Shown: one piece after another, positions 1 to 64,000 of the stretch
Layout: the number at the start of each line of letters is the position of its first letter
Numbering within the stretch: the stretch's first letter is position 1
DNA from: Lentibacillus persicus
Lineage (GTDB): Bacteria; Bacillota; Bacilli; Bacillales; Amphibacillaceae
Assembly (NCBI RefSeq): GCF_900112705.1
Contig: NZ_FOMR01000003.1
Location: forward strand, 124,001 to 188,000
Direction: 5' to 3'
DNA length: 64,000 nucleotides
Position numbers and translations under genes: made by a program
The notes under the pieces: model-generated
Database searches by the model: none
What the model was told of the DNA's origin: nothing
What the model saw: only the letters and a program-made list of their open reading frames with translations

Positions 1-18
1 ATATTTAATGTTACTCAT
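1..18 (-). CDS. first six codons of a downstream gene, probable Doc-type toxin (partial)
   Basis: The antitoxin stop codon overlaps a new ATG by one base (TAATG), and the reading frame then runs off the window edge encoding MSNIKY. This one-base coupling is typical of type II toxin-antitoxin pairs. AbrB/MazE-type antitoxins of this kind are usually followed by a death-on-curing (Fic-fold Doc) toxin, whose N-termini often look similar. The identity is an inference from context; only six residues are visible. Confidence 0.45.
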
Positions 19-269
19 TACCGGTCCACTAACCCTTTAAACGCTTCATCATGCTCCTTAATGACGTCATTCAACGTGTCCATAAATTCCGCGTCGACAC
101 CTTCAGGAAGTGCTATTCTGTCTTTCTTTTGCAAAAGGATCTTACCATCTTTTACTTCGGCCTGTAACGCATCACCTTGAGCTAATTCGAGTTGTTTGAG
201 CACTTCGGAAGGCAGTGTGATCCCATAACTATTTCCAACTTTGGTCACTTTTCTCTCAAAATTTTTCAA
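18..269 (-). CDS. AbrB/MazE/SpoVT-type antitoxin of a toxin-antitoxin pair
   Basis: A short protein of about 83 residues with an N-terminal swapped-hairpin AbrB domain (KVTKVGNSYGITLP at the start, then LELAQGD and a KDGKILLQKK strand) and an acidic C-terminal tail that would bind and neutralise a toxin. Antitoxins of this family bind DNA and repress their own operon. The start chosen is TTG at 269, about ten bases after AGGA; a GTG at 278 sits too close to that site. The stop overlaps the start of the next gene by one base, and a perfect palindrome lies just upstream, both typical of TA operons. The partner toxin lies outside the window. Confidence 0.8.
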   Translation of the reverse strand: MKNFERKVTKVGNSYGITLPSEVLKQLELAQGDALQAEVKDGKILLQKKDRIALPEGVDAEFMDTLNDVIKEHDEAFKGLVDR

Positions 270-291
270 TTGAACCACATCCTAACTATAA

Positions 292-312
292 ATGTTATAA
301 CAATTATAACAT
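292..312 (-). promoter_or_regulatory. palindromic operator overlapping the antitoxin promoter
   Basis: Two perfect 9-bp arms, ATGTTATAA and TTATAACAT, flank the spacer CAA. On the minus strand a TATAAT -10 element (308..303) lies inside the palindrome, so a protein bound here would block the antitoxin promoter. No good -35 is visible. Autorepression by the AbrB-type antitoxin is the natural reading, but is inferred. Confidence 0.6.
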
Positions 313-361
313 GTGGTTGCTATTTATTAAGCCTATATTGCAATTTACTTCAGCAGGCGAA

Positions 362-703
362 TCAAGTCTCTTTTGCAGCCTTTTCTTTTCGATTTGAAAT
401 CATATCAATTATAAACAGTAATACAATAATCCAAAAAGCACCTTGGTTCACAGCAAAGCCATGGGCAGACTTCCCGCCCAGTAATGTTAGCACCACCAAT
501 AACAAAATAAGATATGCCAGTGAAAAAATTTGTTGCAAGTGACTGGTGCTTCTCTCGAGTGACGTTAAAATGCCCAGAGCCACTAATAGTATCCAAAAAA
601 TATAGTCATTGTTTATATAACCGAATATAGGATTATTCGGAAAGAAGTCTGAAATGAGCAGAATCGTTAATAACAGCAACGATGTCATTTGTAAACGTTT
701 CAT
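362..703 (-). CDS. small four-helix membrane protein, unknown function
   Basis: A 113-residue hydrophobic protein with about four membrane segments (near residues 6-20, 33-50, 58-77 and 88-103) and a short lysine/glutamate-rich cytosolic tail. A CAGGAG site lies just before the ATG. I do not recognise the family. It is followed upstream on the same strand by two further small membrane proteins (739..903 and 934..1179), so the three may be co-transcribed. The opposite strand also has an open frame here, but hydrophobic composition and ribosome-binding site favour this strand. Confidence 0.65.
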   Translation of the reverse strand: MKRLQMTSLLLLTILLISDFFPNNPIFGYINNDYIFWILLVALGILTSLERSTSHLQQIFSLAYLILLLVVLTLLGGKSAHGFAVNQGAFWIIVLLFIIDMISNRKEKAAKET

Positions 704-738
704 ATAACTCCTGCCCCTTATTAAAAATGTATCTGGGG

Positions 739-903
739 TTATCCCTTCTCTTTCTGCACTGCCAGTATTTCTTTCAGCGTCGAGTGAATATTTCGAAGAC
801 TGATCAGTATAAAGCCCAGCATCACAAACGTTACGATTTCTCCGGTCACAATAGATACAATGGCCAATAATATTGCGTACAGGATATACAGCCAGTTATT
901 CAT
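739..903 (-). CDS. 54-residue single-span membrane protein, unknown function
   Basis: A small reading frame starts at ATG 903 behind AGAGGTGAG and encodes 54 residues. It begins MNNWLYILYAILLAIVS, continues as one long hydrophobic stretch to about residue 36, and ends in a charged amphipathic tail (STLKEILAVQKEKG). The strong ribosome-binding site and its place in a row of small membrane-protein genes on the same strand support it as real. No known family is recognised. Confidence 0.6.
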   Translation of the reverse strand: MNNWLYILYAILLAIVSIVTGEIVTFVMLGFILISLRNIHSTLKEILAVQKEKG

Positions 904-933
904 TGATTTATCTCACCTCTGTTTATGCCATGT

Positions 934-1179
934 TCAATGCCGATCACTTTTTGGTACTATAAAATACGCAACCGTTGCAGCGGCAAACGCCATCAAAAAC
1001 GTTAGTAAATAAGGCCCTCCGCTGCTTCGAATAACGGTTTCTTGAGGGGCACCAGCGCTCTTGACCCATGCCGCTTCAATATCCGGTGTGTATACATAGG
1101 TGAGAACCAGCCCTGATAACACTTGGAATAGTACAAACAGCAGTATAAAAGCGGTGGCAAATATTATATACTTTTTCAT
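934..1179 (-). CDS. small two-helix membrane protein, unknown function
   Basis: An 81-residue protein behind AAGAAGGTGATTTA. One membrane helix runs from about residue 5 to 27 and a second from about 55 to 74; the loop between them is polar and likely external. The C-terminus is short and charged (PKSDRH). It belongs to the cluster of small membrane proteins at 362-1692 on the minus strand, which suggests a shared envelope role, but no function can be assigned. Confidence 0.65.
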   Translation of the reverse strand: MKKYIIFATAFILLFVLFQVLSGLVLTYVYTPDIEAAWVKSAGAPQETVIRSSGGPYLLTFLMAFAAATVAYFIVPKSDRH

Positions 1180-1235
1180 TAAATCACCTTCTTAATTTTC
1201 ATCGATCCTTTTTGAACAAAACCCGGGTGATGGCT

Positions 1236-1420
1236 TTCGTTCGCGTGGTGATGCTGGTTATCGCGTGGTCATCATTGAATTTCGGTTGATTTTTCCAGTA
1301 TTTCGCGTGGTTACTGCCAGATTTCGATTGGTCCTTCCAACATTTCGCGTGGTCACCCTGGTATTTCGGTTGGTCCCTCCAACATTTCGCGTGATGCGAC
1401 TCGATTTCGCGTGATAAACC
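1236..1420. repeat. intergenic array 1: about nine units with a 20-21 bp period
   Basis: The core word TTTCG(C/G)(G/T)TGGT recurs with TCG at 1241, 1261, 1282, 1303, 1324, 1345, 1366, 1387 and 1407, so every step is 20 or 21 bases. Units are degenerate and partly alternate between an ATTTCGCGTGGTC type and a TTTCGGTTGGTC type. The array fills the gap between two minus-strand genes and ends about six bases from the stop codon at 1426. It leaves a repeat-filled open frame that is not a credible gene. Similar periodicity is found at four other places in the window. Confidence 0.9.
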
Positions 1421-1425
1421 ACTTT

Positions 1426-1692
1426 CTAAACCACATTCACAAACATTAAAAATGCAACAACTCCCATAATTATCAAAGCTTGAATGACCAGTCCGACCAA
1501 GCTGCAAATAAGACCTGCAGTAGCCAGCCCGCTGCTCAGTTCATTTCCATCGGTGATTTCCTTTGGGGCTCTGCGTGACATGACCATACCAATGATGGCC
1601 AGTACAAGGCCGATAAACGGGGTGACGATCGATAGAACACCCAGGGTGAGTGAAATGACGGACGATCCGCTTATATGTGCGTTCTCACTCAT
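1426..1692 (-). CDS. DUF4190-type small membrane protein
   Basis: An 88-residue protein with two hydrophobic segments (about 13-40 and 57-86) joined by a short basic/polar loop (SRRAPKEITDGNEL). The pattern LGVLSIVTPFIGLVLAIIG followed by a GLATAGLICSLVGL helix is characteristic of DUF4190 proteins, whose function is unknown. An AAGGTGG site precedes the ATG by about 13 bases. Its 3' end abuts repeat array 1, and no ordinary terminator hairpin is seen there. Confidence 0.75.
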   Translation of the reverse strand: MSENAHISGSSVISLTLGVLSIVTPFIGLVLAIIGMVMSRRAPKEITDGNELSSGLATAGLICSLVGLVIQALIIMGVVAFLMFVNVV

Positions 1693-1720
1693 CTAAATGA
1701 CACCACCTTCAAGTGGAATT

Positions 1721-2008
1721 TTACCAGAAAGGCTCCTGTTCATTTGATAATTTTAAAACAAATGGATAAAAGCACAGCGTGATCGAAGTTAAAACAACCA
1801 CGAGAATCAGCGCCATAAATACGGAAAAATCCATCCCCGTCACGAAAGGCAGCAGTATCAGTGGAGCCAAGCCAAGGAAACTGCTCCGGCGTCGCGATGA
1901 TGCTGATTCAAATTGCTTAGCACCACAATGCGGGCATTTTAATTTAAATAGTGTTCTAATCGTTTGCTCATAGCTCCAAACCTTTTCGCAATTTTGACAA
2001 ACAGGCAT
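1721..2008 (-). CDS. cxxc_20_cxxc-type zinc-ribbon membrane protein
   Basis: The protein begins MPVCQNCEKVWSY and has a second pair of cysteines in KCPHCG about 20 residues later. This is the layout of the small Firmicutes family TIGR04104 (CxxC-20-CxxC), a putative zinc ribbon. Two membrane helices follow (about residues 45-62 and 65-88). I place the start at ATG 2008, about nine bases after AAGGTGG, giving 95 residues. A longer frame adds 19 residues (to 2065) but would run through the terminator side of floT. Confidence 0.7.
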   Translation of the reverse strand: MPVCQNCEKVWSYEQTIRTLFKLKCPHCGAKQFESASSRRRSSFLGLAPLILLPFVTGMDFSVFMALILVVVLTSITLCFYPFVLKLSNEQEPFW

Positions 2009-2056
2009 GTAACCATCCACCTTCTTTAATCGGGGTTCTCCCGCCAGTTTCGACAG

Positions 2057-2101
2057 CAAAAACACGGGCTTTCGCTTTATCGCATGAAAGCCCTGTTTTT
2101 A
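2057..2101 (-). terminator. intrinsic terminator after floT
   Basis: GGGCTTTC (2066-2073) and GAAAGCCC (2086-2093) form an 8-bp stem, with A runs on the low side and T runs on the high side. It can therefore end transcription in either direction. On the minus strand it lies just downstream of the flotillin stop codon. Confidence 0.8.
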
Positions 2102-2129
2102 TTAACTTCAGCTGCATTATAACTCGGAA

Positions 2130-3599
2130 TTATGTCTCTTCTTTGCCGCTGTCTGTTGCACCGTCATTTTCATCTGCTTCTTTAGCAGCGGATGCTTCTT
2201 GATGCTGCATGCCGAAGTGACCTGCATTGCCGCGAGATACATAGCTCTCAAGCATCGCTTTCAAATCCATACCGGTTGTTTCCTTCAGAGACTCCTGAAT
2301 GCCGAGCATGGTTGAGGTCACATTATTGGCGACTTTTGATGAGCCGCCCTGTGAGTCGCTGCCGCCCATATCGATCACACGCATATCCTGAATTTGAGAA
2401 ATCGGTGCCGATACTTTCTCAGCGTACTCCGGCAGCACATTGATAAGCATTTCCATAATGGCGGCTTCCCCGTATTGCTCCATTGCCTGAGCCATGCGTT
2501 CTTTAGACTCTGCTTCGGCGATACCGCGCTGACGGATAACCTCTGCCTCGGATTCCCCTTTGATACGTTCTTTTTCGGCTTCTGCTTCTGCCGCTTTCGT
2601 CGTTTTATAAGCTTCAGCATCAGCAATCGAGCGGCGGCGTTTGTTTTCCTCTTCTTCCAGTTCTACGGCACGCTGTTTTTCGATATATTGGACTTTTAAT
2701 TCTTCGTCCTTCACTTGCTGAGCAAGACGCTGCCGTTCCAGTTCCCCGGCCTGCTCAGCATTTGCCCGCGCACGGTTGGTTTCTTTTTCAAATTCAGCTT
2801 CTTTGATATCTTTTTCATTTTTTGATTGGGCGATAGCGGTCAAGCGCCGGTTTTCTTCGTCTTGTGCTTCCTGGTCGTTCTGTGCCTGATAAATTCGGGT
2901 TTCTTTTTCCGCATCAGATTCCGCCTGGTGTGCCAGTTTCTGTACTTCGGCAATGTGCGGACGTCCCAGGGCATCGATGTAGCCGTTTTCCACGTCAACG
3001 TCTTCCACATCATTCAATGCAAACGATGTAATTTCAAAACCCATGCCTTTCAAATCCGCCTCAGCAATCTTTTTCACCTGGGTATTGACTTCTTTAAAAT
3101 CGTTATAAATCTTTTCGATCGATAGCGATGCAATAATTGCACGCAGGTGACCATTCAATACATCACGCAATTCCGCTTCCCGCTCATCCTGCTCTTTGCC
3201 GAGAAATTTCTCTGCAAAATTGGCCATGATTGCCAGTTCACTGCCGATACTGATAACTGCCGTACTAACGACACGAACAGGAATGCCCTCTTTCGTATAA
3301 GCTTTTTCAGAATCGACCTGCAGCTGGAAAGATGTCAAATCAATTGGTGTTGCTGTCTGGAACATGCGAAGACGATACCCGCCGCCGCGAATGATTTTAA
3401 CCGAACGGCCATTTTCATCCTGAAAAACATTCCGCTCCTTTTCTGGATCACCAAGCTTAGGTCCAGTCACAATCAGCGCTTCATTCGAGCTTGCTGTCTT
3501 GTAGCGGAGCCTGAATATAAAAAACGCAATCGCGCCTCCAACAATGACCACTACCCCAATAACGGCAAGGATAATTAAAAATAGTGCATCTTGAAACAA
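2130..3599 (-). CDS. floT: flotillin-like protein FloT
   Basis: A membrane-anchored scaffold that organises functional membrane microdomains and affects fluidity, signalling and cell-wall enzymes. An N-terminal membrane segment (about residues 4-28) is followed by an SPFH/band-7 domain (about 35-210) and a long Ala/Glu/Arg-rich flotillin coiled coil (about 215-395, with repeated AEAEAE-type heptads). The C-terminal tail, rich in Ser, Glu and Ala, is divergent. Length is 489 residues if translation starts at TTG 3599, nine bases after AAGGGAG. A TTG at 3620 has no good site. B. subtilis floT follows yuaF; no yuaF homologue is seen here. A sigma-W-type promoter lies upstream. Confidence 0.9.
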   Translation of the reverse strand: MFQDALFLIILAVIGVVVIVGGAIAFFIFRLRYKTASSNEALIVTGPKLGDPEKERNVFQDENGRSVKIIRGGGYRLRMFQTATPIDLTSFQLQVDSEKAYTKEGIPVRVVSTAVISIGSELAIMANFAEKFLGKEQDEREAELRDVLNGHLRAIIASLSIEKIYNDFKEVNTQVKKIAEADLKGMGFEITSFALNDVEDVDVENGYIDALGRPHIAEVQKLAHQAESDAEKETRIYQAQNDQEAQDEENRRLTAIAQSKNEKDIKEAEFEKETNRARANAEQAGELERQRLAQQVKDEELKVQYIEKQRAVELEEEENKRRRSIADAEAYKTTKAAEAEAEKERIKGESEAEVIRQRGIAEAESKERMAQAMEQYGEAAIMEMLINVLPEYAEKVSAPISQIQDMRVIDMGGSDSQGGSSKVANNVTSTMLGIQESLKETTGMDLKAMLESYVSRGNAGHFGMQHQEASAAKEADENDGATDSGKEET

Positions 3600-3667
3600 A
3601 ATAATCCGCTCCCTTTTCAAATTAAAATCCAGTCCATTCTATATGTATATGAACCTGTATATTACAA

Positions 3668-3693
3668 TACGATGACATTTATATAAAGTTTCA
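3668..3693 (-). promoter_or_regulatory. sigma-W-type promoter of floT
   Basis: On the minus strand TGAAAC (3693..3688) is followed after exactly 16 bases by CGTA (3671..3668). TGAAAC-N16-CGTA is the consensus of the extracytoplasmic sigma factor W, which controls the flotillin operon in B. subtilis. The predicted transcript has a leader of about 60 bases before the TTG start. Confidence 0.8.
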
Positions 3694-3732
3694 ACATTCA
3701 TATAATTTATCTTTATTCTGAAAACTAACGCA

Positions 3733-3762
3733 CAAAAAAGCTGCCGGTCTAACACCAGCAGC
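3733..3762 (-). terminator. intrinsic terminator after the YjzC-like gene
   Basis: On the minus strand GCTGC(TGG) pairs with (CCG)GCAGC and is followed by six T residues. It lies about 20 bases after the stop codon of the YjzC-like gene. Confidence 0.75.
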
Positions 3763-3779
3763 ATACATCTCACAAAACA

Positions 3780-3992
3780 TCAGTCATTAGCTCTCCCCTG
3801 GACACCCGGTCTCGACAAGTCACGTTTATTGACCCATACACGTTCCGGATTGCTGTTTTCCGGGAACTTATCGCCTGCTTTCATATCAATCTGCTCCGGT
3901 CCTTCCACATTGCTCCCTGTCTCGCCCTTTTCGATGTACACACCATTATTCGGTGCTTTTTGGCCGCCACGGAAGCGGGACTGTTCAGCCAT
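3780..3992 (-). CDS. YjzC-like small protein
   Basis: A 70-residue hydrophilic protein with the pattern SRFRGGQKAPNNGVYIEKGE near the N-terminus, then KAGDKFPENSNPERVWV. This matches the small YjzC family of Bacillus, whose function is not known. The second ATG (3992) is seven bases after AAGGAGG and is chosen over the ATG two codons earlier, which touches that site. The C-terminal tail (LSRPGVQGRAND) is longer than usual. It is a single-gene unit with its own terminator. Confidence 0.75.
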   Translation of the reverse strand: MAEQSRFRGGQKAPNNGVYIEKGETGSNVEGPEQIDMKAGDKFPENSNPERVWVNKRDLSRPGVQGRAND

Positions 3993-4047
3993 CTTCATCC
4001 CTCCTTCATCATGATACCTTTAGTTTGGCTGAATGGGCGGCATATTA

Positions 4048-4093
4048 TAAAAAAATAGAGACGCAGCCTCCAAACAAAGAAGCTGCGTCTTTT
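4048..4093 (-). terminator. intrinsic terminator after the DoxX gene
   Basis: GACGCAGC (4060-4067) pairs with GCTGCGTC (4082-4089). On the minus strand the stem is followed by CTATTTTTTTAT. It ends the DoxX gene transcript a few bases after the stop. Confidence 0.85.
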
Positions 4094-4099
4094 CACGCA

Positions 4100-4486
4100 T
4101 TAGCCGATCGCGTATGCGCCAGGACCGATTAAGGCAATGCCGACGACGATCGCAATGATGACAAATGGGTATTCAATTCCGCCATTATCGGCAAAATAGC
4201 CGTTCGGCAGGTGTACTTTAAAGATAGCACCAATCATAACGATGACAATAAGAACAGCTGCAAGCCATGTCAGCAGCCCCGTTGCCAGCAGCAGCCCGCC
4301 AACGAATTCGAATAAACCAACGAGAACTGCCATTGGCACGCCAGGTTTGACACCGATGGATTCAAAAAATCCGCCCGTTCCTTTTGCACCGTGGCCGCCA
4401 AACCAGCCAAACAGCTTTTGAGCCCCATGACCGGCAAGGCTGATTCCCAGCACCAACCGTATAATTAACAAACCGAAATGAATCAT
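4100..4486 (-). CDS. DoxX family membrane protein
   Basis: A 128-residue four-helix membrane protein of the DoxX family. It begins LLIIRLVLGISLAGHGAQKL and contains the glycine-rich GWFGGHGAKGTGGFFESIG loop typical of DoxX/YfiD/CatD proteins. In B. subtilis, related DoxX proteins (CatD, MhqP) are encoded in operons induced by quinones and catechol and controlled by thiol-based MarR/DUF24 repressors. Here the gene stands alone behind a strong promoter with a palindrome just downstream of it, which fits repression of that kind. The partner dioxygenase gene (catE) is not adjacent. Confidence 0.85.
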   Translation of the reverse strand: MIHFGLLIIRLVLGISLAGHGAQKLFGWFGGHGAKGTGGFFESIGVKPGVPMAVLVGLFEFVGGLLLATGLLTWLAAVLIVIVMIGAIFKVHLPNGYFADNGGIEYPFVIIAIVVGIALIGPGAYAIG

Positions 4487-4520
4487 ACTATAATTCCTCC
4501 TATACTTTTTGTTATTAACT

Positions 4521-4572
4521 TACTTTTTATAAGTACAGAGACAAATATAGTATGAATTCAAAGTATTGTCAA
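4521..4572 (-). promoter_or_regulatory. strong promoter with a YodB/CatR-like operator for the DoxX gene
   Basis: On the minus strand TTGACA (4572..4567), a 17-base spacer and TATATT (4549..4544) form a near-consensus sigma-A promoter. About eight bases after the likely transcript start lies TACTT-N5-AAGTA (4521-4535). That palindrome resembles boxes bound by YodB/CatR-type redox repressors. The promoter is clear; the regulator is inferred. Confidence 0.65.
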
Positions 4573-4576
4573 GACA

Positions 4577-4612
4577 AAAAACTGCTCCCATTTTATTGAT
4601 GGAAGCAGTTTT
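4577..4612 (-). terminator. terminator after the downstream antiporter gene
   Basis: AAAACTGCTCCCA (4577-4589) pairs with TGGAAGCAGTTTT (4600-4612), with one mismatch. On the minus strand the stem is followed by TTTTTTGTC. It is 18 bases past the stop codon at 4630. Confidence 0.75.
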
Positions 4613-4629
4613 AAACGAAAAGAGCGGCC

Positions 4630-6132
4630 TCAGTTGTTTTTTCTGCCGAATATATCCCACCACTTTTTCTTAGGCTTTTCTTTCTTTTCCTTTTTGCCTA
4701 AAATGATTTCCTTTACTCTAGATCGTTTTTCTCTATCGCTGAGCACAAACAACATATCTCCCGATTCAATCGTGGTGGCCCCGCTCGGCGTGATGAGTTC
4801 TTCATTTCGGACAATGCCGATAACCAACGTATCACTTGGGAGTGTTATGTCTATTAGCGTTGACTGAACCACAGGCGCTTTTTTGCCAATCGGCAGTTTA
4901 ATGATTTCAGAATTCGTGTTGCCTAAATGAATCATTTCAAAACCACTCGGATCGAAATCCATACCTTCTTCTGTCAAGCCTAATTTTGATGCAAGCGGTG
5001 ATAACGTACTTCCCTGAACAAGCGCTGAAATAAGCACAACGAAAAACACTGCATTAAATATGACATAGCCATTTTCCACGCCTGAGACAATCGGATAAGT
5101 TGCCAAAACAATCGGCACGGCACCTTTCAATCCGGTCCATGACAAAAACAGCTGTTCTTTCATATTGTATTTGAAAAAAATCATACTTAAAAAAGTGGCA
5201 ACAGGCCGGGCAACGAACATAAGAATAAGGGCGAGTACAATTCCCTGCCATCCTACCCTTACTAAATCACTCGGGAATACAAGCATGCCAAGGAAAATAA
5301 ACATGATGATCTGCATCATCCAGGCAAATCCTTCATTAAAGCGAACAATTGAGAATTTATGCATCAAATCGCTGTTCCCGACGAGAACTCCCATCACGTA
5401 TACGGCTAAAAATCCGCTCCCTCCCAAATAATCGGTCACGCCGAATGTCAAAACAGCGCTCCCCAATGCGAGAAGCGGGTACATACCCGATACATCCAAT
5501 TGGATTTTATTAATTAAAAGCACACTGAGCCGGCCAAATAACAAGCCGAACACCAAACCGAAGCCCATTTGGATAAAAAAATCGCCGACCGTTGACCAAA
5601 TCGTAGTCTCCGGCACTTGAATCATTTCAATAAAAGCAACCGTCAAAAAGACAGCCATCGGATCATTTGACCCGGATTCAGCTTCCAGTGTAGCCGTCAA
5701 TCGCTTATTAATATTCTTGCTCCCAAGCACAGCGAAGACTGCAGCAGCATCAGTTGAACCGACAATCGCTCCAAACAGCATGCCTTCCAGCATTGTTAAA
5801 TCAAGGATATAATAAGCTGCAAACCCGGTAATAACCGACGTAATTAACACGCCAACTGTTGCCAGTACACCAGCCGGGGCAAGAATCGGGCGCATAATAT
5901 TCCATTTCGTCTGGGTGCCGCCCTCGAATAAAATAATGACAAGTGCCAGGATACCAATTAACTGAGTCAGTTCAACATTTTCAAAATAAATGAATTCATT
6001 AAGCAGCATCCCGGCAAACAAGAAAAGCACAAGCGAAGGCAGACCGAGACGGGCTGAAAATTTTGTTGTAAATACACCGACAAGGAGCATGAGTGCAAAC
6101 AATAGTACGAATGATGTTACAGAAGCATCCAT
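4630..6132 (-). CDS. CPA1-type K+/H+ (NhaP2-like) antiporter, copy 1
   Basis: A 500-residue antiporter with about 12-13 membrane helices (residues 5-390). It has the conserved EGGTQTKW segment, the AIVGSTDAAAVF stretch and the ESGSNDP motif of the cation-proton exchanger core. A C-terminal cytosolic TrkA_C (RCK_C) domain (about 395-480) usually senses nucleotides or ions, and the extreme tail is lysine-rich. The family exchanges K+ or Na+ for protons and supports pH and ion homeostasis. The next gene upstream is a close paralogue in the same direction, 139 bases away, so a local duplication is likely. A GAAAGGA site precedes the ATG. Confidence 0.88.
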   Translation of the reverse strand: MDASVTSFVLLFALMLLVGVFTTKFSARLGLPSLVLFLFAGMLLNEFIYFENVELTQLIGILALVIILFEGGTQTKWNIMRPILAPAGVLATVGVLITSVITGFAAYYILDLTMLEGMLFGAIVGSTDAAAVFAVLGSKNINKRLTATLEAESGSNDPMAVFLTVAFIEMIQVPETTIWSTVGDFFIQMGFGLVFGLLFGRLSVLLINKIQLDVSGMYPLLALGSAVLTFGVTDYLGGSGFLAVYVMGVLVGNSDLMHKFSIVRFNEGFAWMMQIIMFIFLGMLVFPSDLVRVGWQGIVLALILMFVARPVATFLSMIFFKYNMKEQLFLSWTGLKGAVPIVLATYPIVSGVENGYVIFNAVFFVVLISALVQGSTLSPLASKLGLTEEGMDFDPSGFEMIHLGNTNSEIIKLPIGKKAPVVQSTLIDITLPSDTLVIGIVRNEELITPSGATTIESGDMLFVLSDREKRSRVKEIILGKKEKKEKPKKKWWDIFGRKNN

Positions 6133-6271
6133 GGGGAATTCCTTTCAACTACAGTCTATTTATAGTTTACCAGATTTGTTGGTACTGCACAAAGAATCCA
6201 TCCCATACTAAATTATAGAACACATTAAACAAGCGGGGTGAAGCAGGAAGAAGGGAATAGCGAAGTGATCC

Positions 6272-7765
6272 CTATCTTCCAAGAAGTTTTTCCCACCATT
6301 TTTTGCTGTTTTCTTTAACGACACGCTCTCCGAAAAAAACTTCTTTTACGTTCCTTCTTTTGTCCTCATCGCAAATCACATATAACGTGTCACCAGCTTC
6401 AATAATCGACCGTCCGTCAGGTTTGATTAATTCTCCTCCGCGGTCAATTCCGATCACAAGGGTACCATCAGGGAGTGGGGCGTCGATTAAGTTAGTCTGC
6501 ACGACTGGCGCATTTTTGCCGATTGGCAGTTTCAGGATTTCGGAGTCAGTATTCCCCAGGTTGATGATTTCAAACCCGCTCGTATCAATGCCGCTTGCTT
6601 CCCCCGTTACTCCCAGCCTTGTCGCTAGAGGGGACAACGTACCACCCTGGATCAGTGCTGAGATAAGGACAACGAAAAAAACCGCATTGAATATCATATA
6701 CGCATTATCGATGCCTGATACAAGCGAATAAGTTGCCAATACAATTGGCACCGCACCTTTCAGACCCGTCCAGGACAAAAATAGCTGCTCCTTTAAACTA
6801 TACCTGAAAAATACCAGACTTAAAAAGGTTGCAACCGGCCGGGCTATAACCATGAGTATAATGGCCAGCACAACACCCTGCCAGGTAACTGTTATCAAAT
6901 CGCTTGGAAAAACAAGCAAACCAAGGAAAACAAACATAATTATTTGTGCCATCCAGGCAAATCCTTCATTAAACCGAAGAATAGAGAACTTATACTCTAC
7001 GTCATAGTTGCCTACGACGAGCCCCATAATGTATACCGCCAAAAATCCGCTCCCTCCTGCAACATCAGTCACCACGTATGTCATAACAGCACTGCCTAAT
7101 GCCAGAAGCGGATACATGCCTGTCGCATCCAGCCTTATTTTATTAATAAGCAGCACACTCAATCTTCCAAGTATCAGCCCGAAGATCAGGCCAAAGCCCA
7201 TTTGGACAAAAAAACCACCAATAGCTATCCAAATTGACTGGCCCTGTGACTCAAGCATAGCAATCAGTGATACCGTCAGAAAAACAGCCATCGGGTCATT
7301 CGTGCCGGATTCGGCCTCTAAGGTGGCTGTCAGCCTCTCGTTAATATTTTTTTGCCCTAACACCGAAAAGACGGCTGCTGCATCTGTAGAACCTACTGTT
7401 GCCCCAAAAAGCATCCCTTCCAGCAGGCTCAAATCAAGAATATATACAGCCGCAAATCCGGTGATGACCGAAGTGATGAAAACGCCCGCCGTCGCAAGTA
7501 TTCCCGCCGGTAACATCACCGGACGAATTCTGCTCCACTTCGTCTGTGTACCACCTTCGAACAAAATAACAACAAGCGCCATTATGCCGATTAACCGGAC
7601 GAGCTGCACATTTTCAAAATGGTAAAAGACGCTTAGAAGCATCCCGGCAAACAGGAATATAACAAGTGAAGGCAGGCCCAGCCAGTCTGAGAATTTTGTT
7701 GTCATAACGCCAACAACAAGCATAAGTGCGAAAAGGAACATGATTGAGGTAATTGAAATGTCCAT
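6272..7765 (-). CDS. CPA1-type K+/H+ (NhaP2-like) antiporter, copy 2
   Basis: A 497-residue paralogue of the downstream gene, with the same helices, EGGTQTKW, TVGSTDAAAVF and ESGTNDP motifs and a C-terminal TrkA_C domain. Most aligned positions are identical by eye, but the RCK_C tails differ in charge. The start is ATG 7765, nine bases after AAAGGA. The frame is open further upstream to 7849 without a better site, and copy 1 begins at the equivalent position. Two such genes in tandem suggest division of labour, for example K+ versus Na+ or different regulatory ligands; this is inferred. Confidence 0.88.
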   Translation of the reverse strand: MDISITSIMFLFALMLVVGVMTTKFSDWLGLPSLVIFLFAGMLLSVFYHFENVQLVRLIGIMALVVILFEGGTQTKWSRIRPVMLPAGILATAGVFITSVITGFAAVYILDLSLLEGMLFGATVGSTDAAAVFSVLGQKNINERLTATLEAESGTNDPMAVFLTVSLIAMLESQGQSIWIAIGGFFVQMGFGLIFGLILGRLSVLLINKIRLDATGMYPLLALGSAVMTYVVTDVAGGSGFLAVYIMGLVVGNYDVEYKFSILRFNEGFAWMAQIIMFVFLGLLVFPSDLITVTWQGVVLAIILMVIARPVATFLSLVFFRYSLKEQLFLSWTGLKGAVPIVLATYSLVSGIDNAYMIFNAVFFVVLISALIQGGTLSPLATRLGVTGEASGIDTSGFEIINLGNTDSEILKLPIGKNAPVVQTNLIDAPLPDGTLVIGIDRGGELIKPDGRSIIEAGDTLYVICDEDKRRNVKEVFFGERVVKENSKKWWEKLLGR

Positions 7766-7939
7766 GATGCTAAATCCTTTCAAGAGTGTATTGTATATTT
7801 TACCGTAATGGTCGGATTTAAAACGCTCATTTAGTATAGGACGCGGCAAGAATACGTTTAGATTAAGTACTGCAGAAAACCTAATGTGTTATAGGATTAT
7901 GGACAGGAATGCTGTGGAGGGTTCAAGGAATTTGAGGAA

Positions 7940-7962
7940 TAAAAAAGTGGTTCGTGACCACA
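7940..7962 (-). terminator. short terminator after the HAD phosphatase gene
   Basis: On the minus strand GTGGT-CACGA-ACCAC is followed by TTTTTTATT. The stem is only five base pairs, but the T run is good. It lies 27 bases after the stop codon. Confidence 0.5.
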
Positions 7963-7988
7963 TAGAAGAAGTTTTTTAACAGCCAACA

Positions 7989-8777
7989 TTAGATTGCCAT
8001 GGGCTTAACGAGATGGCGCTCAATAAAATCAGCGAGTCCATCGTGTTCATGATGTTTCGTAATCAGATCCGCCGCTGCGGTAGCTTCCGGCACCGCATTT
8101 TCCATAGCAACACCAACCCCGGCGTGACGAAGCATTTGAATATCATTCGGCCCATCACCAATGGCAGCTGCTTCTGCGGGATTAATGCCAAACATATGAA
8201 GCAGTGTTTGAATTGACGACCACTTGGAAACACCGGGAGCAACAATTTCAAAGCCATCAGGCCAGTCAATAACATCCGCTTGCTCCTTGAACATATAGGA
8301 CATGTCTGATCCATGGCGGCCCGTCCTGACGCTGTACTTCAGCACACTTTGGCAGTCAGCCCGGCGCAGATCACCAATATAGCTCGGTGGCATACCGCTT
8401 TCTTTCGTCCACTGGTTGACTTCATCAGAAACTGTTTTGCAATAAAGCCCATTCGTTGTGTGCATCATGACATTATTAGCACGCTCATGTGTAATCTGAT
8501 GAAACCGTTCTTCATCCAGTGTTACGGTTTTCTTTTGTGCCACATTCCCTGTAAGCCCATCGTGAATCGAAGCACCATTCAGACAGATCATCGGCGTTTT
8601 CAACCCTAGCATGCGGTGGTAAGGTGCTGTTATTTCATATTGCCGTCCTGTTGCCAGGAAAACTTCGACACCCTGGTTAACCAGCCTGTTTACTGCTTCG
8701 GTATTTCGCCGGGAAATTTTGTTTGATGATGTTAACAACGTACCGTCCATATCTATGAACATGGCGCGTATATCCAT
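7989..8777 (-). CDS. Cof-type HAD-IIB sugar-phosphate phosphatase
   Basis: A cytosolic phosphatase of about 262 residues. Motif I is FIDMDGTLL (nucleophile Asp9, acid Asp11), followed by the LATGRQY motif, a C2-type cap, and the GDGPNDIQML motif near the C-terminus that binds Mg2+. Cof-type HAD-IIB enzymes dephosphorylate sugar phosphates, nucleotides or flavin precursors; the substrate cannot be told from sequence. The start at ATG 8777 follows GGGAGGAAAAAAT; an ATG six codons earlier has no site. It is monocistronic, with a MITE-like repeat upstream. Confidence 0.85.
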   Translation of the reverse strand: MDIRAMFIDMDGTLLTSSNKISRRNTEAVNRLVNQGVEVFLATGRQYEITAPYHRMLGLKTPMICLNGASIHDGLTGNVAQKKTVTLDEERFHQITHERANNVMMHTTNGLYCKTVSDEVNQWTKESGMPPSYIGDLRRADCQSVLKYSVRTGRHGSDMSYMFKEQADVIDWPDGFEIVAPGVSKWSSIQTLLHMFGINPAEAAAIGDGPNDIQMLRHAGVGVAMENAVPEATAAADLITKHHEHDGLADFIERHLVKPMAI

Positions 8778-8919
8778 ATTTTTTCCTCCCTTCATGTTTA
8801 TACATTAACCATAACACCCGGATGTAAAATGCATGTTAATTAGATGTAAGGATTTGGTGAAGATTTAGGGGGAGTTATAGCACGGGGTACTGGTTATGCT
8901 ATAGTAGAAAATAAAATGA

Positions 8920-9159
8920 GGCTGGGACAAAAGGTTTAAAGATAAATGAAAAGACGAACGATAATCAGGAAAGGAAGCGGGACACGCCGCTCCGGAAATA
9001 TGCTTCGCTTTCCGCGGGCGGCTGTTGAGCCAACTCGTGCCAAGGCACTTCGTTGTCTCACCTTTGCCTCTCTTCCCACAAGAGTCTCCGCATATTTCCT
9101 CCGCTAACCTTGATTATCGTTCGTCTTTTATATTGGATATATAAGTTATGTCCCAGCCA
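8920..9159. repeat. MITE-like terminal-inverted-repeat element, copy 1 (240 bp)
   Basis: The ends are GGCTGGGACA and TGTCCCAGCC, a perfect terminal inverted repeat. A second nested pair, AAAAGACGAACGATAATC and its complement, lies just inside. The middle has GGAAATATGC / GCATATTTCC arms, so the whole element can fold into one long cruciform or RNA hairpin. No coding capacity. Further copies are at 14468-14784 (same orientation) and 42764-43002 (opposite), with a remnant at 22697-22741. It fills most of the 397-base gap between the HAD gene and the helicase. Confidence 0.9.
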
Positions 9160-9174
9160 GTTTTTATTTTGATA

Positions 9175-12100
9175 CTACAACACATTCTTATTCGCTTTTG
9201 GCAGAAACATTGGTGGCATTTCACGACGTAAACGCCAAACAAAATTCATCGGTTTACTTCCTGAATGCTGCACATAATCTGCCGTTCCAAGAAATATATA
9301 AGGTGATGTATATCCATTTTCTTTCTTATATTCACGGACAAATAACATAATTTGGTGGTTATTTGCTCGATGATTGATATAGCGTTTAGCAGTCGGACTC
9401 GTTGGTGTCACCGTACTCTGAGTCTGCCAATGAAATAATTGCTCATTGATTGCATAATCCTCATATAATGTGGACGGTGAAAAATCCTTTTCTGATTTGT
9501 TTAGCGTTATGAAGAACGCATCTGTATTTTTTTCCTTGAAATGTTTAACACCCTCTTGGAAATTCGGGGCTTTATCTTCATTATAATAATCCATCGCTGC
9601 CATTATTTGATTAATATTATAGTTTGCGTGAACACGTAACGGGGACGGATATTCTAAATCATGCATAAACTCCATTTCTGTTAAATGCTGCCGATTATAA
9701 TCCAAGATTTGTATTATCTCTTCCTTTATTTCAGGAACACTGATAATATACTTGATCCCTGATTCAATGGAGTCAAAACCCTCTTCCTGTGGTGCTTTTT
9801 GATAAAACGAATAGTAAAACATATTAGCCATTAGTCGTTCTTCTTCACTACGCACAGCAAAATCAGTCAAGTAGAGTGAATAAAAATCAAGTAACGTCTT
9901 TGAATTTAAGTAAAAGAGATTTGGCAACCGTTTTGTGACCATTTTTTCATCTTGAAAGTAATAATCCTCTTTAATGCCAGCCTCTACTTGTATTCGACTA
10001 AATGAACGGTCACCACTTTTGCCATAAAAATCATAGATAGATAGTTGATAATACGCTAAAAAGTTATTCAAGGTTAACGGCTGATTTGAATTAAACTGAA
10101 AATCCTTTAGCTTCTGAATCATATGACTACGGCGATTGCTTAATTGCTTAACATTCCGCAATACATAGTTCTTTGCTTGTTTTTCCATTACAATGAGTGA
10201 ACCTCGAGGCAATGAACTAAAGCCATTCTCAACATAGTGCCTTATCGAATGTTTTGTTTTGCCAACAAGTGCCCGGAATTTATCTTCAAAATTATAATTT
10301 TTATGTGCCTGTCCAATAAAGTCAAGAACTGTTAAGCATTCTTTGTCTTCATACAGGCGCAGCCCACGGCCGAGTTGCTGTAAAAACACCGTTAGACTTT
10401 CAGTTGGACGCAAAAACAACGTCGTGTTGACAGCCGGTATATCGACACCTTCATTATATAGATCAGCGACGAATATAAATTTAATAGAACCTGATTCTAA
10501 TTCTTTTTTAGCCGTTTCTCTCGTTCTCGTATCAGAATCACCGTGCAAGGCAATTGATGCAACCCCTCGTTGATTAAAGAAATCAGCCATAAACCGGGCA
10601 TGCTTAACACCGACACAAAAGCCTAAACCTTTTACTTGATCTAAATCAGTAACATATGATTTAACGCTCTTTAAAATTTGCTGCGCGCGCATTGTATCAC
10701 TCGTATATAAGTTCTCTAACTCGCGTACATCATATCCATGATTCCGCCAAGTAACCTGTGATAAATCAACACTGTCCGTTACACAAAAATATTGAAATGG
10801 GCTTAATAACTTCTGATCAACTGCTTCGGTTAGTCGCATTTCGGCCGCAATGCGATCATCGAAATAGGGGAGTATACTTTTACCATCCATCCGTTCTGGT
10901 GTTGCTGTTAAACCAAGTAATACCTTTGGTTGATAGTATTGTAGCAACCTTTGATATGAATCCGCTGCAGCATGGTGAAATTCATCAACAATGATAAAGT
11001 CGTAATAATCGGAAGACGTATGTTCATATAACTTGCGGCTGTTGAAGCTCTGAATACTAATAAATAGATGTTCAATACTTTCTGGTTGATTTGGCCCAAC
11101 TAATAAATCACCGAAATTTAAATCTTGCATAATCGCCCTAAATGTATCAAGGCTCTGCTTTAGAATTTCTTCCCGGTGGGCAACAAACAACAGGCGTTGT
11201 GGCGCCCCATTCTCTTGAACGAATCGTTTATAATCAAACGCAGAAATAACCGTTTTGCCAACTCCTGTTGCCGCAACCAGCAAATTGTTATATTGACCAT
11301 GAACCTTCCGCTCAACATCAAGATTTTCAAGGATTTCTTTTTGGAAATAATACGGCTTTATTTCAAATGAAAAATGGATCGGTTCATTATCTTGTTCTTT
11401 TTTACTTAAACTCGATTTTAAATACTCATGATCGTCCTCTTTTTCATAGTAGAATGATTCAAACTCTTCGTTATTCCAATACGTTTCAAAGGTCGCATCA
11501 ACTTTTCGCATCACATCAAATGAATCTTTTTCTGTTATTTTCACATTCCATTCCAAACCCGATGTCAACGCTGGGTTAGATAAATTAGATGACCCAATAT
11601 AGGCTGTGCTAAAATTCGTATCACGCTTAAACATATAGGCTTTAGCATGAAGCCTTGTTCGCTCTACGTCGTAAGAGATTTTAATCTCTGTATTTGGCAA
11701 TTGGCTTAACTCCATAATGGCTTTGTAATCGGTCGCTTGCATATACGACGTCGTGATAATGCGAAGTTTACCACCTTTCTTCTCGGTAAACTCTCTTAAT
11801 TCTGGCATGATACCACGGATGCCACTCCATTTAATAAATGATACAAGCATATCAATTTGATCAGAAGATAGAATCTCATTTCTAAGCTCGTTTATCATAT
11901 TGGGTTCAGCTTGTGCACCAGTGAAAAGCGAACTTTCAGAAATTGGTGTTACCGGGCGCACAGGATTTTCATCTTTAACACTTCGAACATTATTCAGTCT
12001 GGAATAAATGGAGGTTAGGATTTCGCCCTCTTGATCCAACTCCAACCGTTTGAAATCCCCTTCAGGCAACAGCTCACTAAGTTTATGGATGAGAGCATTG

Positions 12101-12333
12101 CTGGCCTGGATTTGCTTTAATAACGCTCCCCGGTCATCTTTTTTATCATGTTTATCCCGTATGAAATATAGAGCTTTTCTGGTAATCTCAGAAATATAAG
12201 CTGCTAACTTTTTCTGAGCCTCTTCAACATCAAGTGATTCTCTTCCAATCTCATAATCCTGTCCCTCAAGTTTTTCTAAAGACTGTTTTATTTCTTTAGT
12301 GATAATTTCTTCATATATACCTTCGTATAACAA
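9175..12333 (-). CDS. PLD-nuclease / SF2 helicase / DUF3427 protein
   Basis: A 1052-residue three-part protein. Residues 1-130 are helical. A phospholipase-D-like domain follows (about 140-300) with LHAKAYMF (HxK at 229-231) and GSSNLSNPAL, one HKD half-site. Then comes a superfamily-2 helicase: Walker A ATGVGKT (355-361), DEFH box (450-453), TATPER and the motif VI stretch QQLGRGLRLYEDK. The C-terminal third is DUF3427. Such PLD-helicase fusions often act in DNA repair or anti-phage defence. The start is TTG behind AAAGGTG. The region is AT-rich: hand counts of two 60-base lines give 28-35% G+C, against 62% in one line of the DUF819 gene next door. Confidence 0.9.
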   Translation of the reverse strand: MLYEGIYEEIITKEIKQSLEKLEGQDYEIGRESLDVEEAQKKLAAYISEITRKALYFIRDKHDKKDDRGALLKQIQASNALIHKLSELLPEGDFKRLELDQEGEILTSIYSRLNNVRSVKDENPVRPVTPISESSLFTGAQAEPNMINELRNEILSSDQIDMLVSFIKWSGIRGIMPELREFTEKKGGKLRIITTSYMQATDYKAIMELSQLPNTEIKISYDVERTRLHAKAYMFKRDTNFSTAYIGSSNLSNPALTSGLEWNVKITEKDSFDVMRKVDATFETYWNNEEFESFYYEKEDDHEYLKSSLSKKEQDNEPIHFSFEIKPYYFQKEILENLDVERKVHGQYNNLLVAATGVGKTVISAFDYKRFVQENGAPQRLLFVAHREEILKQSLDTFRAIMQDLNFGDLLVGPNQPESIEHLFISIQSFNSRKLYEHTSSDYYDFIIVDEFHHAAADSYQRLLQYYQPKVLLGLTATPERMDGKSILPYFDDRIAAEMRLTEAVDQKLLSPFQYFCVTDSVDLSQVTWRNHGYDVRELENLYTSDTMRAQQILKSVKSYVTDLDQVKGLGFCVGVKHARFMADFFNQRGVASIALHGDSDTRTRETAKKELESGSIKFIFVADLYNEGVDIPAVNTTLFLRPTESLTVFLQQLGRGLRLYEDKECLTVLDFIGQAHKNYNFEDKFRALVGKTKHSIRHYVENGFSSLPRGSLIVMEKQAKNYVLRNVKQLSNRRSHMIQKLKDFQFNSNQPLTLNNFLAYYQLSIYDFYGKSGDRSFSRIQVEAGIKEDYYFQDEKMVTKRLPNLFYLNSKTLLDFYSLYLTDFAVRSEEERLMANMFYYSFYQKAPQEEGFDSIESGIKYIISVPEIKEEIIQILDYNRQHLTEMEFMHDLEYPSPLRVHANYNINQIMAAMDYYNEDKAPNFQEGVKHFKEKNTDAFFITLNKSEKDFSPSTLYEDYAINEQLFHWQTQSTVTPTSPTAKRYINHRANNHQIMLFVREYKKENGYTSPYIFLGTADYVQHSGSKPMNFVWRLRREMPPMFLPKANKNVL

Positions 12334-12371
12334 ATAATCACACCTTTAAAATCAAATTACCTTTGTTATAG

Positions 12372-12773
12372 TTAGTTAATCAAATCCAGTGATTCTATTT
12401 TCTCAACTGTCGGAATATCTGCTGGTGCCCATTTTAAATCGCTTAACTCAGTTTGAGATACCCATCCAAAAGCATGATGCTCTGTGTTTACAGGAGATCC
12501 CTGTAGAAGTTCACAAAAGTAAGTTGTTAGATGAACGACACCAAAGTCGTATTCATAAACGGTATGCTCAATCTGCTCACCAACCTCAATCTGACAACAC
12601 AATTCCTCATCGATTTCCCGTTTTAATGCTGCTTCAGGTGTCTCACCATGTTCAATTTTCCCACCGGGAAATTCACAAAAATACGGTAACTCCATGGAAG
12701 GTCCTCTTTCCGCATATAGAACTTGATTGTTTGCTATAATCACTGCACCGACAACGTGTATATCTTTTTTCAT
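12372..12773 (-). CDS. MutT-type NUDIX (deoxy)nucleoside triphosphate pyrophosphohydrolase
   Basis: A 133-residue NUDIX hydrolase. The box reads GGKIEHGETPEAALKREIDEEL, matching Gx5Ex7REx2EE (its last part, ELCC, replaces the usual EExGU ending). Family members cleave (d)NTPs or damaged nucleotides to the monophosphate. The start is ATG 12773 after GGAGGACAAGGA; the frame is open further upstream but would overlap the 66-aa gene. It lies 38 bases before the helicase gene on the same strand, and this NUDIX/DUF3427-helicase pairing is known from other Firmicutes. It may remove altered nucleotides or act on a signal nucleotide for the helicase; inferred. Confidence 0.85.
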   Translation of the reverse strand: MKKDIHVVGAVIIANNQVLYAERGPSMELPYFCEFPGGKIEHGETPEAALKREIDEELCCQIEVGEQIEHTVYEYDFGVVHLTTYFCELLQGSPVNTEHHAFGWVSQTELSDLKWAPADIPTVEKIESLDLIN

Positions 12774-12805
12774 AGTATCCTTGTCCTCCGATAATTCTGG
12801 TTCTG

Positions 12806-13006
12806 TTAAAATAAATTTCTCTCTTTTTCTCCCCATTTCGTTAACATATCAATGACGCGTGAAACATCTGACAACTCGCCAGCAATATGCCCATGATTAT
12901 ACGAAAACGGTGTTTCTGCTGCAAGTTGTCCTCTTAGTATTTCTCTGAATTTGTGTAAATCCTCTATAAGCTCATCTTTAGATATTGCATTTTTTATTTC
13001 TTGCAT
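12806..13006 (-). CDS. 66-residue helical protein, first gene of the helicase cassette
   Basis: A small charged helical protein behind GGAGGGGTTTCT and an ATG. It carries a leucine-spaced helix (DELIEDLHKFREILRGQL) and the segment SYNHGHIAGELSDVSRVIDML. No family is recognised. It lies 32 bases before the NUDIX start on the same strand and diverges from the DUF819 transporter, so it is probably the first gene of a three-gene transcript with the NUDIX and helicase genes. It may be a regulator or adaptor of the helicase, but nothing in the sequence proves this. Confidence 0.65.
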   Translation of the reverse strand: MQEIKNAISKDELIEDLHKFREILRGQLAAETPFSYNHGHIAGELSDVSRVIDMLTKWGEKERNLF

Positions 13007-13116
13007 AGAAACCCCTCCATTGTAAATATTTTTATATTAACACCACCTTACCACAATCACAGCACATAAATATGTACGACTATTACAATACTCTCTTTTT
13101 CATACTCTTGTAAGGT

Positions 13117-13145
13117 TTGGTAAAGTAAGGGTACGCATTTATATT
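13117..13145 (+). promoter_or_regulatory. promoter of the DUF819 gene
   Basis: TTGGTA (13117-13122), a 17-base spacer and TATATT (13140-13145) lie about 27 bases before the TTG start codon. This fits a sigma-A promoter by eye. Confidence 0.5.
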
Positions 13146-13171
13146 TTAATACAAATTCGAGGTGAACTAAA

Positions 13172-14398
13172 TTGGATACATCGTTAATCTCACCGGACAA
13201 CACGTGGGCGCTCTGGGCGTTTTTGACTGGATGGGCAGCGGTCAGTATATATTTGGAGCAAAAGTACGCGTGGGCTTCCAAGATGTCAGGTGCCATAATC
13301 GCGCTGATAGGTGCTATGCTGCTTGCGAATTTCAACATCATACCGCTCGAATCAAGTGTCTATGATGCTGTCTGGAGTTATGTTGTGCCACTCGCAATTC
13401 CACTTCTTTTATTCCAGGCCAACATTAAAAAAATTTGGCAGGAGAGCGGCCGAATGCTGGCGATCTTCCTGTTGAGCGCAATCGGAACTGTGGCAGGCAC
13501 CATTGTCTCGTTTACGCTGCTTAAGGAGGTCATCCCGCACTTGGATAAACTGGGGGCGATGATGGCGGGGTCGTACACCGGCGGGAGTGTGAACCTTGCA
13601 GCCATGGCCTCTAAGTTCGAGGCGCCGGGGGAGCTCGTTTCGGCGCTCGTAGTGGCTGATAACGCCATGATGGCGCTGTTCTTTTTCGTTTTGATGGCTA
13701 TCCCGGCCATCGGGTTTTTCCGGAAGCAATTCAAGACACCGCATGTTGAAGAAGTCGAAGCGAAAACAGCCGGTAATGAAGGTGAAACACAGGCAGCTAC
13801 GTTCTGGCAGCGAAAAGAAATATCATTGAAAGATATTGCCGCAAGCGTGGCCTCTGCATTTGTCCTTGTGGCGGTTTCATTCAATTTGGCTGATTTTTTT
13901 GCCAGTATCATTCCGGCTGGAGCGAATACCAACATTTTCTTTCAAGTACTGGGCGGGATTATCGGTGACCAATATCTTGTGTTAACAACCTTGACCGTTC
14001 TCGTTGTTGTCGCTTTCCCGAATTACTTTGAAAATATCAGGGGAACGCAGGAAATTGGGACATTCCTGATTTACATATTCTTTGTGGTCATCGGTGTCCC
14101 TGCGTCAATTGCAGTGGTTGTGACAAACGCACCGCTTTTGCTCGTATTTACGCTGATTATTGTGTCGTTCAATCTGCTTTTCTCACTTGTGCTCGGTAAG
14201 TTATTCAAATTTAATCTGGAGGAAGTGGTGCTTGCCAGCAATGCAAACCTCGGCGGACCGACAACAGCTGCAGCGATGGCGATTGCAAAAGGCTGGAACA
14301 AACTGATTGTGCCGATTTTACTGGTTGGGACGCTTGGTTACATTATCGGAAACTATATCGGAACCGGCATGGGGGTGTGGTTCCAGACGTTGATGTGA
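13172..14398 (+). CDS. DUF819 family (YjcL-like) membrane transporter
   Basis: A 408-residue integral membrane protein with about ten helices in two inverted halves. It has the glycine-rich SYTGGSVNLAAMA segment around residue 135 and NLGGPTTAAAMAIAKGW near the C-terminus, both hallmarks of DUF819. The family is related to gluconate- and glutamate-type carriers; the substrate is unknown. A charged cytosolic loop separates the halves (about residues 187-213). The start is TTG at 13172 with GAGGTG eight bases before it. It is divergent from the helicase cassette and lies with it between two MITE copies. Confidence 0.85.
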   Translation: MDTSLISPDNTWALWAFLTGWAAVSIYLEQKYAWASKMSGAIIALIGAMLLANFNIIPLESSVYDAVWSYVVPLAIPLLLFQANIKKIWQESGRMLAIFLLSAIGTVAGTIVSFTLLKEVIPHLDKLGAMMAGSYTGGSVNLAAMASKFEAPGELVSALVVADNAMMALFFFVLMAIPAIGFFRKQFKTPHVEEVEAKTAGNEGETQAATFWQRKEISLKDIAASVASAFVLVAVSFNLADFFASIIPAGANTNIFFQVLGGIIGDQYLVLTTLTVLVVVAFPNYFENIRGTQEIGTFLIYIFFVVIGVPASIAVVVTNAPLLLVFTLIIVSFNLLFSLVLGKLFKFNLEEVVLASNANLGGPTTAAAMAIAKGWNKLIVPILLVGTLGYIIGNYIGTGMGVWFQTLM

Positions 14399-14467
14399 TT
14401 GGTTGGTCAATGGCTCTTTAAAAGTAGCGGCGCAACTTATATTGTATGGAAGATATAGTATGGAAAA

Positions 14468-14784
14468 GGCTGGGACAAAAGGTTTAAAATTAAAAGAAAA
14501 GACGAACGATGATATTAGGAAAGGGAGCGGAATACACCGCTCCGGAAATATGCTTCGCTTTCCGCGGGCGGCTGTTGAGCCAACTTGTGCTCGTCGTGTT
14601 GCAAGTTTTTCTGTGATGCAGCACTCCTCGCAGGTCGAAGCATACTCGATGAAGTCTTGCTTTGTGCCAAGGCACTTCGTTGTCTCACCTATGCCTCTCT
14701 TCCCGCAGGAGTCTCCGCATATTTCCTCCGCTAACCTTGATTATCGTTCGTCTTTTATATCTGATAAATAAGTTATGTCCCGGC
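14468..14784. repeat. MITE-like element, copy 2 (317 bp, long form)
   Basis: Same ends (GGCTGGGACA / TGTCCCGGC) and nested arms as copy 1, in the same orientation. It carries exactly 77 extra bases (14590-14666) bounded by GTG on both sides, which copies 1 and 3 lack. A fragment at 22697-22741 matches the complement of this extra part, so the long form is probably ancestral and the short one a deletion. It sits in the 536-base convergent gap between the DUF819 and superoxide dismutase genes, together with array 2. Confidence 0.9.
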
Positions 14785-14806
14785 TTCTTTTTAAGGATGT
14801 GATACT

Positions 14807-14931
14807 CGCTCGATTTGACCGGCATGCGATCGTTCTGATGCTGCTCTCGATCGATTTGACCGGCATGTCGATTGTTCTGATGCTGTTCTCGATCGATTTG
14901 ATCGGCACCTCGATCGCTCTGATGGTTCAGC
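14807..14931. repeat. intergenic array 2: six units with a 20-21 bp period
   Basis: Units start with CGAT or CGCT at 14807, 14827, 14848, 14869, 14890 and 14911 and alternate between two flavours, one containing TTTGACCGGCATG and one containing GTTCTGATGCTG. The higher-order period is thus 41-42 bases. The array ends four bases before the superoxide dismutase stop codon (14935, minus strand), and no separate terminator for that gene is visible. Confidence 0.9.
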
Positions 14932-14934
14932 TCA

Positions 14935-15918
14935 TTAATAGGGTTGCCACTTGACCTTTCTCGCCTCGTTAAACCGTCTATTTACACTGTCCCAGCAGAC
15001 GATGTTCCACCACGCCTTGATGTAGTCTTTACGATTATTATAATACTGTAAATAATACGCATGCTCCCAGACATCAAGGACGAGCAGCGGGATGACATCC
15101 TGCTGGGAAAGGTTTTGATGCTTCTCAGCCTGCAGGATTTCGGTCCGGTGTGAGCGCGGTGACCAGACGAGCAAAGCCCAGCCCACACCCTGGACATTTT
15201 CGGCTGCTTTGGAGAAATGCGCTTTAAACTGGTTGAAATTGCCAAATGTGCGCTGAATTTCTTTTGCAATTTCGCCTCCGGGTTTCCCGCCGCCGTTCGG
15301 ACTCATATTTTCCCAGAAAATCGTGTGCAGGTAGTGTCCAGCACCATTGAATGCTGCTTCGCCTTCCCAATGGCGGATCAGTGAAAAATCACCGGTTTCA
15401 CGCGCTTTCTGCATTTCTTTTTCAGCCTTGTTCAAGCCGTCCACATAGCTTTGGTGATGTTTGGCGTGATGCAGCCGCATGATTTCCTCACTGATATGCG
15501 GTTCCAGCGCATTATAGTCATAAGGAAGCGGCGGCAGGGTGTGCCCGCCGATTGGGACAGTTGTTGTGGACTTCCGTTCCTCATCATCCGCATTTCGTTC
15601 ATTGTCTTCCAAAAGCTCCTCCGAACCGTTTTCCGCCATCAATTGAACAAGTTCACTTCTGAGCTGGTGTGCTTTTTCATTCAATAATTCCATTTCATCC
15701 GCCGTAATAGCTGTTTCCTCATCCTGCAGCAAGCGCTCACGGTACGCTTCTGCCATTTCGCCCAGTTCGCGAAAACGGAGTTGCCACGCACCCGTATCAA
15801 TCGTCGTATCAGATAGTTTATCTGAACGCGATTCTAATGAATCCATCATTCGGTCGCACTGGACCGTCCACTCGATTAAACCCTCCAACCAGTCCGCTTC
15901 TGCCAGTTGCATCGTCAT
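14935..15918 (-). CDS. iron/manganese superoxide dismutase with N-terminal extension
   Basis: A 327-residue protein. Residues about 118-327 are a complete Fe/Mn superoxide dismutase. Metal ligands appear to be His150 (in RLHHAKHH), His198 (GHYLHTIFWENM), Asp282 and His286 (DVWEHAYY). The first 115 residues form an extra, acidic helical domain with no signal peptide, as in the SodF/YojM-neighbour class of Bacillus enzymes. It would detoxify superoxide in the cytosol. GAGGAGGAC precedes the ATG by nine bases. Fe versus Mn use is not decided by what I can see. Confidence 0.88.
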   Translation of the reverse strand: MTMQLAEADWLEGLIEWTVQCDRMMDSLESRSDKLSDTTIDTGAWQLRFRELGEMAEAYRERLLQDEETAITADEMELLNEKAHQLRSELVQLMAENGSEELLEDNERNADDEERKSTTTVPIGGHTLPPLPYDYNALEPHISEEIMRLHHAKHHQSYVDGLNKAEKEMQKARETGDFSLIRHWEGEAAFNGAGHYLHTIFWENMSPNGGGKPGGEIAKEIQRTFGNFNQFKAHFSKAAENVQGVGWALLVWSPRSHRTEILQAEKHQNLSQQDVIPLLVLDVWEHAYYLQYYNNRKDYIKAWWNIVCWDSVNRRFNEARKVKWQPY

Positions 15919-16057
15919 AACAGAAAAGTCCTCCTCTATATAGGTGAAATACTTCCAATCTCAGCCTATGCCTAAGAACCTATTTTGGTAACTCCCTGTT
16001 GGGGAACCGGTCAGGAGGAAAGGCGAAAATCAATCCCGTTAGACAAACACGCCATAT

Positions 16058-16258
16058 CTATTCATTGGCATCCCAAAACAATTCATCCAACGTTTTGGAT
16101 AATGCTTTGCAAATCGATTTGCATAAACTGAGCGTTGGATTGTATTTGCCGAGTTCAATCAATCCAATCGTTTGCCTGGAGACGCCAACCTGTTTCGCCA
16201 ATTCTTCTTGCGATAGATCATGCTCTGCTCTGGCCATTTTTAGCTTAATGTTTTTCAT
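16058..16258 (-). CDS. small XRE-family repressor
   Basis: A 66-residue protein that is almost only a helix-turn-helix (LSQEELAKQVGVSRQTIGLIELGKY...), of the YdzF/YozG-like type that accompanies small membrane proteins in Bacillus. It overlaps the 3' end of the membrane-protein gene before it by 14 bases. A GTG three codons earlier (16267) is better spaced from AGGAGG (six bases), so translation may start there instead. It probably represses its own operon through the palindrome at 16833-16860. Confidence 0.8.
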   Translation of the reverse strand: MKNIKLKMARAEHDLSQEELAKQVGVSRQTIGLIELGKYNPTLSLCKSICKALSKTLDELFWDANE

Positions 16259-16781
16259 CGTCGTCACCAGCTTCCTCCTGTTCACTCAACTGTTTAGCGA
16301 CGGCCTTATCGCTCTTCCTTTTCATGATTGTAAAACTAATGGTCGACACCAGCACAAAAAACGGAATGTAGATCAGGAAAGACACAAAGAAAACCAGAAG
16401 AAATGTATAAACACTGTCTATACCGCCATTTCCATATAGAATTGCGCTGCGGAGGCCGAAGTAACACGCCAGCACGACGCCAATACCCATTCCTATGAGA
16501 AGGTTTTTCTTCTCCTTGGACATGCTGTTCGTTCGATCATGCATCTCCACTTCATCGGAAAAAATCCCCAATGTTGCAGACCGGTATGAATGATAAACGC
16601 CGCCTGCAATAATAATAATCCACTCAGTCAAAACATTATCAAGACGGACTCCGTGCATATAAAGCTTAACTCCCACAGAGACAAGGCAAATCGCCATAAC
16701 AAGAATGTAAATTTCCCGATAAATTTTATTTTCGATTATAGTGATGCGCTCGTCTTTTGTATTCCGTTTACGGTAAAACAT
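16245..16781 (-). CDS. DUF6773-like four-helix membrane protein
   Basis: About 178 residues with four predicted helices (near 25-43, 52-68, 93-113 and 122-150) and charged ends. The N-terminal pattern (MFYRKRNTKDERI...) and the link to a tiny XRE regulator match the DUF6773 membrane proteins of Firmicutes, of unknown function. The start is ATG 16781, eight bases after GGAGG; a slightly longer frame begins at 16796 without a site. It forms a two-gene operon with the downstream XRE gene. Confidence 0.75.
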   Translation of the reverse strand: MFYRKRNTKDERITIIENKIYREIYILVMAICLVSVGVKLYMHGVRLDNVLTEWIIIIAGGVYHSYRSATLGIFSDEVEMHDRTNSMSKEKKNLLIGMGIGVVLACYFGLRSAILYGNGGIDSVYTFLLVFFVSFLIYIPFFVLVSTISFTIMKRKSDKAVAKQLSEQEEAGDDDEKH

Positions 16782-16813
16782 CTCTATCGCCTCCACACAT
16801 TATCTTAGCTTTA

Positions 16814-16860
16814 ATTATATGCAAATGGGTGTCTTTTTGCAATATATATTTTGCAAAAGG
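16814..16860 (-). promoter_or_regulatory. promoter with operator over the -35 box (XRE/DUF6773 operon)
   Basis: On the minus strand TTGCAA (16842..16837), 17 bases and TATAAT (16819..16814) form a good promoter. The -35 box is one arm of a near-perfect palindrome, CTTTTTGCAA (16833-16842) facing TTGCAAAAGG (16851-16860). A protein bound here would block RNA polymerase. Autorepression by the XRE protein is the likely reading. Confidence 0.65.
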
Positions 16861-16940
16861 ATTAATAAATAATACAAAGTGCTAAAATTACATCGTTCAA
16901 CTATCACTTTTAAACGTGAGAGTATAATCCATGAAGAACA

Positions 16941-16970
16941 CTGCACAAACGGCGCTTGATGCTGTATAAT
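16941..16970 (+). promoter_or_regulatory. candidate promoter of the YdjM-like gene
   Basis: A consensus TATAAT (16965-16970) lies 34 bases before the ATG. The -35 candidate CTGCAC at 16941-16946 is weak and 18 bases away. Confidence 0.4.
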
Positions 16971-17003
16971 AGCGGTGTTAACTAGCTTTAGAGGAGAATT
17001 GAT

Positions 17004-17630
17004 ATGGATGGAAAAATCCACGCAGTCCTCGGTGCCGGAACGGGGGTTGCTGTTGCTCAGACTATCGGTATGGAGCCGGTGGACACAGCTATATTAATGA
17101 GTGCGGGAGTAATTGCCGGTTTAGTGCCCGATCTCGATACCGCCGGAAAATTGGCGAACAAAATCTCACTATCCCATAAAATGATTCAGGGGTTTGTACG
17201 CACTGTCGGTATTCTGGCAGGGGCTTATGCGTGGTTTGGTTTAGAAGGCTATGCAATGTACGTCGGCCTCGCACTTGGTATCTTCCTGTTAGTGATTGCA
17301 CCTAAGTTTTCCCAAAAATTGATGCTGCTCATAAGCGGGGTGGCTATTATCGCGGCGGGTGTGGCCTTGACGGAAGTCTGGGTGTGGTTGTCGGGCATTT
17401 ATGTAGCTGCTGCGGCACTGGTTGGTCACCGAAGTTACACCCATTCAATCGCAGGCCTGTTATTTTTTGCTGTCATTGCGTTCTATATCAATGAACGATT
17501 TGCGTTGGAGGGATTGTTTTGGGCGCTGGTATTGGGGTATGCGAGTCACTTGCTTGCTGATATGCGACTGGTCCCGGGGAATAAGCGCGGCATTAAGCTC
17601 TTTTTGCCATTCAGCCAAAAACTGATTTAA
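17004..17630 (+). CDS. YdjM-like putative membrane-bound metal-dependent hydrolase
   Basis: A 208-residue membrane protein of the LexA-regulated YdjM/DUF457 family. Conserved His and Asp residues sit in KIHAVLG (residue 5), LVPDLDTAG (about 44), GHRSYTHS (about 142) and SHLLADM, which together suggest a metal site at the membrane face. Six or so hydrophobic helices lie between these motifs. The biochemical activity of this family is not established. GAGGAGAATTGAT precedes the ATG. It converges with the RNase H-like gene, leaving only 14 bases between the two stops. Confidence 0.82.
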   Translation: MDGKIHAVLGAGTGVAVAQTIGMEPVDTAILMSAGVIAGLVPDLDTAGKLANKISLSHKMIQGFVRTVGILAGAYAWFGLEGYAMYVGLALGIFLLVIAPKFSQKLMLLISGVAIIAAGVALTEVWVWLSGIYVAAAALVGHRSYTHSIAGLLFFAVIAFYINERFALEGLFWALVLGYASHLLADMRLVPGNKRGIKLFLPFSQKLI

Positions 17631-17644
17631 CTATTACGAACCCT

Positions 17645-18037
17645 CTATTCATTCATCAAGATGGCCTGTCTGGCAAGCTGGTCTGCGTTCGAGTTCTGCT
17701 TATCCGGTATCCATTTAATAAAAAAGTAAGGAAAACTGTCTGCTTTTCCTTCAATAGCAGACAGCAATGGTTTATATGCCCGGTTCTTCGTAAAGCCGCT
17801 GTCGACCGCATCAACAACGAGCCTTGAATCTGAACGGAATGATAAAATTTCGCCTGAAAAATGGTTCATGCAGATATCGAGAGCTTTTAGAACCGCGTGA
17901 AACTCGGCCTCATGGTTGGACATGACGCCGAGCGGGAATGAAAACTGTTTTATTTGCCCGTAAGCCTTAATGTAAACGCCAGCGCCACTCGGGCCCGGGT
18001 TGCCGCTGGATGCTCCATCTGTATAAACTTCAATCAA
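17645..18037 (-). CDS. RNase H-like protein (YpeP/YpdQ type)
   Basis: A 130-residue RNase H fold. It opens with IEVYTDGASSGNPGPSG, the first catalytic Asp of type I RNase H, then has HEAEFHAVLKAL (Glu), FRSDSRLVV (Asp) and IKWIPDKQNSNADQLARQA with the final Asp. The family degrades RNA in RNA-DNA hybrids, although the B. subtilis homologue is reported as weak or inactive. I set the start at TTG 18037, nine bases after AAAGGAG. The frame extends upstream to 18268 but that part overlaps the previous gene and is not conserved-looking. Confidence 0.82.
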   Translation of the reverse strand: MIEVYTDGASSGNPGPSGAGVYIKAYGQIKQFSFPLGVMSNHEAEFHAVLKALDICMNHFSGEILSFRSDSRLVVDAVDSGFTKNRAYKPLLSAIEGKADSFPYFFIKWIPDKQNSNADQLARQAILMNE

Positions 18038-18065
18038 GGACAGCCGCTCCTTTCTGACAGCAGAA

Positions 18066-19205
18066 TCACTTATCCTCACTCTCATCTTTTCCATAATAAT
18101 CCATTTGTTCATAACGTTGCTGCTGGCGGTAGCCATACATAATATTCCGGACTTTTTCGTCACTTTCAAGACCGGAACCAATCGCACCGGCAACCGTTGC
18201 AACGGAGGTCGCAAGCCAGCCCAGTTGAAAGAAGTGACGAATGGAGACTTCACCAGATTCGAGACCAACTAATTGACCATAAATATCCGGCGGGACAATA
18301 AAGGCAACCGCAAGCAAAAACATTATGAATAACAGGAAATAATAGACACCAATCGCTATAGCAAGCGTCATTACAGTGGTTGTGTTGTACAGCAAGCGAA
18401 GTTTTCGATGACTTTTTTCACTGGGTTTTTCCCATAAATTATGTGCAATTGTTATCCATATTATCATAGCTGAAACTGCTGCTGTTGTCATAATTATAAA
18501 ACGCGGCCACTCATAAGCCGCACTGAGACGCCAAAGTGTTGGAAAAATAAGACCATATGATCCGGTTGCAAAAGCAATGGCCATCACGTTCCTGAATGAT
18601 GGAATAATGCTCCAGGGCTTGTTCGCATGGGTCATGCCAAGTAACAGCTTAAGCCGTCCGTACAGTCTTGGTCTGAGAATAAAACGGACATCTGACTTTT
18701 CAATTCCATCCGGCGGCGTTATTTTACGGACGGGTGAATAAAGAAAACGCCGTCTTAATAGATTTTCGTTACTCGTGTCTTTGTTGCTTCCAATATCTTT
18801 ACCGTTCACCCTGTAGTATAACTCGCCAACAACCTGAATAATCGCCAATTTAATCCTGTTCTTCATCGGTGGAAACCCAAAAGACGGCACAGATATTTGA
18901 GCAACGCCTTGTTTGTCATTTACATCTGCCAGTACCACTCCTCTTTTGGAGAAAATGGGCAAATCTGTAAGACATACGACATAATCCCATTCGTTGGGTT
19001 CTTTAATGGCCTCAGCCCGCTCAATCAGTTGATCGACATTTTCAGCAGCGCCGGTCAGCGGATCAGGGTAGACATGAGCTTTCCAATCGACGTCGTCATC
19101 AATGTTTTCACTAAAGGCTTCAGTAAGACCATCGATCAATTTATAAGCAATTTCTTCCGGCAGCTCAGGAGCCGGGACGACGCCGACCGTAATAGACTTT
19201 TCCAA
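18066..19205 (-). CDS. large soluble-plus-membrane protein, unknown function
   Basis: A 379-residue protein. The first 200 residues are soluble, starting EKSITVGVVPAPELPEEIA with a later WDYVVCLTDLP segment. About six membrane helices follow (about 210-350) and then a charged tyrosine-rich tail. Homologues in Bacillaceae are sometimes labelled 5,10-methylene-tetrahydrofolate dehydrogenase, but I see no folate-enzyme motif and would not transfer that name. The start is TTG 19205, six bases after GGGGGG; an ATG at 19271 has no site. The stop is 28 bases before the RNase H-like start, so both may share a transcript. Confidence 0.65.
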   Translation of the reverse strand: MEKSITVGVVPAPELPEEIAYKLIDGLTEAFSENIDDDVDWKAHVYPDPLTGAAENVDQLIERAEAIKEPNEWDYVVCLTDLPIFSKRGVVLADVNDKQGVAQISVPSFGFPPMKNRIKLAIIQVVGELYYRVNGKDIGSNKDTSNENLLRRRFLYSPVRKITPPDGIEKSDVRFILRPRLYGRLKLLLGMTHANKPWSIIPSFRNVMAIAFATGSYGLIFPTLWRLSAAYEWPRFIIMTTAAVSAMIIWITIAHNLWEKPSEKSHRKLRLLYNTTTVMTLAIAIGVYYFLLFIMFLLAVAFIVPPDIYGQLVGLESGEVSIRHFFQLGWLATSVATVAGAIGSGLESDEKVRNIMYGYRQQQRYEQMDYYGKDESEDK

Positions 19206-19392
19206 ACCGATCCCCCCTTTATAAGTTCTTATTCGCATAATGTTTTCCCAGTATACATTGCCATACCCCATTTCATATTATTGAAAACAGATTGAAATTG
19301 CGGTACGATTCATACAGCCGTATTTGTTAAATTTTAAATTTATAGAATAATAATGAATATATAATCCGGAGCACTCCGAAGAAGGTGGGACC

Positions 19393-20934
19393 ATGAACCT
19401 AACTTATTTCTTGTTTTTTCTGTGCATCATTGTGTGCACGTTGATTATTACATATTGGGCCGCGAAGCAAAGTAAAACGACGAATCAGTTTTATGTGGCT
19501 GCAGGGAGTTTGACAGGGATTCAAAACGGTATGGCCATTGCCGGAGATTATATCAGCGCGGCGTCCTTCCTTGGGATTATCGGAACGATCGCCATCAGCG
19601 GTTATGACGGGTTTCTTTATGCGATTGGGTTTTTGGTTTCTTATTTAATTGTATTATTTTTTATTGCTGAACCGGTGCATCGCTTAGGCAAATATTCGCT
19701 GGGAGATGTGGTCTGTTCGCGCTTCCCGGGCAACCGCATGCGCTGGACGATGGCGATTGCGGCATTGATTATTTCCATTTTATACATGATTCCACAGCTG
19801 GTTGCTGCCGGCCTGTTGCTGCGGCTGCTTTTAAATATCGATTATTCAACATCTGTCCTGGTTATCGGGAGTCTGATGACCATCTATGTCGTGTTTGGCG
19901 GCATGTTTGCCACATCCTGGGTGCAAATTGTAAAAACAGTCGTTCTCATGTCAGGGACGTTTCTATTAATGCTCATTGTGTTTGCGCGATTTGACTGGAA
20001 TGTAGCGGCGCTGATTGCCGATGTGAAAACCGGCACCCCGCTCGGTGAACAGTTTTTCCTGCCGGGCAATCTTTATGATGACCCGCTTGAAAGTATATCG
20101 TTGCATCTTGCTTTAATTCTTGGAACGGCGGGGCTGCCGCACATTTTAATACGGTTCTTTACGGTGCGCAACACACACGAAGTGCGCAAGTCGCTCTTGA
20201 CTGCCAGCTGGATTATCGGCGCATTTTATATTACCGCACTTATTCTTGGTCTTGGGACTGTGGCGCTGATTGGCTACGAGCAATTAGCCGGGGTTGATCC
20301 AACCGGGAATCTTGCTGCACCGCTTCTGGCAGAAGAATTGGGCGGTGACTTCCTGATGGCTTTTATCGCCGCGATTGCCTTTACAACGATTATTGCTGTT
20401 GTTGCCGGTCTGGTTATTTCAGCAACAACCGCTTTTTCACATGATGTCTATTTTCATATTATTAAAAAGGGCCGGACATCTGAAAAAAACCAGATACGTT
20501 CAGCTCAATGGACAGCTTTTGTTGTTGGACTTATCTCCACATTATTTGCATTGGGACTCGAGAATATTAATGTAACGTTTTTGGTTTCATTAACGTTCAT
20601 TGTAGCAGCATCCAGCAATCTGCCGGTCATTCTGTTTACGATTTATTGGAAACGCTTCACTGAAAAAGGAGCGATAACGGGAATGGCAAGTGGACTGTTA
20701 GCCTCACTGGTGCTGCTCTTACTTGGGCCGCACATTATGAATCCGGTCAGCGGCTGGATCGCACATGAGCCGTTTTTGCCTTTAGCTAATCCCGGTATTA
20801 TTGCTATTCCGATCGGGTTTTTGGGAGCGGTTGTTGGCTCACTTTTAACACAGTCAACAATCCAAAGCTATGCGGAATTCCGGCGGTTTTTCATCAAGTC
20901 ACAGACCGGGATTGAAACGAGGGACAGCAGTTGA
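19393..20934 (+). CDS. sodium:solute symporter, ActP/YwcA-like (first copy)
   Basis: A 513-residue SSS-family carrier with 13 predicted helices. It has the signature AIAGDYISAASFLG near residue 53 and GTAGLPHILIRFFTV around 240, matching acetate/pyruvate-type cation symporters (ActP, MctC, YwcA). It would import a small monocarboxylate with Na+. GAAGGTGG precedes the ATG. The stop overlaps the LytS-like kinase start by one base (TGATG), so carrier and sensor are co-translated; the carrier may feed or modulate the sensor. It lacks the DUF485 partner that accompanies the second copy. Confidence 0.88.
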   Translation: MNLTYFLFFLCIIVCTLIITYWAAKQSKTTNQFYVAAGSLTGIQNGMAIAGDYISAASFLGIIGTIAISGYDGFLYAIGFLVSYLIVLFFIAEPVHRLGKYSLGDVVCSRFPGNRMRWTMAIAALIISILYMIPQLVAAGLLLRLLLNIDYSTSVLVIGSLMTIYVVFGGMFATSWVQIVKTVVLMSGTFLLMLIVFARFDWNVAALIADVKTGTPLGEQFFLPGNLYDDPLESISLHLALILGTAGLPHILIRFFTVRNTHEVRKSLLTASWIIGAFYITALILGLGTVALIGYEQLAGVDPTGNLAAPLLAEELGGDFLMAFIAAIAFTTIIAVVAGLVISATTAFSHDVYFHIIKKGRTSEKNQIRSAQWTAFVVGLISTLFALGLENINVTFLVSLTFIVAASSNLPVILFTIYWKRFTEKGAITGMASGLLASLVLLLLGPHIMNPVSGWIAHEPFLPLANPGIIAIPIGFLGAVVGSLLTQSTIQSYAEFRRFFIKSQTGIETRDSS

Positions 20935-22682
20935 TGAAAGATTTGACACTGATTTTGTTTGAACGACTTGGTCTATTGCTGCTTATCGCCTTTGTTTTGA
21001 CACGTACCCGTGGTTTCAGGTCGCTCCTTGACCGTGAATTCAGCAAGAAAATGCTTATCGTTCACGCCTTTGTTTTTGGCCTTTTTGGGATTGCCGGCAC
21101 TATTACAGGCATTGTAATTGAAGATGGCATGGTTACGGGTGGGAATTTCGTACTGACACCCGTAGGTGATAATCAAATGGTCGCCAGCTTAAGCCTTGTC
21201 CCAATTGTAATTGCCGGCCTGCTGGGCGGACCTGTGGTTGGATTTGGAGCGGGCATAATTGCCGGTCTTCACCTGTTTTTCCTCTGTGGCTTAGGGGTTG
21301 CTGCGAACAGCCTCGTCAATCCGATAACAGGGCTATTGGCAGGATGGACAACACACTTTTTCTCAAATGAACGGGTCATTGCACCAATGAAAGCACTTTT
21401 TATCGGTGTGTTCCCGCCTGTATTGCAGATGCACATGCTGCTGATTGCTGAGCCGGACTCTGAAGAGATGATCACAATCGTGAATACAATCGGTTTGCCT
21501 TTAGTATTATCAAACAGTATATCCATCGCCATTTTTACAGCGATGGTCGGCATTGTGCTTAAAGAGCAGGAAAACGAAGCAGCGCTTGCTACGAGACAAG
21601 CATTCACAATCGCCGAAGAGGCACTGCCATTTTTACGCAAGCGCAACGCCCCGCGTGAGATGGCAGCAGGCATTGCCGACTTGCTCTACGACCGGCTCGA
21701 TCTTGCTGCAGTCGCTGTCACCGATGGACGTAAGGTGCTGGCACATAAAGGACGGGGGGCTGATCACCATCAGGAAGGCGACGAAATCATTACGTCGCTG
21801 TCCTACCAGGCACTTGAATCGCGCCAGATGCAGGTTGCCTATTCACCGGACCAAATCCAATGCCGTTATAAAAATTGTCCGTTTGAAGCAGCGATTTTTA
21901 TACCAATTATTGACTCTCAGGAAGCGACCGGTCTTATTAAGTTTTACTTTGAAAAAGCTCAGCACATTGGCCCGGTTGAACGTGTTCTCGCCAAGGGGCT
22001 CGGACAGCTGATCACTAATCAGCTGGACACGATTGCCACCGAAGAATTAAAAAAGCATATACGTGATGCCGAACTGAGAAATTTACAGGCGCAAATTAAC
22101 CCGCATTTTCTGTTCAATACGCTTCATATGATTGCAGCCCTTTTCCGAAAAGATGCCGAAAAGGCACGGCACATCACGGTGAACCTGGCACATTACATGC
22201 GTTTTAATATCGGTTTGGTGAAGGATTCACTCGTTCCACTGGAAAAGGAATACCAGCACGTTAAGGCATATGTTGAAATCATTCAGGCCCGTTTTTCAAG
22301 TCAGATGACAATTCACTTCAAAGCTCCTGACGATATGTTACAGGCAAAGATTCCGCCATCAACAATTCAGCCGCTGGTGGAAAACAGTATTAAACACGGT
22401 CTAAAAAATGTCACCAGCGGCGGTGAAGTAACTGTGCTCATTGAAGATGAAGGCAGCACGATAAAAATTGCAGTGAGTGACAATGGTGCCGGCTTTCCGG
22501 AAGAATTGCTCGAGGAAGCGGGTAAGACATCAATGACGAACAGACAGAGCAGCGGTGCCGGGTTGTATAATGTGAACCAGCGCCTGATCAGTTTAATCGG
22601 CGAATCCGCCCGCCTCCATATAAGCAACTTGCCCGAAAGCGGAAGCGAAGTATACTTTACAATACCACGACAGGAGTATTAA
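20934..22682 (+). CDS. LytS/YpdA-type sensor histidine kinase
   Basis: A 582-residue membrane sensor. Residues about 1-200 are the 5TM-5TMR_LYT receptor, 220-360 a GAF-like domain with a CRYKNCPFE cysteine pair, then a His_kinase domain with INPHFLFNTLHM and an ATPase domain (LVENSIKHGL, DNGAGFPEELL). LytS/YpdA/BtsS kinases sense extracellular pyruvate or related acids. ATG 20934 overlaps the symporter stop by one base; a TTG three bases earlier is also possible. Its partner regulator follows after an unusually long gap that contains a repeat remnant. Confidence 0.88.
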   Translation: MKDLTLILFERLGLLLLIAFVLTRTRGFRSLLDREFSKKMLIVHAFVFGLFGIAGTITGIVIEDGMVTGGNFVLTPVGDNQMVASLSLVPIVIAGLLGGPVVGFGAGIIAGLHLFFLCGLGVAANSLVNPITGLLAGWTTHFFSNERVIAPMKALFIGVFPPVLQMHMLLIAEPDSEEMITIVNTIGLPLVLSNSISIAIFTAMVGIVLKEQENEAALATRQAFTIAEEALPFLRKRNAPREMAAGIADLLYDRLDLAAVAVTDGRKVLAHKGRGADHHQEGDEIITSLSYQALESRQMQVAYSPDQIQCRYKNCPFEAAIFIPIIDSQEATGLIKFYFEKAQHIGPVERVLAKGLGQLITNQLDTIATEELKKHIRDAELRNLQAQINPHFLFNTLHMIAALFRKDAEKARHITVNLAHYMRFNIGLVKDSLVPLEKEYQHVKAYVEIIQARFSSQMTIHFKAPDDMLQAKIPPSTIQPLVENSIKHGLKNVTSGGEVTVLIEDEGSTIKIAVSDNGAGFPEELLEEAGKTSMTNRQSSGAGLYNVNQRLISLIGESARLHISNLPESGSEVYFTIPRQEY

Positions 22683-22696
22683 AGACCAGTCTATGA

Positions 22697-22741
22697 AACT
22701 TTGCAACACGACGAGCACCCACGTGTATTTCCGGAGCGGTG
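22697..22741. repeat. decayed fragment of the MITE-like element
   Basis: ACTTTGCAACACGACGAGCAC is nearly the complement of part of the 77-base segment unique to copy 2. After a short junction, GTATTTCCGGAGCGGTG matches the element interior (as at 42930). The rest has been deleted. It lies in the 146-base gap between lytS and lytT and explains why the gap is larger than usual. Confidence 0.7.
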
Positions 22742-22828
22742 GACAAGCACTGACTAGTTCGCTGTTTAAGGGTTTTGCGGTAATATCAACAATCATTTTA
22801 ATAGAGCTTTAAGAAGGAAGGTATGATG

Positions 22829-23587
22829 ATGAAAACAATACATGCCATGATTGCTGAAGATGAACAGCTGGCACGGGAAGACATGGTTTATTTACTGGAG
22901 AAAGAACGTGATATCGTGCTTTGCCCCAGCGCTGAAACGGGTCATCAGCTTGTTGAGTTATATGTGGCGCACGAACCGGACGTGATATTTCTCGATGTGC
23001 AAATGCCCGGAATGACTGGTGTGGACGCTGTAAAAGAAATTGTCGAAAAGGCCTATGCCCAGCCACCGCTGTTTGTGTTTACAACCGCTTATGATGATTA
23101 TGCCATGGATGCTTTTGAAATCGAAGCGGTCGATTACCTGCTGAAGCCGTATGATGACAGCCGTTTTCAAAAGACCATGCAGCGTATTCGAAAACAAATG
23201 GCACAATCTGGGACGGAACGGAACAAACAGATTGAAACACAATTCGGCCAGACCCCGGAAAAACTGCTTATTGATGATGGTGAACGCATGGTGGTCCTTT
23301 CACCGGATTCAATCTATTATGCAATGCCGTCCAACCGCATGTTGGAAATCCATACGCACGACGAAGTGATCGAAAGTCGGATGACATTGCAGGAACTTGA
23401 AGATAGACTGAAAGGATTCGCTTTTTTCAGGACGCACCGCAGCTATCTGGTTAATCTGGATTATGTCAAAGAGATTACCCCTTGGTTCAATGGCGCATAC
23501 AATCTTACCCTCAAGGACAAAAATCAAACAACACTACCGGTCAGTCGATCAGCACGCAAATTTTTGCTCGAGATGTTTAAAAATTAG
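22829..23587 (+). CDS. LytT-type response regulator (LytTR DNA-binding domain)
   Basis: A receiver domain (residues 1-120; phosphoacceptor Asp56 in VIFLDVQMPGMTG, Lys in YLLKPYD) is joined to a LytTR DNA-binding domain (about 145-250; FFRTHRSYLVNLDYV). It would be phosphorylated by the LytS-like kinase and activate promoters such as a monocarboxylate transporter gene. Three ATG codons follow one another; the third (22829) is best spaced from GGAAGG. No LytTR direct-repeat site could be assigned with certainty. Confidence 0.87.
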   Translation: MKTIHAMIAEDEQLAREDMVYLLEKERDIVLCPSAETGHQLVELYVAHEPDVIFLDVQMPGMTGVDAVKEIVEKAYAQPPLFVFTTAYDDYAMDAFEIEAVDYLLKPYDDSRFQKTMQRIRKQMAQSGTERNKQIETQFGQTPEKLLIDDGERMVVLSPDSIYYAMPSNRMLEIHTHDEVIESRMTLQELEDRLKGFAFFRTHRSYLVNLDYVKEITPWFNGAYNLTLKDKNQTTLPVSRSARKFLLEMFKN

Positions 23588-23670
23588 CCACTCACCTTTT
23601 AATTTTAACTTTTCAGACATGGCAAACTACATTTGGCACAAAAATTCCCTCAAACGCTCCGGTTATTGCT

Positions 23671-23694
23671 TATACTATATCGTAAGCGCTTACA
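23671..23694 (+). promoter_or_regulatory. acsA promoter region with CcpA cre site
   Basis: CGTAAGCGCTTACA (23681-23694) matches the catabolite-responsive element TGWAANCGNTNWCA at 13 of 14 positions. It lies just after a TATACT -10 candidate (23671-23676), where CcpA binding blocks transcription. This implies glucose repression of acsA, as in B. subtilis. The -35 is not clear. Confidence 0.75.
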
Positions 23695-23772
23695 GTTTAC
23701 GGAGGTGATTTCATTCGGCCAAACAAACTTGTTGGGCTGTTCGAATGAGAATGACAATTAATGTGAGGGGGA

Positions 23773-25506
23773 ATGAAAGTGGTAACTGATACAATAGCTC
23801 CAAAAAAAGAGCAGGCCAATATGGCTGACTATGATTCAGCCCGAGCTGACTTTTCCTGGTATGAAGTCGAAAAAGCTTTTTCCTGGCATGAGACAGGAAA
23901 CGTGAACATGGCATATGAAGCGATCGACCGACATGCCGAAACATGGCGCAGGAACAAAGTAGCACTCTACTACAGCGATGATAAACGGGATGAAACATAT
24001 ACATTTCAGGATATGAAGTTTCTGACAAATAAGTTTGGAAATGTACTGCGCAGCATTGGAGCCAAAAAAGGGGACCGGGTCTTCCTATTTCTGCCGCGCT
24101 CACCCGAACTTTATGTGAGCTTATTAGGCACGCTGAAAATCGGGGCTATTACCGGACCATTGTTTGAAGCTTTTATGGAACAGGCCGTCCGCGACCGTCT
24201 CGAGAACAGTGAAGCGAGTGTCTTAATTACGTCTCCTTCACTAATAGACCGGGTTCCGTATAAGGAATTGCCGAATTTGGAAAATATTATTCTTGTCGGG
24301 GACGGGGACGCCCCTGAAGACAAAGGCGACATCACGTTTTTCAGGTATGAACAGGAGATGGAAAAAGCCTCACGCAACTTGGAAATTGAATGGGTTGACC
24401 GGGAAGATGGCATGATTCTCCACTACACATCCGGTTCAACCGGAAAGCCAAAAGGTGTACTGCACGTTCATAACGCCATGGTTCAACAATACCAGACAGC
24501 AAAATGGGTGATGGATCTAAAAGAAGATGACGTTTACTGGTGCACAGCAGACCCCGGATGGGTGACCGGCACATCGTATGGCATTTTCGGGCCGTGGCTG
24601 AATGGCGTATCCAATCTGGTGCGCGGCGGACGCTTCAGTCCGGAAGATTGGTACGGCACGATCGAAAAATATCAGGTATCCGTCTGGCTCAGTGCGCCGA
24701 CCGCCTTTCGAAAGCTGATGGGAGCCGGTGATGAAGCGGTTAAAAAATTTGATCTAAGTTCACTCAGACATATACTGAGTGTCGGCGAACCGTTAAATGC
24801 TGAAGTGATTCATTGGGGCATGGACACCTATAACAGGCGGATCCATGATCATTGGTGGATGACCGAAACAGGCGGCGTGATCATTGCCAATTATCCTGCC
24901 ATGCCAATGAAACCAGGCTCAATGGGCAGACCGTTCCCCGGCGTTCGAGCGGCAATACTGGATGATGAAGGCAATGAACTTGGACCGGGTCAAATGGGCA
25001 AATTATGCATTAAATCCGGATGGCCCTCAATGCTGCGGACCGTCTGGAATAACGAGGAAAGATTTCAAAAATATTTTCCATTTCAAGGTTGGTTTTACTC
25101 CGGAGACCTCGCTTCCAAAGATGAAGACGGCTATTTTTGGTTCGAAGGGCGTGATGATGACGTTATTACCACATCAGGCGAGCGCGTTGGACCATTTGAA
25201 GTTGAGAGTAAACTGGTCGAACACCCATCTGTCGCAGAAGCTGCTGTTATTGGAAAACCGGACCCAGTCCGCGGCCACATTATCAAAGCATTTGTGGCAC
25301 TTAAGGATGGTTATTCAAAAAGTGATGATTTGGAGCAGGAGCTCAGTTCGTTTGTCAAAAAAGGACTCGCTGCGCACGCTGCACCGCGGGAAATTGAAAT
25401 TCGCGACTACCTGCCGAAAACCCGAAGCGGCAAAATCATGCGCCGTGTCTTAAAAGCATGGGAGCTTGATGAGCCGGCAGGGGATCTGTCAACAATGGAA
25501 AAATAA
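23773..25506 (+). CDS. acsA: acetyl-CoA synthetase
   Basis: A 577-residue AMP-forming acetate-CoA ligase of the AcsA type (B. subtilis AcsA is 572 residues). Motifs in order: ATP-binding YTSGSTGKPKGV (about 223), GEPLNAEV, WWMTETGG, YSGDLA, and the hinge and catalytic lysine region LPKTRSGKIMRR near 553, whose lysine is the usual acetylation site. It turns acetate, ATP and CoA into acetyl-CoA. GAGGGGG lies close to the ATG; a GTG two codons later is an alternative. An acetate symporter gene follows, and the cre site lies upstream. Confidence 0.93.
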   Translation: MKVVTDTIAPKKEQANMADYDSARADFSWYEVEKAFSWHETGNVNMAYEAIDRHAETWRRNKVALYYSDDKRDETYTFQDMKFLTNKFGNVLRSIGAKKGDRVFLFLPRSPELYVSLLGTLKIGAITGPLFEAFMEQAVRDRLENSEASVLITSPSLIDRVPYKELPNLENIILVGDGDAPEDKGDITFFRYEQEMEKASRNLEIEWVDREDGMILHYTSGSTGKPKGVLHVHNAMVQQYQTAKWVMDLKEDDVYWCTADPGWVTGTSYGIFGPWLNGVSNLVRGGRFSPEDWYGTIEKYQVSVWLSAPTAFRKLMGAGDEAVKKFDLSSLRHILSVGEPLNAEVIHWGMDTYNRRIHDHWWMTETGGVIIANYPAMPMKPGSMGRPFPGVRAAILDDEGNELGPGQMGKLCIKSGWPSMLRTVWNNEERFQKYFPFQGWFYSGDLASKDEDGYFWFEGRDDDVITTSGERVGPFEVESKLVEHPSVAEAAVIGKPDPVRGHIIKAFVALKDGYSKSDDLEQELSSFVKKGLAAHAAPREIEIRDYLPKTRSGKIMRRVLKAWELDEPAGDLSTMEK

Positions 25507-25537
25507 CATGATCCGGGGTCCTCTTCGTTGGGAACTG

Positions 25538-25574
25538 CCCCATGAAGCGGCACCCCTTCATGTAACATGGGGAG
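25538..25574 (+). promoter_or_regulatory. two mutually exclusive hairpins before the DUF485 gene
   Basis: CATGAAG (25541-25547) can pair with CTTCATG (25556-25562), or CCCCATG (25538-25544) can pair with CATGGGG (25566-25572). Both use the same CATG, so only one can form. The second form hides part of the GGGGAGG ribosome-binding site of the next gene. This could tune translation between acsA and the transporter genes; inferred. Confidence 0.4.
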
Positions 25575-25580
25575 GTTTAT

Positions 25581-25943
25581 ATGAGTACTCTTAATGAATT
25601 TAAAACAGACAGCCAAGCCAATGATACGGTTGACTTTGAAAAAATTGAGCAGAGCGAGCAGTTTAATAGCTTTATCGAAAACAAGAAAAAGTTTGTGATA
25701 CCTTATACGATATTTTTCCTGATATTTTATTTCTTGCTGCCAGTATTGACATCGTATACCACTTTCTTAAACACACCGATAATTGGTCCTATTTCCTGGG
25801 TATGGATTTTTGCTTTTGCCCAGTTTGTGATGACATGGGTGCTGTGTACAATTTACGTCAGAAAAGCAGCCAAATTTGATGAACAGGCGGATCAGATTCT
25901 TAAGGATCAAATTGATAATGGGGATGGAGGGAGAGCCTCATGA
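25581..25943 (+). CDS. DUF485 small membrane partner of acetate symporter
   Basis: A 120-residue protein with a hydrophilic N-terminal half and two membrane helices (about 37-58 and 68-92) typical of DUF485 (YjcH/YwcB). Such proteins are encoded directly before ActP-type symporters and are thought to be accessory subunits. GGGGAGGTTTAT precedes the ATG, and the stop overlaps the symporter ATG by four bases (ATGA), so the two are translationally coupled. The first symporter in this region has no such partner. Confidence 0.87.
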   Translation: MSTLNEFKTDSQANDTVDFEKIEQSEQFNSFIENKKKFVIPYTIFFLIFYFLLPVLTSYTTFLNTPIIGPISWVWIFAFAQFVMTWVLCTIYVRKAAKFDEQADQILKDQIDNGDGGRAS

Positions 25944-27478
25944 GTCCTACAGTCATTGTTCTGTTTTTAATTATCGTTTCCCTGACACTCGGCATCACGT
26001 TCTGGGCTTCCAGACAAACACAGACAACGGGTGACTTTTATACAGCGGGCGGGGGGCTGACCGGCTTTCAAAACGGCCTCGCTATATCAGGTGACTACTT
26101 ATCGGCCGCTTCGTTCCTTGGAATTGCCGGATCGATTGCCCTGTTTGGATTTGACGGCTTCTTTTACAGTATCGGGTTTTTAATTGCTTATCTTGTCGTA
26201 TTATTTTTGGTTGCAGAACCGCTGAGAAATCTTGGCAAATACACCATTGCCGATATGCTTAATGCACGATTTGACGCCAAGAAAATCAGAGGCGCAGCAG
26301 CATTGAGCACGATTACAATCTCATTGTTTTATATGATTGCCCAGCTCGTCGGGGCAGGGGCGCTTATCCAGTTATTGTTTGATATTCCTTATACGATAGC
26401 CGTTCTCATTGTCGGGGTGATGATGACAATTTACGTGTTGTTCGGCGGAATGGTCGCCACCAGCTGGGTCCAGATTGTCAAAGCCGTCCTTCTGATGGCG
26501 GGCATGCTGATTTTGTCATTCCTCGTGCTGTTGCATTTTAATTTTAATATAATGGCGATGTTCGAAGAGGCAAAAACAGCCACATCGCATGGAGCCGATT
26601 ATTTGAACCCGGGCCTCAAATATACAGATCCACTTGATACCATTTCATTGATGCTTGCACTTGTTCTTGGTACAGCCGGACTGCCGCATATTTTAATGCG
26701 CTTTTTCACGGTTAAAGATGCCAGAACAGCCCGCAAATCAGTCGTTACTGCAACATGGATTATCGGTGCGTTCTACGTTCTGACATTGTTCCTCGGGTTC
26801 GGGGCAGCCATTTTTGTCGGTGAAGGAACCATCAGAGAAGCCAACCCCGGCGGAAATATGGCGGCACCACTTCTGGCAGAAGCAATCGGCGGTGAATTCC
26901 TGTTTGCGTTCATTTCCGCTGTGGCCTTTGCGACTATTCTGGCTGTTGTTGCCGGGCTTGTTTTGTCAGGTGCCTCGGCATTCGCGCATGATTTATACGG
27001 ACAAATCATTAAGAAAGGTCAGGCATCTGATAAGCAACAAATGCTGGCAGCACGCTATGCAGCTCTGTCTGTGTCAGTTTTATCGATTGTATTATCGCTG
27101 TTTGCACAGTATCTGAACGTGGCATTTCTTGTCTCGCTCGCTTTCTGTATCGGCGCCAGCGCCAATTTGCCGGTCATTCTTTATACCGTCTATTGGAAGC
27201 GTTTTAACACAACTGGTGCGGTTTCGGCGCTTTTAACCGGGCTGATTTCGGCGCTTGTTCTTGTCTCCATGAGCCCGAGTGTCTTTTCACCGGAAGCAGG
27301 GGCGGCATTATTTGTCGGGGAGCCGATCTTCCCGCTCAGCAACCCGGCGCTTGTCTCAGTACCACTAGGCTTTCTTGGCGGGTACCTTGGCACTATACTC
27401 TCCGGCAAAGCAGACTCGAAACGCTATGCTGAAGTTAAGGTTAAAGCACACACAGGCTACCGCGACACAGGAAGTTAA
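25940..27478 (+). CDS. cation/acetate symporter, ActP/YwcA-like (second copy)
   Basis: A 512-residue SSS-family carrier, clearly paralogous to 19393-20934. It shares AISGDYLSAASFLG near residue 48, GTAGLPHILMRFFTV around 237 and the same C-terminal helices. With DUF485 and acsA in one transcription unit it most likely brings in acetate for activation. GGAGGGAGAGCC lies before the ATG inside the DUF485 gene. A strong terminator follows, so the unit acsA-DUF485-symporter is closed. Confidence 0.9.
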   Translation: MSPTVIVLFLIIVSLTLGITFWASRQTQTTGDFYTAGGGLTGFQNGLAISGDYLSAASFLGIAGSIALFGFDGFFYSIGFLIAYLVVLFLVAEPLRNLGKYTIADMLNARFDAKKIRGAAALSTITISLFYMIAQLVGAGALIQLLFDIPYTIAVLIVGVMMTIYVLFGGMVATSWVQIVKAVLLMAGMLILSFLVLLHFNFNIMAMFEEAKTATSHGADYLNPGLKYTDPLDTISLMLALVLGTAGLPHILMRFFTVKDARTARKSVVTATWIIGAFYVLTLFLGFGAAIFVGEGTIREANPGGNMAAPLLAEAIGGEFLFAFISAVAFATILAVVAGLVLSGASAFAHDLYGQIIKKGQASDKQQMLAARYAALSVSVLSIVLSLFAQYLNVAFLVSLAFCIGASANLPVILYTVYWKRFNTTGAVSALLTGLISALVLVSMSPSVFSPEAGAALFVGEPIFPLSNPALVSVPLGFLGGYLGTILSGKADSKRYAEVKVKAHTGYRDTGS

Positions 27479-27490
27479 ACGGTTGATAAT

Positions 27491-27523
27491 AGCGGCTGCT
27501 GAATTAGCAGCCGCTTTTTATTT
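27491..27523 (+). terminator. intrinsic terminator of the acetate operon
   Basis: AGCGGCTGCT (27491-27500) pairs perfectly with AGCAGCCGCT around the loop GAATT and is followed by TTTTATTT. Confidence 0.92.
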
Positions 27524-27599
27524 GTGCTACTATCTGATACAGTCGTGCAGAATATTATTGGCCTCAAGGTATTAGTCACACGGTGCTATCGTGTCACTC

Positions 27600-28859
27600 C
27601 TATGGCGCTTCCTTCATTTCTTTTTGTTCCTTTTCCCGATGCGACATATCTTTGAATTCATCCTCTACCGTTCGATTCCTGCCGGCGCCATAACCGACAA
27701 TCGCCATAAGCACTGACACAATCAACAGTACAATGAGCGGTGTCTGCCAGCCTGAAGTAACATCATTTAATGAACCGATCATAATCGGCCCCAAGGCAGC
27801 CAGAAAATAGCCGAGTGCCTGGGCCATACCAGATAACTCTGCCGCTTGCCGTGCGTCTCCAGTCCGCATTCCTAAAAACGAAAGGGCTAATGGAAACAGT
27901 GCACCAGTGGCGATGCCGAGTAATGTGACACTTACTGTCATCATGACGAGGGACTGGCCAATGAGCAGGCCGGCAGACCCTACTGCCGCTAAGAGACAGA
28001 TACCAGCTGTCAAAACGCTTTGCGATTTAAGCTTTCCGGCAACAATAGGCAATAGGCTTGCCGGCAACCCGATAAATTGTGCATACGACAGCATCCAACC
28101 CGCCGTGCCACTGCTTGCACCATAATCCTGGACGATCGCCGGGAGCCACGCGATGATGACGTAGTATAAAAATGCCTGTAAGCCAAGAAATACAGCAACT
28201 TCCCAAGCGAGCCTCGACTTCCACATACGCACGTCACTGGCTGCAATGTAATGCACACTCACTTCGTTTGCAGCCTCTCGCCGTTTGACAAAGTAAAACC
28301 AAATGCCAGCACCAGCAAGCGCCGGAATTGCCCAGACGGCCAGCGACCATTCCCAGCCGAGACCGGCGCGATTTGCCAGCGGAACACTGACACCAGAGGC
28401 AAGGGCAGCCATAAGACCCATGGCAACTGAATAAACACTTGTCATAAGCGGCACACGGTTCGGAAACCTTTCTTTTATAACACCGGGCAATAATACATTC
28501 GAAACCGCTATCCCCAGACCAATCAGTAATGTGCCACCAAAAAGAAAAAACGGCATCGGCACAGAACGGGCCAATATGCCAATAAAAAGTACGACCATAC
28601 CGTTAATCAGCACAATTTCATTGGAATACCGGTTTCCCAGTTTAGGAGCAACCGGAGACATAACCGCGAAAGCCACAAGCGGCAGACTGGTTAAAATTCC
28701 CAAACTCCAGCTGGAAAGACTAAGGTCATCCCCGATAACGTTCGCCAGCGGACCAACAGATGTAATGGCTGCACGCAGGTTAAAGGCAATAATTATGATG
28801 CCCGCTACAAGCAATATTTGATTATAGCGTTTTAAATCTTCAAACTGATAGATCCCCAT
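27600..28859 (-). CDS. CynX/NimT-type MFS transporter
   Basis: A 419-residue major facilitator with 12 helices. The conserved opening of the CynX/NimT (YycB) subfamily is visible: IIIIAFNLRAAITSVGPL near residue 22, then LGILTSLPLVAF. A charged tail ends the protein (DMSHREKEQKEMKEAP). Members export or import small anions or drugs (cyanate, nitroimidazoles); the substrate here is unknown. It converges with the acetate operon. The upstream region to 29251 contains no intact gene. Confidence 0.85.
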   Translation of the reverse strand: MGIYQFEDLKRYNQILLVAGIIIIAFNLRAAITSVGPLANVIGDDLSLSSWSLGILTSLPLVAFAVMSPVAPKLGNRYSNEIVLINGMVVLFIGILARSVPMPFFLFGGTLLIGLGIAVSNVLLPGVIKERFPNRVPLMTSVYSVAMGLMAALASGVSVPLANRAGLGWEWSLAVWAIPALAGAGIWFYFVKRREAANEVSVHYIAASDVRMWKSRLAWEVAVFLGLQAFLYYVIIAWLPAIVQDYGASSGTAGWMLSYAQFIGLPASLLPIVAGKLKSQSVLTAGICLLAAVGSAGLLIGQSLVMMTVSVTLLGIATGALFPLALSFLGMRTGDARQAAELSGMAQALGYFLAALGPIMIGSLNDVTSGWQTPLIVLLIVSVLMAIVGYGAGRNRTVEDEFKDMSHREKEQKEMKEAP

Positions 28860-29054
28860 AAAAAATGATGCTCCTTCCTCTTAACAGATTCCGCATGCAT
28901 CATATAATACACTCATGCTATTATTGACAACATTACTATTCCTTCAGTTCGGCCGATCCAAACAAATTCTAACATACTGTCCGTTGAATACCTCCATACA
29001 GGGGGGATATTTTGTTTGAACGAGAGGATTGATGGATCGGGGATTTTATTTTAT

Positions 29055-29096
29055 GAAAAAACCGGGCAGGAGACCTGAATGTTTCTCACTGCCCGA
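29055..29096 (-). terminator. terminator downstream of the SDR remnant
   Basis: On the minus strand CGGGCAGTGAGAAAC pairs with GTCTCCTGCCCG (imperfect inside) and is followed by six T residues. It lies 19 bases past the SDR remnant stop and now probably ends the upstream glutamate-synthase-like transcript. Confidence 0.8.
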
Positions 29097-29114
29097 GATC
29101 TTTAATGCCTGATA

Positions 29115-29215
29115 TTAATATTTATACGATTGGCCGCCATCAATTGGAATAACAGCCGCTTGATAAAACCGGCTTCCGACTCATCATGAACCCTCTTGAA
29201 CGGATTTTTGTTCTG
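29115..29215 (-). pseudogene. C-terminal remnant of a short-chain dehydrogenase gene
   Basis: On the minus strand the last codons before TAA (29117..29115) read AAVIPIDGGQSYKY, the usual C-terminal end of SDR enzymes (glucose 1-dehydrogenase or 3-oxoacyl-ACP reductase type). Just upstream, in another frame, HDESEAGFI continues the same family pattern. There is thus a frameshift, and everything before about 29215 is lost. The old terminator of the gene is still in place. Confidence 0.65.
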
Positions 29216-29251
29216 CTGTTATTTTCCCAATTCAAGTGTTAATTCAAACTT

Positions 29252-30865
29252 TCACGCATTCATCGACCCGTCTCCACCGGGCTGAATCATCGACTGATAG
29301 ATGTCATCAAGCGACCATGTTTTGCCTTTTTCATCTTTATAAACGACATGTTCACGTTTAAAATGCAATGGTGACTCCAGCCCGGCTGCCGCTGCAACGC
29401 GATACAAGCCTTTGCGCATAGAGATCAGGTAATTAGCGGTGCGGTGTTTCTTTTCATCAACGACGAGGGCGTTCTGAAGGTCCGGATCAGTTGTTGCCAC
29501 GCCGACCGGACAGCCGTTGGAGTGGCATTCCAGCGTCTGGATGCATCCAACTGTAATCATAAACGCCCGGGCAATGTTGACGAGATCAGCACCCATGGCC
29601 AGGGCTATTGCTACCCGATCAGGCGAATACAGCTTGCCTGAAGCAATAAGCTTCACCCGATCCCGGACACCATGTTTCTTTAATGCGTTATCCACTAACG
29701 GCAGCGCAGACCTGATCGGCAATCCGACACTGTCGGTCAGCTCCTGATACGACGCGCCTGTTCCGCCTTCGCTGCCGTCAATTGTAATAAAATCAGGTCC
29801 TTTACCGGTATCCCGTATCGCTTTTGCCAAATCTTCTGCTTCAAAGTGACTCCCCACCACGATTTTCATGCCAACCGGCTTTCCGGAATGTTCCCGCACG
29901 CGTTCAATAAAATCAAACAGCGAGGGAAAGTCATTGAACTCCGGAAAACGATTCGGGCTGTCAATGGACGTATACGGCTCAACCATACGAATCCGGGCAA
30001 TTTCTTCGTTCACTTTTTCAGCATCAACATGACCACCACGTGTTTTTGCACCTTGGCCTAGTTTTACTTCAAACGCCTTCAGCTGTGGTATCTCACTTTT
30101 TTCCTTCAACTCATCCCAATTGAAATTCCCTTCCTTGTCCCTGAGGCCGAACATACCGGGGCCAATTTGCATAATCAAGTCTGCGCCGCCTTTTAAGTGA
30201 TAATCAGACAGACCGCCTTCACCTGTATTCATCCACGTGCCTTTTGCAATGCCAAGCCCTTCAGACAAAGCGGTGATCGCCCGCTCACCAAGCGATCCGT
30301 AACTCATTGCCGACATGCCGATCTGTCCGCGGAGTTTAAACGGCTCTCTGCAATTTTCACCAATGACAATTGCATCTTCCTCATCAAGCAAATAAACCGG
30401 TGACGTTTCTTCTTCCAAATGTTCTTTCCTTTGTGTAAACAACGGGTCTTTTATTAATAAATAGCGATTCGTCGTTACTTTTGATTCCTTGTCCATTTTT
30501 AATTCCGCAGTTAGCTTCGGAAACATGCTATTTCGGATATAGTAGCCTTCTTTTTCAAAATCGCGCTGCGAACCGAAGCCTTCAACATCACGCTTATATT
30601 TCGCTTTTTTCACGATATGGCCGTACTCTTCCCGCGAAATCGGCTTGCTTTCCCTGTCATTATTAAAGAAATACTGACGGAGCTCCGGACCGATTTTTTC
30701 AAAAAAATACCGTGCCCGCCCGACTACCGGATAGTTGCGGAGCACCGGGTGCTGACGCTGCGTACGATCGACAAAATATATGTATGCGCCAGTTACCATA
30801 AGGATTAGCACAATTAGCGAAACAACAACAAATCCAATTACTGTCATGATATCTGCAATATTCAC
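29252..30865 (-). CDS. FMN-binding glutamate synthase-like protein (YerD type)
   Basis: About 537 residues. An N-terminal membrane helix (about 5-28) is followed by the FMN/Fe-S TIM barrel of the glutamate synthase large-subunit family, with GMSAMSYGSLGERA, DGSEGGTGASYQELTDSVG and the cysteine cluster CIQTLECHSNGCPVGVAT. It lacks the glutaminase domain, so it is not a full GltB. The role of these stand-alone YerD-like proteins is not settled. The start is GTG 30865, nine bases after AAAGGTGGGG; another GTG at 30880 is too close to that site. Confidence 0.85.
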   Translation of the reverse strand: MNIADIMTVIGFVVVSLIVLILMVTGAYIYFVDRTQRQHPVLRNYPVVGRARYFFEKIGPELRQYFFNNDRESKPISREEYGHIVKKAKYKRDVEGFGSQRDFEKEGYYIRNSMFPKLTAELKMDKESKVTTNRYLLIKDPLFTQRKEHLEEETSPVYLLDEEDAIVIGENCREPFKLRGQIGMSAMSYGSLGERAITALSEGLGIAKGTWMNTGEGGLSDYHLKGGADLIMQIGPGMFGLRDKEGNFNWDELKEKSEIPQLKAFEVKLGQGAKTRGGHVDAEKVNEEIARIRMVEPYTSIDSPNRFPEFNDFPSLFDFIERVREHSGKPVGMKIVVGSHFEAEDLAKAIRDTGKGPDFITIDGSEGGTGASYQELTDSVGLPIRSALPLVDNALKKHGVRDRVKLIASGKLYSPDRVAIALAMGADLVNIARAFMITVGCIQTLECHSNGCPVGVATTDPDLQNALVVDEKKHRTANYLISMRKGLYRVAAAAGLESPLHFKREHVVYKDEKGKTWSLDDIYQSMIQPGGDGSMNA

Positions 30866-30951
30866 GTGTGTGGTCCCCACCTTTAATAAGACTTTATAAA
30901 AGTAGGGTGTGTTATTCAGTGGAAAATATCCACGGAAGGAGGAGAAGCATT

Positions 30952-31006
30952 ATGAAAATTATGAAGGCAGCAATGATTTAACTCACTGCTGCCTGCTTAA
31001 ATTTTT
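30952..31006 (+). other. possible micro-gene: nine-codon frame, strong RBS and terminator
   Basis: GGAAGGAGGAG lies seven bases before an ATG at 30952 that encodes only MKIMKAAMI before TAA (30979-30981). A hairpin follows at once, GGCAGCA (30966-30972) with TGCTGCC (30987-30993), then a T-rich run ending near 31006. No real gene is on this strand nearby. It could be a tiny peptide, a leader or a small RNA; equally it may be chance. Confidence 0.25.
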
Positions 31007-31309
31007 CACTTCTGATTCAACTTTGAATACGCGATTGTTCAGTACATCGGTCTTATCATCAAAATGATCAATTATTTTTTCAGTATAGTCACCTACACTG
31101 GCGACCAAATTTTTTTGAAGTCTTTCCTGGCCGTCTTCAATCCTCTTCTGCCCCTGTTTCAAATCGGTTATATCTGTTTGTAAATCAGTTATGTCTGTAC
31201 GCATATCCGTTATATCTGTACGTATATCCGTTATATCTGTTCTTACGCCATCTAAACCCGTGCGTAATCCCTTTAATTCACTTAAAATCTGGTTTAACGT
31301 TTCATCCAT
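30983..31309 (-). CDS. coiled-coil protein with seven-residue repeats
   Basis: A 108-residue soluble protein. Residues about 18-52 are a perfect run of heptads of the type (T)DITDxR/xxT: DGVRTDITDIRTDITD is followed by MRTDITD, LQTDITD and LKQG. A second coiled-coil segment (about 55-105) follows. At the DNA level the heptads are 21-base tandem repeats (about 31160-31250). CGAGGGGGGAGCCCG precedes the ATG. The family resembles small 'DUF4083/coiled-coil' Firmicutes proteins, but I cannot name a function. Array 3 starts about 70 bases upstream. Confidence 0.75.
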   Translation of the reverse strand: MDETLNQILSELKGLRTGLDGVRTDITDIRTDITDMRTDITDLQTDITDLKQGQKRIEDGQERLQKNLVASVGDYTEKIIDHFDDKTDVLNNRVFKVESEVKNLSRQQ

Positions 31310-31381
31310 CGGGCTCCCCCCTCGTTTAGGCTATTATACCACCGGAGGACAGCAAACACACGTAATTACTGTCACCGCATT

Positions 31382-31474
31382 CAACGCGTAAATCCATGAA
31401 AAACTACAGCGATTATCCGTCTATCTATAGCGATGCGCTGAAAACTACAGCGATTTCTCACGAATCTACAGCGT
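31382..31474. repeat. intergenic array 3: four to five units with a 20-21 bp period
   Basis: CTACAGCG-type words begin at 31404, 31425 (CTATAGCG), 31445 and 31466, with a decayed one near 31382; the steps are 20-22 bases. The array lies between the coiled-coil gene and the GNAT gene and ends 20 bases from the GNAT stop codon (31494, minus strand). Confidence 0.8.
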
Positions 31475-31493
31475 AAATAACCATACTCGCGCA

Positions 31494-31988
31494 TTAGTTC
31501 AGCTTGTACATATAATACTCATTTGCAGGCTGCCCATCGATCATCAGTGAATGGATTTTTTCACCTTCAATCTGAAAACCCATTTTCTGATAGAGATTGA
31601 TCGCTTTCTCATTGTCTTTAATGACTGTCAGCTCCAGCCTTGAAATACCCATTTCGTTTGCCCATTCATATACTCTCTCAATCAATGATGTTGCAATCCC
31701 CTGACCATAAAATGCATCATGAACACCCAGCGCAATGTATGCCGAATGCTTGTTCCGTTTCATTTTGCCGCCAAACGCAGCGATGAAGCCGGCGAGAGTA
31801 CCAGCCGATTCAGCCACGAAAAAAGCCGACCGCTCTTCAGATAAAACCTTTTCGATAGCCTCTTTTTGCTGATCAACTGTTGTATTTCGTTCACCGGGTT
31901 CATGCAGCATGAAACCTGACGCATCAACACGTTTGTTCAGTTCTAGAAATTCTTTTGCATCGTTTGATTCGATTGGTCTAATCATCAT
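31494..31988 (-). CDS. GNAT family N-acetyltransferase
   Basis: A 164-residue acetyltransferase. The acetyl-CoA-binding motif A reads LGVHDAFYGQGIATSLIERV (about 88-107), followed by LELTVIKDNEKAINLYQKMGF, the typical beta-4/beta-5 part. The acceptor substrate is unknown (amino acid, antibiotic or protein N-terminus). AGGAG lies nine bases before the first of two ATG codons. No usual terminator follows; instead array 3 begins 20 bases after the stop. Confidence 0.85.
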   Translation of the reverse strand: MMIRPIESNDAKEFLELNKRVDASGFMLHEPGERNTTVDQQKEAIEKVLSEERSAFFVAESAGTLAGFIAAFGGKMKRNKHSAYIALGVHDAFYGQGIATSLIERVYEWANEMGISRLELTVIKDNEKAINLYQKMGFQIEGEKIHSLMIDGQPANEYYMYKLN

Positions 31989-32006
31989 CGTTCTTCGCTC
32001 CTGTTT

Positions 32007-32552
32007 TCAGCCGCCCATTAGCTTCTCGGGCTGGATGGGCTCACTCTGCTCGCCGTCATGATTCTCTTTGCTTTTTTCTAAAAATCGATAGTCATAATCG
32101 CGCGTTCCTTCCAGTTCAGCTATTGCCATCGGGTAAGTTAAAGCTTGCGTGTTAATGCTGCCTTCTTCCGGTTCGATGGTATGGTATGTGACGTGCACCG
32201 TTCCCTTATCAGCCTTGGATTCCGGTGAAATTATTTTTTCAAGCTGCATTGAATCAATTGTGACGGAAAAGCCGCCGGTTGATTTCTGTCCAAGCATGAT
32301 AATTACGTACGTTTTACTATCAGCGTGAGAAACTTTCTTCGCTTCTTCTTTCCTGTTTTTTTCAATCCACGTTTGGACACTTTCGGGCGCTTCACCAGGA
32401 TTAATCGACTTAAATGAAAGGTCTGATTTTTCCTTCGTGATCGGTCCTTCTTCACGCATCGTGTCATCCTCCGTTGTTCCTGGCGCACAGCCAGTTAATA
32501 ATAGGGCTGACAAAACAATTAGCATGATAAAATCCATAACATTTCGTGTCAT
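32007..32552 (-). CDS. lipoprotein with PrcB C-terminal (protease-inhibitor-like) domain
   Basis: A 181-residue exported lipoprotein. The signal peptide is hydrophobic (MDFIMLIVLSALLLTGC) with lipobox LLTG-Cys22. After a polar linker the domain around residues 80-170 carries YVIIMLGQKSTGGFSVTI and a later ALTYPMAIAEL, the pattern of the PrcB_C domain, which in some bacteria binds or inhibits an extracytoplasmic protease. It would sit on the outer face of the membrane. The start behind AGGGG is clear. The GNAT gene follows 18 bases later on the same strand. Confidence 0.78.
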   Translation of the reverse strand: MTRNVMDFIMLIVLSALLLTGCAPGTTEDDTMREEGPITKEKSDLSFKSINPGEAPESVQTWIEKNRKEEAKKVSHADSKTYVIIMLGQKSTGGFSVTIDSMQLEKIISPESKADKGTVHVTYHTIEPEEGSINTQALTYPMAIAELEGTRDYDYRFLEKSKENHDGEQSEPIQPEKLMGG

Positions 32553-32680
32553 AGTTGGAAGCCCCTTTTCAGCTATACTACTTGCTTCAGCTGAATTCTG
32601 TGAATCCTTTCTTTCATCTCACTCAGTTATAACGCTGGTAATCATTCGTATGATATGTATCCCTTCTTTTACTACCATTG

Positions 32681-32746
32681 TCAGCTGCCCAAATTTTCAA
32701 GACCTCTCCCGATGAAGTAGCCGGCTGTTGCGATGCCGGTTGTCAA
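32681..32746 (-). CDS. possible 21-residue micro-protein
   Basis: A TTG at 32746, preceded by GGGAGGAG, opens a short frame encoding (M)TTGIATAGYFIGRGLENLGS before TGA. The composition (one glycine-rich amphipathic or membrane helix) looks like a real small protein and not chance. The stretch lies between two genes on the same strand, 22 bases after the upstream stop. Without comparison to relatives it stays tentative. Confidence 0.35.
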   Translation of the reverse strand: MTTGIATAGYFIGRGLENLGS

Positions 32747-32768
32747 AAATATATACTCCTCCCGCTGT

Positions 32769-33152
32769 TCACTCCTGTTTTCCCTGATCTATAAGTCTGG
32801 CATTCTCGTCCGATTCGCTTCTCTCCTCGGTTCCGTTGTCGGTTCCCATAAAATTATGCCGTCTCAAGAATAATGTTGTGATAAGCGCCGCTTCGCTGAG
32901 GACAAACAGTCCCCCCATCAGCACTAACCCGCCGAAAAACAGTTCTTCGCCTTTGCCTGTCGTATAGAGAAACCAGCCAAATACGGCACATGCCCACAAA
33001 AACAGATTAATCATACTGGCGATGAATGTCTGTGAACCGAATAAACCTGTCGCTTCAATCATTTTCCAGCCGTAAATATAGCTGACTGCCAATGCAATCA
33101 TCATAAATAGAATAATAAAGATAATAACCGGAATGCTTCCTTCTAACGTCAT
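32769..33152 (-). CDS. three-helix membrane protein, unknown function
   Basis: A 127-residue membrane protein with helices near residues 6-27, 42-63 and 70-93 and a polar acidic tail (TDNGTEERSESDEN...). The start is ATG 33152, nine bases after AGGTG; a GTG four codons earlier has no site. It is not related to a family I can name. It may share a transcript with the micro-frame at 32681-32746 and the lipoprotein gene downstream. Confidence 0.65.
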   Translation of the reverse strand: MTLEGSIPVIIFIILFMMIALAVSYIYGWKMIEATGLFGSQTFIASMINLFLWACAVFGWFLYTTGKGEELFFGGLVLMGGLFVLSEAALITTLFLRRHNFMGTDNGTEERSESDENARLIDQGKQE

Positions 33153-33265
33153 GCTATTGTACACCTGCCATTTTGCTTAAAAGATTGCGTTGAACTTTTC
33201 CCGTTTCACATGTTTTATTATACCAAAATCCAATAAAAGCTCACATCAAAATGGCAGACTCTCAA

Positions 33266-34081
33266 TTACAGTGACAACAATGCGCCGAGCGCGCCGCTGT
33301 ATTCGCCTTGCTTTAGAAACACCGGTTTTTTCCCGATCATACCGGCATATTTTTTAATTATTTCCTGAAGCAGCGGATTGGACTTGAATGACGAGCCGAC
33401 ATAAACGATCGATTCTGCATCATATTGGCCTGCCATTTGACTGCTGATTGTGACGAGCACCTCGCCGACAAGCCCAATCATGCCTGCTAAAATATCTTCA
33501 TCAGCTGGCCGTTCATTAACGATTTCTTCCGTTTTTCCAAAGTTACTGGCAGTCAGATCCCCTGAGATTGGCGGCACCGTTCCTTCAAATATATCTTTTA
33601 CTTTCAGATCAACATTCTCCCGGTTGCCTTCTGCTGCATTTCTAACGATTTGTTCATAGTGGTGCATGCCTGTCATTAAGAATGCGAGACCCATCAGTGT
33701 GCCGCCTCCGACACCCGAACCGCCGACACGTTTCTGTTTGCCGTTATTGACGCGATGCAGCGAAGTTCCGGTCCCGACATTGACAAATAAAAAATTGTCA
33801 CCGATAGATTGTTCTTGCTGATTTGCTAAATATGTAATACCTTGTGCAGTTGCATCAAATTCGAGGACAGTTTTCGGTTCAGCGTACAGTCTTTCGGCAA
33901 GCGCATGACTTTTCCCGCCTGTTACGCATACCGCAGGGTTTTCAAACTGCCGGGCGACCCATGATGCTGCTTCTTCTAGTGCTGTAGATGGAAATGAATG
34001 ATAGTTTACGATGCGGTCCTGATAATATGCTATTTTAATAAGTGTTCCCCCGGCATCAATGCCGATTTTAGCTTGGTCCAT
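33266..34081 (-). CDS. coaW: type II pantothenate kinase
   Basis: A 271-residue type II pantothenate kinase (first step of coenzyme A synthesis: pantothenate + ATP to 4'-phosphopantothenate). It starts with the sugar-kinase-like phosphate-binding motif GIDAGGTLIKIAY. The catalytic Glu is Glu74 in LEFDATAQG, followed by NVGTGTSLHRV and GGSGVGGGTLMGL. This is the form found in staphylococci and some bacilli, not feedback-inhibited by CoA. CAGGAGGAAAAAAAT precedes the ATG. It is a single gene. Confidence 0.92.
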   Translation of the reverse strand: MDQAKIGIDAGGTLIKIAYYQDRIVNYHSFPSTALEEAASWVARQFENPAVCVTGGKSHALAERLYAEPKTVLEFDATAQGITYLANQQEQSIGDNFLFVNVGTGTSLHRVNNGKQKRVGGSGVGGGTLMGLAFLMTGMHHYEQIVRNAAEGNRENVDLKVKDIFEGTVPPISGDLTASNFGKTEEIVNERPADEDILAGMIGLVGEVLVTISSQMAGQYDAESIVYVGSSFKSNPLLQEIIKKYAGMIGKKPVFLKQGEYSGALGALLSL

Positions 34082-34375
34082 ATTTTTTTCCTCCTGATAG
34101 TTGTCAACGGATAGCCCATGTCTCCGATTGTATTCACACTCAAAACCAGCCTGTCGTGATCATAACAAAGTTTTCGCCGCTCGACATTCAACCTTTTCGT
34201 TGAAAACGTATTCATTAAAAATGCAGAAAGTGCCAGAACCGCAATTAAGATAGCAATTTTGCCAAGTATCGAGTCATCCCCTGTTTGCATTCTTAAACTA
34301 CTCGCTACCATTGTTTTATTACGTCCTGATGACGTAATTCGACATAACGATTTAAAATTCCTTTATTTTACTAAT
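34082..34375. other. gap upstream of coaW without a convincing gene
   Basis: This stretch holds the coaW leader and promoter region. A minus-strand frame (to 34311) would encode a hydrophobic N-terminal helix (GKIAILIAVLALSAFLMNTF) but overlaps the coaW start by 52 bases, runs out of frame there, and has only a distant AGGA. If a small membrane protein exists here it has been damaged or is very short. I see no RNA gene or repeat. Confidence 0.4.
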
Positions 34376-34413
34376 GAAAAAACCCCAGAATCCCTGCGTT
34401 AGATTCTGAGGTT
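34376..34413 (-). terminator. intrinsic terminator of the ABC-transporter operon
   Basis: AACCCCAGAATC (34381-34392) pairs with GATTCTGAGGTT (34402-34413), one G-U pair. On the minus strand six T residues follow. It is 14 bases past the last permease stop. Confidence 0.88.
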
Positions 34414-34427
34414 CACCGTCGGGTTCT

Positions 34428-35162
34428 TTAAACAGCTTTTCGCTGAAAATAAAACCACCCGGCTGCCAGGAAAATGACCAGACTGCCGCCGACCACGGTC
34501 AGCACCTGCTCCCACGGCACATAAAAGACGCTGTCAGACGCACTCCCGGTATACATCATTAAAAAAGGCTGTCCCCACGGATAAAAGGGGCCAAAGTCTT
34601 GTGAGTTAACGGCTAATATTGCCGGCAATGTAAATATGACGTTCACGGCAAATGGTGCTGCAAAGCTTTTCCACATTATCGAGAGCGTCAGCTGGAGTGC
34701 TGCGAGCGGCAATGTTGCTATCCACCCGCCAAAGATGCTTTTCCAGAAAATAATCATCGGAAACGGATCGGTGATACCCTTCAGTTGCCCCACCAGAAAG
34801 ACAGCACCAAGAAACAGCAGCTGCATTATCAGAACTGCAGCCATTAGCAGCGCGTATTTGGCTGCAAACACACTGCCTCGCGTAATCGGAAGCGACAGTA
34901 ATTGCTTCCACCCGCCCGCCTGATGTTCATAACGGCATATGACACCAGCGAGCACACCGGTCATCAATGGCAAAAACAGAACAGCATAAGGCAAGAGCAT
35001 GAATTGCACAAGTAATAGCCAGCTATTTCCTCCAGTTGCCATACCGGATAAATTTGTCATCACACCTATCATGAGACCAATGAATGGACTGACAAGCAAA
35101 ATTGGCAGCATACCGGATTGACGGAACTTAAACACTTCAGTTCGTAACACATGCCAAAACAT
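34428..35162 (-). CDS. ABC transporter permease, BcrB/lantibiotic-immunity type (second)
   Basis: A 244-residue membrane protein of the ABC-2 family with six helices. It starts MFWHVLRTEVFKFRQSGM, and its shape is like the immunity permeases (EpiG/MutG/BcrB) that expel antimicrobial peptides. The start is ATG 35162, which immediately follows the TGA of the first permease (TGATATG). A longer frame to 35186 would overlap. It works with the other permease and the ATPase encoded just before it in one operon, and is followed by the operon terminator. Confidence 0.83.
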   Translation of the reverse strand: MFWHVLRTEVFKFRQSGMLPILLVSPFIGLMIGVMTNLSGMATGGNSWLLLVQFMLLPYAVLFLPLMTGVLAGVICRYEHQAGGWKQLLSLPITRGSVFAAKYALLMAAVLIMQLLFLGAVFLVGQLKGITDPFPMIIFWKSIFGGWIATLPLAALQLTLSIMWKSFAAPFAVNVIFTLPAILAVNSQDFGPFYPWGQPFLMMYTGSASDSVFYVPWEQVLTVVGGSLVIFLAAGWFYFQRKAV

Positions 35163-35163
35163 A

Positions 35164-35874
35164 TCAGACCACATCCTTTCGTACAAAATGAAGCATACCA
35201 GTTAAATAGACAAGCAAACCTACGCCAATACCCAACTGCACGACGATATCAGGATTGGCCCAATCGTTCATTAACGCAGGCCACTTCCAAATCAGCCAGT
35301 CCGGCAATGAATAACCCATGTACGTTAAGATGACACCGATTACACCCGCTGTCACCGGGATCCCCTGATGACGGCTCACTAGCGCTATCCACAAATGGAG
35401 CGCTAAAACAGGCAACGATGCCGCGAACGGGTATAAGCTGAATTTTATCAGACTGGTATATGGCACGCTGTCACCCAAGTTAAGGTAGAGGCCGTATCCG
35501 AGTGTAAAGATGAGCAATAACACGGATGAAGTCAGAAGCAGAACTATTAAGACCGTGAATTTAGATAAATAGACTGCCATTTTAGAAACCGGTAGGGCAA
35601 TCAGCTGTTTCCATGCATTTGTTTCATTTTCCACGCTCGCTATCAGGGATGTCAGAATAACAATGCCAAGCACGAGAGCAAGGGGGGTAAAAGCATGAAC
35701 ATTCAGCAAATAAAAGTGCCAATCGTTATCACTCTGTTGAAGCAGATAATCCTTTCGCAAACTATAATTAACCATCTGCAGACAAACGACGCCCAGCGGA
35801 CCGATCAGTGTTAAAAGCCACACCCCTTTACGCTTGATTTTCAAAAAGTCCGACTTGAGTAAACGCCCGATCAT
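35164..35874 (-). CDS. ABC transporter permease, BcrB/lantibiotic-immunity type (first)
   Basis: A 236-residue six-helix ABC-2 permease (MIGRLLKSDFLKIKRKGVWLL... then a run of paired helices). The pattern and size match EpiE/MutE-like subunits. It overlaps the end of the ATPase gene by four bases (ATGA), which couples translation, and ends one base before the second permease. The pair would form the membrane channel of a peptide-export or detoxification ABC system. Confidence 0.83.
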   Translation of the reverse strand: MIGRLLKSDFLKIKRKGVWLLTLIGPLGVVCLQMVNYSLRKDYLLQQSDNDWHFYLLNVHAFTPLALVLGIVILTSLIASVENETNAWKQLIALPVSKMAVYLSKFTVLIVLLLTSSVLLLIFTLGYGLYLNLGDSVPYTSLIKFSLYPFAASLPVLALHLWIALVSRHQGIPVTAGVIGVILTYMGYSLPDWLIWKWPALMNDWANPDIVVQLGIGVGLLVYLTGMLHFVRKDVV

Positions 35875-36779
35875 AATACATTCCCCTTTGTCATATCGAG
35901 AAATATATCTTCCAGCGAACGCTTCGCTTCTTCAATGCGATACACATTATAGCCATCCTGAACAAGCATTCGGACAGCCTGTGCGACGTGCGTATCTGAG
36001 CCCTCCTGCAAAAAAACAAGCCCATCCCTGCTTTCCGCATGAACGCCCCTGACCAAAAGTGCCTCAGAGGCCGCCATACTGTCGCCGACACGCAATGTGA
36101 TATGCTCTCGGGCATGATCCCGAAGCCTTTCAATGGTGTCCTGAAAAATCAACTTTCCCTCGGATATAATTCCGACCGATGTGGCCATCTGATCAATTTC
36201 AGATAGCAAATGACTTGAAATCAGAACCGTGATGCCAAATTTGGCAGGCAGGCTTTTAATTAAATGACGTACCTCAATAATGCCTGAGGGATCCAGTCCA
36301 TTCGTCGGTTCATCAAGAATAAGCAGTTTCGGCTCATGAAGTAAAGCAGCAGCAATACCGAGCCGCTGTTTCATTCCTAATGAAAATGCCTTCACTTTTT
36401 TATCGGCAGCATCCTCCAACTTCACAATTGCCAAAACCTCATCAATACGCGATTTCGGTACCTGATAGATTTTCCTGAGCGCTTCAAGATTCTCCCTCGC
36501 CGTTAAATGGGGGTAGTAGGATGGGTTTTCCACAAGGGAGCCGACCTGTTTTAAAATGCTGATTCGTTCTTTTTTTAAATCCCGGTTAAAAATATGTATC
36601 GTTCCGGATGTCGGCTTCATCAGCCCGAGCAGCATCCGTATGGTGGTGGTTTTCCCTGCGCCATTCGGGCCGAGAAAGCCATACACTTCCCCTTCAGGTA
36701 TCGCGAGATTAATCGTATCCACCGCCTGCTCCCGACCAAATTGTTTAACTAATTGATTCGTCTGTATGACATAATCCAT
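35871..36779 (-). CDS. ABC transporter ATP-binding protein, BcrA/lantibiotic-immunity type
   Basis: A 302-residue ATPase. Walker A GPNGAGKT (residues 37-44), signature SLGMKQR and Walker B LLILDEPTNGLDPSG are all present, followed by a C-terminal extension usual for BcrA/EpiF-like proteins. The start at ATG 36779 follows GAGGTG by six bases; ATG codons further upstream lack a site. It is encoded between the two-component genes and two permease genes, all on one strand: a module for sensing and expelling bacitracin-, lantibiotic- or other cell-wall-active peptides. The true substrate is unknown. Confidence 0.88.
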   Translation of the reverse strand: MDYVIQTNQLVKQFGREQAVDTINLAIPEGEVYGFLGPNGAGKTTTIRMLLGLMKPTSGTIHIFNRDLKKERISILKQVGSLVENPSYYPHLTARENLEALRKIYQVPKSRIDEVLAIVKLEDAADKKVKAFSLGMKQRLGIAAALLHEPKLLILDEPTNGLDPSGIIEVRHLIKSLPAKFGITVLISSHLLSEIDQMATSVGIISEGKLIFQDTIERLRDHAREHITLRVGDSMAASEALLVRGVHAESRDGLVFLQEGSDTHVAQAVRMLVQDGYNVYRIEEAKRSLEDIFLDMTKGNVL

Positions 36780-36845
36780 TTGCTTCACCTCACTCATAGA
36801 ATACATGCCTTCGTTTAAACTTAGGTTGAGCAAAGGTTAAAAATT

Positions 36846-36882
36846 GTTTAAAAATACACCCAGCATGCTAGTCACCGGGTGC
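36846..36882 (-). terminator. weak internal hairpin between sensor kinase and ABC genes
   Basis: On the minus strand CACCCGG and CTGGGTG pair across a loop, followed by TATTTTTAAACAATTTTT. It overlaps the kinase stop codon. It may lower read-through into the ABC genes, which then need their own promoter when induced. Confidence 0.45.
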
Positions 36883-38235
36883 ATTACCATGTTGTTTTTT
36901 CTTTTTCAAACGAAAGGTGGTACCATGATGATTCGTTTCCACGTTCCATTCCAAGCCCATTTGCCGGACCATCATATCAACTATTGATAATCCGATACCA
37001 GCTCCTTTATCGGTTGAATTTTCATCCATCCCCGGGCCATGGTCAGTGATGACAATGGCATCATAAGCTGTAGTTTCCTCGGTGAATACACCAATATACC
37101 GACCATCTTTTGCATAGCGGATAACGTTTTGCAGCACGTTATCAAGCACTCTGTCCATCCACAGCGTATCGATCACCCATATACTGTTTTCAAACGGCTC
37201 GAGATCAATTTCTATGTAAAATTTTTCCTGTTCAAACAGTGGGTACCACGAAGCAAGTGCGGTTTTTATATACCGGATGACATCAATCTTTTCAGGCTGG
37301 TATTCCAGCTTGCTTGCTGTCAGCAGCGTATAGGACATCAGATTTTCCATTAGCCGATCGACCCGGTCAATCGACCCCCCGAGCCTGTTAACCGCCCTCT
37401 GTTTATCCTCCGGGGTCAGATTATCCATTGTCAATGCATCCATCTGGGCCCGCATTTTAGTCATGGGCGTGCGCAAGTCATGGGACAGGTTAGCAATCAG
37501 CTCGCGTCTCAGCTGTTCTTCCTGCTGCTCGCGCCGTCTGCTCTCACGCAATTCGATAACCATCGTATTATACGCCGTTTCCAGCTGACCGATTTCATCC
37601 TGCTTTTTCACATCAATTAACACCGGCAAGTTATCAACATCTCTTACCGTCATGGCATTCTGAAGGTTTAACAATCGTTTCCGGATTTGCCTGAAGAAGA
37701 ATAAAGATAAAACCAGCAATAGGAGGAGCAGCACAAGAAATGTGACTGAGTACACCCAGGCCCGGTCACTTACGGCAGCATCCATCACTTCCCGCGGCAA
37801 TTCCAGCACCATAAAACCTTCGTCATGTTGCTCCCCGATAAAAGCGACAACGGTAAACGGATTACCCGCATATCGGTCTTTAATAAATTGAGCGGTATAA
37901 GAAGCATCCCATTCAGCCGGAACCGTCCCGTTGGTGTCCAATTCGGCTGCAAGCTGCCCTTCGTCGTTTACCCAAAACATGCCGGCTTCGGGATAGGCTT
38001 TTTTCCATTTTCGGAAATGTGTCATGACCGATGCTTTAGATATTTCTTCCAAACCTTCCGCATCGATGTGCCATTTATCTTCAACACCAGCATAACCCCG
38101 CTCCAGTTCATCGACATCCGTACTAGATAATATAAAGACTGATATTAATAAGCTGATTTGAATAATAAATACAGCCGTAAGTATAATGAGGATATATTTC
38201 ACTTGCAATGATTTTAAAAAATGGAACAGTTTCAT
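36868..38235 (-). CDS. sensor histidine kinase of the ABC operon
   Basis: A 455-residue kinase with two membrane helices (about 15-37 and 160-182) around an extracytoplasmic sensor of about 120 residues, a HAMP-like linker (183-235), the phospho-His motif NLSHDLRTPM (His252) and an ATPase domain with NVIRYA, DHGPGM and GAGIGLSIV. Its large external loop differs from the short-loop BceS type, so it may sense its ligand directly. The start overlaps the regulator stop by four bases. Confidence 0.88.
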   Translation of the reverse strand: MKLFHFLKSLQVKYILIILTAVFIIQISLLISVFILSSTDVDELERGYAGVEDKWHIDAEGLEEISKASVMTHFRKWKKAYPEAGMFWVNDEGQLAAELDTNGTVPAEWDASYTAQFIKDRYAGNPFTVVAFIGEQHDEGFMVLELPREVMDAAVSDRAWVYSVTFLVLLLLLLVLSLFFFRQIRKRLLNLQNAMTVRDVDNLPVLIDVKKQDEIGQLETAYNTMVIELRESRRREQQEEQLRRELIANLSHDLRTPMTKMRAQMDALTMDNLTPEDKQRAVNRLGGSIDRVDRLMENLMSYTLLTASKLEYQPEKIDVIRYIKTALASWYPLFEQEKFYIEIDLEPFENSIWVIDTLWMDRVLDNVLQNVIRYAKDGRYIGVFTEETTAYDAIVITDHGPGMDENSTDKGAGIGLSIVDMMVRQMGLEWNVETNHHGTTFRLKKKKQHGNAPGD

Positions 38236-38900
38236 TTTCGCACCCTGTAACCGATGCCGCGTATCGTTTCAATAATTGCCGGTTTGGCAGGGTCTTTTTC
38301 CAGCTTTTCCCGTAAATGACGGATATGGACCATCAACGTTTTATCCCCATCCATATACGGTTCTTCCCATACACCCTCATACAGCTGCTCTTTCGTTAAA
38401 ATCTGATTTAAATGCCGTAAAAAATAGCGGAAGATCTGATACTGTTTCCCGGTAAGCCGAATTTCCTCGCCTGTTTCTCGATTGGTAATGTGCAGATCCT
38501 TTGGGTTAACGGTCAAGTGCCGCACAGTCAACAGTTCAGTCTGTTTATCAAACCGCCTGAGCAGGACTTCGACGCGGGCTTCGAGTTCTTCTGGATGAAA
38601 GGGTTTGGTGACGTAATCCTCTGCAAAACTTAACCCCTCCAACTTATCTTCAACGGCTGTGCGGGCTGACAGCATTAAAATCGGCACGTCCGGTTTTTCT
38701 TTTTTAATGCGCCTTCCAAGTGAAAATCCATCCAAACCAGGCAGCATCACATCCAAAATAACAATATCCGATTGCTGAAGGTAATGTTCAACACATTCAC
38801 CGGAAGTCAGCCATGTGACATCATGCCGCTTTGCTGTTAACCGCTGAGCGACCCACCTGCCGATATCTGTTTCATCTTCAATGTATAATATGCGAGCCAT
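38232..38900 (-). CDS. OmpR-family response regulator of the ABC operon
   Basis: A 222-residue regulator: receiver domain with Asp50 (DIVILDVMLPGLDG) and Lys in YVTKPF, then a winged-helix Trans_reg_C domain ending MVHIRHLREKLEKD and IRGIGYRVRK. It is the first gene of the five-gene set (regulator, kinase, ATPase, two permeases). The ATG follows a modest AAGGA site. Its upstream region contains repeat array 4. Confidence 0.9.
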   Translation of the reverse strand: MARILYIEDETDIGRWVAQRLTAKRHDVTWLTSGECVEHYLQQSDIVILDVMLPGLDGFSLGRRIKKEKPDVPILMLSARTAVEDKLEGLSFAEDYVTKPFHPEELEARVEVLLRRFDKQTELLTVRHLTVNPKDLHITNRETGEEIRLTGKQYQIFRYFLRHLNQILTKEQLYEGVWEEPYMDGDKTLMVHIRHLREKLEKDPAKPAIIETIRGIGYRVRK

Positions 38901-38964
38901 CGCAATCCTTCTTTCAAAAATTATGTGCTTTGTTTCTTATTTTAAATATAGACTTGGCAGGACC

Positions 38965-39150
38965 TCATGCGAAATTGTGCGGAGACCACGCGATTTCCGT
39001 CCAGCATCACGCGAAACTCAACCGGACCACGCGATTTCCGGAGTTGACCAACCGAACCACGCAGATACCAACCGAATTCCACCCATCACTACGCGAACCG
39101 CGGCATTTGCCGGTCGTGCCACCAGCTAATTGCCATCCGTCACGCGCTTC
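38965..39150. repeat. intergenic array 4: about eight units with a 20-21 bp period
   Basis: CGA (or CGT) of the core words falls at 38970, 38991, 39012, 39032, 39053, 39073, 39094 and 39115: each step is 20 or 21. The words (CACGCGAAA, CACGCGATTTCCG, CCAACCGAA), read on the other strand, are TTTCGCGTG, CGGAAATCGCGTG and TTCGGTTGG, the same vocabulary as array 1 near the window start. It ends about 20 bases from the stop of the nucleoside hydrolase gene (39171, minus strand). Confidence 0.88.
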
Positions 39151-39170
39151 ACACCACCACTTCCCCACAC

Positions 39171-40097
39171 TTAATACGTTCTCAGTCCATCAAGAAACAG
39201 CTGCCAGAATTTATCCTGATCGAGCCACGTGGCAAACTCTACATTTGGCTTTCTGTCCGTCCGCCCTTTAAAATCTGCGACAGTCATACCATATGTGAAT
39301 TCACCATGTGTTTCGACATCTACAACTGCCTGCTGAAATTCGCAAATGGAAGGATCAATCAAATAAGCAATCGGGCAAGGGTCATGCAATGCGGCACCGG
39401 CAAATTTCCCTTTATAGGCGCTTGAGTAAAATTTGATCATATCCACAACCGTTTCAGCGACAGTGTTATCGATTGCCTGCAGTGCTTTAAGTTTATCCGG
39501 TGTGGCGAGAGCCTGATGTGTGAGATCAAGCCCGAACATTGCAATCGGCACACCGCTTTCAAACACAATTTTTGCCGCTTCAGCGTCTGCAAACATATTA
39601 AATTCGGCTGCTGCTGTACGGTTTCCATACGTGCCGCCGCCCATCATGACGATTTCGGTGATTTTTGCAGAAATGTCCGGTTCTTTCCTTATCGCCATCG
39701 CAATATTGGTCATCGGTCCGATTGTTACCAGCTTAAGGCCGTCCTCGGAGGAACGCAACGTTTCAATTAAAACATCGACCGCATGGCCTTCAGTTAATGA
39801 TTTAATCGGAGCTTCAGGCAACCCTGTTCCATCGAGACCACTTTCGCCGTGTATATCGGCTGCCTCAAATGGCTCTCTTACAAGCGGACGAGCCGCTCCC
39901 ATTGCCACAGGCACGTCATCCAATCCGACAAGATCACAAATGCGCAATGCATTTTTTGTGTTTTTTTCCACACCGACATTGCCGGCTACCGTTGTAATAG
40001 CTTCAATTTGTAAATTGCTGATACTGGAAGCTGCTAAGATAATCGCCATCGCGTCATCGTGACCCGGGTCGCAATCGATTATGATTTTCTTTGACAT
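39171..40097 (-). CDS. inosine/uridine-type nucleoside hydrolase
   Basis: A 308-residue ribonucleoside hydrolase. The Ca2+-binding motif IIDCDPGHDDA (residues 6-16) is at the N-terminus, TIGPMTNIA and MMGGG in the centre, and the catalytic LHDPCPIAYL region near residue 235. It splits nucleosides to ribose and base for salvage. AAGAGGTGAATACAT precedes the ATG. The upstream YhfK-like gene is separated by a terminator, so it is probably transcribed alone; its 3' end meets array 4. Confidence 0.9.
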   Translation of the reverse strand: MSKKIIIDCDPGHDDAMAIILAASSISNLQIEAITTVAGNVGVEKNTKNALRICDLVGLDDVPVAMGAARPLVREPFEAADIHGESGLDGTGLPEAPIKSLTEGHAVDVLIETLRSSEDGLKLVTIGPMTNIAMAIRKEPDISAKITEIVMMGGGTYGNRTAAAEFNMFADAEAAKIVFESGVPIAMFGLDLTHQALATPDKLKALQAIDNTVAETVVDMIKFYSSAYKGKFAGAALHDPCPIAYLIDPSICEFQQAVVDVETHGEFTYGMTVADFKGRTDRKPNVEFATWLDQDKFWQLFLDGLRTY

Positions 40098-40127
40098 ATG
40101 TATTCACCTCTTGCCTTATTATACACA

Positions 40128-40160
40128 CAAAAACACCAAAAGCACATTGGCTTTTGGTGT
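40128..40160 (-). terminator. terminator after the YhfK-like gene
   Basis: ACACCAAAAGC (40133-40143) pairs perfectly with GCTTTTGGTGT (40150-40160), followed on the minus strand by TTTTGTG. Confidence 0.8.
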
Positions 40161-40167
40161 CATTTGC

Positions 40168-40815
40168 TTACAGATCTTTTAAAGCTTTATCAATTGCGGT
40201 ATCGCCGGAAATTAAGTCAAACCCGCGTTTATACGTGTTTTCCTCTGCCAATGAAGCAATCACGGTTCCGGCCACATCTTCGCGCGGGACAGAGCCGCGT
40301 TCATCAAGGTTCTCGGCAATCGTAATTTCTCCTGTGCCTTCTTCGTTCAGCAATCCGCCAGGCCGCACAATCGTATAATTCAAATTGCTTAACTCGAGCA
40401 TCCTGTCAGCATAATGCTTCGCTGCATAATAATGTTTAATTTTTTCATTCCAATTTTCACGGTTATTGGCTTGTAGCGCGCTGACCATGATAAACCGCTC
40501 TACTTCTGCTTCTTCAGCCGCTTCAATTGATTTTCCGGCCCCGTCCAAATCGACAAGCAATGTTTTCTCTGCACCGGTGCTGCCCCCGGAACCGGCAGCG
40601 AACACAACCGCGTCACAGCCTCTAGCTGCTTTAACAATTGACGTTTTTCGCCCTTCAAGGTTGGCGATCACCGCATCAACACCGTTTTTCTTCAACTCTT
40701 CTGCCTGCGCTTCTTTTCGGACCATTGCCCGGACTGTATGTTTATCATTATTTTGCAACTGTTTCACGATATGTTGTCCAATTTGGCCATTTGCGCCGAT
40801 CACTAAGACTTTCAT
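40168..40815 (-). CDS. NAD(P)-binding oxidoreductase, YhfK-like atypical SDR
   Basis: A 215-residue protein with an N-terminal Rossmann motif VLVIGANGQIGQHIV and the NmrA/atypical-SDR layout. VVFAAGSGGSTGAEKTLLVDLDGA follows, and YAAKHYADRMLELSNLNYTIVRPGGL near residue 128 gives the YxxxK-like segment. B. subtilis YhfK is of similar length. Members act as NAD(P)H-binding reductases or redox sensors; the substrate is unknown. The start is ATG 40815, eight bases after GAGGAG. Confidence 0.83.
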   Translation of the reverse strand: MKVLVIGANGQIGQHIVKQLQNNDKHTVRAMVRKEAQAEELKKNGVDAVIANLEGRKTSIVKAARGCDAVVFAAGSGGSTGAEKTLLVDLDGAGKSIEAAEEAEVERFIMVSALQANNRENWNEKIKHYYAAKHYADRMLELSNLNYTIVRPGGLLNEEGTGEITIAENLDERGSVPREDVAGTVIASLAEENTYKRGFDLISGDTAIDKALKDL

Positions 40816-40958
40816 GATTCCCACTCCTCATGGTTAGAATTAATCCATACACTAATATTATTCCAAAACGAGGAGGTGATGACAACTGTGCTGTTTCTTA
40901 ACAGCGGCACCAAGCCGCCATGATCAGGGTTGAAAATTAATCGGTTAGCACCCGCGTT

Positions 40959-41162
40959 TTAATCAGCGCGCGGCTCGCTTTCAAACCCTGCTTTCCGATG
41001 ACTCCCGTCACAGAACGGCTTATTGTTCGAATGACCGCAGCGGCAAAGCGAAAATGCCTTCTTCGTTTCAAACACATTTCCCTCTGCATCGACCATTTCC
41101 ACTTCGCCTTTCACCAAATACGGTCCGTTGTCGTTCACTTTAATGCGTGCCTTTTCACTCAT
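40959..41162 (-). CDS. CDGSH-type iron-sulfur protein
   Basis: A 67-residue protein with the CDGSH zinc-finger-like motif CRCGHSNNKPFCDGSH (residues 40-55), so Cys40, Cys42, Cys51 and His55 are the expected [2Fe-2S] ligands. Small CDGSH proteins like this transfer electrons or clusters; their bacterial partners are mostly unknown. The start at ATG 41162 after GGAGGATGGTGC replaces a longer frame without a site. Confidence 0.88.
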   Translation of the reverse strand: MSEKARIKVNDNGPYLVKGEVEMVDAEGNVFETKKAFSLCRCGHSNNKPFCDGSHRKAGFESEPRAD

Positions 41163-41244
41163 GCACCATCCTCCTCTGCAAGGTTTTCTAAATAGTATAT
41201 TCAATAATGTACCTGGATAACCCTTCTTTTTTTGCAATTCGAAT

Positions 41245-41276
41245 CAAAAAGACCAAACCATCTTGTGATTTGGTCT
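41245..41276 (-). terminator. terminator after the repeat-protein gene
   Basis: AGACCAAA (41250-41257) pairs with TTTGGTCT (41269-41276), then TTTTTG on the minus strand. It is about 50 bases after the stop at 41328. Confidence 0.8.
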
Positions 41277-41327
41277 CTGCAGCTCCACCCCTTTACACCG
41301 AATAGGCTATTCAGAGTTATACTACTT

Positions 41328-42071
41328 TTAACTTTCGCCCATATGGTGGCCTTGGAAAAGAGCACCCTTCCTTTTCTCAAACGGGTACAATTTTTGCTGT
41401 TTTGCTTCCTTAGCGTGTTTGGTCATAATCTCATCAAGCAATTCTTCAATATTCTTGCCGTCTGTCTTAATCCCTAATTTTTCAGCCGACTGAGATATTT
41501 TCTTTTCGTGTACCGCTTTTTGCAGCTTTTTGGCATCTTTCCCCTCGGTCGCTATATTGAGCGCATCAGCTTCTTGTTTAATTGACGCTTCCATAACGGC
41601 TTTTTTCAATTGTTCAACGTCTTTTCCGGCAGGGTCAATGCCGAGTTCATTTGCCCGCTGATTCAGCATTTCTTCAAACACTTCTTCAGCAAGCAATTGT
41701 GGATCTTTTCCCTTTATGTTCATGCCCAATTGTTCTGCTTTTTTCTTAACTTCAGCATGATGAACTTCTCTGGCCAGCTCTTTAATACTTTTCCCATCTG
41801 TTTCAATGCCGTTTTCTTCGGCTGATTGTTTAATCTTTCGCTCAGCGACCTCCTGGTGGAGCTGCTCTTTATCTTTTCCTCCTGTATCAATTCCGAGTTC
41901 TTCGGCTTTCAGTTTCAGGAAAATATGATGATACGTTTCCTTTTTCGAATCCTCAGTCTGTTGTTTCTGTTGTTGCAGGTCTTCGGCAAACCCTTTATAA
42001 AAAGCTGATGCAGATGGCACACTTGAAAACAGCATAAGTGAAAGTGCCATCAGGAAAATGAAACTTCTCAT
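41328..42071 (-). CDS. secreted protein of six 28-residue repeats, unknown function
   Basis: A 247-residue exported protein. Residues 1-23 form a signal peptide ending SVPSASA. From about residue 55 it consists of six tandem repeats of exactly 28 residues, each of the form AExLGIxTxGKDxxxLxxEV followed by eight charged residues. The LGIxTxGKD turn between two short helices resembles SAP/HeH-like or LysM-linker-type helical hairpins. A basic tail closes the protein. No catalytic motif is seen; a wall- or DNA-binding scaffold is possible. AAAGGA precedes the ATG, and a terminator follows. Confidence 0.75.
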   Translation of the reverse strand: MRSFIFLMALSLMLFSSVPSASAFYKGFAEDLQQQKQQTEDSKKETYHHIFLKLKAEELGIDTGGKDKEQLHQEVAERKIKQSAEENGIETDGKSIKELAREVHHAEVKKKAEQLGMNIKGKDPQLLAEEVFEEMLNQRANELGIDPAGKDVEQLKKAVMEASIKQEADALNIATEGKDAKKLQKAVHEKKISQSAEKLGIKTDGKNIEELLDEIMTKHAKEAKQQKLYPFEKRKGALFQGHHMGES

Positions 42072-42145
42072 GCAACGTCATCCTTTCGTTCAAAATTTTT
42101 CACGGCATGGTTTAGCCTTCCCTGAAACCATAAATCCATGAAAAA

Positions 42146-42676
42146 TTAGTGATGCCATTTCAGCCAGTCTGCAAACGTAAAAAGCGTGGAAAAAGACATA
42201 TCTGCACTAACCTTTTGCTCGTCTCCAGAGCCCACTAGAACCGTTTTAGTGCCTGCTTGTTTCCCTGCTTCTATGTCCGGCTGCCGATCCCCTGCCATAT
42301 AGCTTTCAGACAAATCAATCTGGTGTTTTTCAGCAAGATCGAAAATCATTTGCGGCTTTGGTTTGCGGCAGGGACAGCCTGCATGCGGTTTGTGCGGACA
42401 ATAAGCAATATCGGTAATCGTCGCGTCAAACAGTCCGAGATCCGATTTCATTTTATCGTGGACTGCGGTCAGTGCCTCCTCATGCATATATCCCAGTCCA
42501 ATGCCGCCCTGATTGGTGACGACAAAAACACGATAGCCCAGCTCATTAAAAATTTTAATCGCTTCGCCCGCCCCCTCAAGCAGGTAAAAGTCACGCGGCC
42601 GATTCACAAATTTAACCCGCTTTGACAGCACTTCGTTTATCACACCATCACGATCAAGAAACATTCCTTTGTCCAT
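42146..42676 (-). CDS. HAD-IIIA phosphatase, GmhB-like
   Basis: A 176-residue phosphatase with FLDRDGVINE (nucleophile Asp8, acid Asp10), VVTNQGGIGLGYM, the zinc loop CPHKPHAGCPCRKPKP and GDRQPDIEAGKQAG. This matches D-glycero-D-manno-heptose 1,7-bisphosphate phosphatase (GmhB) and histidinol-phosphatase relatives. In Gram-positives such enzymes serve S-layer glycan heptose synthesis or other sugar bisphosphates; no heptose genes are nearby. AGGAGG lies ten bases before the ATG. Confidence 0.83.
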   Translation of the reverse strand: MDKGMFLDRDGVINEVLSKRVKFVNRPRDFYLLEGAGEAIKIFNELGYRVFVVTNQGGIGLGYMHEEALTAVHDKMKSDLGLFDATITDIAYCPHKPHAGCPCRKPKPQMIFDLAEKHQIDLSESYMAGDRQPDIEAGKQAGTKTVLVGSGDEQKVSADMSFSTLFTFADWLKWHH

Positions 42677-42763
42677 TTTAGTAAGACCTCCTATAAAGTG
42701 ATCGTATATCCTCGAACATTTGAGTTGGGGGCTTACTGTCCTTTATATGCCGGATAAAAAAGA

Positions 42764-43002
42764 GGCTGGGCCATAACATTTGATTTCAATATAAAAGACG
42801 AACGATAATTAAGTTTAGCGGAGGAAATATGTGTAGACTCCTGCGGGAAGAAAGGCATAGGTGAGACAACGAAGTGCCTTGGCACGAGTTGGCTCACCAG
42901 CCGCCCGCGGAAAGCGAAGCATATTTCCGGAGCGGTGTATCCCGCTTCCTTTCCTAGTAATCGTTCGTCTTTTCATTTACTTTTAAACCTTTTTTCTCAG
43001 CC
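42764..43002. repeat. MITE-like element, copy 3 (239 bp, opposite orientation)
   Basis: The central part (GCGGAGGAAATATG... to ...CATATTTCCGGAGCGGTG) is the complement of copies 1 and 2, with the short form of the middle. Ends are less perfect (GGCTGGGCCA versus TCTCAGCC), so this copy is older or has drifted. It lies in the gap between the GmhB-like gene and a 44-aa gene. Confidence 0.88.
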
Positions 43003-43024
43003 GCTCATACGTCACTTAAAAACG

Positions 43025-43159
43025 CTAATCGTCTTTATTGCTGACATATTCGTTTAATTGTTTGCCATGCACACTGCTGTTTTTATATTGGCTCTTGCGG
43101 CCATTCCGATATTCACCATGGTTTTTATTTTCTTTAAATTGATTGTTCTTCTCAGCCAT
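43025..43159 (-). CDS. 44-residue hydrophilic protein
   Basis: A small frame starts at ATG 43159, seven bases after AAAGGGG, and encodes MAEKNNQFKENKNHGEYRNG and so on, ending YVSNKDD. It is rich in Asn, Lys and Gln, without hydrophobic segments, resembling minor small acid-soluble spore-type or stress proteins of bacilli. I do not recognise an exact family. The clear ribosome-binding site and biased composition support coding. Confidence 0.55.
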   Translation of the reverse strand: MAEKNNQFKENKNHGEYRNGRKSQYKNSSVHGKQLNEYVSNKDD

Positions 43160-43216
43160 GATTGCACCCCTTTCATACCTTAGTTTTTGAATCAGGGGCT
43201 TTGTTTATACAGCGCT

Positions 43217-43816
43217 TTATGTAAGCCAGCCTTTTTCTTTAAGCTTTGAGATGGCTTCAATCCGATTGGCCACTTCCAATTTATCAAGTATGACCGATAC
43301 ATAGTTGCGGACAGTGCCATTTGTTAAATAAAGCTCGCTTGCAATTTCTTTTGTATTTTTGCCTTCAGCGACCAGTTTAATCACCTGTGTTTCCCGTTCG
43401 GTCAACGGGTTTTCATCGTCGTACATCATATCAATCAGCTCAGGTGCGTAAACCCGTCTGCCGTTCATGATAGTGCGGATTGAGCTGGCCAATTCCTCGC
43501 TTGGACTGTCCTTTAATAAATAACCGTCCACACCTGCTTTGCGCGCGCGTTGAAAGTATCCTGTACGGGCAAAGGTGGTTAACACAATCACTTTACAGGG
43601 ATGCTCTATTAATTGTTCAGCTGCGTCCAGTCCGCTTTTTACCGGCATCTCGATATCCATAATGCAAATGTCGGGGTGATAACGCTCAGCCAATGTCAGT
43701 GCTTCTGCGCCGTTTTTGGCTTTGCCCACAACCTCCATATCCACTTCTAAATCAAGCAGCGAACCCAGCGCCCCAAGCAGCATACTTTGATCCTCGGCAA
43801 TCACAATTTTTATCAC
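43217..43816 (-). CDS. desR: response regulator DesR
   Basis: A 199-residue NarL-type regulator: receiver with Asp54 (DICIMDIEMP), as in B. subtilis DesR, and a LuxR-type helix-turn-helix (LTERETQVIKLVAEGKNTKEIA). When phosphorylated by DesK in the cold it activates the desaturase gene des. It overlaps the end of desK by four bases (ATGA). The palindrome upstream of des (46155-46168) is its likely target. Confidence 0.9.
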   Translation of the reverse strand: MIKIVIAEDQSMLLGALGSLLDLEVDMEVVGKAKNGAEALTLAERYHPDICIMDIEMPVKSGLDAAEQLIEHPCKVIVLTTFARTGYFQRARKAGVDGYLLKDSPSEELASSIRTIMNGRRVYAPELIDMMYDDENPLTERETQVIKLVAEGKNTKEIASELYLTNGTVRNYVSVILDKLEVANRIEAISKLKEKGWLT

Positions 43817-44949
43817 GACAGGCCCTCCTGATTATTATGTTGCAGCACACTTGGCGTCTGGATCGTAAGTATGGTGCCATTTTCTGTAGCGATTGCCAGA
43901 CTCCCGTTCACAAATTCCAGTCGTTCCCGCATTCCTTTAAGACCATTTTCTGCATTAGAGGTCTTATGGTCCAGCATGCCAAGGCCGTTATCCTGCACCT
44001 GAATCCGTACTTTTTCCGGCGTTTGTGCAACCGTAATATGGCAAGCTGCAGCCTGACTATGTTTGACAACATTGGTGACAGCTTCCTTCAGGCACATGCT
44101 TAATACATTTTCCACCAGTAACGGAATATTTGTCAGCTGCGGACTTCCTTTTAAATGAAATTCAATGTTGGCTGCTTTCAACAGCTGCTTGACACGAGGC
44201 ATCTCATCTTCCAGTTTCGTGCCTTTCATATCGGAAACCATTTCACGAACTTCTTTTAGCGCAGTTCGTGCGGTTTGATGAATATCATCGATTTCACTTT
44301 TTGCTTTATCAGGTTTGACATCGATTAATTTGCCTGTCAAATCACTTTTTAATCCGATAAGCGATAACTTTTGTCCCAATGTATCATGTAAATCGCGGGC
44401 AATGCGCTGACGCTCCTGGAGGACTGCCATCTGAGAAAGTTTTTCGTTCGCCGCTCTCAACTCGCTTTCCAGCCTTTCCCGTTTATTGCGCTGATAAAGC
44501 GTTATAGGCAGAAGGATTACTCCGATGACGTTAAACGCTATAAACGGTAGCTGGGACAGGAAAATTTCATTTTGAGTAAAGAAACCGGCAGTAACGGCAG
44601 CGATTGTCGTTAACAGATGTATGATATAAAGCGTCAAAAAGCGTTCCTTGACCTGCAGGTTGCCAATGTAGAACGCTAAAAACAGTGCAAAATATGCGTA
44701 GCCCAAAAATATTGTCATTAAAACATTAATAACGATTTCAACACTAACGGATAAATAAACGATCCAGCCTTTGGAAAGGAAGGATACCCGGTAAGCGATA
44801 AAAAACAGGAATATCATTAATATGCCGAAAATAATCTCCCACATTGCTGAGATTCGAAATATGAAATAAAAAGGGAGAACACAAAATATGATCCAAGCGT
44901 AAATACTGAGCCCCGTGTTCTTTGGCACAATATGATACCAGTTCTGCAT
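43813..44949 (-). CDS. desK: membrane thermosensor histidine kinase DesK
   Basis: A 378-residue kinase with about five membrane helices (residues 15-152) that sense bilayer thickness. A HisKA_3 region follows with the phospho-acceptor His188 in RIARDLHDTLGQKLSLIG, the same number as in B. subtilis DesK, and a HATPase domain (EAVTNVVKHSQA, DNGLGM). It acts as kinase in the cold and phosphatase when warm. The order des-desK-desR is that of B. subtilis. A hairpin lies between des and desK. Confidence 0.92.
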   Translation of the reverse strand: MQNWYHIVPKNTGLSIYAWIIFCVLPFYFIFRISAMWEIIFGILMIFLFFIAYRVSFLSKGWIVYLSVSVEIVINVLMTIFLGYAYFALFLAFYIGNLQVKERFLTLYIIHLLTTIAAVTAGFFTQNEIFLSQLPFIAFNVIGVILLPITLYQRNKRERLESELRAANEKLSQMAVLQERQRIARDLHDTLGQKLSLIGLKSDLTGKLIDVKPDKAKSEIDDIHQTARTALKEVREMVSDMKGTKLEDEMPRVKQLLKAANIEFHLKGSPQLTNIPLLVENVLSMCLKEAVTNVVKHSQAAACHITVAQTPEKVRIQVQDNGLGMLDHKTSNAENGLKGMRERLEFVNGSLAIATENGTILTIQTPSVLQHNNQEGLS

Positions 44950-44987
44950 CCAGGCACCTCCTTTCCAGTTTCAGTTAAGTATATCAG

Positions 44988-45019
44988 AAAAAGGCCCCCT
45001 ATATACAGAGAGCCTTTTT
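44988..45019 (-). terminator. terminator or attenuator between des and desK
   Basis: AAAAAGGC (44988-44995) pairs with GCCTTTTT (45012-45019). On the minus strand the second arm ends in five T residues. It would stop most des transcripts before desKR, allowing different amounts of enzyme and regulator. Confidence 0.7.
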
Positions 45020-45026
45020 CATCCAT

Positions 45027-46061
45027 TTAATTTTCCTGCAGTCTTGGGTTTGCCTGGTTTCGCTTACGCAAAAGTTCTTTTACCTCTTTAAAGCTGACAA
45101 ATGACTTGCTTGCTTCATCGTACAGCCTGAACCGAATTGATTTTAAACTGGATGCAAGCGTTATTGTCGTAGCCTGCTTTAAAGGCGGTGTTGATTCGTG
45201 TGCTTTTTCCAAATGATAGTTCGGAACCCTCGGGCTTAAATGATGCACGTGGTGGAAACCAATACTGCCGGTGAGCCATTGCAGAAGTTTCGGCAGCTTG
45301 TAATACGAACTGCCGTCCACAGCGGCTTTCACAAAGTCCCACTCATCTTCATTTTCAAAATAAGAATCCTCAAACTGGTGCTGCACATAAAATAGCCAAA
45401 TACCCAATGATCCTGCTATAAAGATGATGGGCATTTGGATAATGAGAAAGGCCTGCCAGCCAATTGCCCATATTAACAGACTATATATTACGGCAACCGA
45501 AGCATTGATAACGTACGTATTTATCCGTTCTTTCCGCTTTGCGCCTTTTCGGTTAAAACGATTTGAGAGAAGAAACAAGTAAAGTGGCCCTAACCCGAAC
45601 ATGACAATTGGATTTCGGTAAAGACGGTACGCCAGTCTACCCCAAAAGGAAGCCTCAGCATACTCCTCAACTGTCATTACCCAGACATCTCCGGTACCGC
45701 GCTTGTCCAGATTGCTGCTTGTTGCATGATGGATCGCATGGCTTCGCTTCCATTTTTCGAAGGCAAACAGCGTAATAATGCCTGTGAGCGTCCCGACAAT
45801 ACGGTTTGCTTTGGGCTTCTTGAAGAAAGAACCATGTGTACAATCATGGAAAATAATAAAAATCCGAACGACAAATCCTGCCGCCACTACCGCGAGCCCG
45901 AGCGTCAGCCATATTGAAACAGACAGACTTTGATACGCCAAAAACCAAATAAAGAAAAATGGAAGAATCGTATTTATAAGCTGCTGAATACTCGCTCTTT
46001 TATCCGATACAGCAAAAGCTGCAACACGTTTTTTTAAATCAGCTTGTTTTTGTTTACTCAT
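45027..46061 (-). CDS. des: acyl-lipid delta-5-type fatty acid desaturase
   Basis: A 344-residue membrane desaturase that introduces double bonds into phospholipid acyl chains to keep membranes fluid. The three His boxes are HDCTH (72-76), HAIHH (108-112) and HHVHH near residue 260, which bind the di-iron centre. Four membrane helices lie between. AAGGAGGACATT precedes the ATG. It is followed by desK and desR, and its promoter region contains a probable DesR box. Confidence 0.93.
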   Translation of the reverse strand: MSKQKQADLKKRVAAFAVSDKRASIQQLINTILPFFFIWFLAYQSLSVSIWLTLGLAVVAAGFVVRIFIIFHDCTHGSFFKKPKANRIVGTLTGIITLFAFEKWKRSHAIHHATSSNLDKRGTGDVWVMTVEEYAEASFWGRLAYRLYRNPIVMFGLGPLYLFLLSNRFNRKGAKRKERINTYVINASVAVIYSLLIWAIGWQAFLIIQMPIIFIAGSLGIWLFYVQHQFEDSYFENEDEWDFVKAAVDGSSYYKLPKLLQWLTGSIGFHHVHHLSPRVPNYHLEKAHESTPPLKQATTITLASSLKSIRFRLYDEASKSFVSFKEVKELLRKRNQANPRLQEN

Positions 46062-46104
46062 AATGTCCTCCTTGACAATGGTTTTTTCCCCATCTTCTTC
46101 TTAT

Positions 46105-46168
46105 GTTATAGCATACCTACACACCCTGAAAGTCATAAACGTCAAGAATTAAATATGACAAATGTCAT
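46105..46168 (-). promoter_or_regulatory. des promoter with putative DesR operator
   Basis: On the minus strand an extended -10, TGCTATAAC (46113..46105), has no good -35, as expected for an activator-dependent promoter. About 57-70 bases before the likely transcript start lies the palindrome ATGACA-N2-TGTCAT (46155-46168). A second, imperfect pair of TGAC half-sites lies closer in (46132-46145). Position and symmetry fit two DesR sites as known for B. subtilis des. Confidence 0.6.
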
Positions 46169-46272
46169 GTTTTAAAAGCTTTAATAACATGTTTAACAAT
46201 CGATTAGGCCAAAACACCCAATACCGTAGATAGGTCTAATAGCCTCTTTTTTGTCATTTTCTTTACAAAATA

Positions 46273-46301
46273 TTTACAATTTTCGTCTAGAATTATATCA
46301 T
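46273..46301 (+). promoter_or_regulatory. promoter of the immune inhibitor A gene
   Basis: TTTACA (46273-46278), 17 bases and TATCAT (46296-46301) form a reasonable sigma-A promoter 94 bases before the ATG. The rest of the 333-base gap between des and this gene contains the des promoter and AT-rich sequence; nothing else is evident. Confidence 0.55.
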
Positions 46302-46394
46302 TAAAATATTCTATTAATTTTTTAAAAAGGGGGACATTTTAATAGTTACAAAGGGGTTCAGTCAAACCATAATTTCAGGAGGGGTTTTACGATA

Positions 46395-48779
46395 ATGAAA
46401 AAGGGATTTATTTTATCTGCTGCTGCAGCACTTACCTTAAGCCTGGGACTGCCGGTCAGTGCAGAACAAGGCAGCGCCACAGATGCTGAGCTGCAAAACC
46501 GAGTACCATCCTCATTAGGAGCGCCGGTTGACATGGGTGTTGTCAATGATGAGAAGATAATCGAGATGCTTAAAGCAAAAGGTACGATCTCGCAGAATGC
46601 CACACAGGCAGAAGCAGATACAGCACTTAAAAAATACTTACAATCCAAGGCAAAAAGCGGTCAGAAAATGAAAGCCAATGGAGCAACCGCTGAAGATGCC
46701 CAAATGAAACATAACGAAAAGAAAAACAATAACCCGCTCACAAATGGCAAAGGCAATAAACTGGGCCATGCCAAGAAAAATAAAGTAGATTCGGTTGAAG
46801 AAGAAACATATAACGGCGATGTGCGGGAAGATAAGGTTCTTGTTCTGGCAATTGATTTCCCTGATTATTCTCGAAATTCGATTCAGCCGGACGAAACCGA
46901 TATGTACTACGATGACTACACCAATGAGCATTTTCAAAATATGATTTTTGGAGAAAATGGCTATGAAGGCCCGAACGGTGAAAATTTCGTCTCGATGAAA
47001 CAATATTATGAAGAGCAATCAGGCGGAAGCTATACTGTTGATGGAGAAATTGCCGGCTGGTACACAGCTGAAAATCCCGCTGCCTATTACGGTGGAAACT
47101 ACCCGGCACCGGACGGCAGTGACGCCCGCCCGCGCGAATTAGTATATGAAGCGTTGGTAAAAGCGTCAGAAGATCCGAATGTTGATTTGAGCGAATACGA
47201 CGTATGGGACCGAAATGATTATGACGGAGATGGTGTATATGATGAACCGGATGGCATCATTGATCACTTGATGGTCATTCATGCCGGTGTCGGTGAAGAA
47301 GCCGGCGGCGGTGCACTCGGCGGCGACGCTATCTGGTCACATCGCTGGAACCTGGGATCAGGTCCTGTAGCAGTACCTGGCGCAGAGTCGGATAGCGACC
47401 GATTTGGCGGTGCATTAGGTGCCTGGGATTATACGATTGAGCCTGAAGACGGTGCAGCCGGCGTCTTTGCCCATGAGTACGGTCACGACCTGGGGCTTCC
47501 TGATGAGTACGACACGCAGTATACTGGTGAAGGCGAAGCAGTTGCTTATTGGTCACTGATGGCCAGCGGCAGTTGGGCCGGTGATGTGCCGGGAACCGAA
47601 CCGCCCGGAATGAGTCCGTTTGCTAAAGAAATGCTGCAGACGAATCATGGCGGCAACTGGCTGAGCGGCACAACACTCCATGCCGATGACATTACGAGCG
47701 ATGGGACAAGCGTCCTGCTTGATGAAGGTGTTACCAAAGGAACAAACAATGATGCTGTCAGAGTTGACCTGCCGGAGAAAGAAAACGTCCTGACAACGCC
47801 TGCAACCGGCGAAAATGCTTATTACGGCGGCAAAGGCAATGAGATGGATCATAAAATGGCAGCAACCGTTGACTTAACGGGCGCTTCAAATGCAACGCTC
47901 GATTTTGATACGTGGTATAACATCGAATCAAACTGGGATTTTGCGATGGTTCAAATATCGACTGATGGTGGTGAAACATGGGAGTCGCTTTCAAGTGAAC
48001 GCACAACCGATGTGATCGATCCGAACGGCTATCCGGCGATTAAAGATAACTTGCCCGGCTACACCGGTTCAAGTGACGGCTGGGTGCATGAATCGATTGA
48101 TATCAGCGATTATGCCGGTCAGGAGATTGAAATTCAATTCCGCTCCATGACCGATTGGGCAACAAACCTTGATGGTATTTTCTTCGATAACGTTGCTGTA
48201 ACGGCCGACGGAGAAGAAGTATTTACAGACGGTGCAGAAGGTGACAGTCAATTTAATCTGGACGGGTTTGTTGAACACGATGGAACCTATTATACCGATC
48301 ATTATTACCTGCTTGAATGGCGTTCTCATAACGGTGTTGATGAAGGTCTGGCAAATATTCGCCGCGGTGACAGCTTAATGACATACGGTGAAGGTCTTGT
48401 CGTCTGGTATGTAGACGAATCGTATGACAACAACTGGACAGGCCAGCACCCGGGCGACGGTTTCCTTGGCGTTGTCGATGCTGATCAGCGCGCTGTTAAA
48501 TGGAGCGATCATTCGGTCGGGGCAACCCGTTATCAATTGCATGATGCAGCATTTACGTTTGAAAAAACCGATAAGATGTTCCTTGATTACTTGGATTTGC
48601 AAAACGTCACAATGAAAGACAATTATACAAAACGCACGCCACTGTTTGATGACCATGCAGACTGGAGTAATCCAGGCCTGGTTGATGCGGGGCGCAATGT
48701 ACCGGAATACGGTCTTAAATTCCGTGTCATTGGAAAAAGCAACGACAACACAGTTGGTGACGTACTGCTATTTAAATAA
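46395..48779 (+). CDS. immune inhibitor A metalloprotease (M6 family)
   Basis: A 794-residue secreted zinc protease. A signal peptide (residues 1-23, ending VSAEQ) and a propeptide to about residue 140 are followed by the catalytic domain with FAHEYGHDLGLPDEYD (HExxH at about 360-364). A family-typical C-terminal half follows with an MAM/jelly-roll-like segment (about 490-610; WDFAMVQISTDGGETWESL). Length matches InhA. The protein is very acidic, as in extracellular enzymes of halophiles. It degrades proteins, including host antibacterial peptides in pathogens; here it is more likely a scavenging protease. A GGAGGGG site precedes the ATG. Confidence 0.92.
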   Translation: MKKGFILSAAAALTLSLGLPVSAEQGSATDAELQNRVPSSLGAPVDMGVVNDEKIIEMLKAKGTISQNATQAEADTALKKYLQSKAKSGQKMKANGATAEDAQMKHNEKKNNNPLTNGKGNKLGHAKKNKVDSVEEETYNGDVREDKVLVLAIDFPDYSRNSIQPDETDMYYDDYTNEHFQNMIFGENGYEGPNGENFVSMKQYYEEQSGGSYTVDGEIAGWYTAENPAAYYGGNYPAPDGSDARPRELVYEALVKASEDPNVDLSEYDVWDRNDYDGDGVYDEPDGIIDHLMVIHAGVGEEAGGGALGGDAIWSHRWNLGSGPVAVPGAESDSDRFGGALGAWDYTIEPEDGAAGVFAHEYGHDLGLPDEYDTQYTGEGEAVAYWSLMASGSWAGDVPGTEPPGMSPFAKEMLQTNHGGNWLSGTTLHADDITSDGTSVLLDEGVTKGTNNDAVRVDLPEKENVLTTPATGENAYYGGKGNEMDHKMAATVDLTGASNATLDFDTWYNIESNWDFAMVQISTDGGETWESLSSERTTDVIDPNGYPAIKDNLPGYTGSSDGWVHESIDISDYAGQEIEIQFRSMTDWATNLDGIFFDNVAVTADGEEVFTDGAEGDSQFNLDGFVEHDGTYYTDHYYLLEWRSHNGVDEGLANIRRGDSLMTYGEGLVVWYVDESYDNNWTGQHPGDGFLGVVDADQRAVKWSDHSVGATRYQLHDAAFTFEKTDKMFLDYLDLQNVTMKDNYTKRTPLFDDHADWSNPGLVDAGRNVPEYGLKFRVIGKSNDNTVGDVLLFK

Positions 48780-48789
48780 GTTACACAAA

Positions 48790-48827
48790 AACCCTGCCAA
48801 GGCTGAAAAGCCCCGGCAGGGTTATTT
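48790..48827 (+). terminator. terminator of the immune inhibitor A gene
   Basis: AACCCTGCC (48790-48798) pairs with GGCAGGGTT (48815-48823), with an inner GGCT/AGCC pair, followed by ATTT. Confidence 0.8.
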
Positions 48828-48842
48828 GATGCTGCTTGATTT

Positions 48843-48947
48843 TGTGAACTTCGGGGATTTTGCTGTGAACTTCGGGAATTTCATTGTGAACTTCGGGGGT
48901 TTTGCTGTGAACTTCGGGTTTTGGCCTGTGAACTTCGGGGATCATCC
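48843..48947. repeat. intergenic array 5: five exact 21-bp units
   Basis: TGTGAACTTCGGG starts at 48843, 48864, 48885, 48906 and 48927, each exactly 21 bases apart, with a variable eight-base tail. Read on the plus strand it encodes VNFGxxx heptads but has no start signal. On the minus strand it lies directly downstream of the methyltransferase stop (48961). Confidence 0.95.
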
Positions 48948-48960
48948 CTCAAAAGGTACT

Positions 48961-49578
48961 CTACTTCCGGCAAACAGCAATTCCAAGCGGGAAGTGCCGG
49001 TCATTAGAACGGACAGCAGGTTCTATCAACGGACCCTTCTGGAAATAGAACACAGCTGATGAATATTCAGGAAATAACTCCATAAACTCATCAACGGTGA
49101 GCTGATGTACGTGAAAAGGCGACCCGCACGGCTTGCCGCGTCCTTTGCCAAACGGTGTTGACAGAATAAGCGTCCCGCCTGGCTTCAATAACGCAAAAAT
49201 ATTTGCTAAAAATCGCTCCTCATCCGCAATGTGCTCAATCGTTTCAAAGCTGACAATGCAATCAAACGTACCCAATTTTTCCGGCAGATCCGGATCTGTC
49301 ACATCGCCTTCCATAAATATAGCATTCGGATGATGGTACGTGCCACGAGCATATTTGACTGCCTTAGGTTCCAAATCCACCCCAACAACTTCCTCCACAA
49401 TATCTTTTCTTTTTTTCGCCAGGAGCTGTGTACCATAACCAGTCCCGCTCGCAATATCCAATACACGTCCATACACATATTCAACAGCAAAAAAGTAACG
49501 CGCCATATGCTCCATCAGCATCTCATCGGCTGCTTTCATTTTTTCAGGAACCACACGTTCCCCGGTATCTTCTAACAT
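48961..49578 (-). CDS. class I SAM-dependent methyltransferase
   Basis: A 205-residue methyltransferase. Motif I is VLDIASGTGYGTQLL, with the acidic residue in VVGVDLEPKAV and the post-motif EGDVTDPDLP, then FDCIVSFETIEHI. N-terminal EDTGERVVPEKM is seen in a group of methyltransferases acting on small molecules or glycans. The substrate is unknown. Only GGTG lies before the ATG. The OFA-type transporter gene starts upstream on the same strand with just 19 bases between, so they may be one operon. Confidence 0.82.
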   Translation of the reverse strand: MLEDTGERVVPEKMKAADEMLMEHMARYFFAVEYVYGRVLDIASGTGYGTQLLAKKRKDIVEEVVGVDLEPKAVKYARGTYHHPNAIFMEGDVTDPDLPEKLGTFDCIVSFETIEHIADEERFLANIFALLKPGGTLILSTPFGKGRGKPCGSPFHVHQLTVDEFMELFPEYSSAVFYFQKGPLIEPAVRSNDRHFPLGIAVCRK

Positions 49579-49597
49579 TAACCATCACCGCTTCAAG

Positions 49598-50869
49598 TCA
49601 GTTTATTTGTAATTTCCTCTTATTCGGCCGGCGTGCTGTTACAGCACAAATCAGTCCAATCAGCGGAAAGATGAGTGTGACCAATAAGACCGGTGTGTAA
49701 TCATGGAATATATCAAAGCCGGCACCAAACGGCAGCGGACCAAGTGATGAACCAATAACTACCATGGTCATGCCGACACCATTTATGCTGCCGACATATT
49801 TCCGGCCGAAAAAATCGGGCCAAATGACGTTCATGCCAATCCGTTCCAAGCCATTAGCCGCACCCCAAATCACACCAAAAACAACTGCCATCAACATATT
49901 GTCAGTAATCAAAAGCAATAATAAGAAAATGATCTCAATCAAAAACACACTTGCGAGCAAGTAATTTGTCGGCACCTTTTCCGTAATAAACCCGGAGACA
50001 AACGACATCGGCATACCGACAAAGGCCATTAAGCTCAAAACCATTGCAGCTACCCCTGGTGACAATCCATTCGTGTCAAAAATTGAGATAATATGAAACG
50101 TGATTCCGGTGTTAACCATCGCAGGGATGCCCACGCTTATAAGAATGCCCCAGAAAGCCCATGTGCGCATGGCTTCTTTCAATGTCCAGTCCTCCTCAGA
50201 TTCAGGAAGATCAGTCGTATCAACAAGCGCTTCATTCTTAGGTGTTTTTGTACCGTCGGGCTCAAGCCCCATCTCTTCCGGTTTATTGCGGACACCGAAT
50301 AGCGCAAACGGTACAAAAACAATTAAAAGTGCAACACCCCAGAACCGCCATGCCATTTGCCAATCCCATGTTTGAATAAGCCATGTATTAATTATCGGGA
50401 ACAACATCGCACTGATAAAGCTTCCGATCGTCATAAAGCTGAACGCACGGCCTCTTTTCTTCACAAACCACTGCGCAACCAGCGTATTCGGAATAAGTGA
50501 CATTGTCCCCTGTCCGAGCAGACGGACGAAAAAGAAACCAATCGCCAGCATGAACATATTCGAAACCATACTGTTAAAAAAACAGGCAATCGCAAAACCT
50601 GTCCCGACCGTCACCATCATTAGCCGCTGCCCGTACCGATCAATAAACCGCCCGACAAACATCATTGTTAAGCCTGCAACCAGTGTGGCAGTTGAATAGA
50701 GACTGGATACTTCCGTGCGTGACCAGCCAAAGTCGTTTATATACTGGTCGATAAATGCTGAATTGGAATAGGTTTGGCCCGGACCTGAAAAAAAGAGACC
50801 CAGTCCGCCTATAAAAACGATAAACCAGCCATAATAAAATGATTGAAAAACCTTTTTTGTGCCAGTCAC
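49598..50869 (-). CDS. OFA-type MFS transporter (oxalate/formate antiporter family)
   Basis: A 423-residue MFS protein with 12 helices. It begins YYGWFIVFIGGLGLFFSGPGQTYSNSAFID, cut here as a typical OFA N-terminus, and has RFIDRYGQRLMM as the loop 2-3 motif. A long acidic central loop (about 200-235) precedes helix 7. The family carries carboxylates such as oxalate/formate or lactate. The start is GTG 50869, ten bases after AAGGA. It is followed by the methyltransferase gene. Confidence 0.83.
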   Translation of the reverse strand: MTGTKKVFQSFYYGWFIVFIGGLGLFFSGPGQTYSNSAFIDQYINDFGWSRTEVSSLYSTATLVAGLTMMFVGRFIDRYGQRLMMVTVGTGFAIACFFNSMVSNMFMLAIGFFFVRLLGQGTMSLIPNTLVAQWFVKKRGRAFSFMTIGSFISAMLFPIINTWLIQTWDWQMAWRFWGVALLIVFVPFALFGVRNKPEEMGLEPDGTKTPKNEALVDTTDLPESEEDWTLKEAMRTWAFWGILISVGIPAMVNTGITFHIISIFDTNGLSPGVAAMVLSLMAFVGMPMSFVSGFITEKVPTNYLLASVFLIEIIFLLLLLITDNMLMAVVFGVIWGAANGLERIGMNVIWPDFFGRKYVGSINGVGMTMVVIGSSLGPLPFGAGFDIFHDYTPVLLVTLIFPLIGLICAVTARRPNKRKLQIN

Positions 50870-51025
50870 AGCTGCACCGTCCTTGTCTTGTCACATTACA
50901 ATCTATCATCGATTTTACGTTAATTTGACGGTGAAGACAATCCGAAAATGGTTAATACATCCTTGAATAGTCCTAATTGGCCGGCAAAAAATAATCCTGA
51001 GGCTGATTTGAAAGGAGATATTTTA

Positions 51026-51211
51026 ATGGATCGGGATCGAGCAGAGGAGATAATAAATTCCATCACCATGATAAACGTGAATTATCACGGTTTTCCCGTT
51101 TATATAAAAGCGATAAATTCTGACCAGACAAGCGCAACCGTTTTCCCGCTTGATGAAATGGATCATGACCAAAAGGTTGATCTGGCTGGTTTGTCCGAAG
51201 AAGGTCCATAA
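51026..51211 (+). CDS. sspH: H-type small acid-soluble spore protein
   Basis: A 61-residue protein that begins MDRDRAEEIINSITMINVNYHGFP when read with its neighbours; the pattern RAxEI...VxYxGxPVYI followed by a later PLDE matches the H-type minor SASP family of bacilli, made in the forespore. The start is ATG 51026 after AAAGGAGATATTTTA. A longer frame begins at 50948 but is not conserved. Its presence shows the host is a spore former. A forespore (sigma-G-like) promoter could not be assigned with confidence. Confidence 0.85.
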   Translation: MDRDRAEEIINSITMINVNYHGFPVYIKAINSDQTSATVFPLDEMDHDQKVDLAGLSEEGP

Positions 51212-51295
51212 TGCACAGACAATCTTGCCACACATTCCCATTTATAGTCTTCGTCAGAGGTGACAGATTAAGCAAAAAAAGGAGTCGACCAACAG

Positions 51296-52126
51296 ATGAT
51301 AAAACGAATTAAACTGCTGTTAATTCCAATAACAGCTATTATACTCATGGCGGCATGCAATCCTGAATATGAATCACATACGGATGTGGATGACAATCAG
51401 CTTCCGATTTCTGCAACACAAACCGATTCATCAAGTGACAGCACAGGCCCAGGTACACAACAAATCGGTTTTAATGAAGGAACGGATAGGAATGACAACT
51501 TCCGGCGTGACCGCCCAAATGACGATTTTGACGGGCCAAATGGCCAGACGCATAATCAGGGCCCGCTCAGCGGAAATGGAATAGACCCCGGCCGCACCCA
51601 AGAGGAGGAAGTTCAGGAGCGTAACCAGGAGCGACAAAACAGGCTGCAGTCGGATGAGGACCCCTCAGATAGTGCCGAGCAGCCGGAAGAAGATCAAACA
51701 CAAGAACAGGATAATCAAGAAAATCAACAGCCTTCCACACAGCAGGGCATTGGGGACTATGCATTTAAGATCATTAAGTTAACAAATCAAAAACGTAGCG
51801 AGCATGGCTTATCCGATTTGAAAGCGAGTAAACCATTAAGCCAGGTTGCCCGCAAGAAATCGGAAGACATGCAGACAAAAAATTACTTTTCCCATACGAG
51901 TCCGACTTATGGCTCCCCATTTAACATGATGAAAGAATTCGATGTGGCGTATGAATCGGCCGGTGAAAATATCGCAAGAGGCCAGAAATCGCCGAGACAG
52001 ACAGTAAATGCATGGATGGACAGTAAAGAACATCGGGAAAACATCCTTAATGAATCCTTCACGCACATTGGTGTCGGTTATACATCCGATGGTAACTACT
52101 GGACACAGATGTTTATTGAAAAATAA
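51296..52126 (+). CDS. CAP/SCP-domain lipoprotein (YkwD-like)
   Basis: A 276-residue lipoprotein: signal peptide with lipobox ILMAAC (Cys21), then a long disordered Gln/Asp/Glu-rich linker (about 25-155). A C-terminal CAP domain follows (about 160-276) with LTNQKRSEHGL, YFSHTSPTYGSPF, ESAGENIARG and HRENILNESFTHIGVGY, the conserved His/Glu residues of the family. Bacillus YkwD-like proteins are secreted and may bind lipids or the wall. AAAGGAG lies 11 bases before the ATG. Confidence 0.87.
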   Translation: MIKRIKLLLIPITAIILMAACNPEYESHTDVDDNQLPISATQTDSSSDSTGPGTQQIGFNEGTDRNDNFRRDRPNDDFDGPNGQTHNQGPLSGNGIDPGRTQEEEVQERNQERQNRLQSDEDPSDSAEQPEEDQTQEQDNQENQQPSTQQGIGDYAFKIIKLTNQKRSEHGLSDLKASKPLSQVARKKSEDMQTKNYFSHTSPTYGSPFNMMKEFDVAYESAGENIARGQKSPRQTVNAWMDSKEHRENILNESFTHIGVGYTSDGNYWTQMFIEK

Positions 52127-52127
52127 G

Positions 52128-52160
52128 ACCAAAGCCATGCTCGAGAGGCATGGCTTTGGT
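52128..52160 (+). terminator. hairpin after the CAP lipoprotein gene
   Basis: ACCAAAGCCATGC and GCATGGCTTTGGT form a perfect 13-bp stem with a seven-base loop two bases after the stop codon. There is no T run on the plus strand, so it may act as a stabiliser or a non-canonical terminator. Confidence 0.6.
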
Positions 52161-52261
52161 ATGGAACCTCGAACAACACTTTTGACAGGCCGGGCATTTC
52201 AAGATAATCTTTAGACACGAAACCCCGATAAAACTGTCGGAAATTTGAGAGGGATATAGCC

Positions 52262-53506
52262 ATGAAAGCATTGTGGAGAGGATACATAGAAGCATCACTG
52301 ATTAAAAAAATCTCGGTAGCACTTATTTTAGGCGTTGCAGTCGGGCTGATTTTCGGCGAAGATGCGGCTGTGCTTGCGCCGTTTGGTGACTTGCTGCTGC
52401 GCTTATTGCAATTTCTGATTGTGCCGCTGATCTTATTCACACTTATTGTCGGAATCAACCAGACAAAATTGGGCAACCTTGGCCGCATGGGCGGGAAAGT
52501 TTTTATTTATTACGTCCTGTCTTCGGCGTTTGCCATTATTGTCGGGATTACTGTTGCAAGCATTTTTAACCCGGGTACCGGCATGACACTGGATACCAAT
52601 GAATCGTTTGATGTGCCGGACAACCCGGGTATCGTCAGTGTTCTGCTGAGCATCGTGCCGCAAAACATCGTCACCGCATTCAGTGAACTGAATCTCCTGG
52701 GCATCATTTTCACAGCATTCGCATTCGGGACTGCCATTTCAGCGCTCCGTTCATCAAGCACCAATCGGGAATTGGGTGAAACCGTATATAAAGTTGTGGA
52801 CGGCCTGAATGAAGCCACGTTAAGTATTATGAAAGTCATCATTCAATACGTTCCTATTGGGATATTTGCCATTATCGCAGAAGTAGTCGGAAATCAGGGT
52901 GCTGATACCATAGTCGAGCTTGGAGGTATGGTTGGCGTCTTTTATATCGCCATTATTGTTCATCTTTTGATTTATGTCCTGTTCATGGTCCTTTTCAAAA
53001 TCAATATTAAATCATTTTTCAAATATGGGCGCACCCCAATGATTACAGCTTTTGTAACACAGAGCAGTTCCGGCACATTGCCGCTTACACTTAATGCAGC
53101 CAGAGAACTGAATTTGCCAAAAAGTCTGTATGGGTTCAGCCTGCCACTCGGCGCTACGGTTAATATGGATGGTGCTGCAATCCGAATTGCGGTCTCCGCT
53201 GTCTTTGCTGCAAATGTGATTGGGGATCCGTTAAGCTTTACCGAGATTTTTCAAGTCGTCCTGGTTGGCACATTGGCATCAATCGGTACCGCCGGAGTCC
53301 CTGGGGCAGGCATCATCATGATTGCCACCGTGTTTGCCCAGCTTGGTCTGCCAATGGAAGCTGTGGGACTCTTGACCGCCATTGATGTATTAGTCGGCAT
53401 GGGCGCCACGTCCTTGAATGTTACCGGCGACCTTGTCGGAGCAAACATTATCGGTAAAACAGAATCTCCTCAGGAAAAGGAACCCACGGAGAGTGATTAC
53501 CAGTAA
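52262..53506 (+). CDS. dicarboxylate/amino acid:cation symporter (GltP/DctA family)
   Basis: A 414-residue carrier of the DAACS family with eight helices and two hairpins. Motifs include FVTQSSSGTLPLTLNAA (hairpin 1), GATVNMDGAAI (helix 7) and GVPGAGIIMIATVF (hairpin 2). It takes up glutamate, aspartate or C4-dicarboxylates with Na+ or H+. A GAGAGGG site lies before the ATG. It appears to be monocistronic; the substrate cannot be fixed from sequence. Confidence 0.9.
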   Translation: MKALWRGYIEASLIKKISVALILGVAVGLIFGEDAAVLAPFGDLLLRLLQFLIVPLILFTLIVGINQTKLGNLGRMGGKVFIYYVLSSAFAIIVGITVASIFNPGTGMTLDTNESFDVPDNPGIVSVLLSIVPQNIVTAFSELNLLGIIFTAFAFGTAISALRSSSTNRELGETVYKVVDGLNEATLSIMKVIIQYVPIGIFAIIAEVVGNQGADTIVELGGMVGVFYIAIIVHLLIYVLFMVLFKINIKSFFKYGRTPMITAFVTQSSSGTLPLTLNAARELNLPKSLYGFSLPLGATVNMDGAAIRIAVSAVFAANVIGDPLSFTEIFQVVLVGTLASIGTAGVPGAGIIMIATVFAQLGLPMEAVGLLTAIDVLVGMGATSLNVTGDLVGANIIGKTESPQEKEPTESDYQ

Positions 53507-53613
53507 GGTATGCGGCTCACCGTTTCGATATTGTTTTCACACCTGAACAAAGCATAACTCCGGATGAAATGGGAATGATAATGTCCAGATTTCGTCTGGA
53601 GGGAGTGGGCCAA

Positions 53614-54930
53614 ATGCCCGGCAAATTATACGATGTTATCGGTGTTGGTATAGGACCTTATAATCTTGGATTAGCAGCACTTTTGGACGATACACCAGAA
53701 ATTGAAGGGCTGTTTTTTGATAAAACGCCAAAGTTTGAGTGGCATCCCGGGATGTTAATTGAACGGATGAATTTAACAACCCCCTTTTTAGGAGACCTTG
53801 TTACATTCGCCGACCCGACAAGCCGGTTCACTTACATCAACTATCTGCATGAACATAATCGTCTATACCAGTTCTACTTTTATAACACGTTTCAGATCCC
53901 ACGTCAGGAGTATGATCACTACTTGCAGTGGGTCGCAAATCAATTGCAACCGCTCCACTTTGGTTATGAGGTCATTGATGTCATTGACCATGAAAAAGCT
54001 TCCGTGCCCCACTATGAGGTGGTTGTGAAAGAGACCGAAAGTGAAAAACAATCTTCCTACTTCGCTAAAAATATCGTCATGGCAACAGGCAGTCAACCCT
54101 TTGTTCTGGACAGCATGACAGGGCACCCTGAGGAAGACGTTTTACATACGAATCGGTATATGTATGAAAAAGAAAACTTAGTGGAATCTCCGCACATCAC
54201 AGTAGTAGGGTCCGGCCAGAGTGCCATAGAGGTCTTTCTGGATCTGTTAAAAGAACAGGAAAACAAGGTATTTCAACTCACGTTATTTACCCGTTCCAGT
54301 GGTCTATTTCAATTGGAGAAAGCTAAATTTGGCCAGGAATATTTTTCCCCGGATTTTGTGTCGTATTTTCATTCGCTTGGCTTTAAGCAGCGACTCGATA
54401 CATTGGATACGTTAGGAACGCTCAGAAAGGGGATTAATCCACAGACATTAATGGAATTGTACGAAGCGCTTTACCATAAAACAATCGGTGAAAAGCCGCA
54501 ACCTGTTATCATACAGCCAAATACCGAGGTTAAAAATATAAGCAGACAAAAGGACACGTATGTTTTGCGTTGTCATCAGTGGCAAAAGGAAAATTCCTTT
54601 GATTATGAAACAAATAAAGTTATTTTGGCAACCGGCTATAAGCCACATATTCCAGCATGGTTTTATGATCGTTTCAAAGATAAAATCGTATGGGAAGATG
54701 AGAATCGTTATAAAGTGACACGTGATTATCAGCTCGTCTTCCAAAATCAGCGCAATCACCGCTTTTTTACCATGACCGATCTGGAACACTCTCATGGAAC
54801 CGCAGCCACAAACTTAGGGCTGGCGATTCAAAAGAACATTAAAATCATCAATCAGCTTGCCGGCCGCGACGCTTATCCAGATAGACACGAGACCATCTTT
54901 CAGCAATTTACAATGGATCATAACATTTAA
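53614..54930 (+). CDS. lysine/ornithine N-monooxygenase (IucD/SidA type)
   Basis: A 438-residue flavin-dependent N-hydroxylase that makes hydroxamate groups for siderophores. It has the FAD motif GVGIGPYNLGLA at residue 11, the conserved FEWHPGML and LTTPFLGDLVTF, the NADPH motif VVGSGQSAIEV near 190 and ATGYKPHIP near 335. The chosen start is ATG 53614 after GGAGGGAG; a longer frame begins at 53569. No siderophore synthetase or uptake gene is adjacent, which is unusual, and only an AATGATAAT half-site hints at Fur control. A terminator follows. Confidence 0.88.
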   Translation: MPGKLYDVIGVGIGPYNLGLAALLDDTPEIEGLFFDKTPKFEWHPGMLIERMNLTTPFLGDLVTFADPTSRFTYINYLHEHNRLYQFYFYNTFQIPRQEYDHYLQWVANQLQPLHFGYEVIDVIDHEKASVPHYEVVVKETESEKQSSYFAKNIVMATGSQPFVLDSMTGHPEEDVLHTNRYMYEKENLVESPHITVVGSGQSAIEVFLDLLKEQENKVFQLTLFTRSSGLFQLEKAKFGQEYFSPDFVSYFHSLGFKQRLDTLDTLGTLRKGINPQTLMELYEALYHKTIGEKPQPVIIQPNTEVKNISRQKDTYVLRCHQWQKENSFDYETNKVILATGYKPHIPAWFYDRFKDKIVWEDENRYKVTRDYQLVFQNQRNHRFFTMTDLEHSHGTAATNLGLAIQKNIKIINQLAGRDAYPDRHETIFQQFTMDHNI

Positions 54931-54933
54931 AAT

Positions 54934-54975
54934 AATCCCTCACGCACTATAGCAGGTCCGTGAGGGATTGTTTCT
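54934..54975. terminator. bidirectional terminator between the hydroxylase and TetR genes
   Basis: AATCCCTCACG (54934-54944) pairs with CGTGAGGGATT (54959-54969). T-rich tails lie on both sides, so it can serve both convergent genes. Confidence 0.85.
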
Positions 54976-54996
54976 TTGGCGGTTAAGCCCCATTCG

Positions 54997-55614
54997 TTAA
55001 GTTTCTGTCGTATAATACAGGCCCTTTTTTAACAGTTTCATTTCAATTTTAAAGTTATTTATGGCTTCCTCATCCGGTAAACCCCGGGCAAACTTTTCAA
55101 CAAAGTTACGCACGATAACCGACGTTAGGATTATCATCATATGGTATAATTCTTTATCACCGGAAAGATTCAGCTTCCGTTTATCAATCAATGTGCTGAC
55201 TTCCCTGAATTGCTTCTCATTTTGGCGTCCGCTTAACATCTTTAAAAATGATTCTTCAATTCGATAAGTCATGTTTAGAAATGTATTGCGCATAAAATCC
55301 AAGTTTTCCACTTCAGTAACAGCTACTTGAAAAAACGCTTCCAGCGCAGTAAACAGATCACCGTCATATTTTTTCAAAAGATTTATAAAAACTTCCTGCC
55401 GTTTACGCGAAAGATCATCCAGCAGGAAAAAGAAAGCATCTTCTTTGTCTTGAAAGTATTGATAAAAGCTGCCGCGCGGTATGCCTGCCTCTTTTACAAT
55501 GTTTGAAATGGAGGCCTGATATAGCGGCACCCGTGAAAACTCCGCTTCAGCCGATCGGATCAGCATCTGCTTTTTTTCATGCGGCAGATTAAAAAATGTC
55601 TGTTTCGGCATCAT
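54997..55614 (-). CDS. TetR/AcrR family regulator
   Basis: A 205-residue repressor. The N-terminal helix-turn-helix is clear: ISNIVKEAGIPRGSFYQYFQDKEDAFFFLL (about 35-64, cut to its key part GIPRGSFYQYF). The C-terminal ligand domain is not diagnostic. Two ATG codons follow GGGGGCGGA. Two identical TGACA-N3-TGTCA palindromes lie over the promoter of this transcript, and a 35-codon frame precedes the gene. The regulator probably controls its own expression; the neighbouring N-hydroxylase or another gene could be a second target. Confidence 0.85.
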   Translation of the reverse strand: MMPKQTFFNLPHEKKQMLIRSAEAEFSRVPLYQASISNIVKEAGIPRGSFYQYFQDKEDAFFFLLDDLSRKRQEVFINLLKKYDGDLFTALEAFFQVAVTEVENLDFMRNTFLNMTYRIEESFLKMLSGRQNEKQFREVSTLIDKRKLNLSGDKELYHMMIILTSVIVRNFVEKFARGLPDEEAINNFKIEMKLLKKGLYYTTET

Positions 55615-55680
55615 TCCGCCCCCATCTTATTCTTATGAGGCTTTTCTTGCTTAACCGGCCCTATCATATGTATGCATTTT

Positions 55681-55788
55681 TCATTGTACCCTCTCAGGTC
55701 TTTTGCAAAGCTCGGCATTCACGCCCTGCATCTGCAGCTCGTGGACCAGCCGCCTCAAGCTTTCATCAGAACTGTATGTCGTGGCCAT
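55681..55788 (-). CDS. possible 35-residue leader gene before tetR
   Basis: ATG 55788 opens a 35-codon frame (MATTYSSDESLRRLVHELQ, ending KRPERVQ). It has a weak GGGAG site 12 bases upstream. It lies between the tetR promoter and tetR, on the same strand, and its helical, leucine-spaced composition looks protein-like. It could be a small gene or the remnant of one. Confidence 0.4.
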   Translation of the reverse strand: MATTYSSDESLRRLVHELQMQGVNAELCKRPERVQ

Positions 55789-55840
55789 ATTAAAATTTCA
55801 CTCCCGAACGCGTAAGTTTGTGACACTCACTCTATTAGCT

Positions 55841-55889
55841 ATAGTATATGACACCCTGTCACACGTCAACCGGAAATGACAATGTGTCA
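55841..55889 (-). promoter_or_regulatory. tetR promoter with two TGACA-N3-TGTCA operators
   Basis: On the minus strand TTGACG (55869..55864), 17 bases and TACTAT (55846..55841) form a promoter. One palindrome, TGACA-CCC-TGTCA (55849-55861), fills the spacer exactly. A second, TGACA-ATG-TGTCA (55877-55889), lies just upstream of the -35, 28 bases centre to centre. This is a textbook layout for repression, most likely by the TetR protein itself. Confidence 0.72.
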
Positions 55890-55897
55890 CATAACAG

Positions 55898-55926
55898 TAA
55901 AAAATACCTTAATTAAAGAAGGTATA
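55898..55926 (-). terminator. terminator after the XRE-cupin gene
   Basis: On the minus strand ATACCTT and AAGGTAT pair, followed by TTTTTTACTG. It lies 17 bases after the stop codon. Confidence 0.7.
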
Positions 55927-55942
55927 ATTTACAAAAAAGCAT

Positions 55943-56497
55943 TTAATCATCAATGAATACCGTCAAGATTTTCGCTCCATCATTGTCGACCGGCATGAAT
56001 AGATGCGGTTTGACACCTTTGAAATGGCCGGTATCACCTTTTTCCATATAATACGTTTTGCCATCGTAATAAAGCTCTATCGCACCTTCAACAATATATA
56101 TGAACTCATCTTGTGTATGTGTATAAGGCTCTTGTCTGTCATTAAAATCTTTTGGCGTCACATGGACGATTGTTGGTTCGATCCGTGAAAAACGGGAGCG
56201 GCTTGCCAGCAATTCAAGTGAATATCCCATATTTTCATCGTCAGCACTCAGCCGTCTTTCCGCTTTCGGCTGCACGACCAAATCAGTCTCAGGATGGCCA
56301 TCCAGCACCCACGAGAGTGGCACATCCAATGACTCAGCGATCTTTGATAAAGTGGCCACTGCAGAAGATGTCTGGCCGTTTTCAATTTTTGACAGCAGAC
56401 TTTTAGAGATGCCGCATTGATCTGCTACTTGCTGCTGTGTATGCTTGCTTTTCAATCGGACTTGCTTCAGCTTTTGGCCTATCGTTTCGAGATTTAT
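55943..56497 (-). CDS. XRE-family regulator with cupin domain; ATA start codon apparent
   Basis: About 184 residues. An N-terminal helix-turn-helix (IGQKLKQVRLKSKHTQQQ, then CGISKSLLSKIENGQ) is joined to a C-terminal cupin_2 domain (about 100-180; EPYTHTQDEFIYIVEGAIEL, YYMEKGDTGHF). Such proteins sense a small ligand and control amino-acid or amine genes. No ATG, GTG or TTG occurs in frame between the likely promoter and the domain. The best site is AAAGGAG nine bases before ATA (56497..56495), where relatives have a Met. Earlier starts at 56617 or 56635 lie upstream of the TATAAA promoter and are unlikely. Confidence 0.75.
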   Translation of the reverse strand: MNLETIGQKLKQVRLKSKHTQQQVADQCGISKSLLSKIENGQTSSAVATLSKIAESLDVPLSWVLDGHPETDLVVQPKAERRLSADDENMGYSLELLASRSRFSRIEPTIVHVTPKDFNDRQEPYTHTQDEFIYIVEGAIELYYDGKTYYMEKGDTGHFKGVKPHLFMPVDNDGAKILTVFIDD

Positions 56498-56602
56498 GGT
56501 AACTCGCTCCTTTCGCCGACAGATACAGTCTTCTCTATCATAGAATAGAGGAAAATTAATTTTATAGCAACAAGGAATTGAAGCATTCCACTTATCACCG
56601 AC

Positions 56603-56645
56603 AAAGAAAGACCCCACCCGTGATGCGAAAAACATAAGGGTGAGG
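56603..56645 (-). terminator. terminator after the HMG-CoA lyase gene
   Basis: CCCCACCC (56612-56619) pairs with GGGTGAGG (56638-56645), with one G-U pair. The minus-strand tail is TCTTTCTTTG. Confidence 0.65.
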
Positions 56646-56672
56646 CGTTCATGGCTTTGTAATTTTTACCTT

Positions 56673-57581
56673 TCAGCCTTGGCTTGCCGCGTACGCCAGA
56701 GACTTGCTCGGCAGTGATTTTCCAAGTTTGCTTTGAATGAACAGCGCTGCTTCCTGGAGTTTCGTTTCATCCATACCGGTTTTAATACCAAGACCATTCA
56801 ACAAATACAACACATCATTGGTTGCCACATTGCCTGCTGCTCCCGGGGCATAAGGACAGCCGCCGAGTCCGCCGATTGCACTGTCAAAACGGGTGATGCC
56901 GTGCTCCATCGACCGCATAATGTTGGCAATTGCCATGCCGCGTGTATCATGAAAATGCATAATAATTTTTTCACTCGGAAAACGTTCTAAAATCTCGCTA
57001 AGCAGCTGATCCACCTGTGATGGAACCGCTGTACCGATCGTATCGCCAAGCGACAGGTCATCCACACCTGCTTCAATCAATCGATCGGCGACCTTAAGCA
57101 CCTGCTGCGGCGAAATCCTTCCTTCATATGGGCAATCAAATACAGTTGACACATAACCCGTCACATGTTTACCAGCCTTCTTAGCGCCTTTAATCACTTC
57201 TTCCAATACCGGATAGGTTTCATCAATTGATTTGTTAATATTTTTTTTGTTGTGCGTCTCACTTGCCGACATAAATACAGAGGCGCCATCAATTCCGGCT
57301 TCAAGTGCGAGTTCCAGACCTTTCATATTCGGTACAAGGGCTGAATAACGGACACCCGGATGCCGCTTTATCCGTTTTCCGACTTCATGCGCATCTGACA
57401 GGGCAGGTACCCATTTGGGGTGAACAAACGATGAATATTCGATTTCCTTTACACCCGATTCAGACAGCGTATTAATCCACTGAACCTTATCTGACGTTGA
57501 AATCCGCTTTTTCTCATTTTGCAGCCCATCACGCGGACCAACTTCCTTCACCTGGACAAAATCAGGCCAACGACCCATCAT
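56673..57581 (-). CDS. mvaB: hydroxymethylglutaryl-CoA lyase
   Basis: A 302-residue HMGL-like TIM-barrel enzyme that splits 3-hydroxy-3-methylglutaryl-CoA to acetyl-CoA and acetoacetate, the last step of leucine breakdown. It has VKEVGPRDGLQNE near the N-terminus, the metal-binding HFHDTRGMA around 210, and the signature GLGGCPYAPGAAGN near residue 242. Here it stands alone, without the other leucine/isovalerate genes (yngEFHIJ) usual in bacilli. AGGAGGGGTC precedes the ATG pair. A palindrome lies about 120 bases upstream. Confidence 0.92.
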   Translation of the reverse strand: MMGRWPDFVQVKEVGPRDGLQNEKKRISTSDKVQWINTLSESGVKEIEYSSFVHPKWVPALSDAHEVGKRIKRHPGVRYSALVPNMKGLELALEAGIDGASVFMSASETHNKKNINKSIDETYPVLEEVIKGAKKAGKHVTGYVSTVFDCPYEGRISPQQVLKVADRLIEAGVDDLSLGDTIGTAVPSQVDQLLSEILERFPSEKIIMHFHDTRGMAIANIMRSMEHGITRFDSAIGGLGGCPYAPGAAGNVATNDVLYLLNGLGIKTGMDETKLQEAALFIQSKLGKSLPSKSLAYAASQG

Positions 57582-57702
57582 GACCCCTCCTTTTGGAATA
57601 TAAAGAGTGAACTTTGAATGCGCTTTCAGCGATCATAAATATATAATGCTATAATTTCTATACCCTAAATTACTTCAGTTTATTCAATTCAGTTTCTCTT
57701 TG

Positions 57703-57717
57703 TTCAACATTGTTGAA
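57703..57717. promoter_or_regulatory. 15-bp perfect palindrome upstream of mvaB
   Basis: TTCAACA-T-TGTTGAA is a perfect inverted repeat in the AT-rich leader region of mvaB. It has the shape of a repressor site; the protein is unknown, though the XRE-cupin regulator gene is next to mvaB. Confidence 0.35.
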
Positions 57718-57729
57718 TTAAGTATATTA

Positions 57730-57764
57730 TAAAAACTCCCAGAATGTCAATCCTGAGAGTTTTA
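57730..57764 (-). terminator. terminator after the CoA pyrophosphatase gene
   Basis: AAAACTCCCAG (57732-57742) pairs with CTGAGAGTTTT (57753-57763), with one mismatch. On the minus strand the tail is TTTTTATAAT. Confidence 0.75.
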
Positions 57765-57778
57765 TTTTTCAGAATTTT

Positions 57779-58393
57779 TTATCGAATCATTTCAATAAAA
57801 TGGGCGAGAATGCGCGCAGTTAATCCCCAGATTACCTTATCACCATAAATATAAAAATATTCGCTGATTTGGCTTGTGCGCCAATTGTAATTCTCCCCAC
57901 CCGGGATTAATTCAACCGGGAATTTGGCATCAGGCTGTACCTGCACATTGACATAATGGATGTCCGGTTCTGTTTCCAGAAAAAAAGAAAGCGGCACCGA
58001 AAACAGCTCGCCGACTTCGGCCGGGTTCGGCTGAAACTGATTCTGAACACTGATCAAGCCAATATGGGGGTAAACGATCATCCCAAAATGTGTCACCATA
58101 TAATCCAGTGGATAAACATTTGAAATGGCTTCTTCACCAATGCCAAGCTCTTCCATCGTTTCCCGAATCGCTGCTGACCGTACATCTTTATCCTGCGGGT
58201 CCACCCGTCCGCCTGGAAAGCAAATCTCGCCCGGCTGACGCCGCATGCTCTCCGATCGTATTTCGAACAGTAAATGCAGCTCACCGTCCTTTTGAATAAG
58301 CGGCAAAAGAATAGCTGACTTCATGAATTGCTGGTGCCCAAGAACTGATGGCGTATGGTATTTGATTTTTTTCATAATAGATTGCAAATCCAT
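57779..58393 (-). CDS. CoA pyrophosphatase (NUDIX, NudL/YeaB type)
   Basis: A 204-residue NUDIX hydrolase that cleaves CoA and its derivatives to phosphopantetheine products. The CoA-type motif LLFEIRSESMRRQPGEICFPGG precedes the NUDIX box GGRVDPQDKDVRSAAIRETMEELGI; only the key pattern LRxxPGEICFPGG is diagnostic. AGAGGTGATCGG precedes the ATG. It is a single gene with its own terminator. Confidence 0.88.
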   Translation of the reverse strand: MDLQSIMKKIKYHTPSVLGHQQFMKSAILLPLIQKDGELHLLFEIRSESMRRQPGEICFPGGRVDPQDKDVRSAAIRETMEELGIGEEAISNVYPLDYMVTHFGMIVYPHIGLISVQNQFQPNPAEVGELFSVPLSFFLETEPDIHYVNVQVQPDAKFPVELIPGGENYNWRTSQISEYFYIYGDKVIWGLTARILAHFIEMIR

Positions 58394-58513
58394 CCGATCA
58401 CCTCTTTATTATACTATAGCAGACTGATATGAAACGGATAACCGAAACGCAGTATTTTTGTCATCATATTCGGAAATGGACAAATTCATTCACTTACTCA
58501 ATTTTATTTGCAA

Positions 58514-58557
58514 ATAAAGACTCCTGTTCCGGTTTCCTAACCGGGACAGGAGTCTTT
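58514..58557 (-). terminator. terminator of the TRAP/sugar-acid operon
   Basis: AAAGACTCCTGT (58516-58527) pairs perfectly with ACAGGAGTCTTT (58546-58557), with further CCGGTT/AACCGG pairing inside. It follows the last gene of the operon by 20 bases. Confidence 0.9.
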
Positions 58558-58577
58558 GTAGTCAAGCCAAATTGGTC

Positions 58578-59537
58578 TCATTGCCCATGTCGATCAATAA
58601 TTGAAACAACTTTTTTGCTAATATTTCGGTAGTAACGATAGGTGTCACAGTCACCTTTTTCAATAATCGACTTGAAATTCTGTATCTGATAGCTCATATT
58701 CGGTAATACTTCTTCAGCTGCCAATTGGATTGAGTCATTACCTTGATTTGGGAGAAACTTTATGTCCCTAATAGGAGCAGCATTATCAAAAACAAGCGTC
58801 CCATTCTCCCCATGGATTTCGCAGTCGTTGTAAGAGGTGGTGATCTTTGAGCACATAACAGTCCCATTATAGCTGCCGTATTCCAGTAACAATGTCCCGC
58901 TTCCATCCACCTCTGAATTAAGCTGAATTGAATGGTAATAGGTTGACTCTGGTTCATCAAACAAAGCCACCATCAAACTGAGAGGATAAACCCCCAAATC
59001 GCGCAAAGCGCCTCCACCCATTTTATTCGAAAAAACATTTGAGATTTCACCCTTCCGAAACCGATCATACTTGGAAGAGTAACGCATCCTGTGAAAATAA
59101 GCACTTCGAATATTTCCAATCAACCCCAGAGCTTCTTTCAATTTGTGGAAATTAGGTGTATGAAGGTTTCGCATTGCTTCAAAAAGAAACACACCCTGCC
59201 GATCGGCCTTTTCATAAGCAATATTGAAATCTTTAACGTTCGTAAAAATTGGCTTCTCACAGATGATATGTTTTTGGTGTTGCAAACAAGTCATCACTTG
59301 TGGGAAATGAAGCGCATTTGGTGATGCTATATAAACACCATTTATTCGCTCATCGGCCAACATAGTACCCATGTCAAAATGCGCGTCGGCAATATTATAT
59401 GTTTCAGCTAATTCCTCTGCCTTAAGCGGATCTCTGGAATAGACAGCCACCACCTGAACACCTTCAACTTTATCTGCCGCCTCGATGAAAGATCGGGTAA
59501 TTTGGCTTGTGCCTATTGTACACAAGTTCAGCATCAT
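58578..59537 (-). CDS. Gfo/Idh/MocA-family dehydrogenase
   Basis: A 319-residue NAD(P)-dependent sugar dehydrogenase. A Rossmann domain (LCTIGTSQITRSFIEA; YIASPNALHFP) ends with the hallmark CEKP motif (about 92-95), followed by the alpha/beta C-terminal domain. Related enzymes oxidise a ring or chain hydroxyl of sugars, inositols or sugar acids. It is the last gene of the TRAP operon; ATG 59537 is one base after the previous stop, and ATG 59534 is equally possible. In this context it may make or use a 3-keto sugar acid. Confidence 0.87.
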   Translation of the reverse strand: MMLNLCTIGTSQITRSFIEAADKVEGVQVVAVYSRDPLKAEELAETYNIADAHFDMGTMLADERINGVYIASPNALHFPQVMTCLQHQKHIICEKPIFTNVKDFNIAYEKADRQGVFLFEAMRNLHTPNFHKLKEALGLIGNIRSAYFHRMRYSSKYDRFRKGEISNVFSNKMGGGALRDLGVYPLSLMVALFDEPESTYYHSIQLNSEVDGSGTLLLEYGSYNGTVMCSKITTSYNDCEIHGENGTLVFDNAAPIRDIKFLPNQGNDSIQLAAEEVLPNMSYQIQNFKSIIEKGDCDTYRYYRNISKKVVSIIDRHGQ

Positions 59538-59538
59538 C

Positions 59539-60159
59539 TCACCCTTTGATGGTCTTTCGGATATTTTCCGCAGCTATGGATGGATTGTCAGCTTTTGTGA
59601 TTGCGCTGCCGACTATAATAATGTCCGGATTGCCTGACGCCGCCTGTCCGGCAGTCGTCTCATCAATTCCTCCAGCCACGGCGACTTCAAACGGAAAGCC
59701 TTCCACCAATTGGAACATATCCGTGTTAAAAGCACCCTTCTTTTGCCGGTCTTTTCCAATATGCAAACTGACAAGAGCCACGTCTAGCTTTTCAAGTTCA
59801 TTTAACTTCTCCCGGTGTTGCACCTCAAGCAAATCCACCATCACACGGCCATCGTATTCCCGTGCCACATTCATCGTATCCTGAATTGTCATTGAAGAAG
59901 AAAATGCCATTACAGTGACAATATTAGCACCTGCCCCAAATGCCTGCTTTGCTTCATGACCACCAGCATCGCACGTCTTCATATCTGCCATGATAGTATG
60001 GGAAGGAAAACGCTTGCGGACCTCCCTGACAATCGCCATACCATATTCCTTAATCACACCGGTACCAACTTCAATGATATCAACAGAATTTTTTGTCTGG
60101 TCTAAGACATCAATACATTCATCCCATGTTAAACGGTCTAGTGCCAATTGCAATTTCAA
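59539..60159 (-). CDS. 3-hexulose-6-phosphate synthase / 3-keto-gulonate-6-phosphate decarboxylase family
   Basis: A 206-residue (beta/alpha)8 enzyme of the orotidine-monophosphate decarboxylase superfamily. It has LALDRLTWDECIDVL, the metal motif ADMKTCDAGGHEA, MVDLLEV, LHIGKDRQ and AVAGGIDETT with VGSAITKA. Members join formaldehyde and ribulose 5-phosphate (HPS) or decarboxylate 3-keto-hexonate 6-phosphates (KGPDC). The start is TTG 60159, nine bases after AAAGGAGG. No hxlB-type isomerase is present, so a formaldehyde-fixing role is less likely than a decarboxylase or aldolase in sugar-acid use. Confidence 0.83.
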   Translation of the reverse strand: MKLQLALDRLTWDECIDVLDQTKNSVDIIEVGTGVIKEYGMAIVREVRKRFPSHTIMADMKTCDAGGHEAKQAFGAGANIVTVMAFSSSMTIQDTMNVAREYDGRVMVDLLEVQHREKLNELEKLDVALVSLHIGKDRQKKGAFNTDMFQLVEGFPFEVAVAGGIDETTAGQAASGNPDIIIVGSAITKADNPSIAAENIRKTIKG

Positions 60160-60175
60160 GTAATGAGTCCTCCTT

Positions 60176-61126
60176 TTAGCGCTCGATTCTTTCAATCTCA
60201 CCAAGTTTCATCTGAACATCCTCGAGATACGGCAGCCCCTCATTGTCACCTTTAACACTGACAACCATAGAACCAATCGTGTTTGCAAACTGTAATGACT
60301 TCTCCAAGGACCATTTATTCAAATACCCGTATAAATAACCAGCATCAAAACCATCACCGGCTCCCACTGTGTCAACAACTTTTCTCGGCGGCACAGCCGG
60401 TGCTTCTACCAATTGCTCGTTATGATAACCAGCAGCCCCGTCTTCGCCTTGTTTCAGAACAATATGATCAATGGCGTATGGCTTGCAGGCTTCAATGATT
60501 TTTTCCGGTTTATTCTCCCCTAGAATTATTTCCATCTCTTCGGTTCCGGCAAGCAGTATATCAACATCAGGAAGAAACGATTTAGAGACCTTGCTTATCG
60601 CTTCCTTTGACCACAATTTCAATCGAATATTCGGATCAAAACTGATTGTCAGCCCATGACGTTTTGCCAGTTCAATCGCTTTCCGTGTTACGTCAAGATT
60701 ACCCTCGGCCACACCCGGAAAAATACCGGTGATGTGAAGGATCTTTGCTTGTTTAAAATAGTCTTCAGACAAATCATCAGGTGTCATGGCAGCAGTTGGC
60801 GAGTTTTCACGGTAATAAAATGTTCGCACGCTGCCATCTTCCATGATTTCCTTAAAATTCAGTGAAGTTGGATGGCCTTTAACAAAGCCCACCTGTGAGG
60901 TATCAATCCCTTCACCGCGGGCAAAGTTACGTATATATTTACCAAACTCATCGTCACCCAGGCGACTGATCCAGCCAGCTTCAAGCCCCAGCCTAGAACA
61001 GCCGATGGCAACGTTCAGCTCTGCCCCCCCTATATTTCTGGTAAATGAGGGGACAAATTTCATCGGCCCTGTATCTGAAGGGTTAAAAGCAATCATCGCA
61101 TCCCCGATTGTTATGATATCATTCAT
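60176..61126 (-). CDS. PfkB-family sugar kinase (KdgK-like)
   Basis: A 316-residue ribokinase-type kinase. GGAELNVAIGCSRLG near residue 33 and the catalytic VDTVGAGDGFDAGYLYG near 247 (base Asp in GAGD) are conserved. The closest class is 2-keto-3-deoxygluconate kinase, but related enzymes phosphorylate other keto acids. In this operon it would phosphorylate a keto sugar acid before the HPS/KGPDC-type enzyme acts. The start overlaps the rpiA stop by four bases. Confidence 0.87.
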   Translation of the reverse strand: MNDIITIGDAMIAFNPSDTGPMKFVPSFTRNIGGAELNVAIGCSRLGLEAGWISRLGDDEFGKYIRNFARGEGIDTSQVGFVKGHPTSLNFKEIMEDGSVRTFYYRENSPTAAMTPDDLSEDYFKQAKILHITGIFPGVAEGNLDVTRKAIELAKRHGLTISFDPNIRLKLWSKEAISKVSKSFLPDVDILLAGTEEMEIILGENKPEKIIEACKPYAIDHIVLKQGEDGAAGYHNEQLVEAPAVPPRKVVDTVGAGDGFDAGYLYGYLNKWSLEKSLQFANTIGSMVVSVKGDNEGLPYLEDVQMKLGEIERIER

Positions 61127-61815
61127 TGTTGTACCTCCTGCTTTCGCTGCTTTTCTTCGACAGTCCCTTCTTCTTTTCCGATAATGATACGGTCGGCCAT
61201 TCCAATAAATAAGCCAGTATCAACCACTCCGGTAATTTCCTTTAACTGCAAGTGGGTTTTTTGAGGATTATCTATTATGTTAAAACCGCAGTCTAGAATA
61301 TAGTTGCCGTTATCAGAAATGAAAGGTGAATTATCTTTATATCTTAACGCCGGTTCATAACCCAGTTTTTCGATTATCACGGCTGTCTTCTCCCATCCAA
61401 ATGGAAGCACTTCAACAGGCAATAAAGCACCATGCAAATGGCTGACACACTTGGATTCATCGACTAAAATCACCAGCTCATTGGCTGAGGCATCCACAAT
61501 TTTCTCTCTTACCAATGAGCCACCTCCGCCTTTTAATAAGTGAAAATCGTTGCTCACTTGATTCGCACCATCAATTGCCAGATCAACAGCAGTATGGCGC
61601 TTCAATTCCACCAATGGGATGCCGAATTCTTCAGCCCACCCTGCTGTTCGTTGTGATGTAGGTACTCCTTTAATGTGGAATCCTGATTTCACCAAGCTGC
61701 CGAATTCTTCTAAAACGTAATACATTGTTGAGCCTGATCCAAGGCCCAATATCATCCCTTCTCGTACATATTTAAGAGAAGCTTTTGCCGCCGCTTGTTT
61801 AGTAACGTCTGTCAA
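61123..61815 (-). CDS. rpiA: ribose-5-phosphate isomerase A
   Basis: A 230-residue isomerase interconverting ribulose 5-phosphate and ribose 5-phosphate. Signatures: GLGSGSTMYYV near residue 24, LAIDGANQV (about 81), and the catalytic Glu region KGGGGSLVREKIV. Bacilli usually use RpiB for housekeeping, so an RpiA inside a catabolic operon points to a pathway that yields ribulose 5-phosphate. It lies 17 bases after the TRAP permease gene. Confidence 0.92.
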   Translation of the reverse strand: MTDVTKQAAAKASLKYVREGMILGLGSGSTMYYVLEEFGSLVKSGFHIKGVPTSQRTAGWAEEFGIPLVELKRHTAVDLAIDGANQVSNDFHLLKGGGGSLVREKIVDASANELVILVDESKCVSHLHGALLPVEVLPFGWEKTAVIIEKLGYEPALRYKDNSPFISDNGNYILDCGFNIIDNPQKTHLQLKEITGVVDTGLFIGMADRIIIGKEEGTVEEKQRKQEVQQ

Positions 61816-61832
61816 TTGCGTTCACCTCAACT

Positions 61833-63122
61833 TTAGAACAAATCAGGGTTCAGCATTTTTGGAACATACATGGCGACTTCAGGGAAGAATGCAACGACAC
61901 CCAGCACAATTAATATAATTGACATATAAGGTATCACTGCCCTAAAAGATCGCTCAATTGGCAGATTTCCAATTTTAGAAGCCAGGAGCAGACAAAGTCC
62001 ATAAGGCGGTGTGACCAACCCGACAGCCAATGTCATGACAACTATCAGCCCTAAATGTACTGGATCCAAGCCAAATTGGGCTGCGGTCGGCAAAATTACT
62101 GGCACAAACAGAATCATCGCCGGAATGGCATCCATAAACGTTCCAATAAACAGAAAGAATAGAATGGTAATGATAATGAAAATCCACTTCGCATCGATAT
62201 AGTCTGTAAAGAATGCTTGTGCCTGCATTCCCAATTGGTAATAGCCCATAAGCTCACCCAGCGCTCCAGCTGCTGCAAGCGCAAACAAGGATAACGAGCT
62301 CAATGATAATGTATCAAATAATATTTTAGGCAAATGCGAAAGCTTTAATGTCTTATAAAAGAACATACTGACCAACAGGGTATAAACTGCCGCCACAGCA
62401 GCAGCCTCAGTCGCCGTAAACACACCGGCTACAATACCGCCGATAATAATGATTGGGGTGAGCAGGGCCGGCAGGGACTCAAACAGCAATTTAAAAAACT
62501 TGCTTGCTTCCACGCGTTCATAGCGCTGAAAATCCCGCTTTTTAGCAACAAAATAAACAAAAACCATCATCGCAAGGGCAACTAGAATACCGGGGACAAT
62601 GCCTGCCAAAAATAATGCACCCACTGATGCATTGGTAATACCTGCAAATATTATCATCGGAATACTGGGAGGGATTACGACACCTACTGTTGAAGATGCG
62701 GCCGTTACACCGACTGCCGTTTCATCATCATAGCCATTTTTTTTCATGCTTGGGATCAGAATCTTCCCCACACCGGCCGTATCAGCTTGGGAGGCACCAG
62801 ATACACCGGCAAACATCATCGAAACCAAAATATTAGCCTGTGCCAGCCCCCCGCGGAGCGACCCGACAATTGCCAAAGCGAATTCAATTAGCTTTTCTGA
62901 GATTTTCCCCTGATTCATTAAATTGGCAACCAAAATGAAAAGGGGCACAGCTAATAGCACGAATGAATTCAACTCATTCATCATCCGCATCGGCACACTC
63001 ATCTCGGGAATATATTCAATATTAATGATGCCCAAAAATGCCACAATGCCAATAACAAAAGCGATTGGTATGCCAATCAACAGTAAAATCAAAAATACAC
63101 CTACCAGAATATAACCAATCAT
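61833..63122 (-). CDS. TRAP transporter large permease (DctM/SiaM type)
   Basis: A 429-residue membrane protein with about 11-12 helices and the two-domain repeat of DctM, with GVSGASQADTAGVGKILIPSM near residue 105 as its best-known segment (shown in part). It drives Na+-coupled uptake of an organic acid delivered by the binding protein. It overlaps the small permease gene by four bases, as usual in TRAP operons. Confidence 0.92.
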   Translation of the reverse strand: MIGYILVGVFLILLLIGIPIAFVIGIVAFLGIINIEYIPEMSVPMRMMNELNSFVLLAVPLFILVANLMNQGKISEKLIEFALAIVGSLRGGLAQANILVSMMFAGVSGASQADTAGVGKILIPSMKKNGYDDETAVGVTAASSTVGVVIPPSIPMIIFAGITNASVGALFLAGIVPGILVALAMMVFVYFVAKKRDFQRYERVEASKFFKLLFESLPALLTPIIIIGGIVAGVFTATEAAAVAAVYTLLVSMFFYKTLKLSHLPKILFDTLSLSSLSLFALAAAGALGELMGYYQLGMQAQAFFTDYIDAKWIFIIITILFFLFIGTFMDAIPAMILFVPVILPTAAQFGLDPVHLGLIVVMTLAVGLVTPPYGLCLLLASKIGNLPIERSFRAVIPYMSIILIVLGVVAFFPEVAMYVPKMLNPDLF

Positions 63123-63604
63123 TCCTGCACCCCTCCCTCATTAAAGTTTTTCACATGACGAACAATGTGCCCCAACGAATATATAATCATCGTGCCTGCC
63201 ATAATCGGGATAGAAATCCAAACATAGCCCATTTTCATTTCCGGCAGCGCGTTCCAGTTATAATCCCAAAATTGACCTACCACTTGGATCCCAAAATAGA
63301 ATATACCAATATTAAATAAAATAAGGATTGTATCGTTGATAATACTTAATATTGACCTTTTTTTACCTGTTAATTTATTCTTCAGGATATCAAAAGTGAA
63401 GTGATCTCGGCGGTTCACCATGACGGCTGCCCCCATGAAAATAGCCCACACAAATGAATAGTTTGCCACTTCTTCGGTCCAGATGACCGAAATGGATAAA
63501 TGCCTTGTCACAATTTGAAACAACACAGCAAAAAAGAATATAACCAGAAAGGAAACGCCTGCTGCTATCTGTGTTCTCTCGATGTACTTTATAATTTTAT
63601 CCAC
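63119..63604 (-). CDS. TRAP transporter small permease (DctQ type)
   Basis: A 161-residue four-helix membrane protein. Its VTRHLSISVIWTEEVANYSFVW motif (core WTEEVANY at about 50) is typical of DctQ subunits. I place the start at GTG 63604, six bases after AGGAGGATTG; the frame is open to 63637 but would overlap the hairpin after the binding-protein gene. It overlaps the large permease by four bases. Confidence 0.88.
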   Translation of the reverse strand: MDKIIKYIERTQIAAGVSFLVIFFFAVLFQIVTRHLSISVIWTEEVANYSFVWAIFMGAAVMVNRRDHFTFDILKNKLTGKKRSILSIINDTILILFNIGIFYFGIQVVGQFWDYNWNALPEMKMGYVWISIPIMAGTMIIYSLGHIVRHVKNFNEGGVQE

Positions 63605-63625
63605 GCCAATCCTCCTAACTAAACA

Positions 63626-63657
63626 GGAGGGACACAACCGCCATGCCGTGCCCCCCC
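63626..63657 (-). other. stem-loop between the binding-protein and small-permease genes
   Basis: On the minus strand GGGGGGGCAC pairs with GTGTCCCTCC along ten bases (two G-U pairs). No T run follows, so it is probably a stabilising element that keeps more mRNA of the binding protein than of the permeases, as seen in other uptake operons. Confidence 0.6.
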
Positions 63658-63673
63658 AAAGTACCCATACGTT

Positions 63674-64000
63674 TTATTTAGCCTCTCTGATTTTTTCGAG
63701 AAGATCTTCCACACCAAGTTCCTTGGCGTATTTATCCTGTATTGGCTCAGCAATATCAATGAACGGCTGACGGTCAATCTCGTTGATTTCCGCACCATCT
63801 TCTTTAGCAATTTCTTTATATTCTTCTTCCTGGCTGTACAGCGATTCCCGCTCTGCTTCTACAGATTTTTCAGCTGCACTCATAATAATTTCCTGCTGTT
63901 CTTCTGTATAATTGTCAAATTCATTTCCGTTGATTAATAAAAACCGCGTCGTGTAATCGTGTCCTGTTTCTGTAATATATTTACCGTTCTCAGTCTGGTG
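63674..64000 (-). CDS. TRAP transporter substrate-binding protein DctP (partial, C-terminal 108 residues)
   Basis: The reading frame enters from the window edge and ends at 63674. It encodes the helical C-terminal part of a DctP-type extracytoplasmic binding protein: KYITETGHDYTTRFLLING, then EFDNYTEEQQEII, ending ELGVEDLLEKIREAK. This belongs to the first gene of the operon read so far; its ligand pocket lies outside the window. The ligand is most likely a sugar acid, inferred from the enzymes encoded downstream. Confidence 0.85.
   Translation of the reverse strand, partial: HQTENGKYITETGHDYTTRFLLINGNEFDNYTEEQQEIIMSAAEKSVEAERESLYSQEEEYKEIAKEDGAEINEIDRQPFIDIAEPIQDKYAKELGVEDLLEKIREAK

Follow-up and report, generated by a model that had tools for sequence, protein, structure and literature searches.

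Short tandem arrays with a step of 20 or 21 bp, dispersed between the genes of Lentibacillus persicus, probably fall into several repeat families, each serving as the cognate platform for a single protein that combines a NERD (nuclease-related) domain with a zinc ribbon and a helix-turn-helix-like part. The pairing of this family of nuclease-domain proteins with phased DNA arrays is well supported by comparison of loci within and outside the genus, and it is very probable that the arrays are bound by their own NERD. The reasoning is that where the key motif of a repeat family recurs in the repeats next to one NERD gene, the units of that family are probably landing sites for the protein of that gene.

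Results

Five arrays in one window

The window (the whole stretch of 64,000 nucleotides analysed, G000:C10:124001-188000) is part of the 3.31-Mb draft genome of Lentibacillus persicus (G000), which consists of 23 contigs. The flotillin encoded in the window has its best matches in records of Virgibacillus, Lentibacillus and Halobacillus. All five arrays with a 20/21-bp step that a preliminary description had listed are present, and they use four vocabularies, as it had claimed; arrays 1 and 4 form one family in opposite orientations. Array 1 (1236..1420, plus strand) is of family A (TTTCGCGTGGT / TTTCGGTTGGT), steps by 21/42 bp and has the core found at NERD-A (locus L158, G000:C2:101694); the same site in genome G001, from a sister species, holds units of TCGCGCGGT type. 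Array 2 (14807..14931, plus strand; 21/42 bp) is of family F (TCGATCG...) and has no matching resident NERD, and its site in G001 is occupied by CGCTCGTT/CGCTCGAT units, the core of G001's own NERD L169. Array 3 (31382..31474, minus strand; 20/21 bp) belongs to family B (ATCGCTGTAG on the minus strand), includes a palindromic CGCTGTAGTTTTCAGCG unit and has the core of NERD-B (L164, G000:C11:161346). Array 4 (38965..39150) is a degenerate family A array on the minus strand, again with the NERD-A core; the orthologous spacer in G010 carries CGCGCGA-type units. Array 5 (48843..48947, plus strand; 21/42 bp) is of family C (GTGAACTTCGGG) and is without an intact resident cognate: the genome's own NERD-C gene looks broken, being a 218-aa ORF that lacks the C-terminal part and whose array has TTTAGCG. 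The core of array 5 is also found beside NERD L199 of G001. At the site orthologous to 48780-48960, G002 and G003 have the same gene tail, with a 52-bp array (G002) or a 51-bp array (G003) in place of the C array; the G002 array has no positive score against any profile.

Tandem Repeats Finder called arrays 1, 2 and 5, with a period of 21/42 bp. The signal from arrays 3 and 4 is weaker, with values of 0.56 and 0.59 at lag 41 in a lag scan. When lags 8-79 were tried on 100-base stretches of the window, lags 21 and 42 alone passed 0.58. One of the passing stretches, 31105-31310, is a coding seven-codon repeat and not an array; its 21-bp period lies in an ORF at 30983-31309 (108 aa, with a sub-cut-off YwqH-like match) and is unrelated to the arrays. 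A coding heptad repeat holds for this stretch only; as an identity for the arrays it is ruled out by the existence of 20-bp families and by the non-coding position of most arrays. A tblastn search for NERD genes was negative for the window and for L059-L097, and at gathering scores there are no Rfam matches in the window.

Period and placement across the genome

The preliminary description had proposed a scan of intergenic regions for the same period. In a sample of 464 kb of G000 (the window and two 200-kb stretches), the excess at 20/21 bp and multiples is far above chance. At a threshold of 0.55, coding sequence included, lags of 20, 21, 40, 42, 60 and 63 gave 11, 27, 8, 25, 9 and 12 stretches, respectively; lags away from 20/21 and their multiples gave at most six stretches each, and one random first-order copy of the sample gave two stretches in all. 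The earlier reading of 21 bp as two helical turns, with one period shared by several vocabularies, is upheld.

Gene positions for the placement counts came from a simple gene caller written for the analysis. Thirty-four non-coding stretches, one of which (C12:88814) resembles a terminator hairpin and not an array, are divided among tandem (22), convergent (10) and divergent (2) gene gaps. Twenty of the 34 have a stop codon no more than 60 bp away. Only two are in divergent gaps, and such gaps account for 22% of the intergenic bases when gaps of at least 120 are counted (P 0.011). The orientation of the array relative to the upstream gene, assigned by hand for 21 of the 22 tandem-gene stretches (C12:88814 omitted), is mixed: 11 run with the gene and 10 against it.

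These counts bear on the possibility that the arrays are gene-tail elements (terminators, pause sites or processing sites) acting as DNA or RNA, with NERD genes merely one neighbour among many. The preliminary description had suggested such a 3'-end element on the grounds that all five arrays end near the stop codons of minus-strand genes. Proximity to stop codons, and the scarcity of arrays between divergent genes, speak for this reading, but promoter avoidance would produce the same bias; the minus strand proved to be a coincidence of the window. The description had further held that none of the five genes has an ordinary terminator. None is listed just behind four of them, but the gene ending at 48961 has one, a strong terminator-like hairpin at 48823-48790 on the minus strand, on the far side of array 5. 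Replacement of terminators by arrays is contradicted by this hairpin, and an RNA element was rejected on the absence of an Rfam match in the window together with the mixed orientation. The sharpest association of the arrays is with NERD genes and with the resident core, as set out below, and a role at 3' ends is therefore unsupported; we give this reading almost no credence.

Anatomy of the units

A unit comprises a core of about 10-12 bp and a variable spacer of about 10 bases. In G000 the families seen are A, B and F, and C with its relatives, together with the 20-bp families D (CTCCGGAACATAT) and E (ATCAACAGAAGA). Among 43 B units selected by a 7-base pattern, the information content is 0.8 to 1.5 bits in six further columns, compared with 0.0 to 0.6 in the columns of the spacer. 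A search of 100 genomes for two exact C cores, or two exact B cores, separated by any 2-31 bases found C-core pairs in seven genomes and B-core pairs in five; the listed C-core pairs step by 21 or 42 and the listed B-core pairs by 21 or 41, apart from two steps of 22 and one of 20. The spacing is nearly fixed even though the gap was left free.

Comparison of G000 with G001 indicates that cores and spacing are better kept than spacer letters. Array 5 keeps 51 of 55 core bases and 23 of 38 spacer bases (4 gap columns), and a B array keeps 45 of 53 and 36 of 62 (19 and 1 gap columns). For array 2, in which the core has changed, the corresponding figures are 44 of 57 and 62 of 88. Against this, the spacers of an E array (70 of 87) are kept almost as well as its cores (74 of 82). 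By inspection, the 20/21-bp cores are direct and mostly non-palindromic, and several 52-bp cores look dyadic.

Further variants were observed. B arrays, such as those at G000 C11:98117 and at 31404-31454 of the window, often include a single fused unit that is palindromic (CGCTGTAGTTTACAGCG) and steps by 20 bp. A mosaic array in L051 (G007) passes through several core changes while its register stays near 21 bp. L088 and L091 (Pontibacillus) and L087 (Alteribacillus) hold arrays that step by 37 bp (GGTGTCAGACAC...) or by 31-33 bp and that the analysis did not link to a NERD gene. D arrays are also present within a dispersed element whose flanks are conserved and whose ends look inverted around AACTGCGACG (G000 C11:29500-30200, C11:65600-66100, C12:16700-17600 and C12:128500-129000), so that some arrays are carried by other repeats; the window at about 14540-14770 resembles the 5' part of this element.

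Arrays flank NERD genes

Paralogous genes flanked by arrays were first revealed by comparison of G000 with G001, and were identified as NERD genes. G000 has seven NERD (PF08378) genes, whose products score 55.1 to 69.5 bits against a Pfam gathering score of 22.1. Arrays stand beside all seven, on both sides of six, and have seven different cores: A at L158, B at L164, D at L160, E at L161, GTGAACTTTAGCG at L162 (one side), GGCTCAAG at L159 and ACCGTGCGAGA at L163. A Pfam scan of the seven flanked proteins returned NERD and two sub-cut-off hits only.

Twelve genomes of the genus yielded 77 NERD matches, of which 74 loci were read (3 were not fetched) and 72 had an ORF. Arrays of the 20/21 type occur on both sides of 34 of these 72 genes, on one side of 20 and on neither side of 18, and ten of the 18 have 52-bp (five-turn) arrays downstream; because flank arrays were recognised by period and not by core, a few hits are coding or unrelated repeats (e.g. 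downstream of L178). Among other genes, in about 1 Mb of G000 and G001, arrays were found on both sides of 1 of 827 and on one side of 137 of 827, compared with 2 of 3 and 1 of 3, respectively, for the NERD genes recovered by the same caller. L178 and L198 (G003 C1:624285 and 640749), separated by 16 kb, are two NERD genes that are close relatives and share a core type. Nuclease activity is predicted from the catalytic-type columns of the aligned genus NERDs, where D and K are present in 59 of 59, Q in 57 of 59, and E or D in 46 and 13, respectively.

Array-type NERDs end, by our reading of the alignment, in a zinc ribbon and a helix-turn-helix-like part. A profile of this C-terminal part was trained on genus loci and its matches compared with the presence of arrays. 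Within the genus, arrays accompany 58 of 60 NERDs with the C-terminal part and 6 of 12 without it, most of these last being shortened genes. Outside the genus, with repeats removed, the numbers are 31 of 32 and 7 of 37 (P 1.5e-11); what was removed from the named-genome set was 11 loci, 10 of them letter-for-letter genus loci and one a repeat of a sampled locus. The outside set includes 20 NERDs of 315-345 aa, hand-picked among the matches listed, from 20 families (19 other families and another genus of the family of Lentibacillus), and the script flagged arrays beside 19 of them; at the 30 top-scoring NERDs without the C-terminal part it flagged arrays at five. Exceptions by script are three loci with the C-terminal part and no array, L185 and L270 (array visible by eye) and L208 (none), and 13 NERDs with an array and no C-terminal part. 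A sequence search of the PDB gave nothing better than E 0.27, several matches being ribosomal zinc-ribbon proteins.

PF08378 matches occur in 180 of 199 Bacillales genomes, with up to 13 per genome. At E 1e-40 the array-type protein was found in 4 of 299 genomes drawn from the phylum (G000, two from its order and one from its class). Outside G000 this survey yielded four loci, and all have arrays, of 20/40, 21, 42 and 51 bp.

Period and core in relation to the protein tree

On a tree of 64 NERD proteins, with period labels assigned by hand and long branches flagged, the label changes 9 times, compared with 23.4 when shuffled; none of 200 shuffles was as low. As to cores, one clade has TCGCGCGA and TCGNGCGA, neighbouring subclades have CGCTGTAG and AAGTTCAC, and the 20-bp clade has TTCTGTTGAT and CTCCGGAACAT; another clade has the 52-bp arrays. 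Both the core and the period (20, 21 or 52 bp) follow the NERD protein tree.

Within the AAGTTCAC subclade, one helix position, seen post hoc, is S at the 6 loci that have GGCYCAAG, H at the 3 that have GCTAAAG/GATAAAG and Y at the 3 that have CCGAAG, the comparison using the downstream array, or the upstream array for L202 and L204. At L199 and L216 the upstream core differs from the downstream core. More generally, once the remainder of the protein was allowed for, identity in the recognition helix showed no relation to the core (partial r -0.002). Both observations count against the favored explanation.

Dispersed arrays and the resident NERD

Dispersed arrays often carry the core of the resident NERD and differ, with that NERD, between sister species. 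The flanks of NERD-A read CGCGTGG/CGGTTGG in G000 (L158) and CGCGCGG at the G001 orthologue (L183). Pairs of TTCGCGYGR number 7 in G000, all CGCGTG, and 11 in G001, 8 of them wholly CGCGCG, and solo arrays at the same sites differ between the sister species as the NERD-A flanks do (array 1; C12:180634). G005, G006 and G010 hold 22, 103 and 12 pairs (pair letters unlisted) and, like G001, have a CGCGCG-type NERD-A. Genomes without NERD-A hold one pair (G002, G004) or none (G007, G008, G011). A rank test of the four genomes with CGCGCG-type NERD-A versus the five without NERD-A gives P 0.009, G003 and G009, with 4 pairs each and NERDs of the neighbouring subclade, being left out. In Bacillus piscicola, 11 dispersed 52-bp arrays match the flanks of NERD L311 at 24.7 bits, and ten other profiles score -9 or less. 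All 11 lie in one 21-kb stretch (L097), which is an extreme density. Arrays that lack a resident match count against the pairing and would, if it holds, be relics; these are arrays 5 and 2, and the B-core pairs of genomes without a B-subclade NERD (8 in G010, 5 in G006 and 2 in G001).

If the arrays were ordinary minisatellites, then slippage would make the repeats and NERD genes would just sit in repeat-rich places. Some arrays are indeed almost perfectly uniform (C12:174805 and L110:15152), and the 42-bp alternation points to local duplication. However, cores and spacing are kept where spacers vary, a single core turns up at many sites that are not linked, the core goes with the NERD protein, and another genus shows the pairing at 52 bp. 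We regard minisatellites as a very improbable explanation.

Gain and loss of NERD loci

At the sites of L161, L159 and L164, a NERD gene is present in G000 and absent from G001, where one array remains. Collinearity of the left with the right array exceeds that of unit shuffles at 13 of 34 loci when 0/60 is required and at 17 of 34 at 2/60 or fewer, and L314 has nearly identical arrays on both sides. All this is what mobile NERD elements would leave, with paired arrays as their ends or duplicated target and solo arrays as recombination scars, like solo LTRs. However, NERD loci within clades largely keep their neighbouring genes across the genus, so that vertical inheritance and loss fit better, and we read the absences from G001 as losses by recombination between flanking arrays. 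Spacers differ among arrays of one family, which are thus not copies of a single element. Relatives of L183 are absent from phage records and viral contigs, with two weak matches to plasmids, and relatives of L160 are absent from plasmids. Mobility is, on these grounds, improbable.

The spacers of G006 are of a kind expected if arrays start locally and then grow in tandem: each listed A array has its own spacers, alike within the array, and a core that is common to all.

Discussion

On the explanation that we favor, the arrays are platforms for NERD proteins. The C-terminal domain would bind the core, and bound proteins would be aligned along the same side of the helix at intervals of two turns, or of five turns in the 52-bp clade. 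Less certainly, chance matches to the core may seed new arrays in gene-tail DNA, where added repeats would harm least, and the NERD nuclease may nick or break bound cores and so cause local tandem growth. Amplification driven by the nuclease is plausible, the balance leaning a little against it. Phased protein binding, and a process that keeps creating 21-bp repeats, had both been entertained in the preliminary description; as interpretations, both come close to where the evidence points.

Any given benefit to cell or gene is unlikely to be the right one. A first guess is that arrays mark self DNA for a DNA-processing nuclease, the alternative being a selfish satellite. It is a speculative suggestion, and a doubtful one, that NERDs write and rewrite their own landing sites: a fast-changing reading head would turn chance matches of 10-11 bp into two- or five-turn arrays and give each lineage several satellite codes of its own, which would renew themselves in its gene tails and perhaps mark self versus foreign DNA.

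The pairing matters in several respects. Array-type NERDs would likely gain a predictable, testable DNA target, and the pairing offers a footprint visible genome-wide, together with a series of changes in specificity supplied by nature. Many intergenic repeats of these bacteria that lack an explanation would be accounted for, and satellite DNA that evolves alongside its likely binder would have a bacterial example. In the sections of the 2022 SmdA paper covered here, the role of the NERD domain in bacteria is described as unstudied to its authors' knowledge, and the first mutational evidence is given for one NERD protein, which lacks several conserved residues (PMC9040797). The pairing of NERD with repeats is undescribed in the open-access literature searched, including the sections covered of PMC12802215 and PMC9040797, and the earlier statement that no named class behaves in this way agrees with that search, which found none.

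Abundant intergenic direct repeats are also known from Beggiatoaceae, where the TAACTGA repeats have a suggested post-transcriptional role; they differ in consisting of one short motif, without a flanked cognate gene in the sections covered of that report (PMC4679880).

Among defence systems, PglW (BREX) and MAD6 are NERD proteins, and their models are matched weakly by the NERD region of some of the proteins studied here. The scores are far below the curated cut-offs, with no report of a kinase part.

CRISPR arrays have longer, near-identical repeats, unique spacers and cas genes. This identity was rejected: the unit here is 20-21 bp in all, with spacers of about 10 bases.

The iterons of plasmid origins and the ParR/parC centromere (20-bp repeats in pSK41) are direct repeats about two helical turns apart that hold one protein in register. 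The arrays are alike in their spacing and, presumably, in their protein register, but they differ in number and setting, a genome having dozens of them on its chromosome, from several families and next to NERD genes; the flanked genes encode neither a replication initiator nor a partition adaptor, and the arrays are dispersed on chromosome contigs.

The closest analogue is the REP-RAYT system, in which a chromosomal gene is flanked by short repeats of its own type, intergenic copies are lineage-specific and the benefit is unclear. The two differ in the protein, a Y1/HUH transposase there (a domain absent from the Pfam scan of the seven flanked proteins) and NERD with a zinc ribbon and a helix-turn-helix-like part here, and in the repeats, single palindromes there and phased arrays of direct repeats, by inspection mostly not palindromic at 20/21 bp, here. 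In logic they are alike: a flanked gene accompanied by dispersed, lineage-specific repeats.
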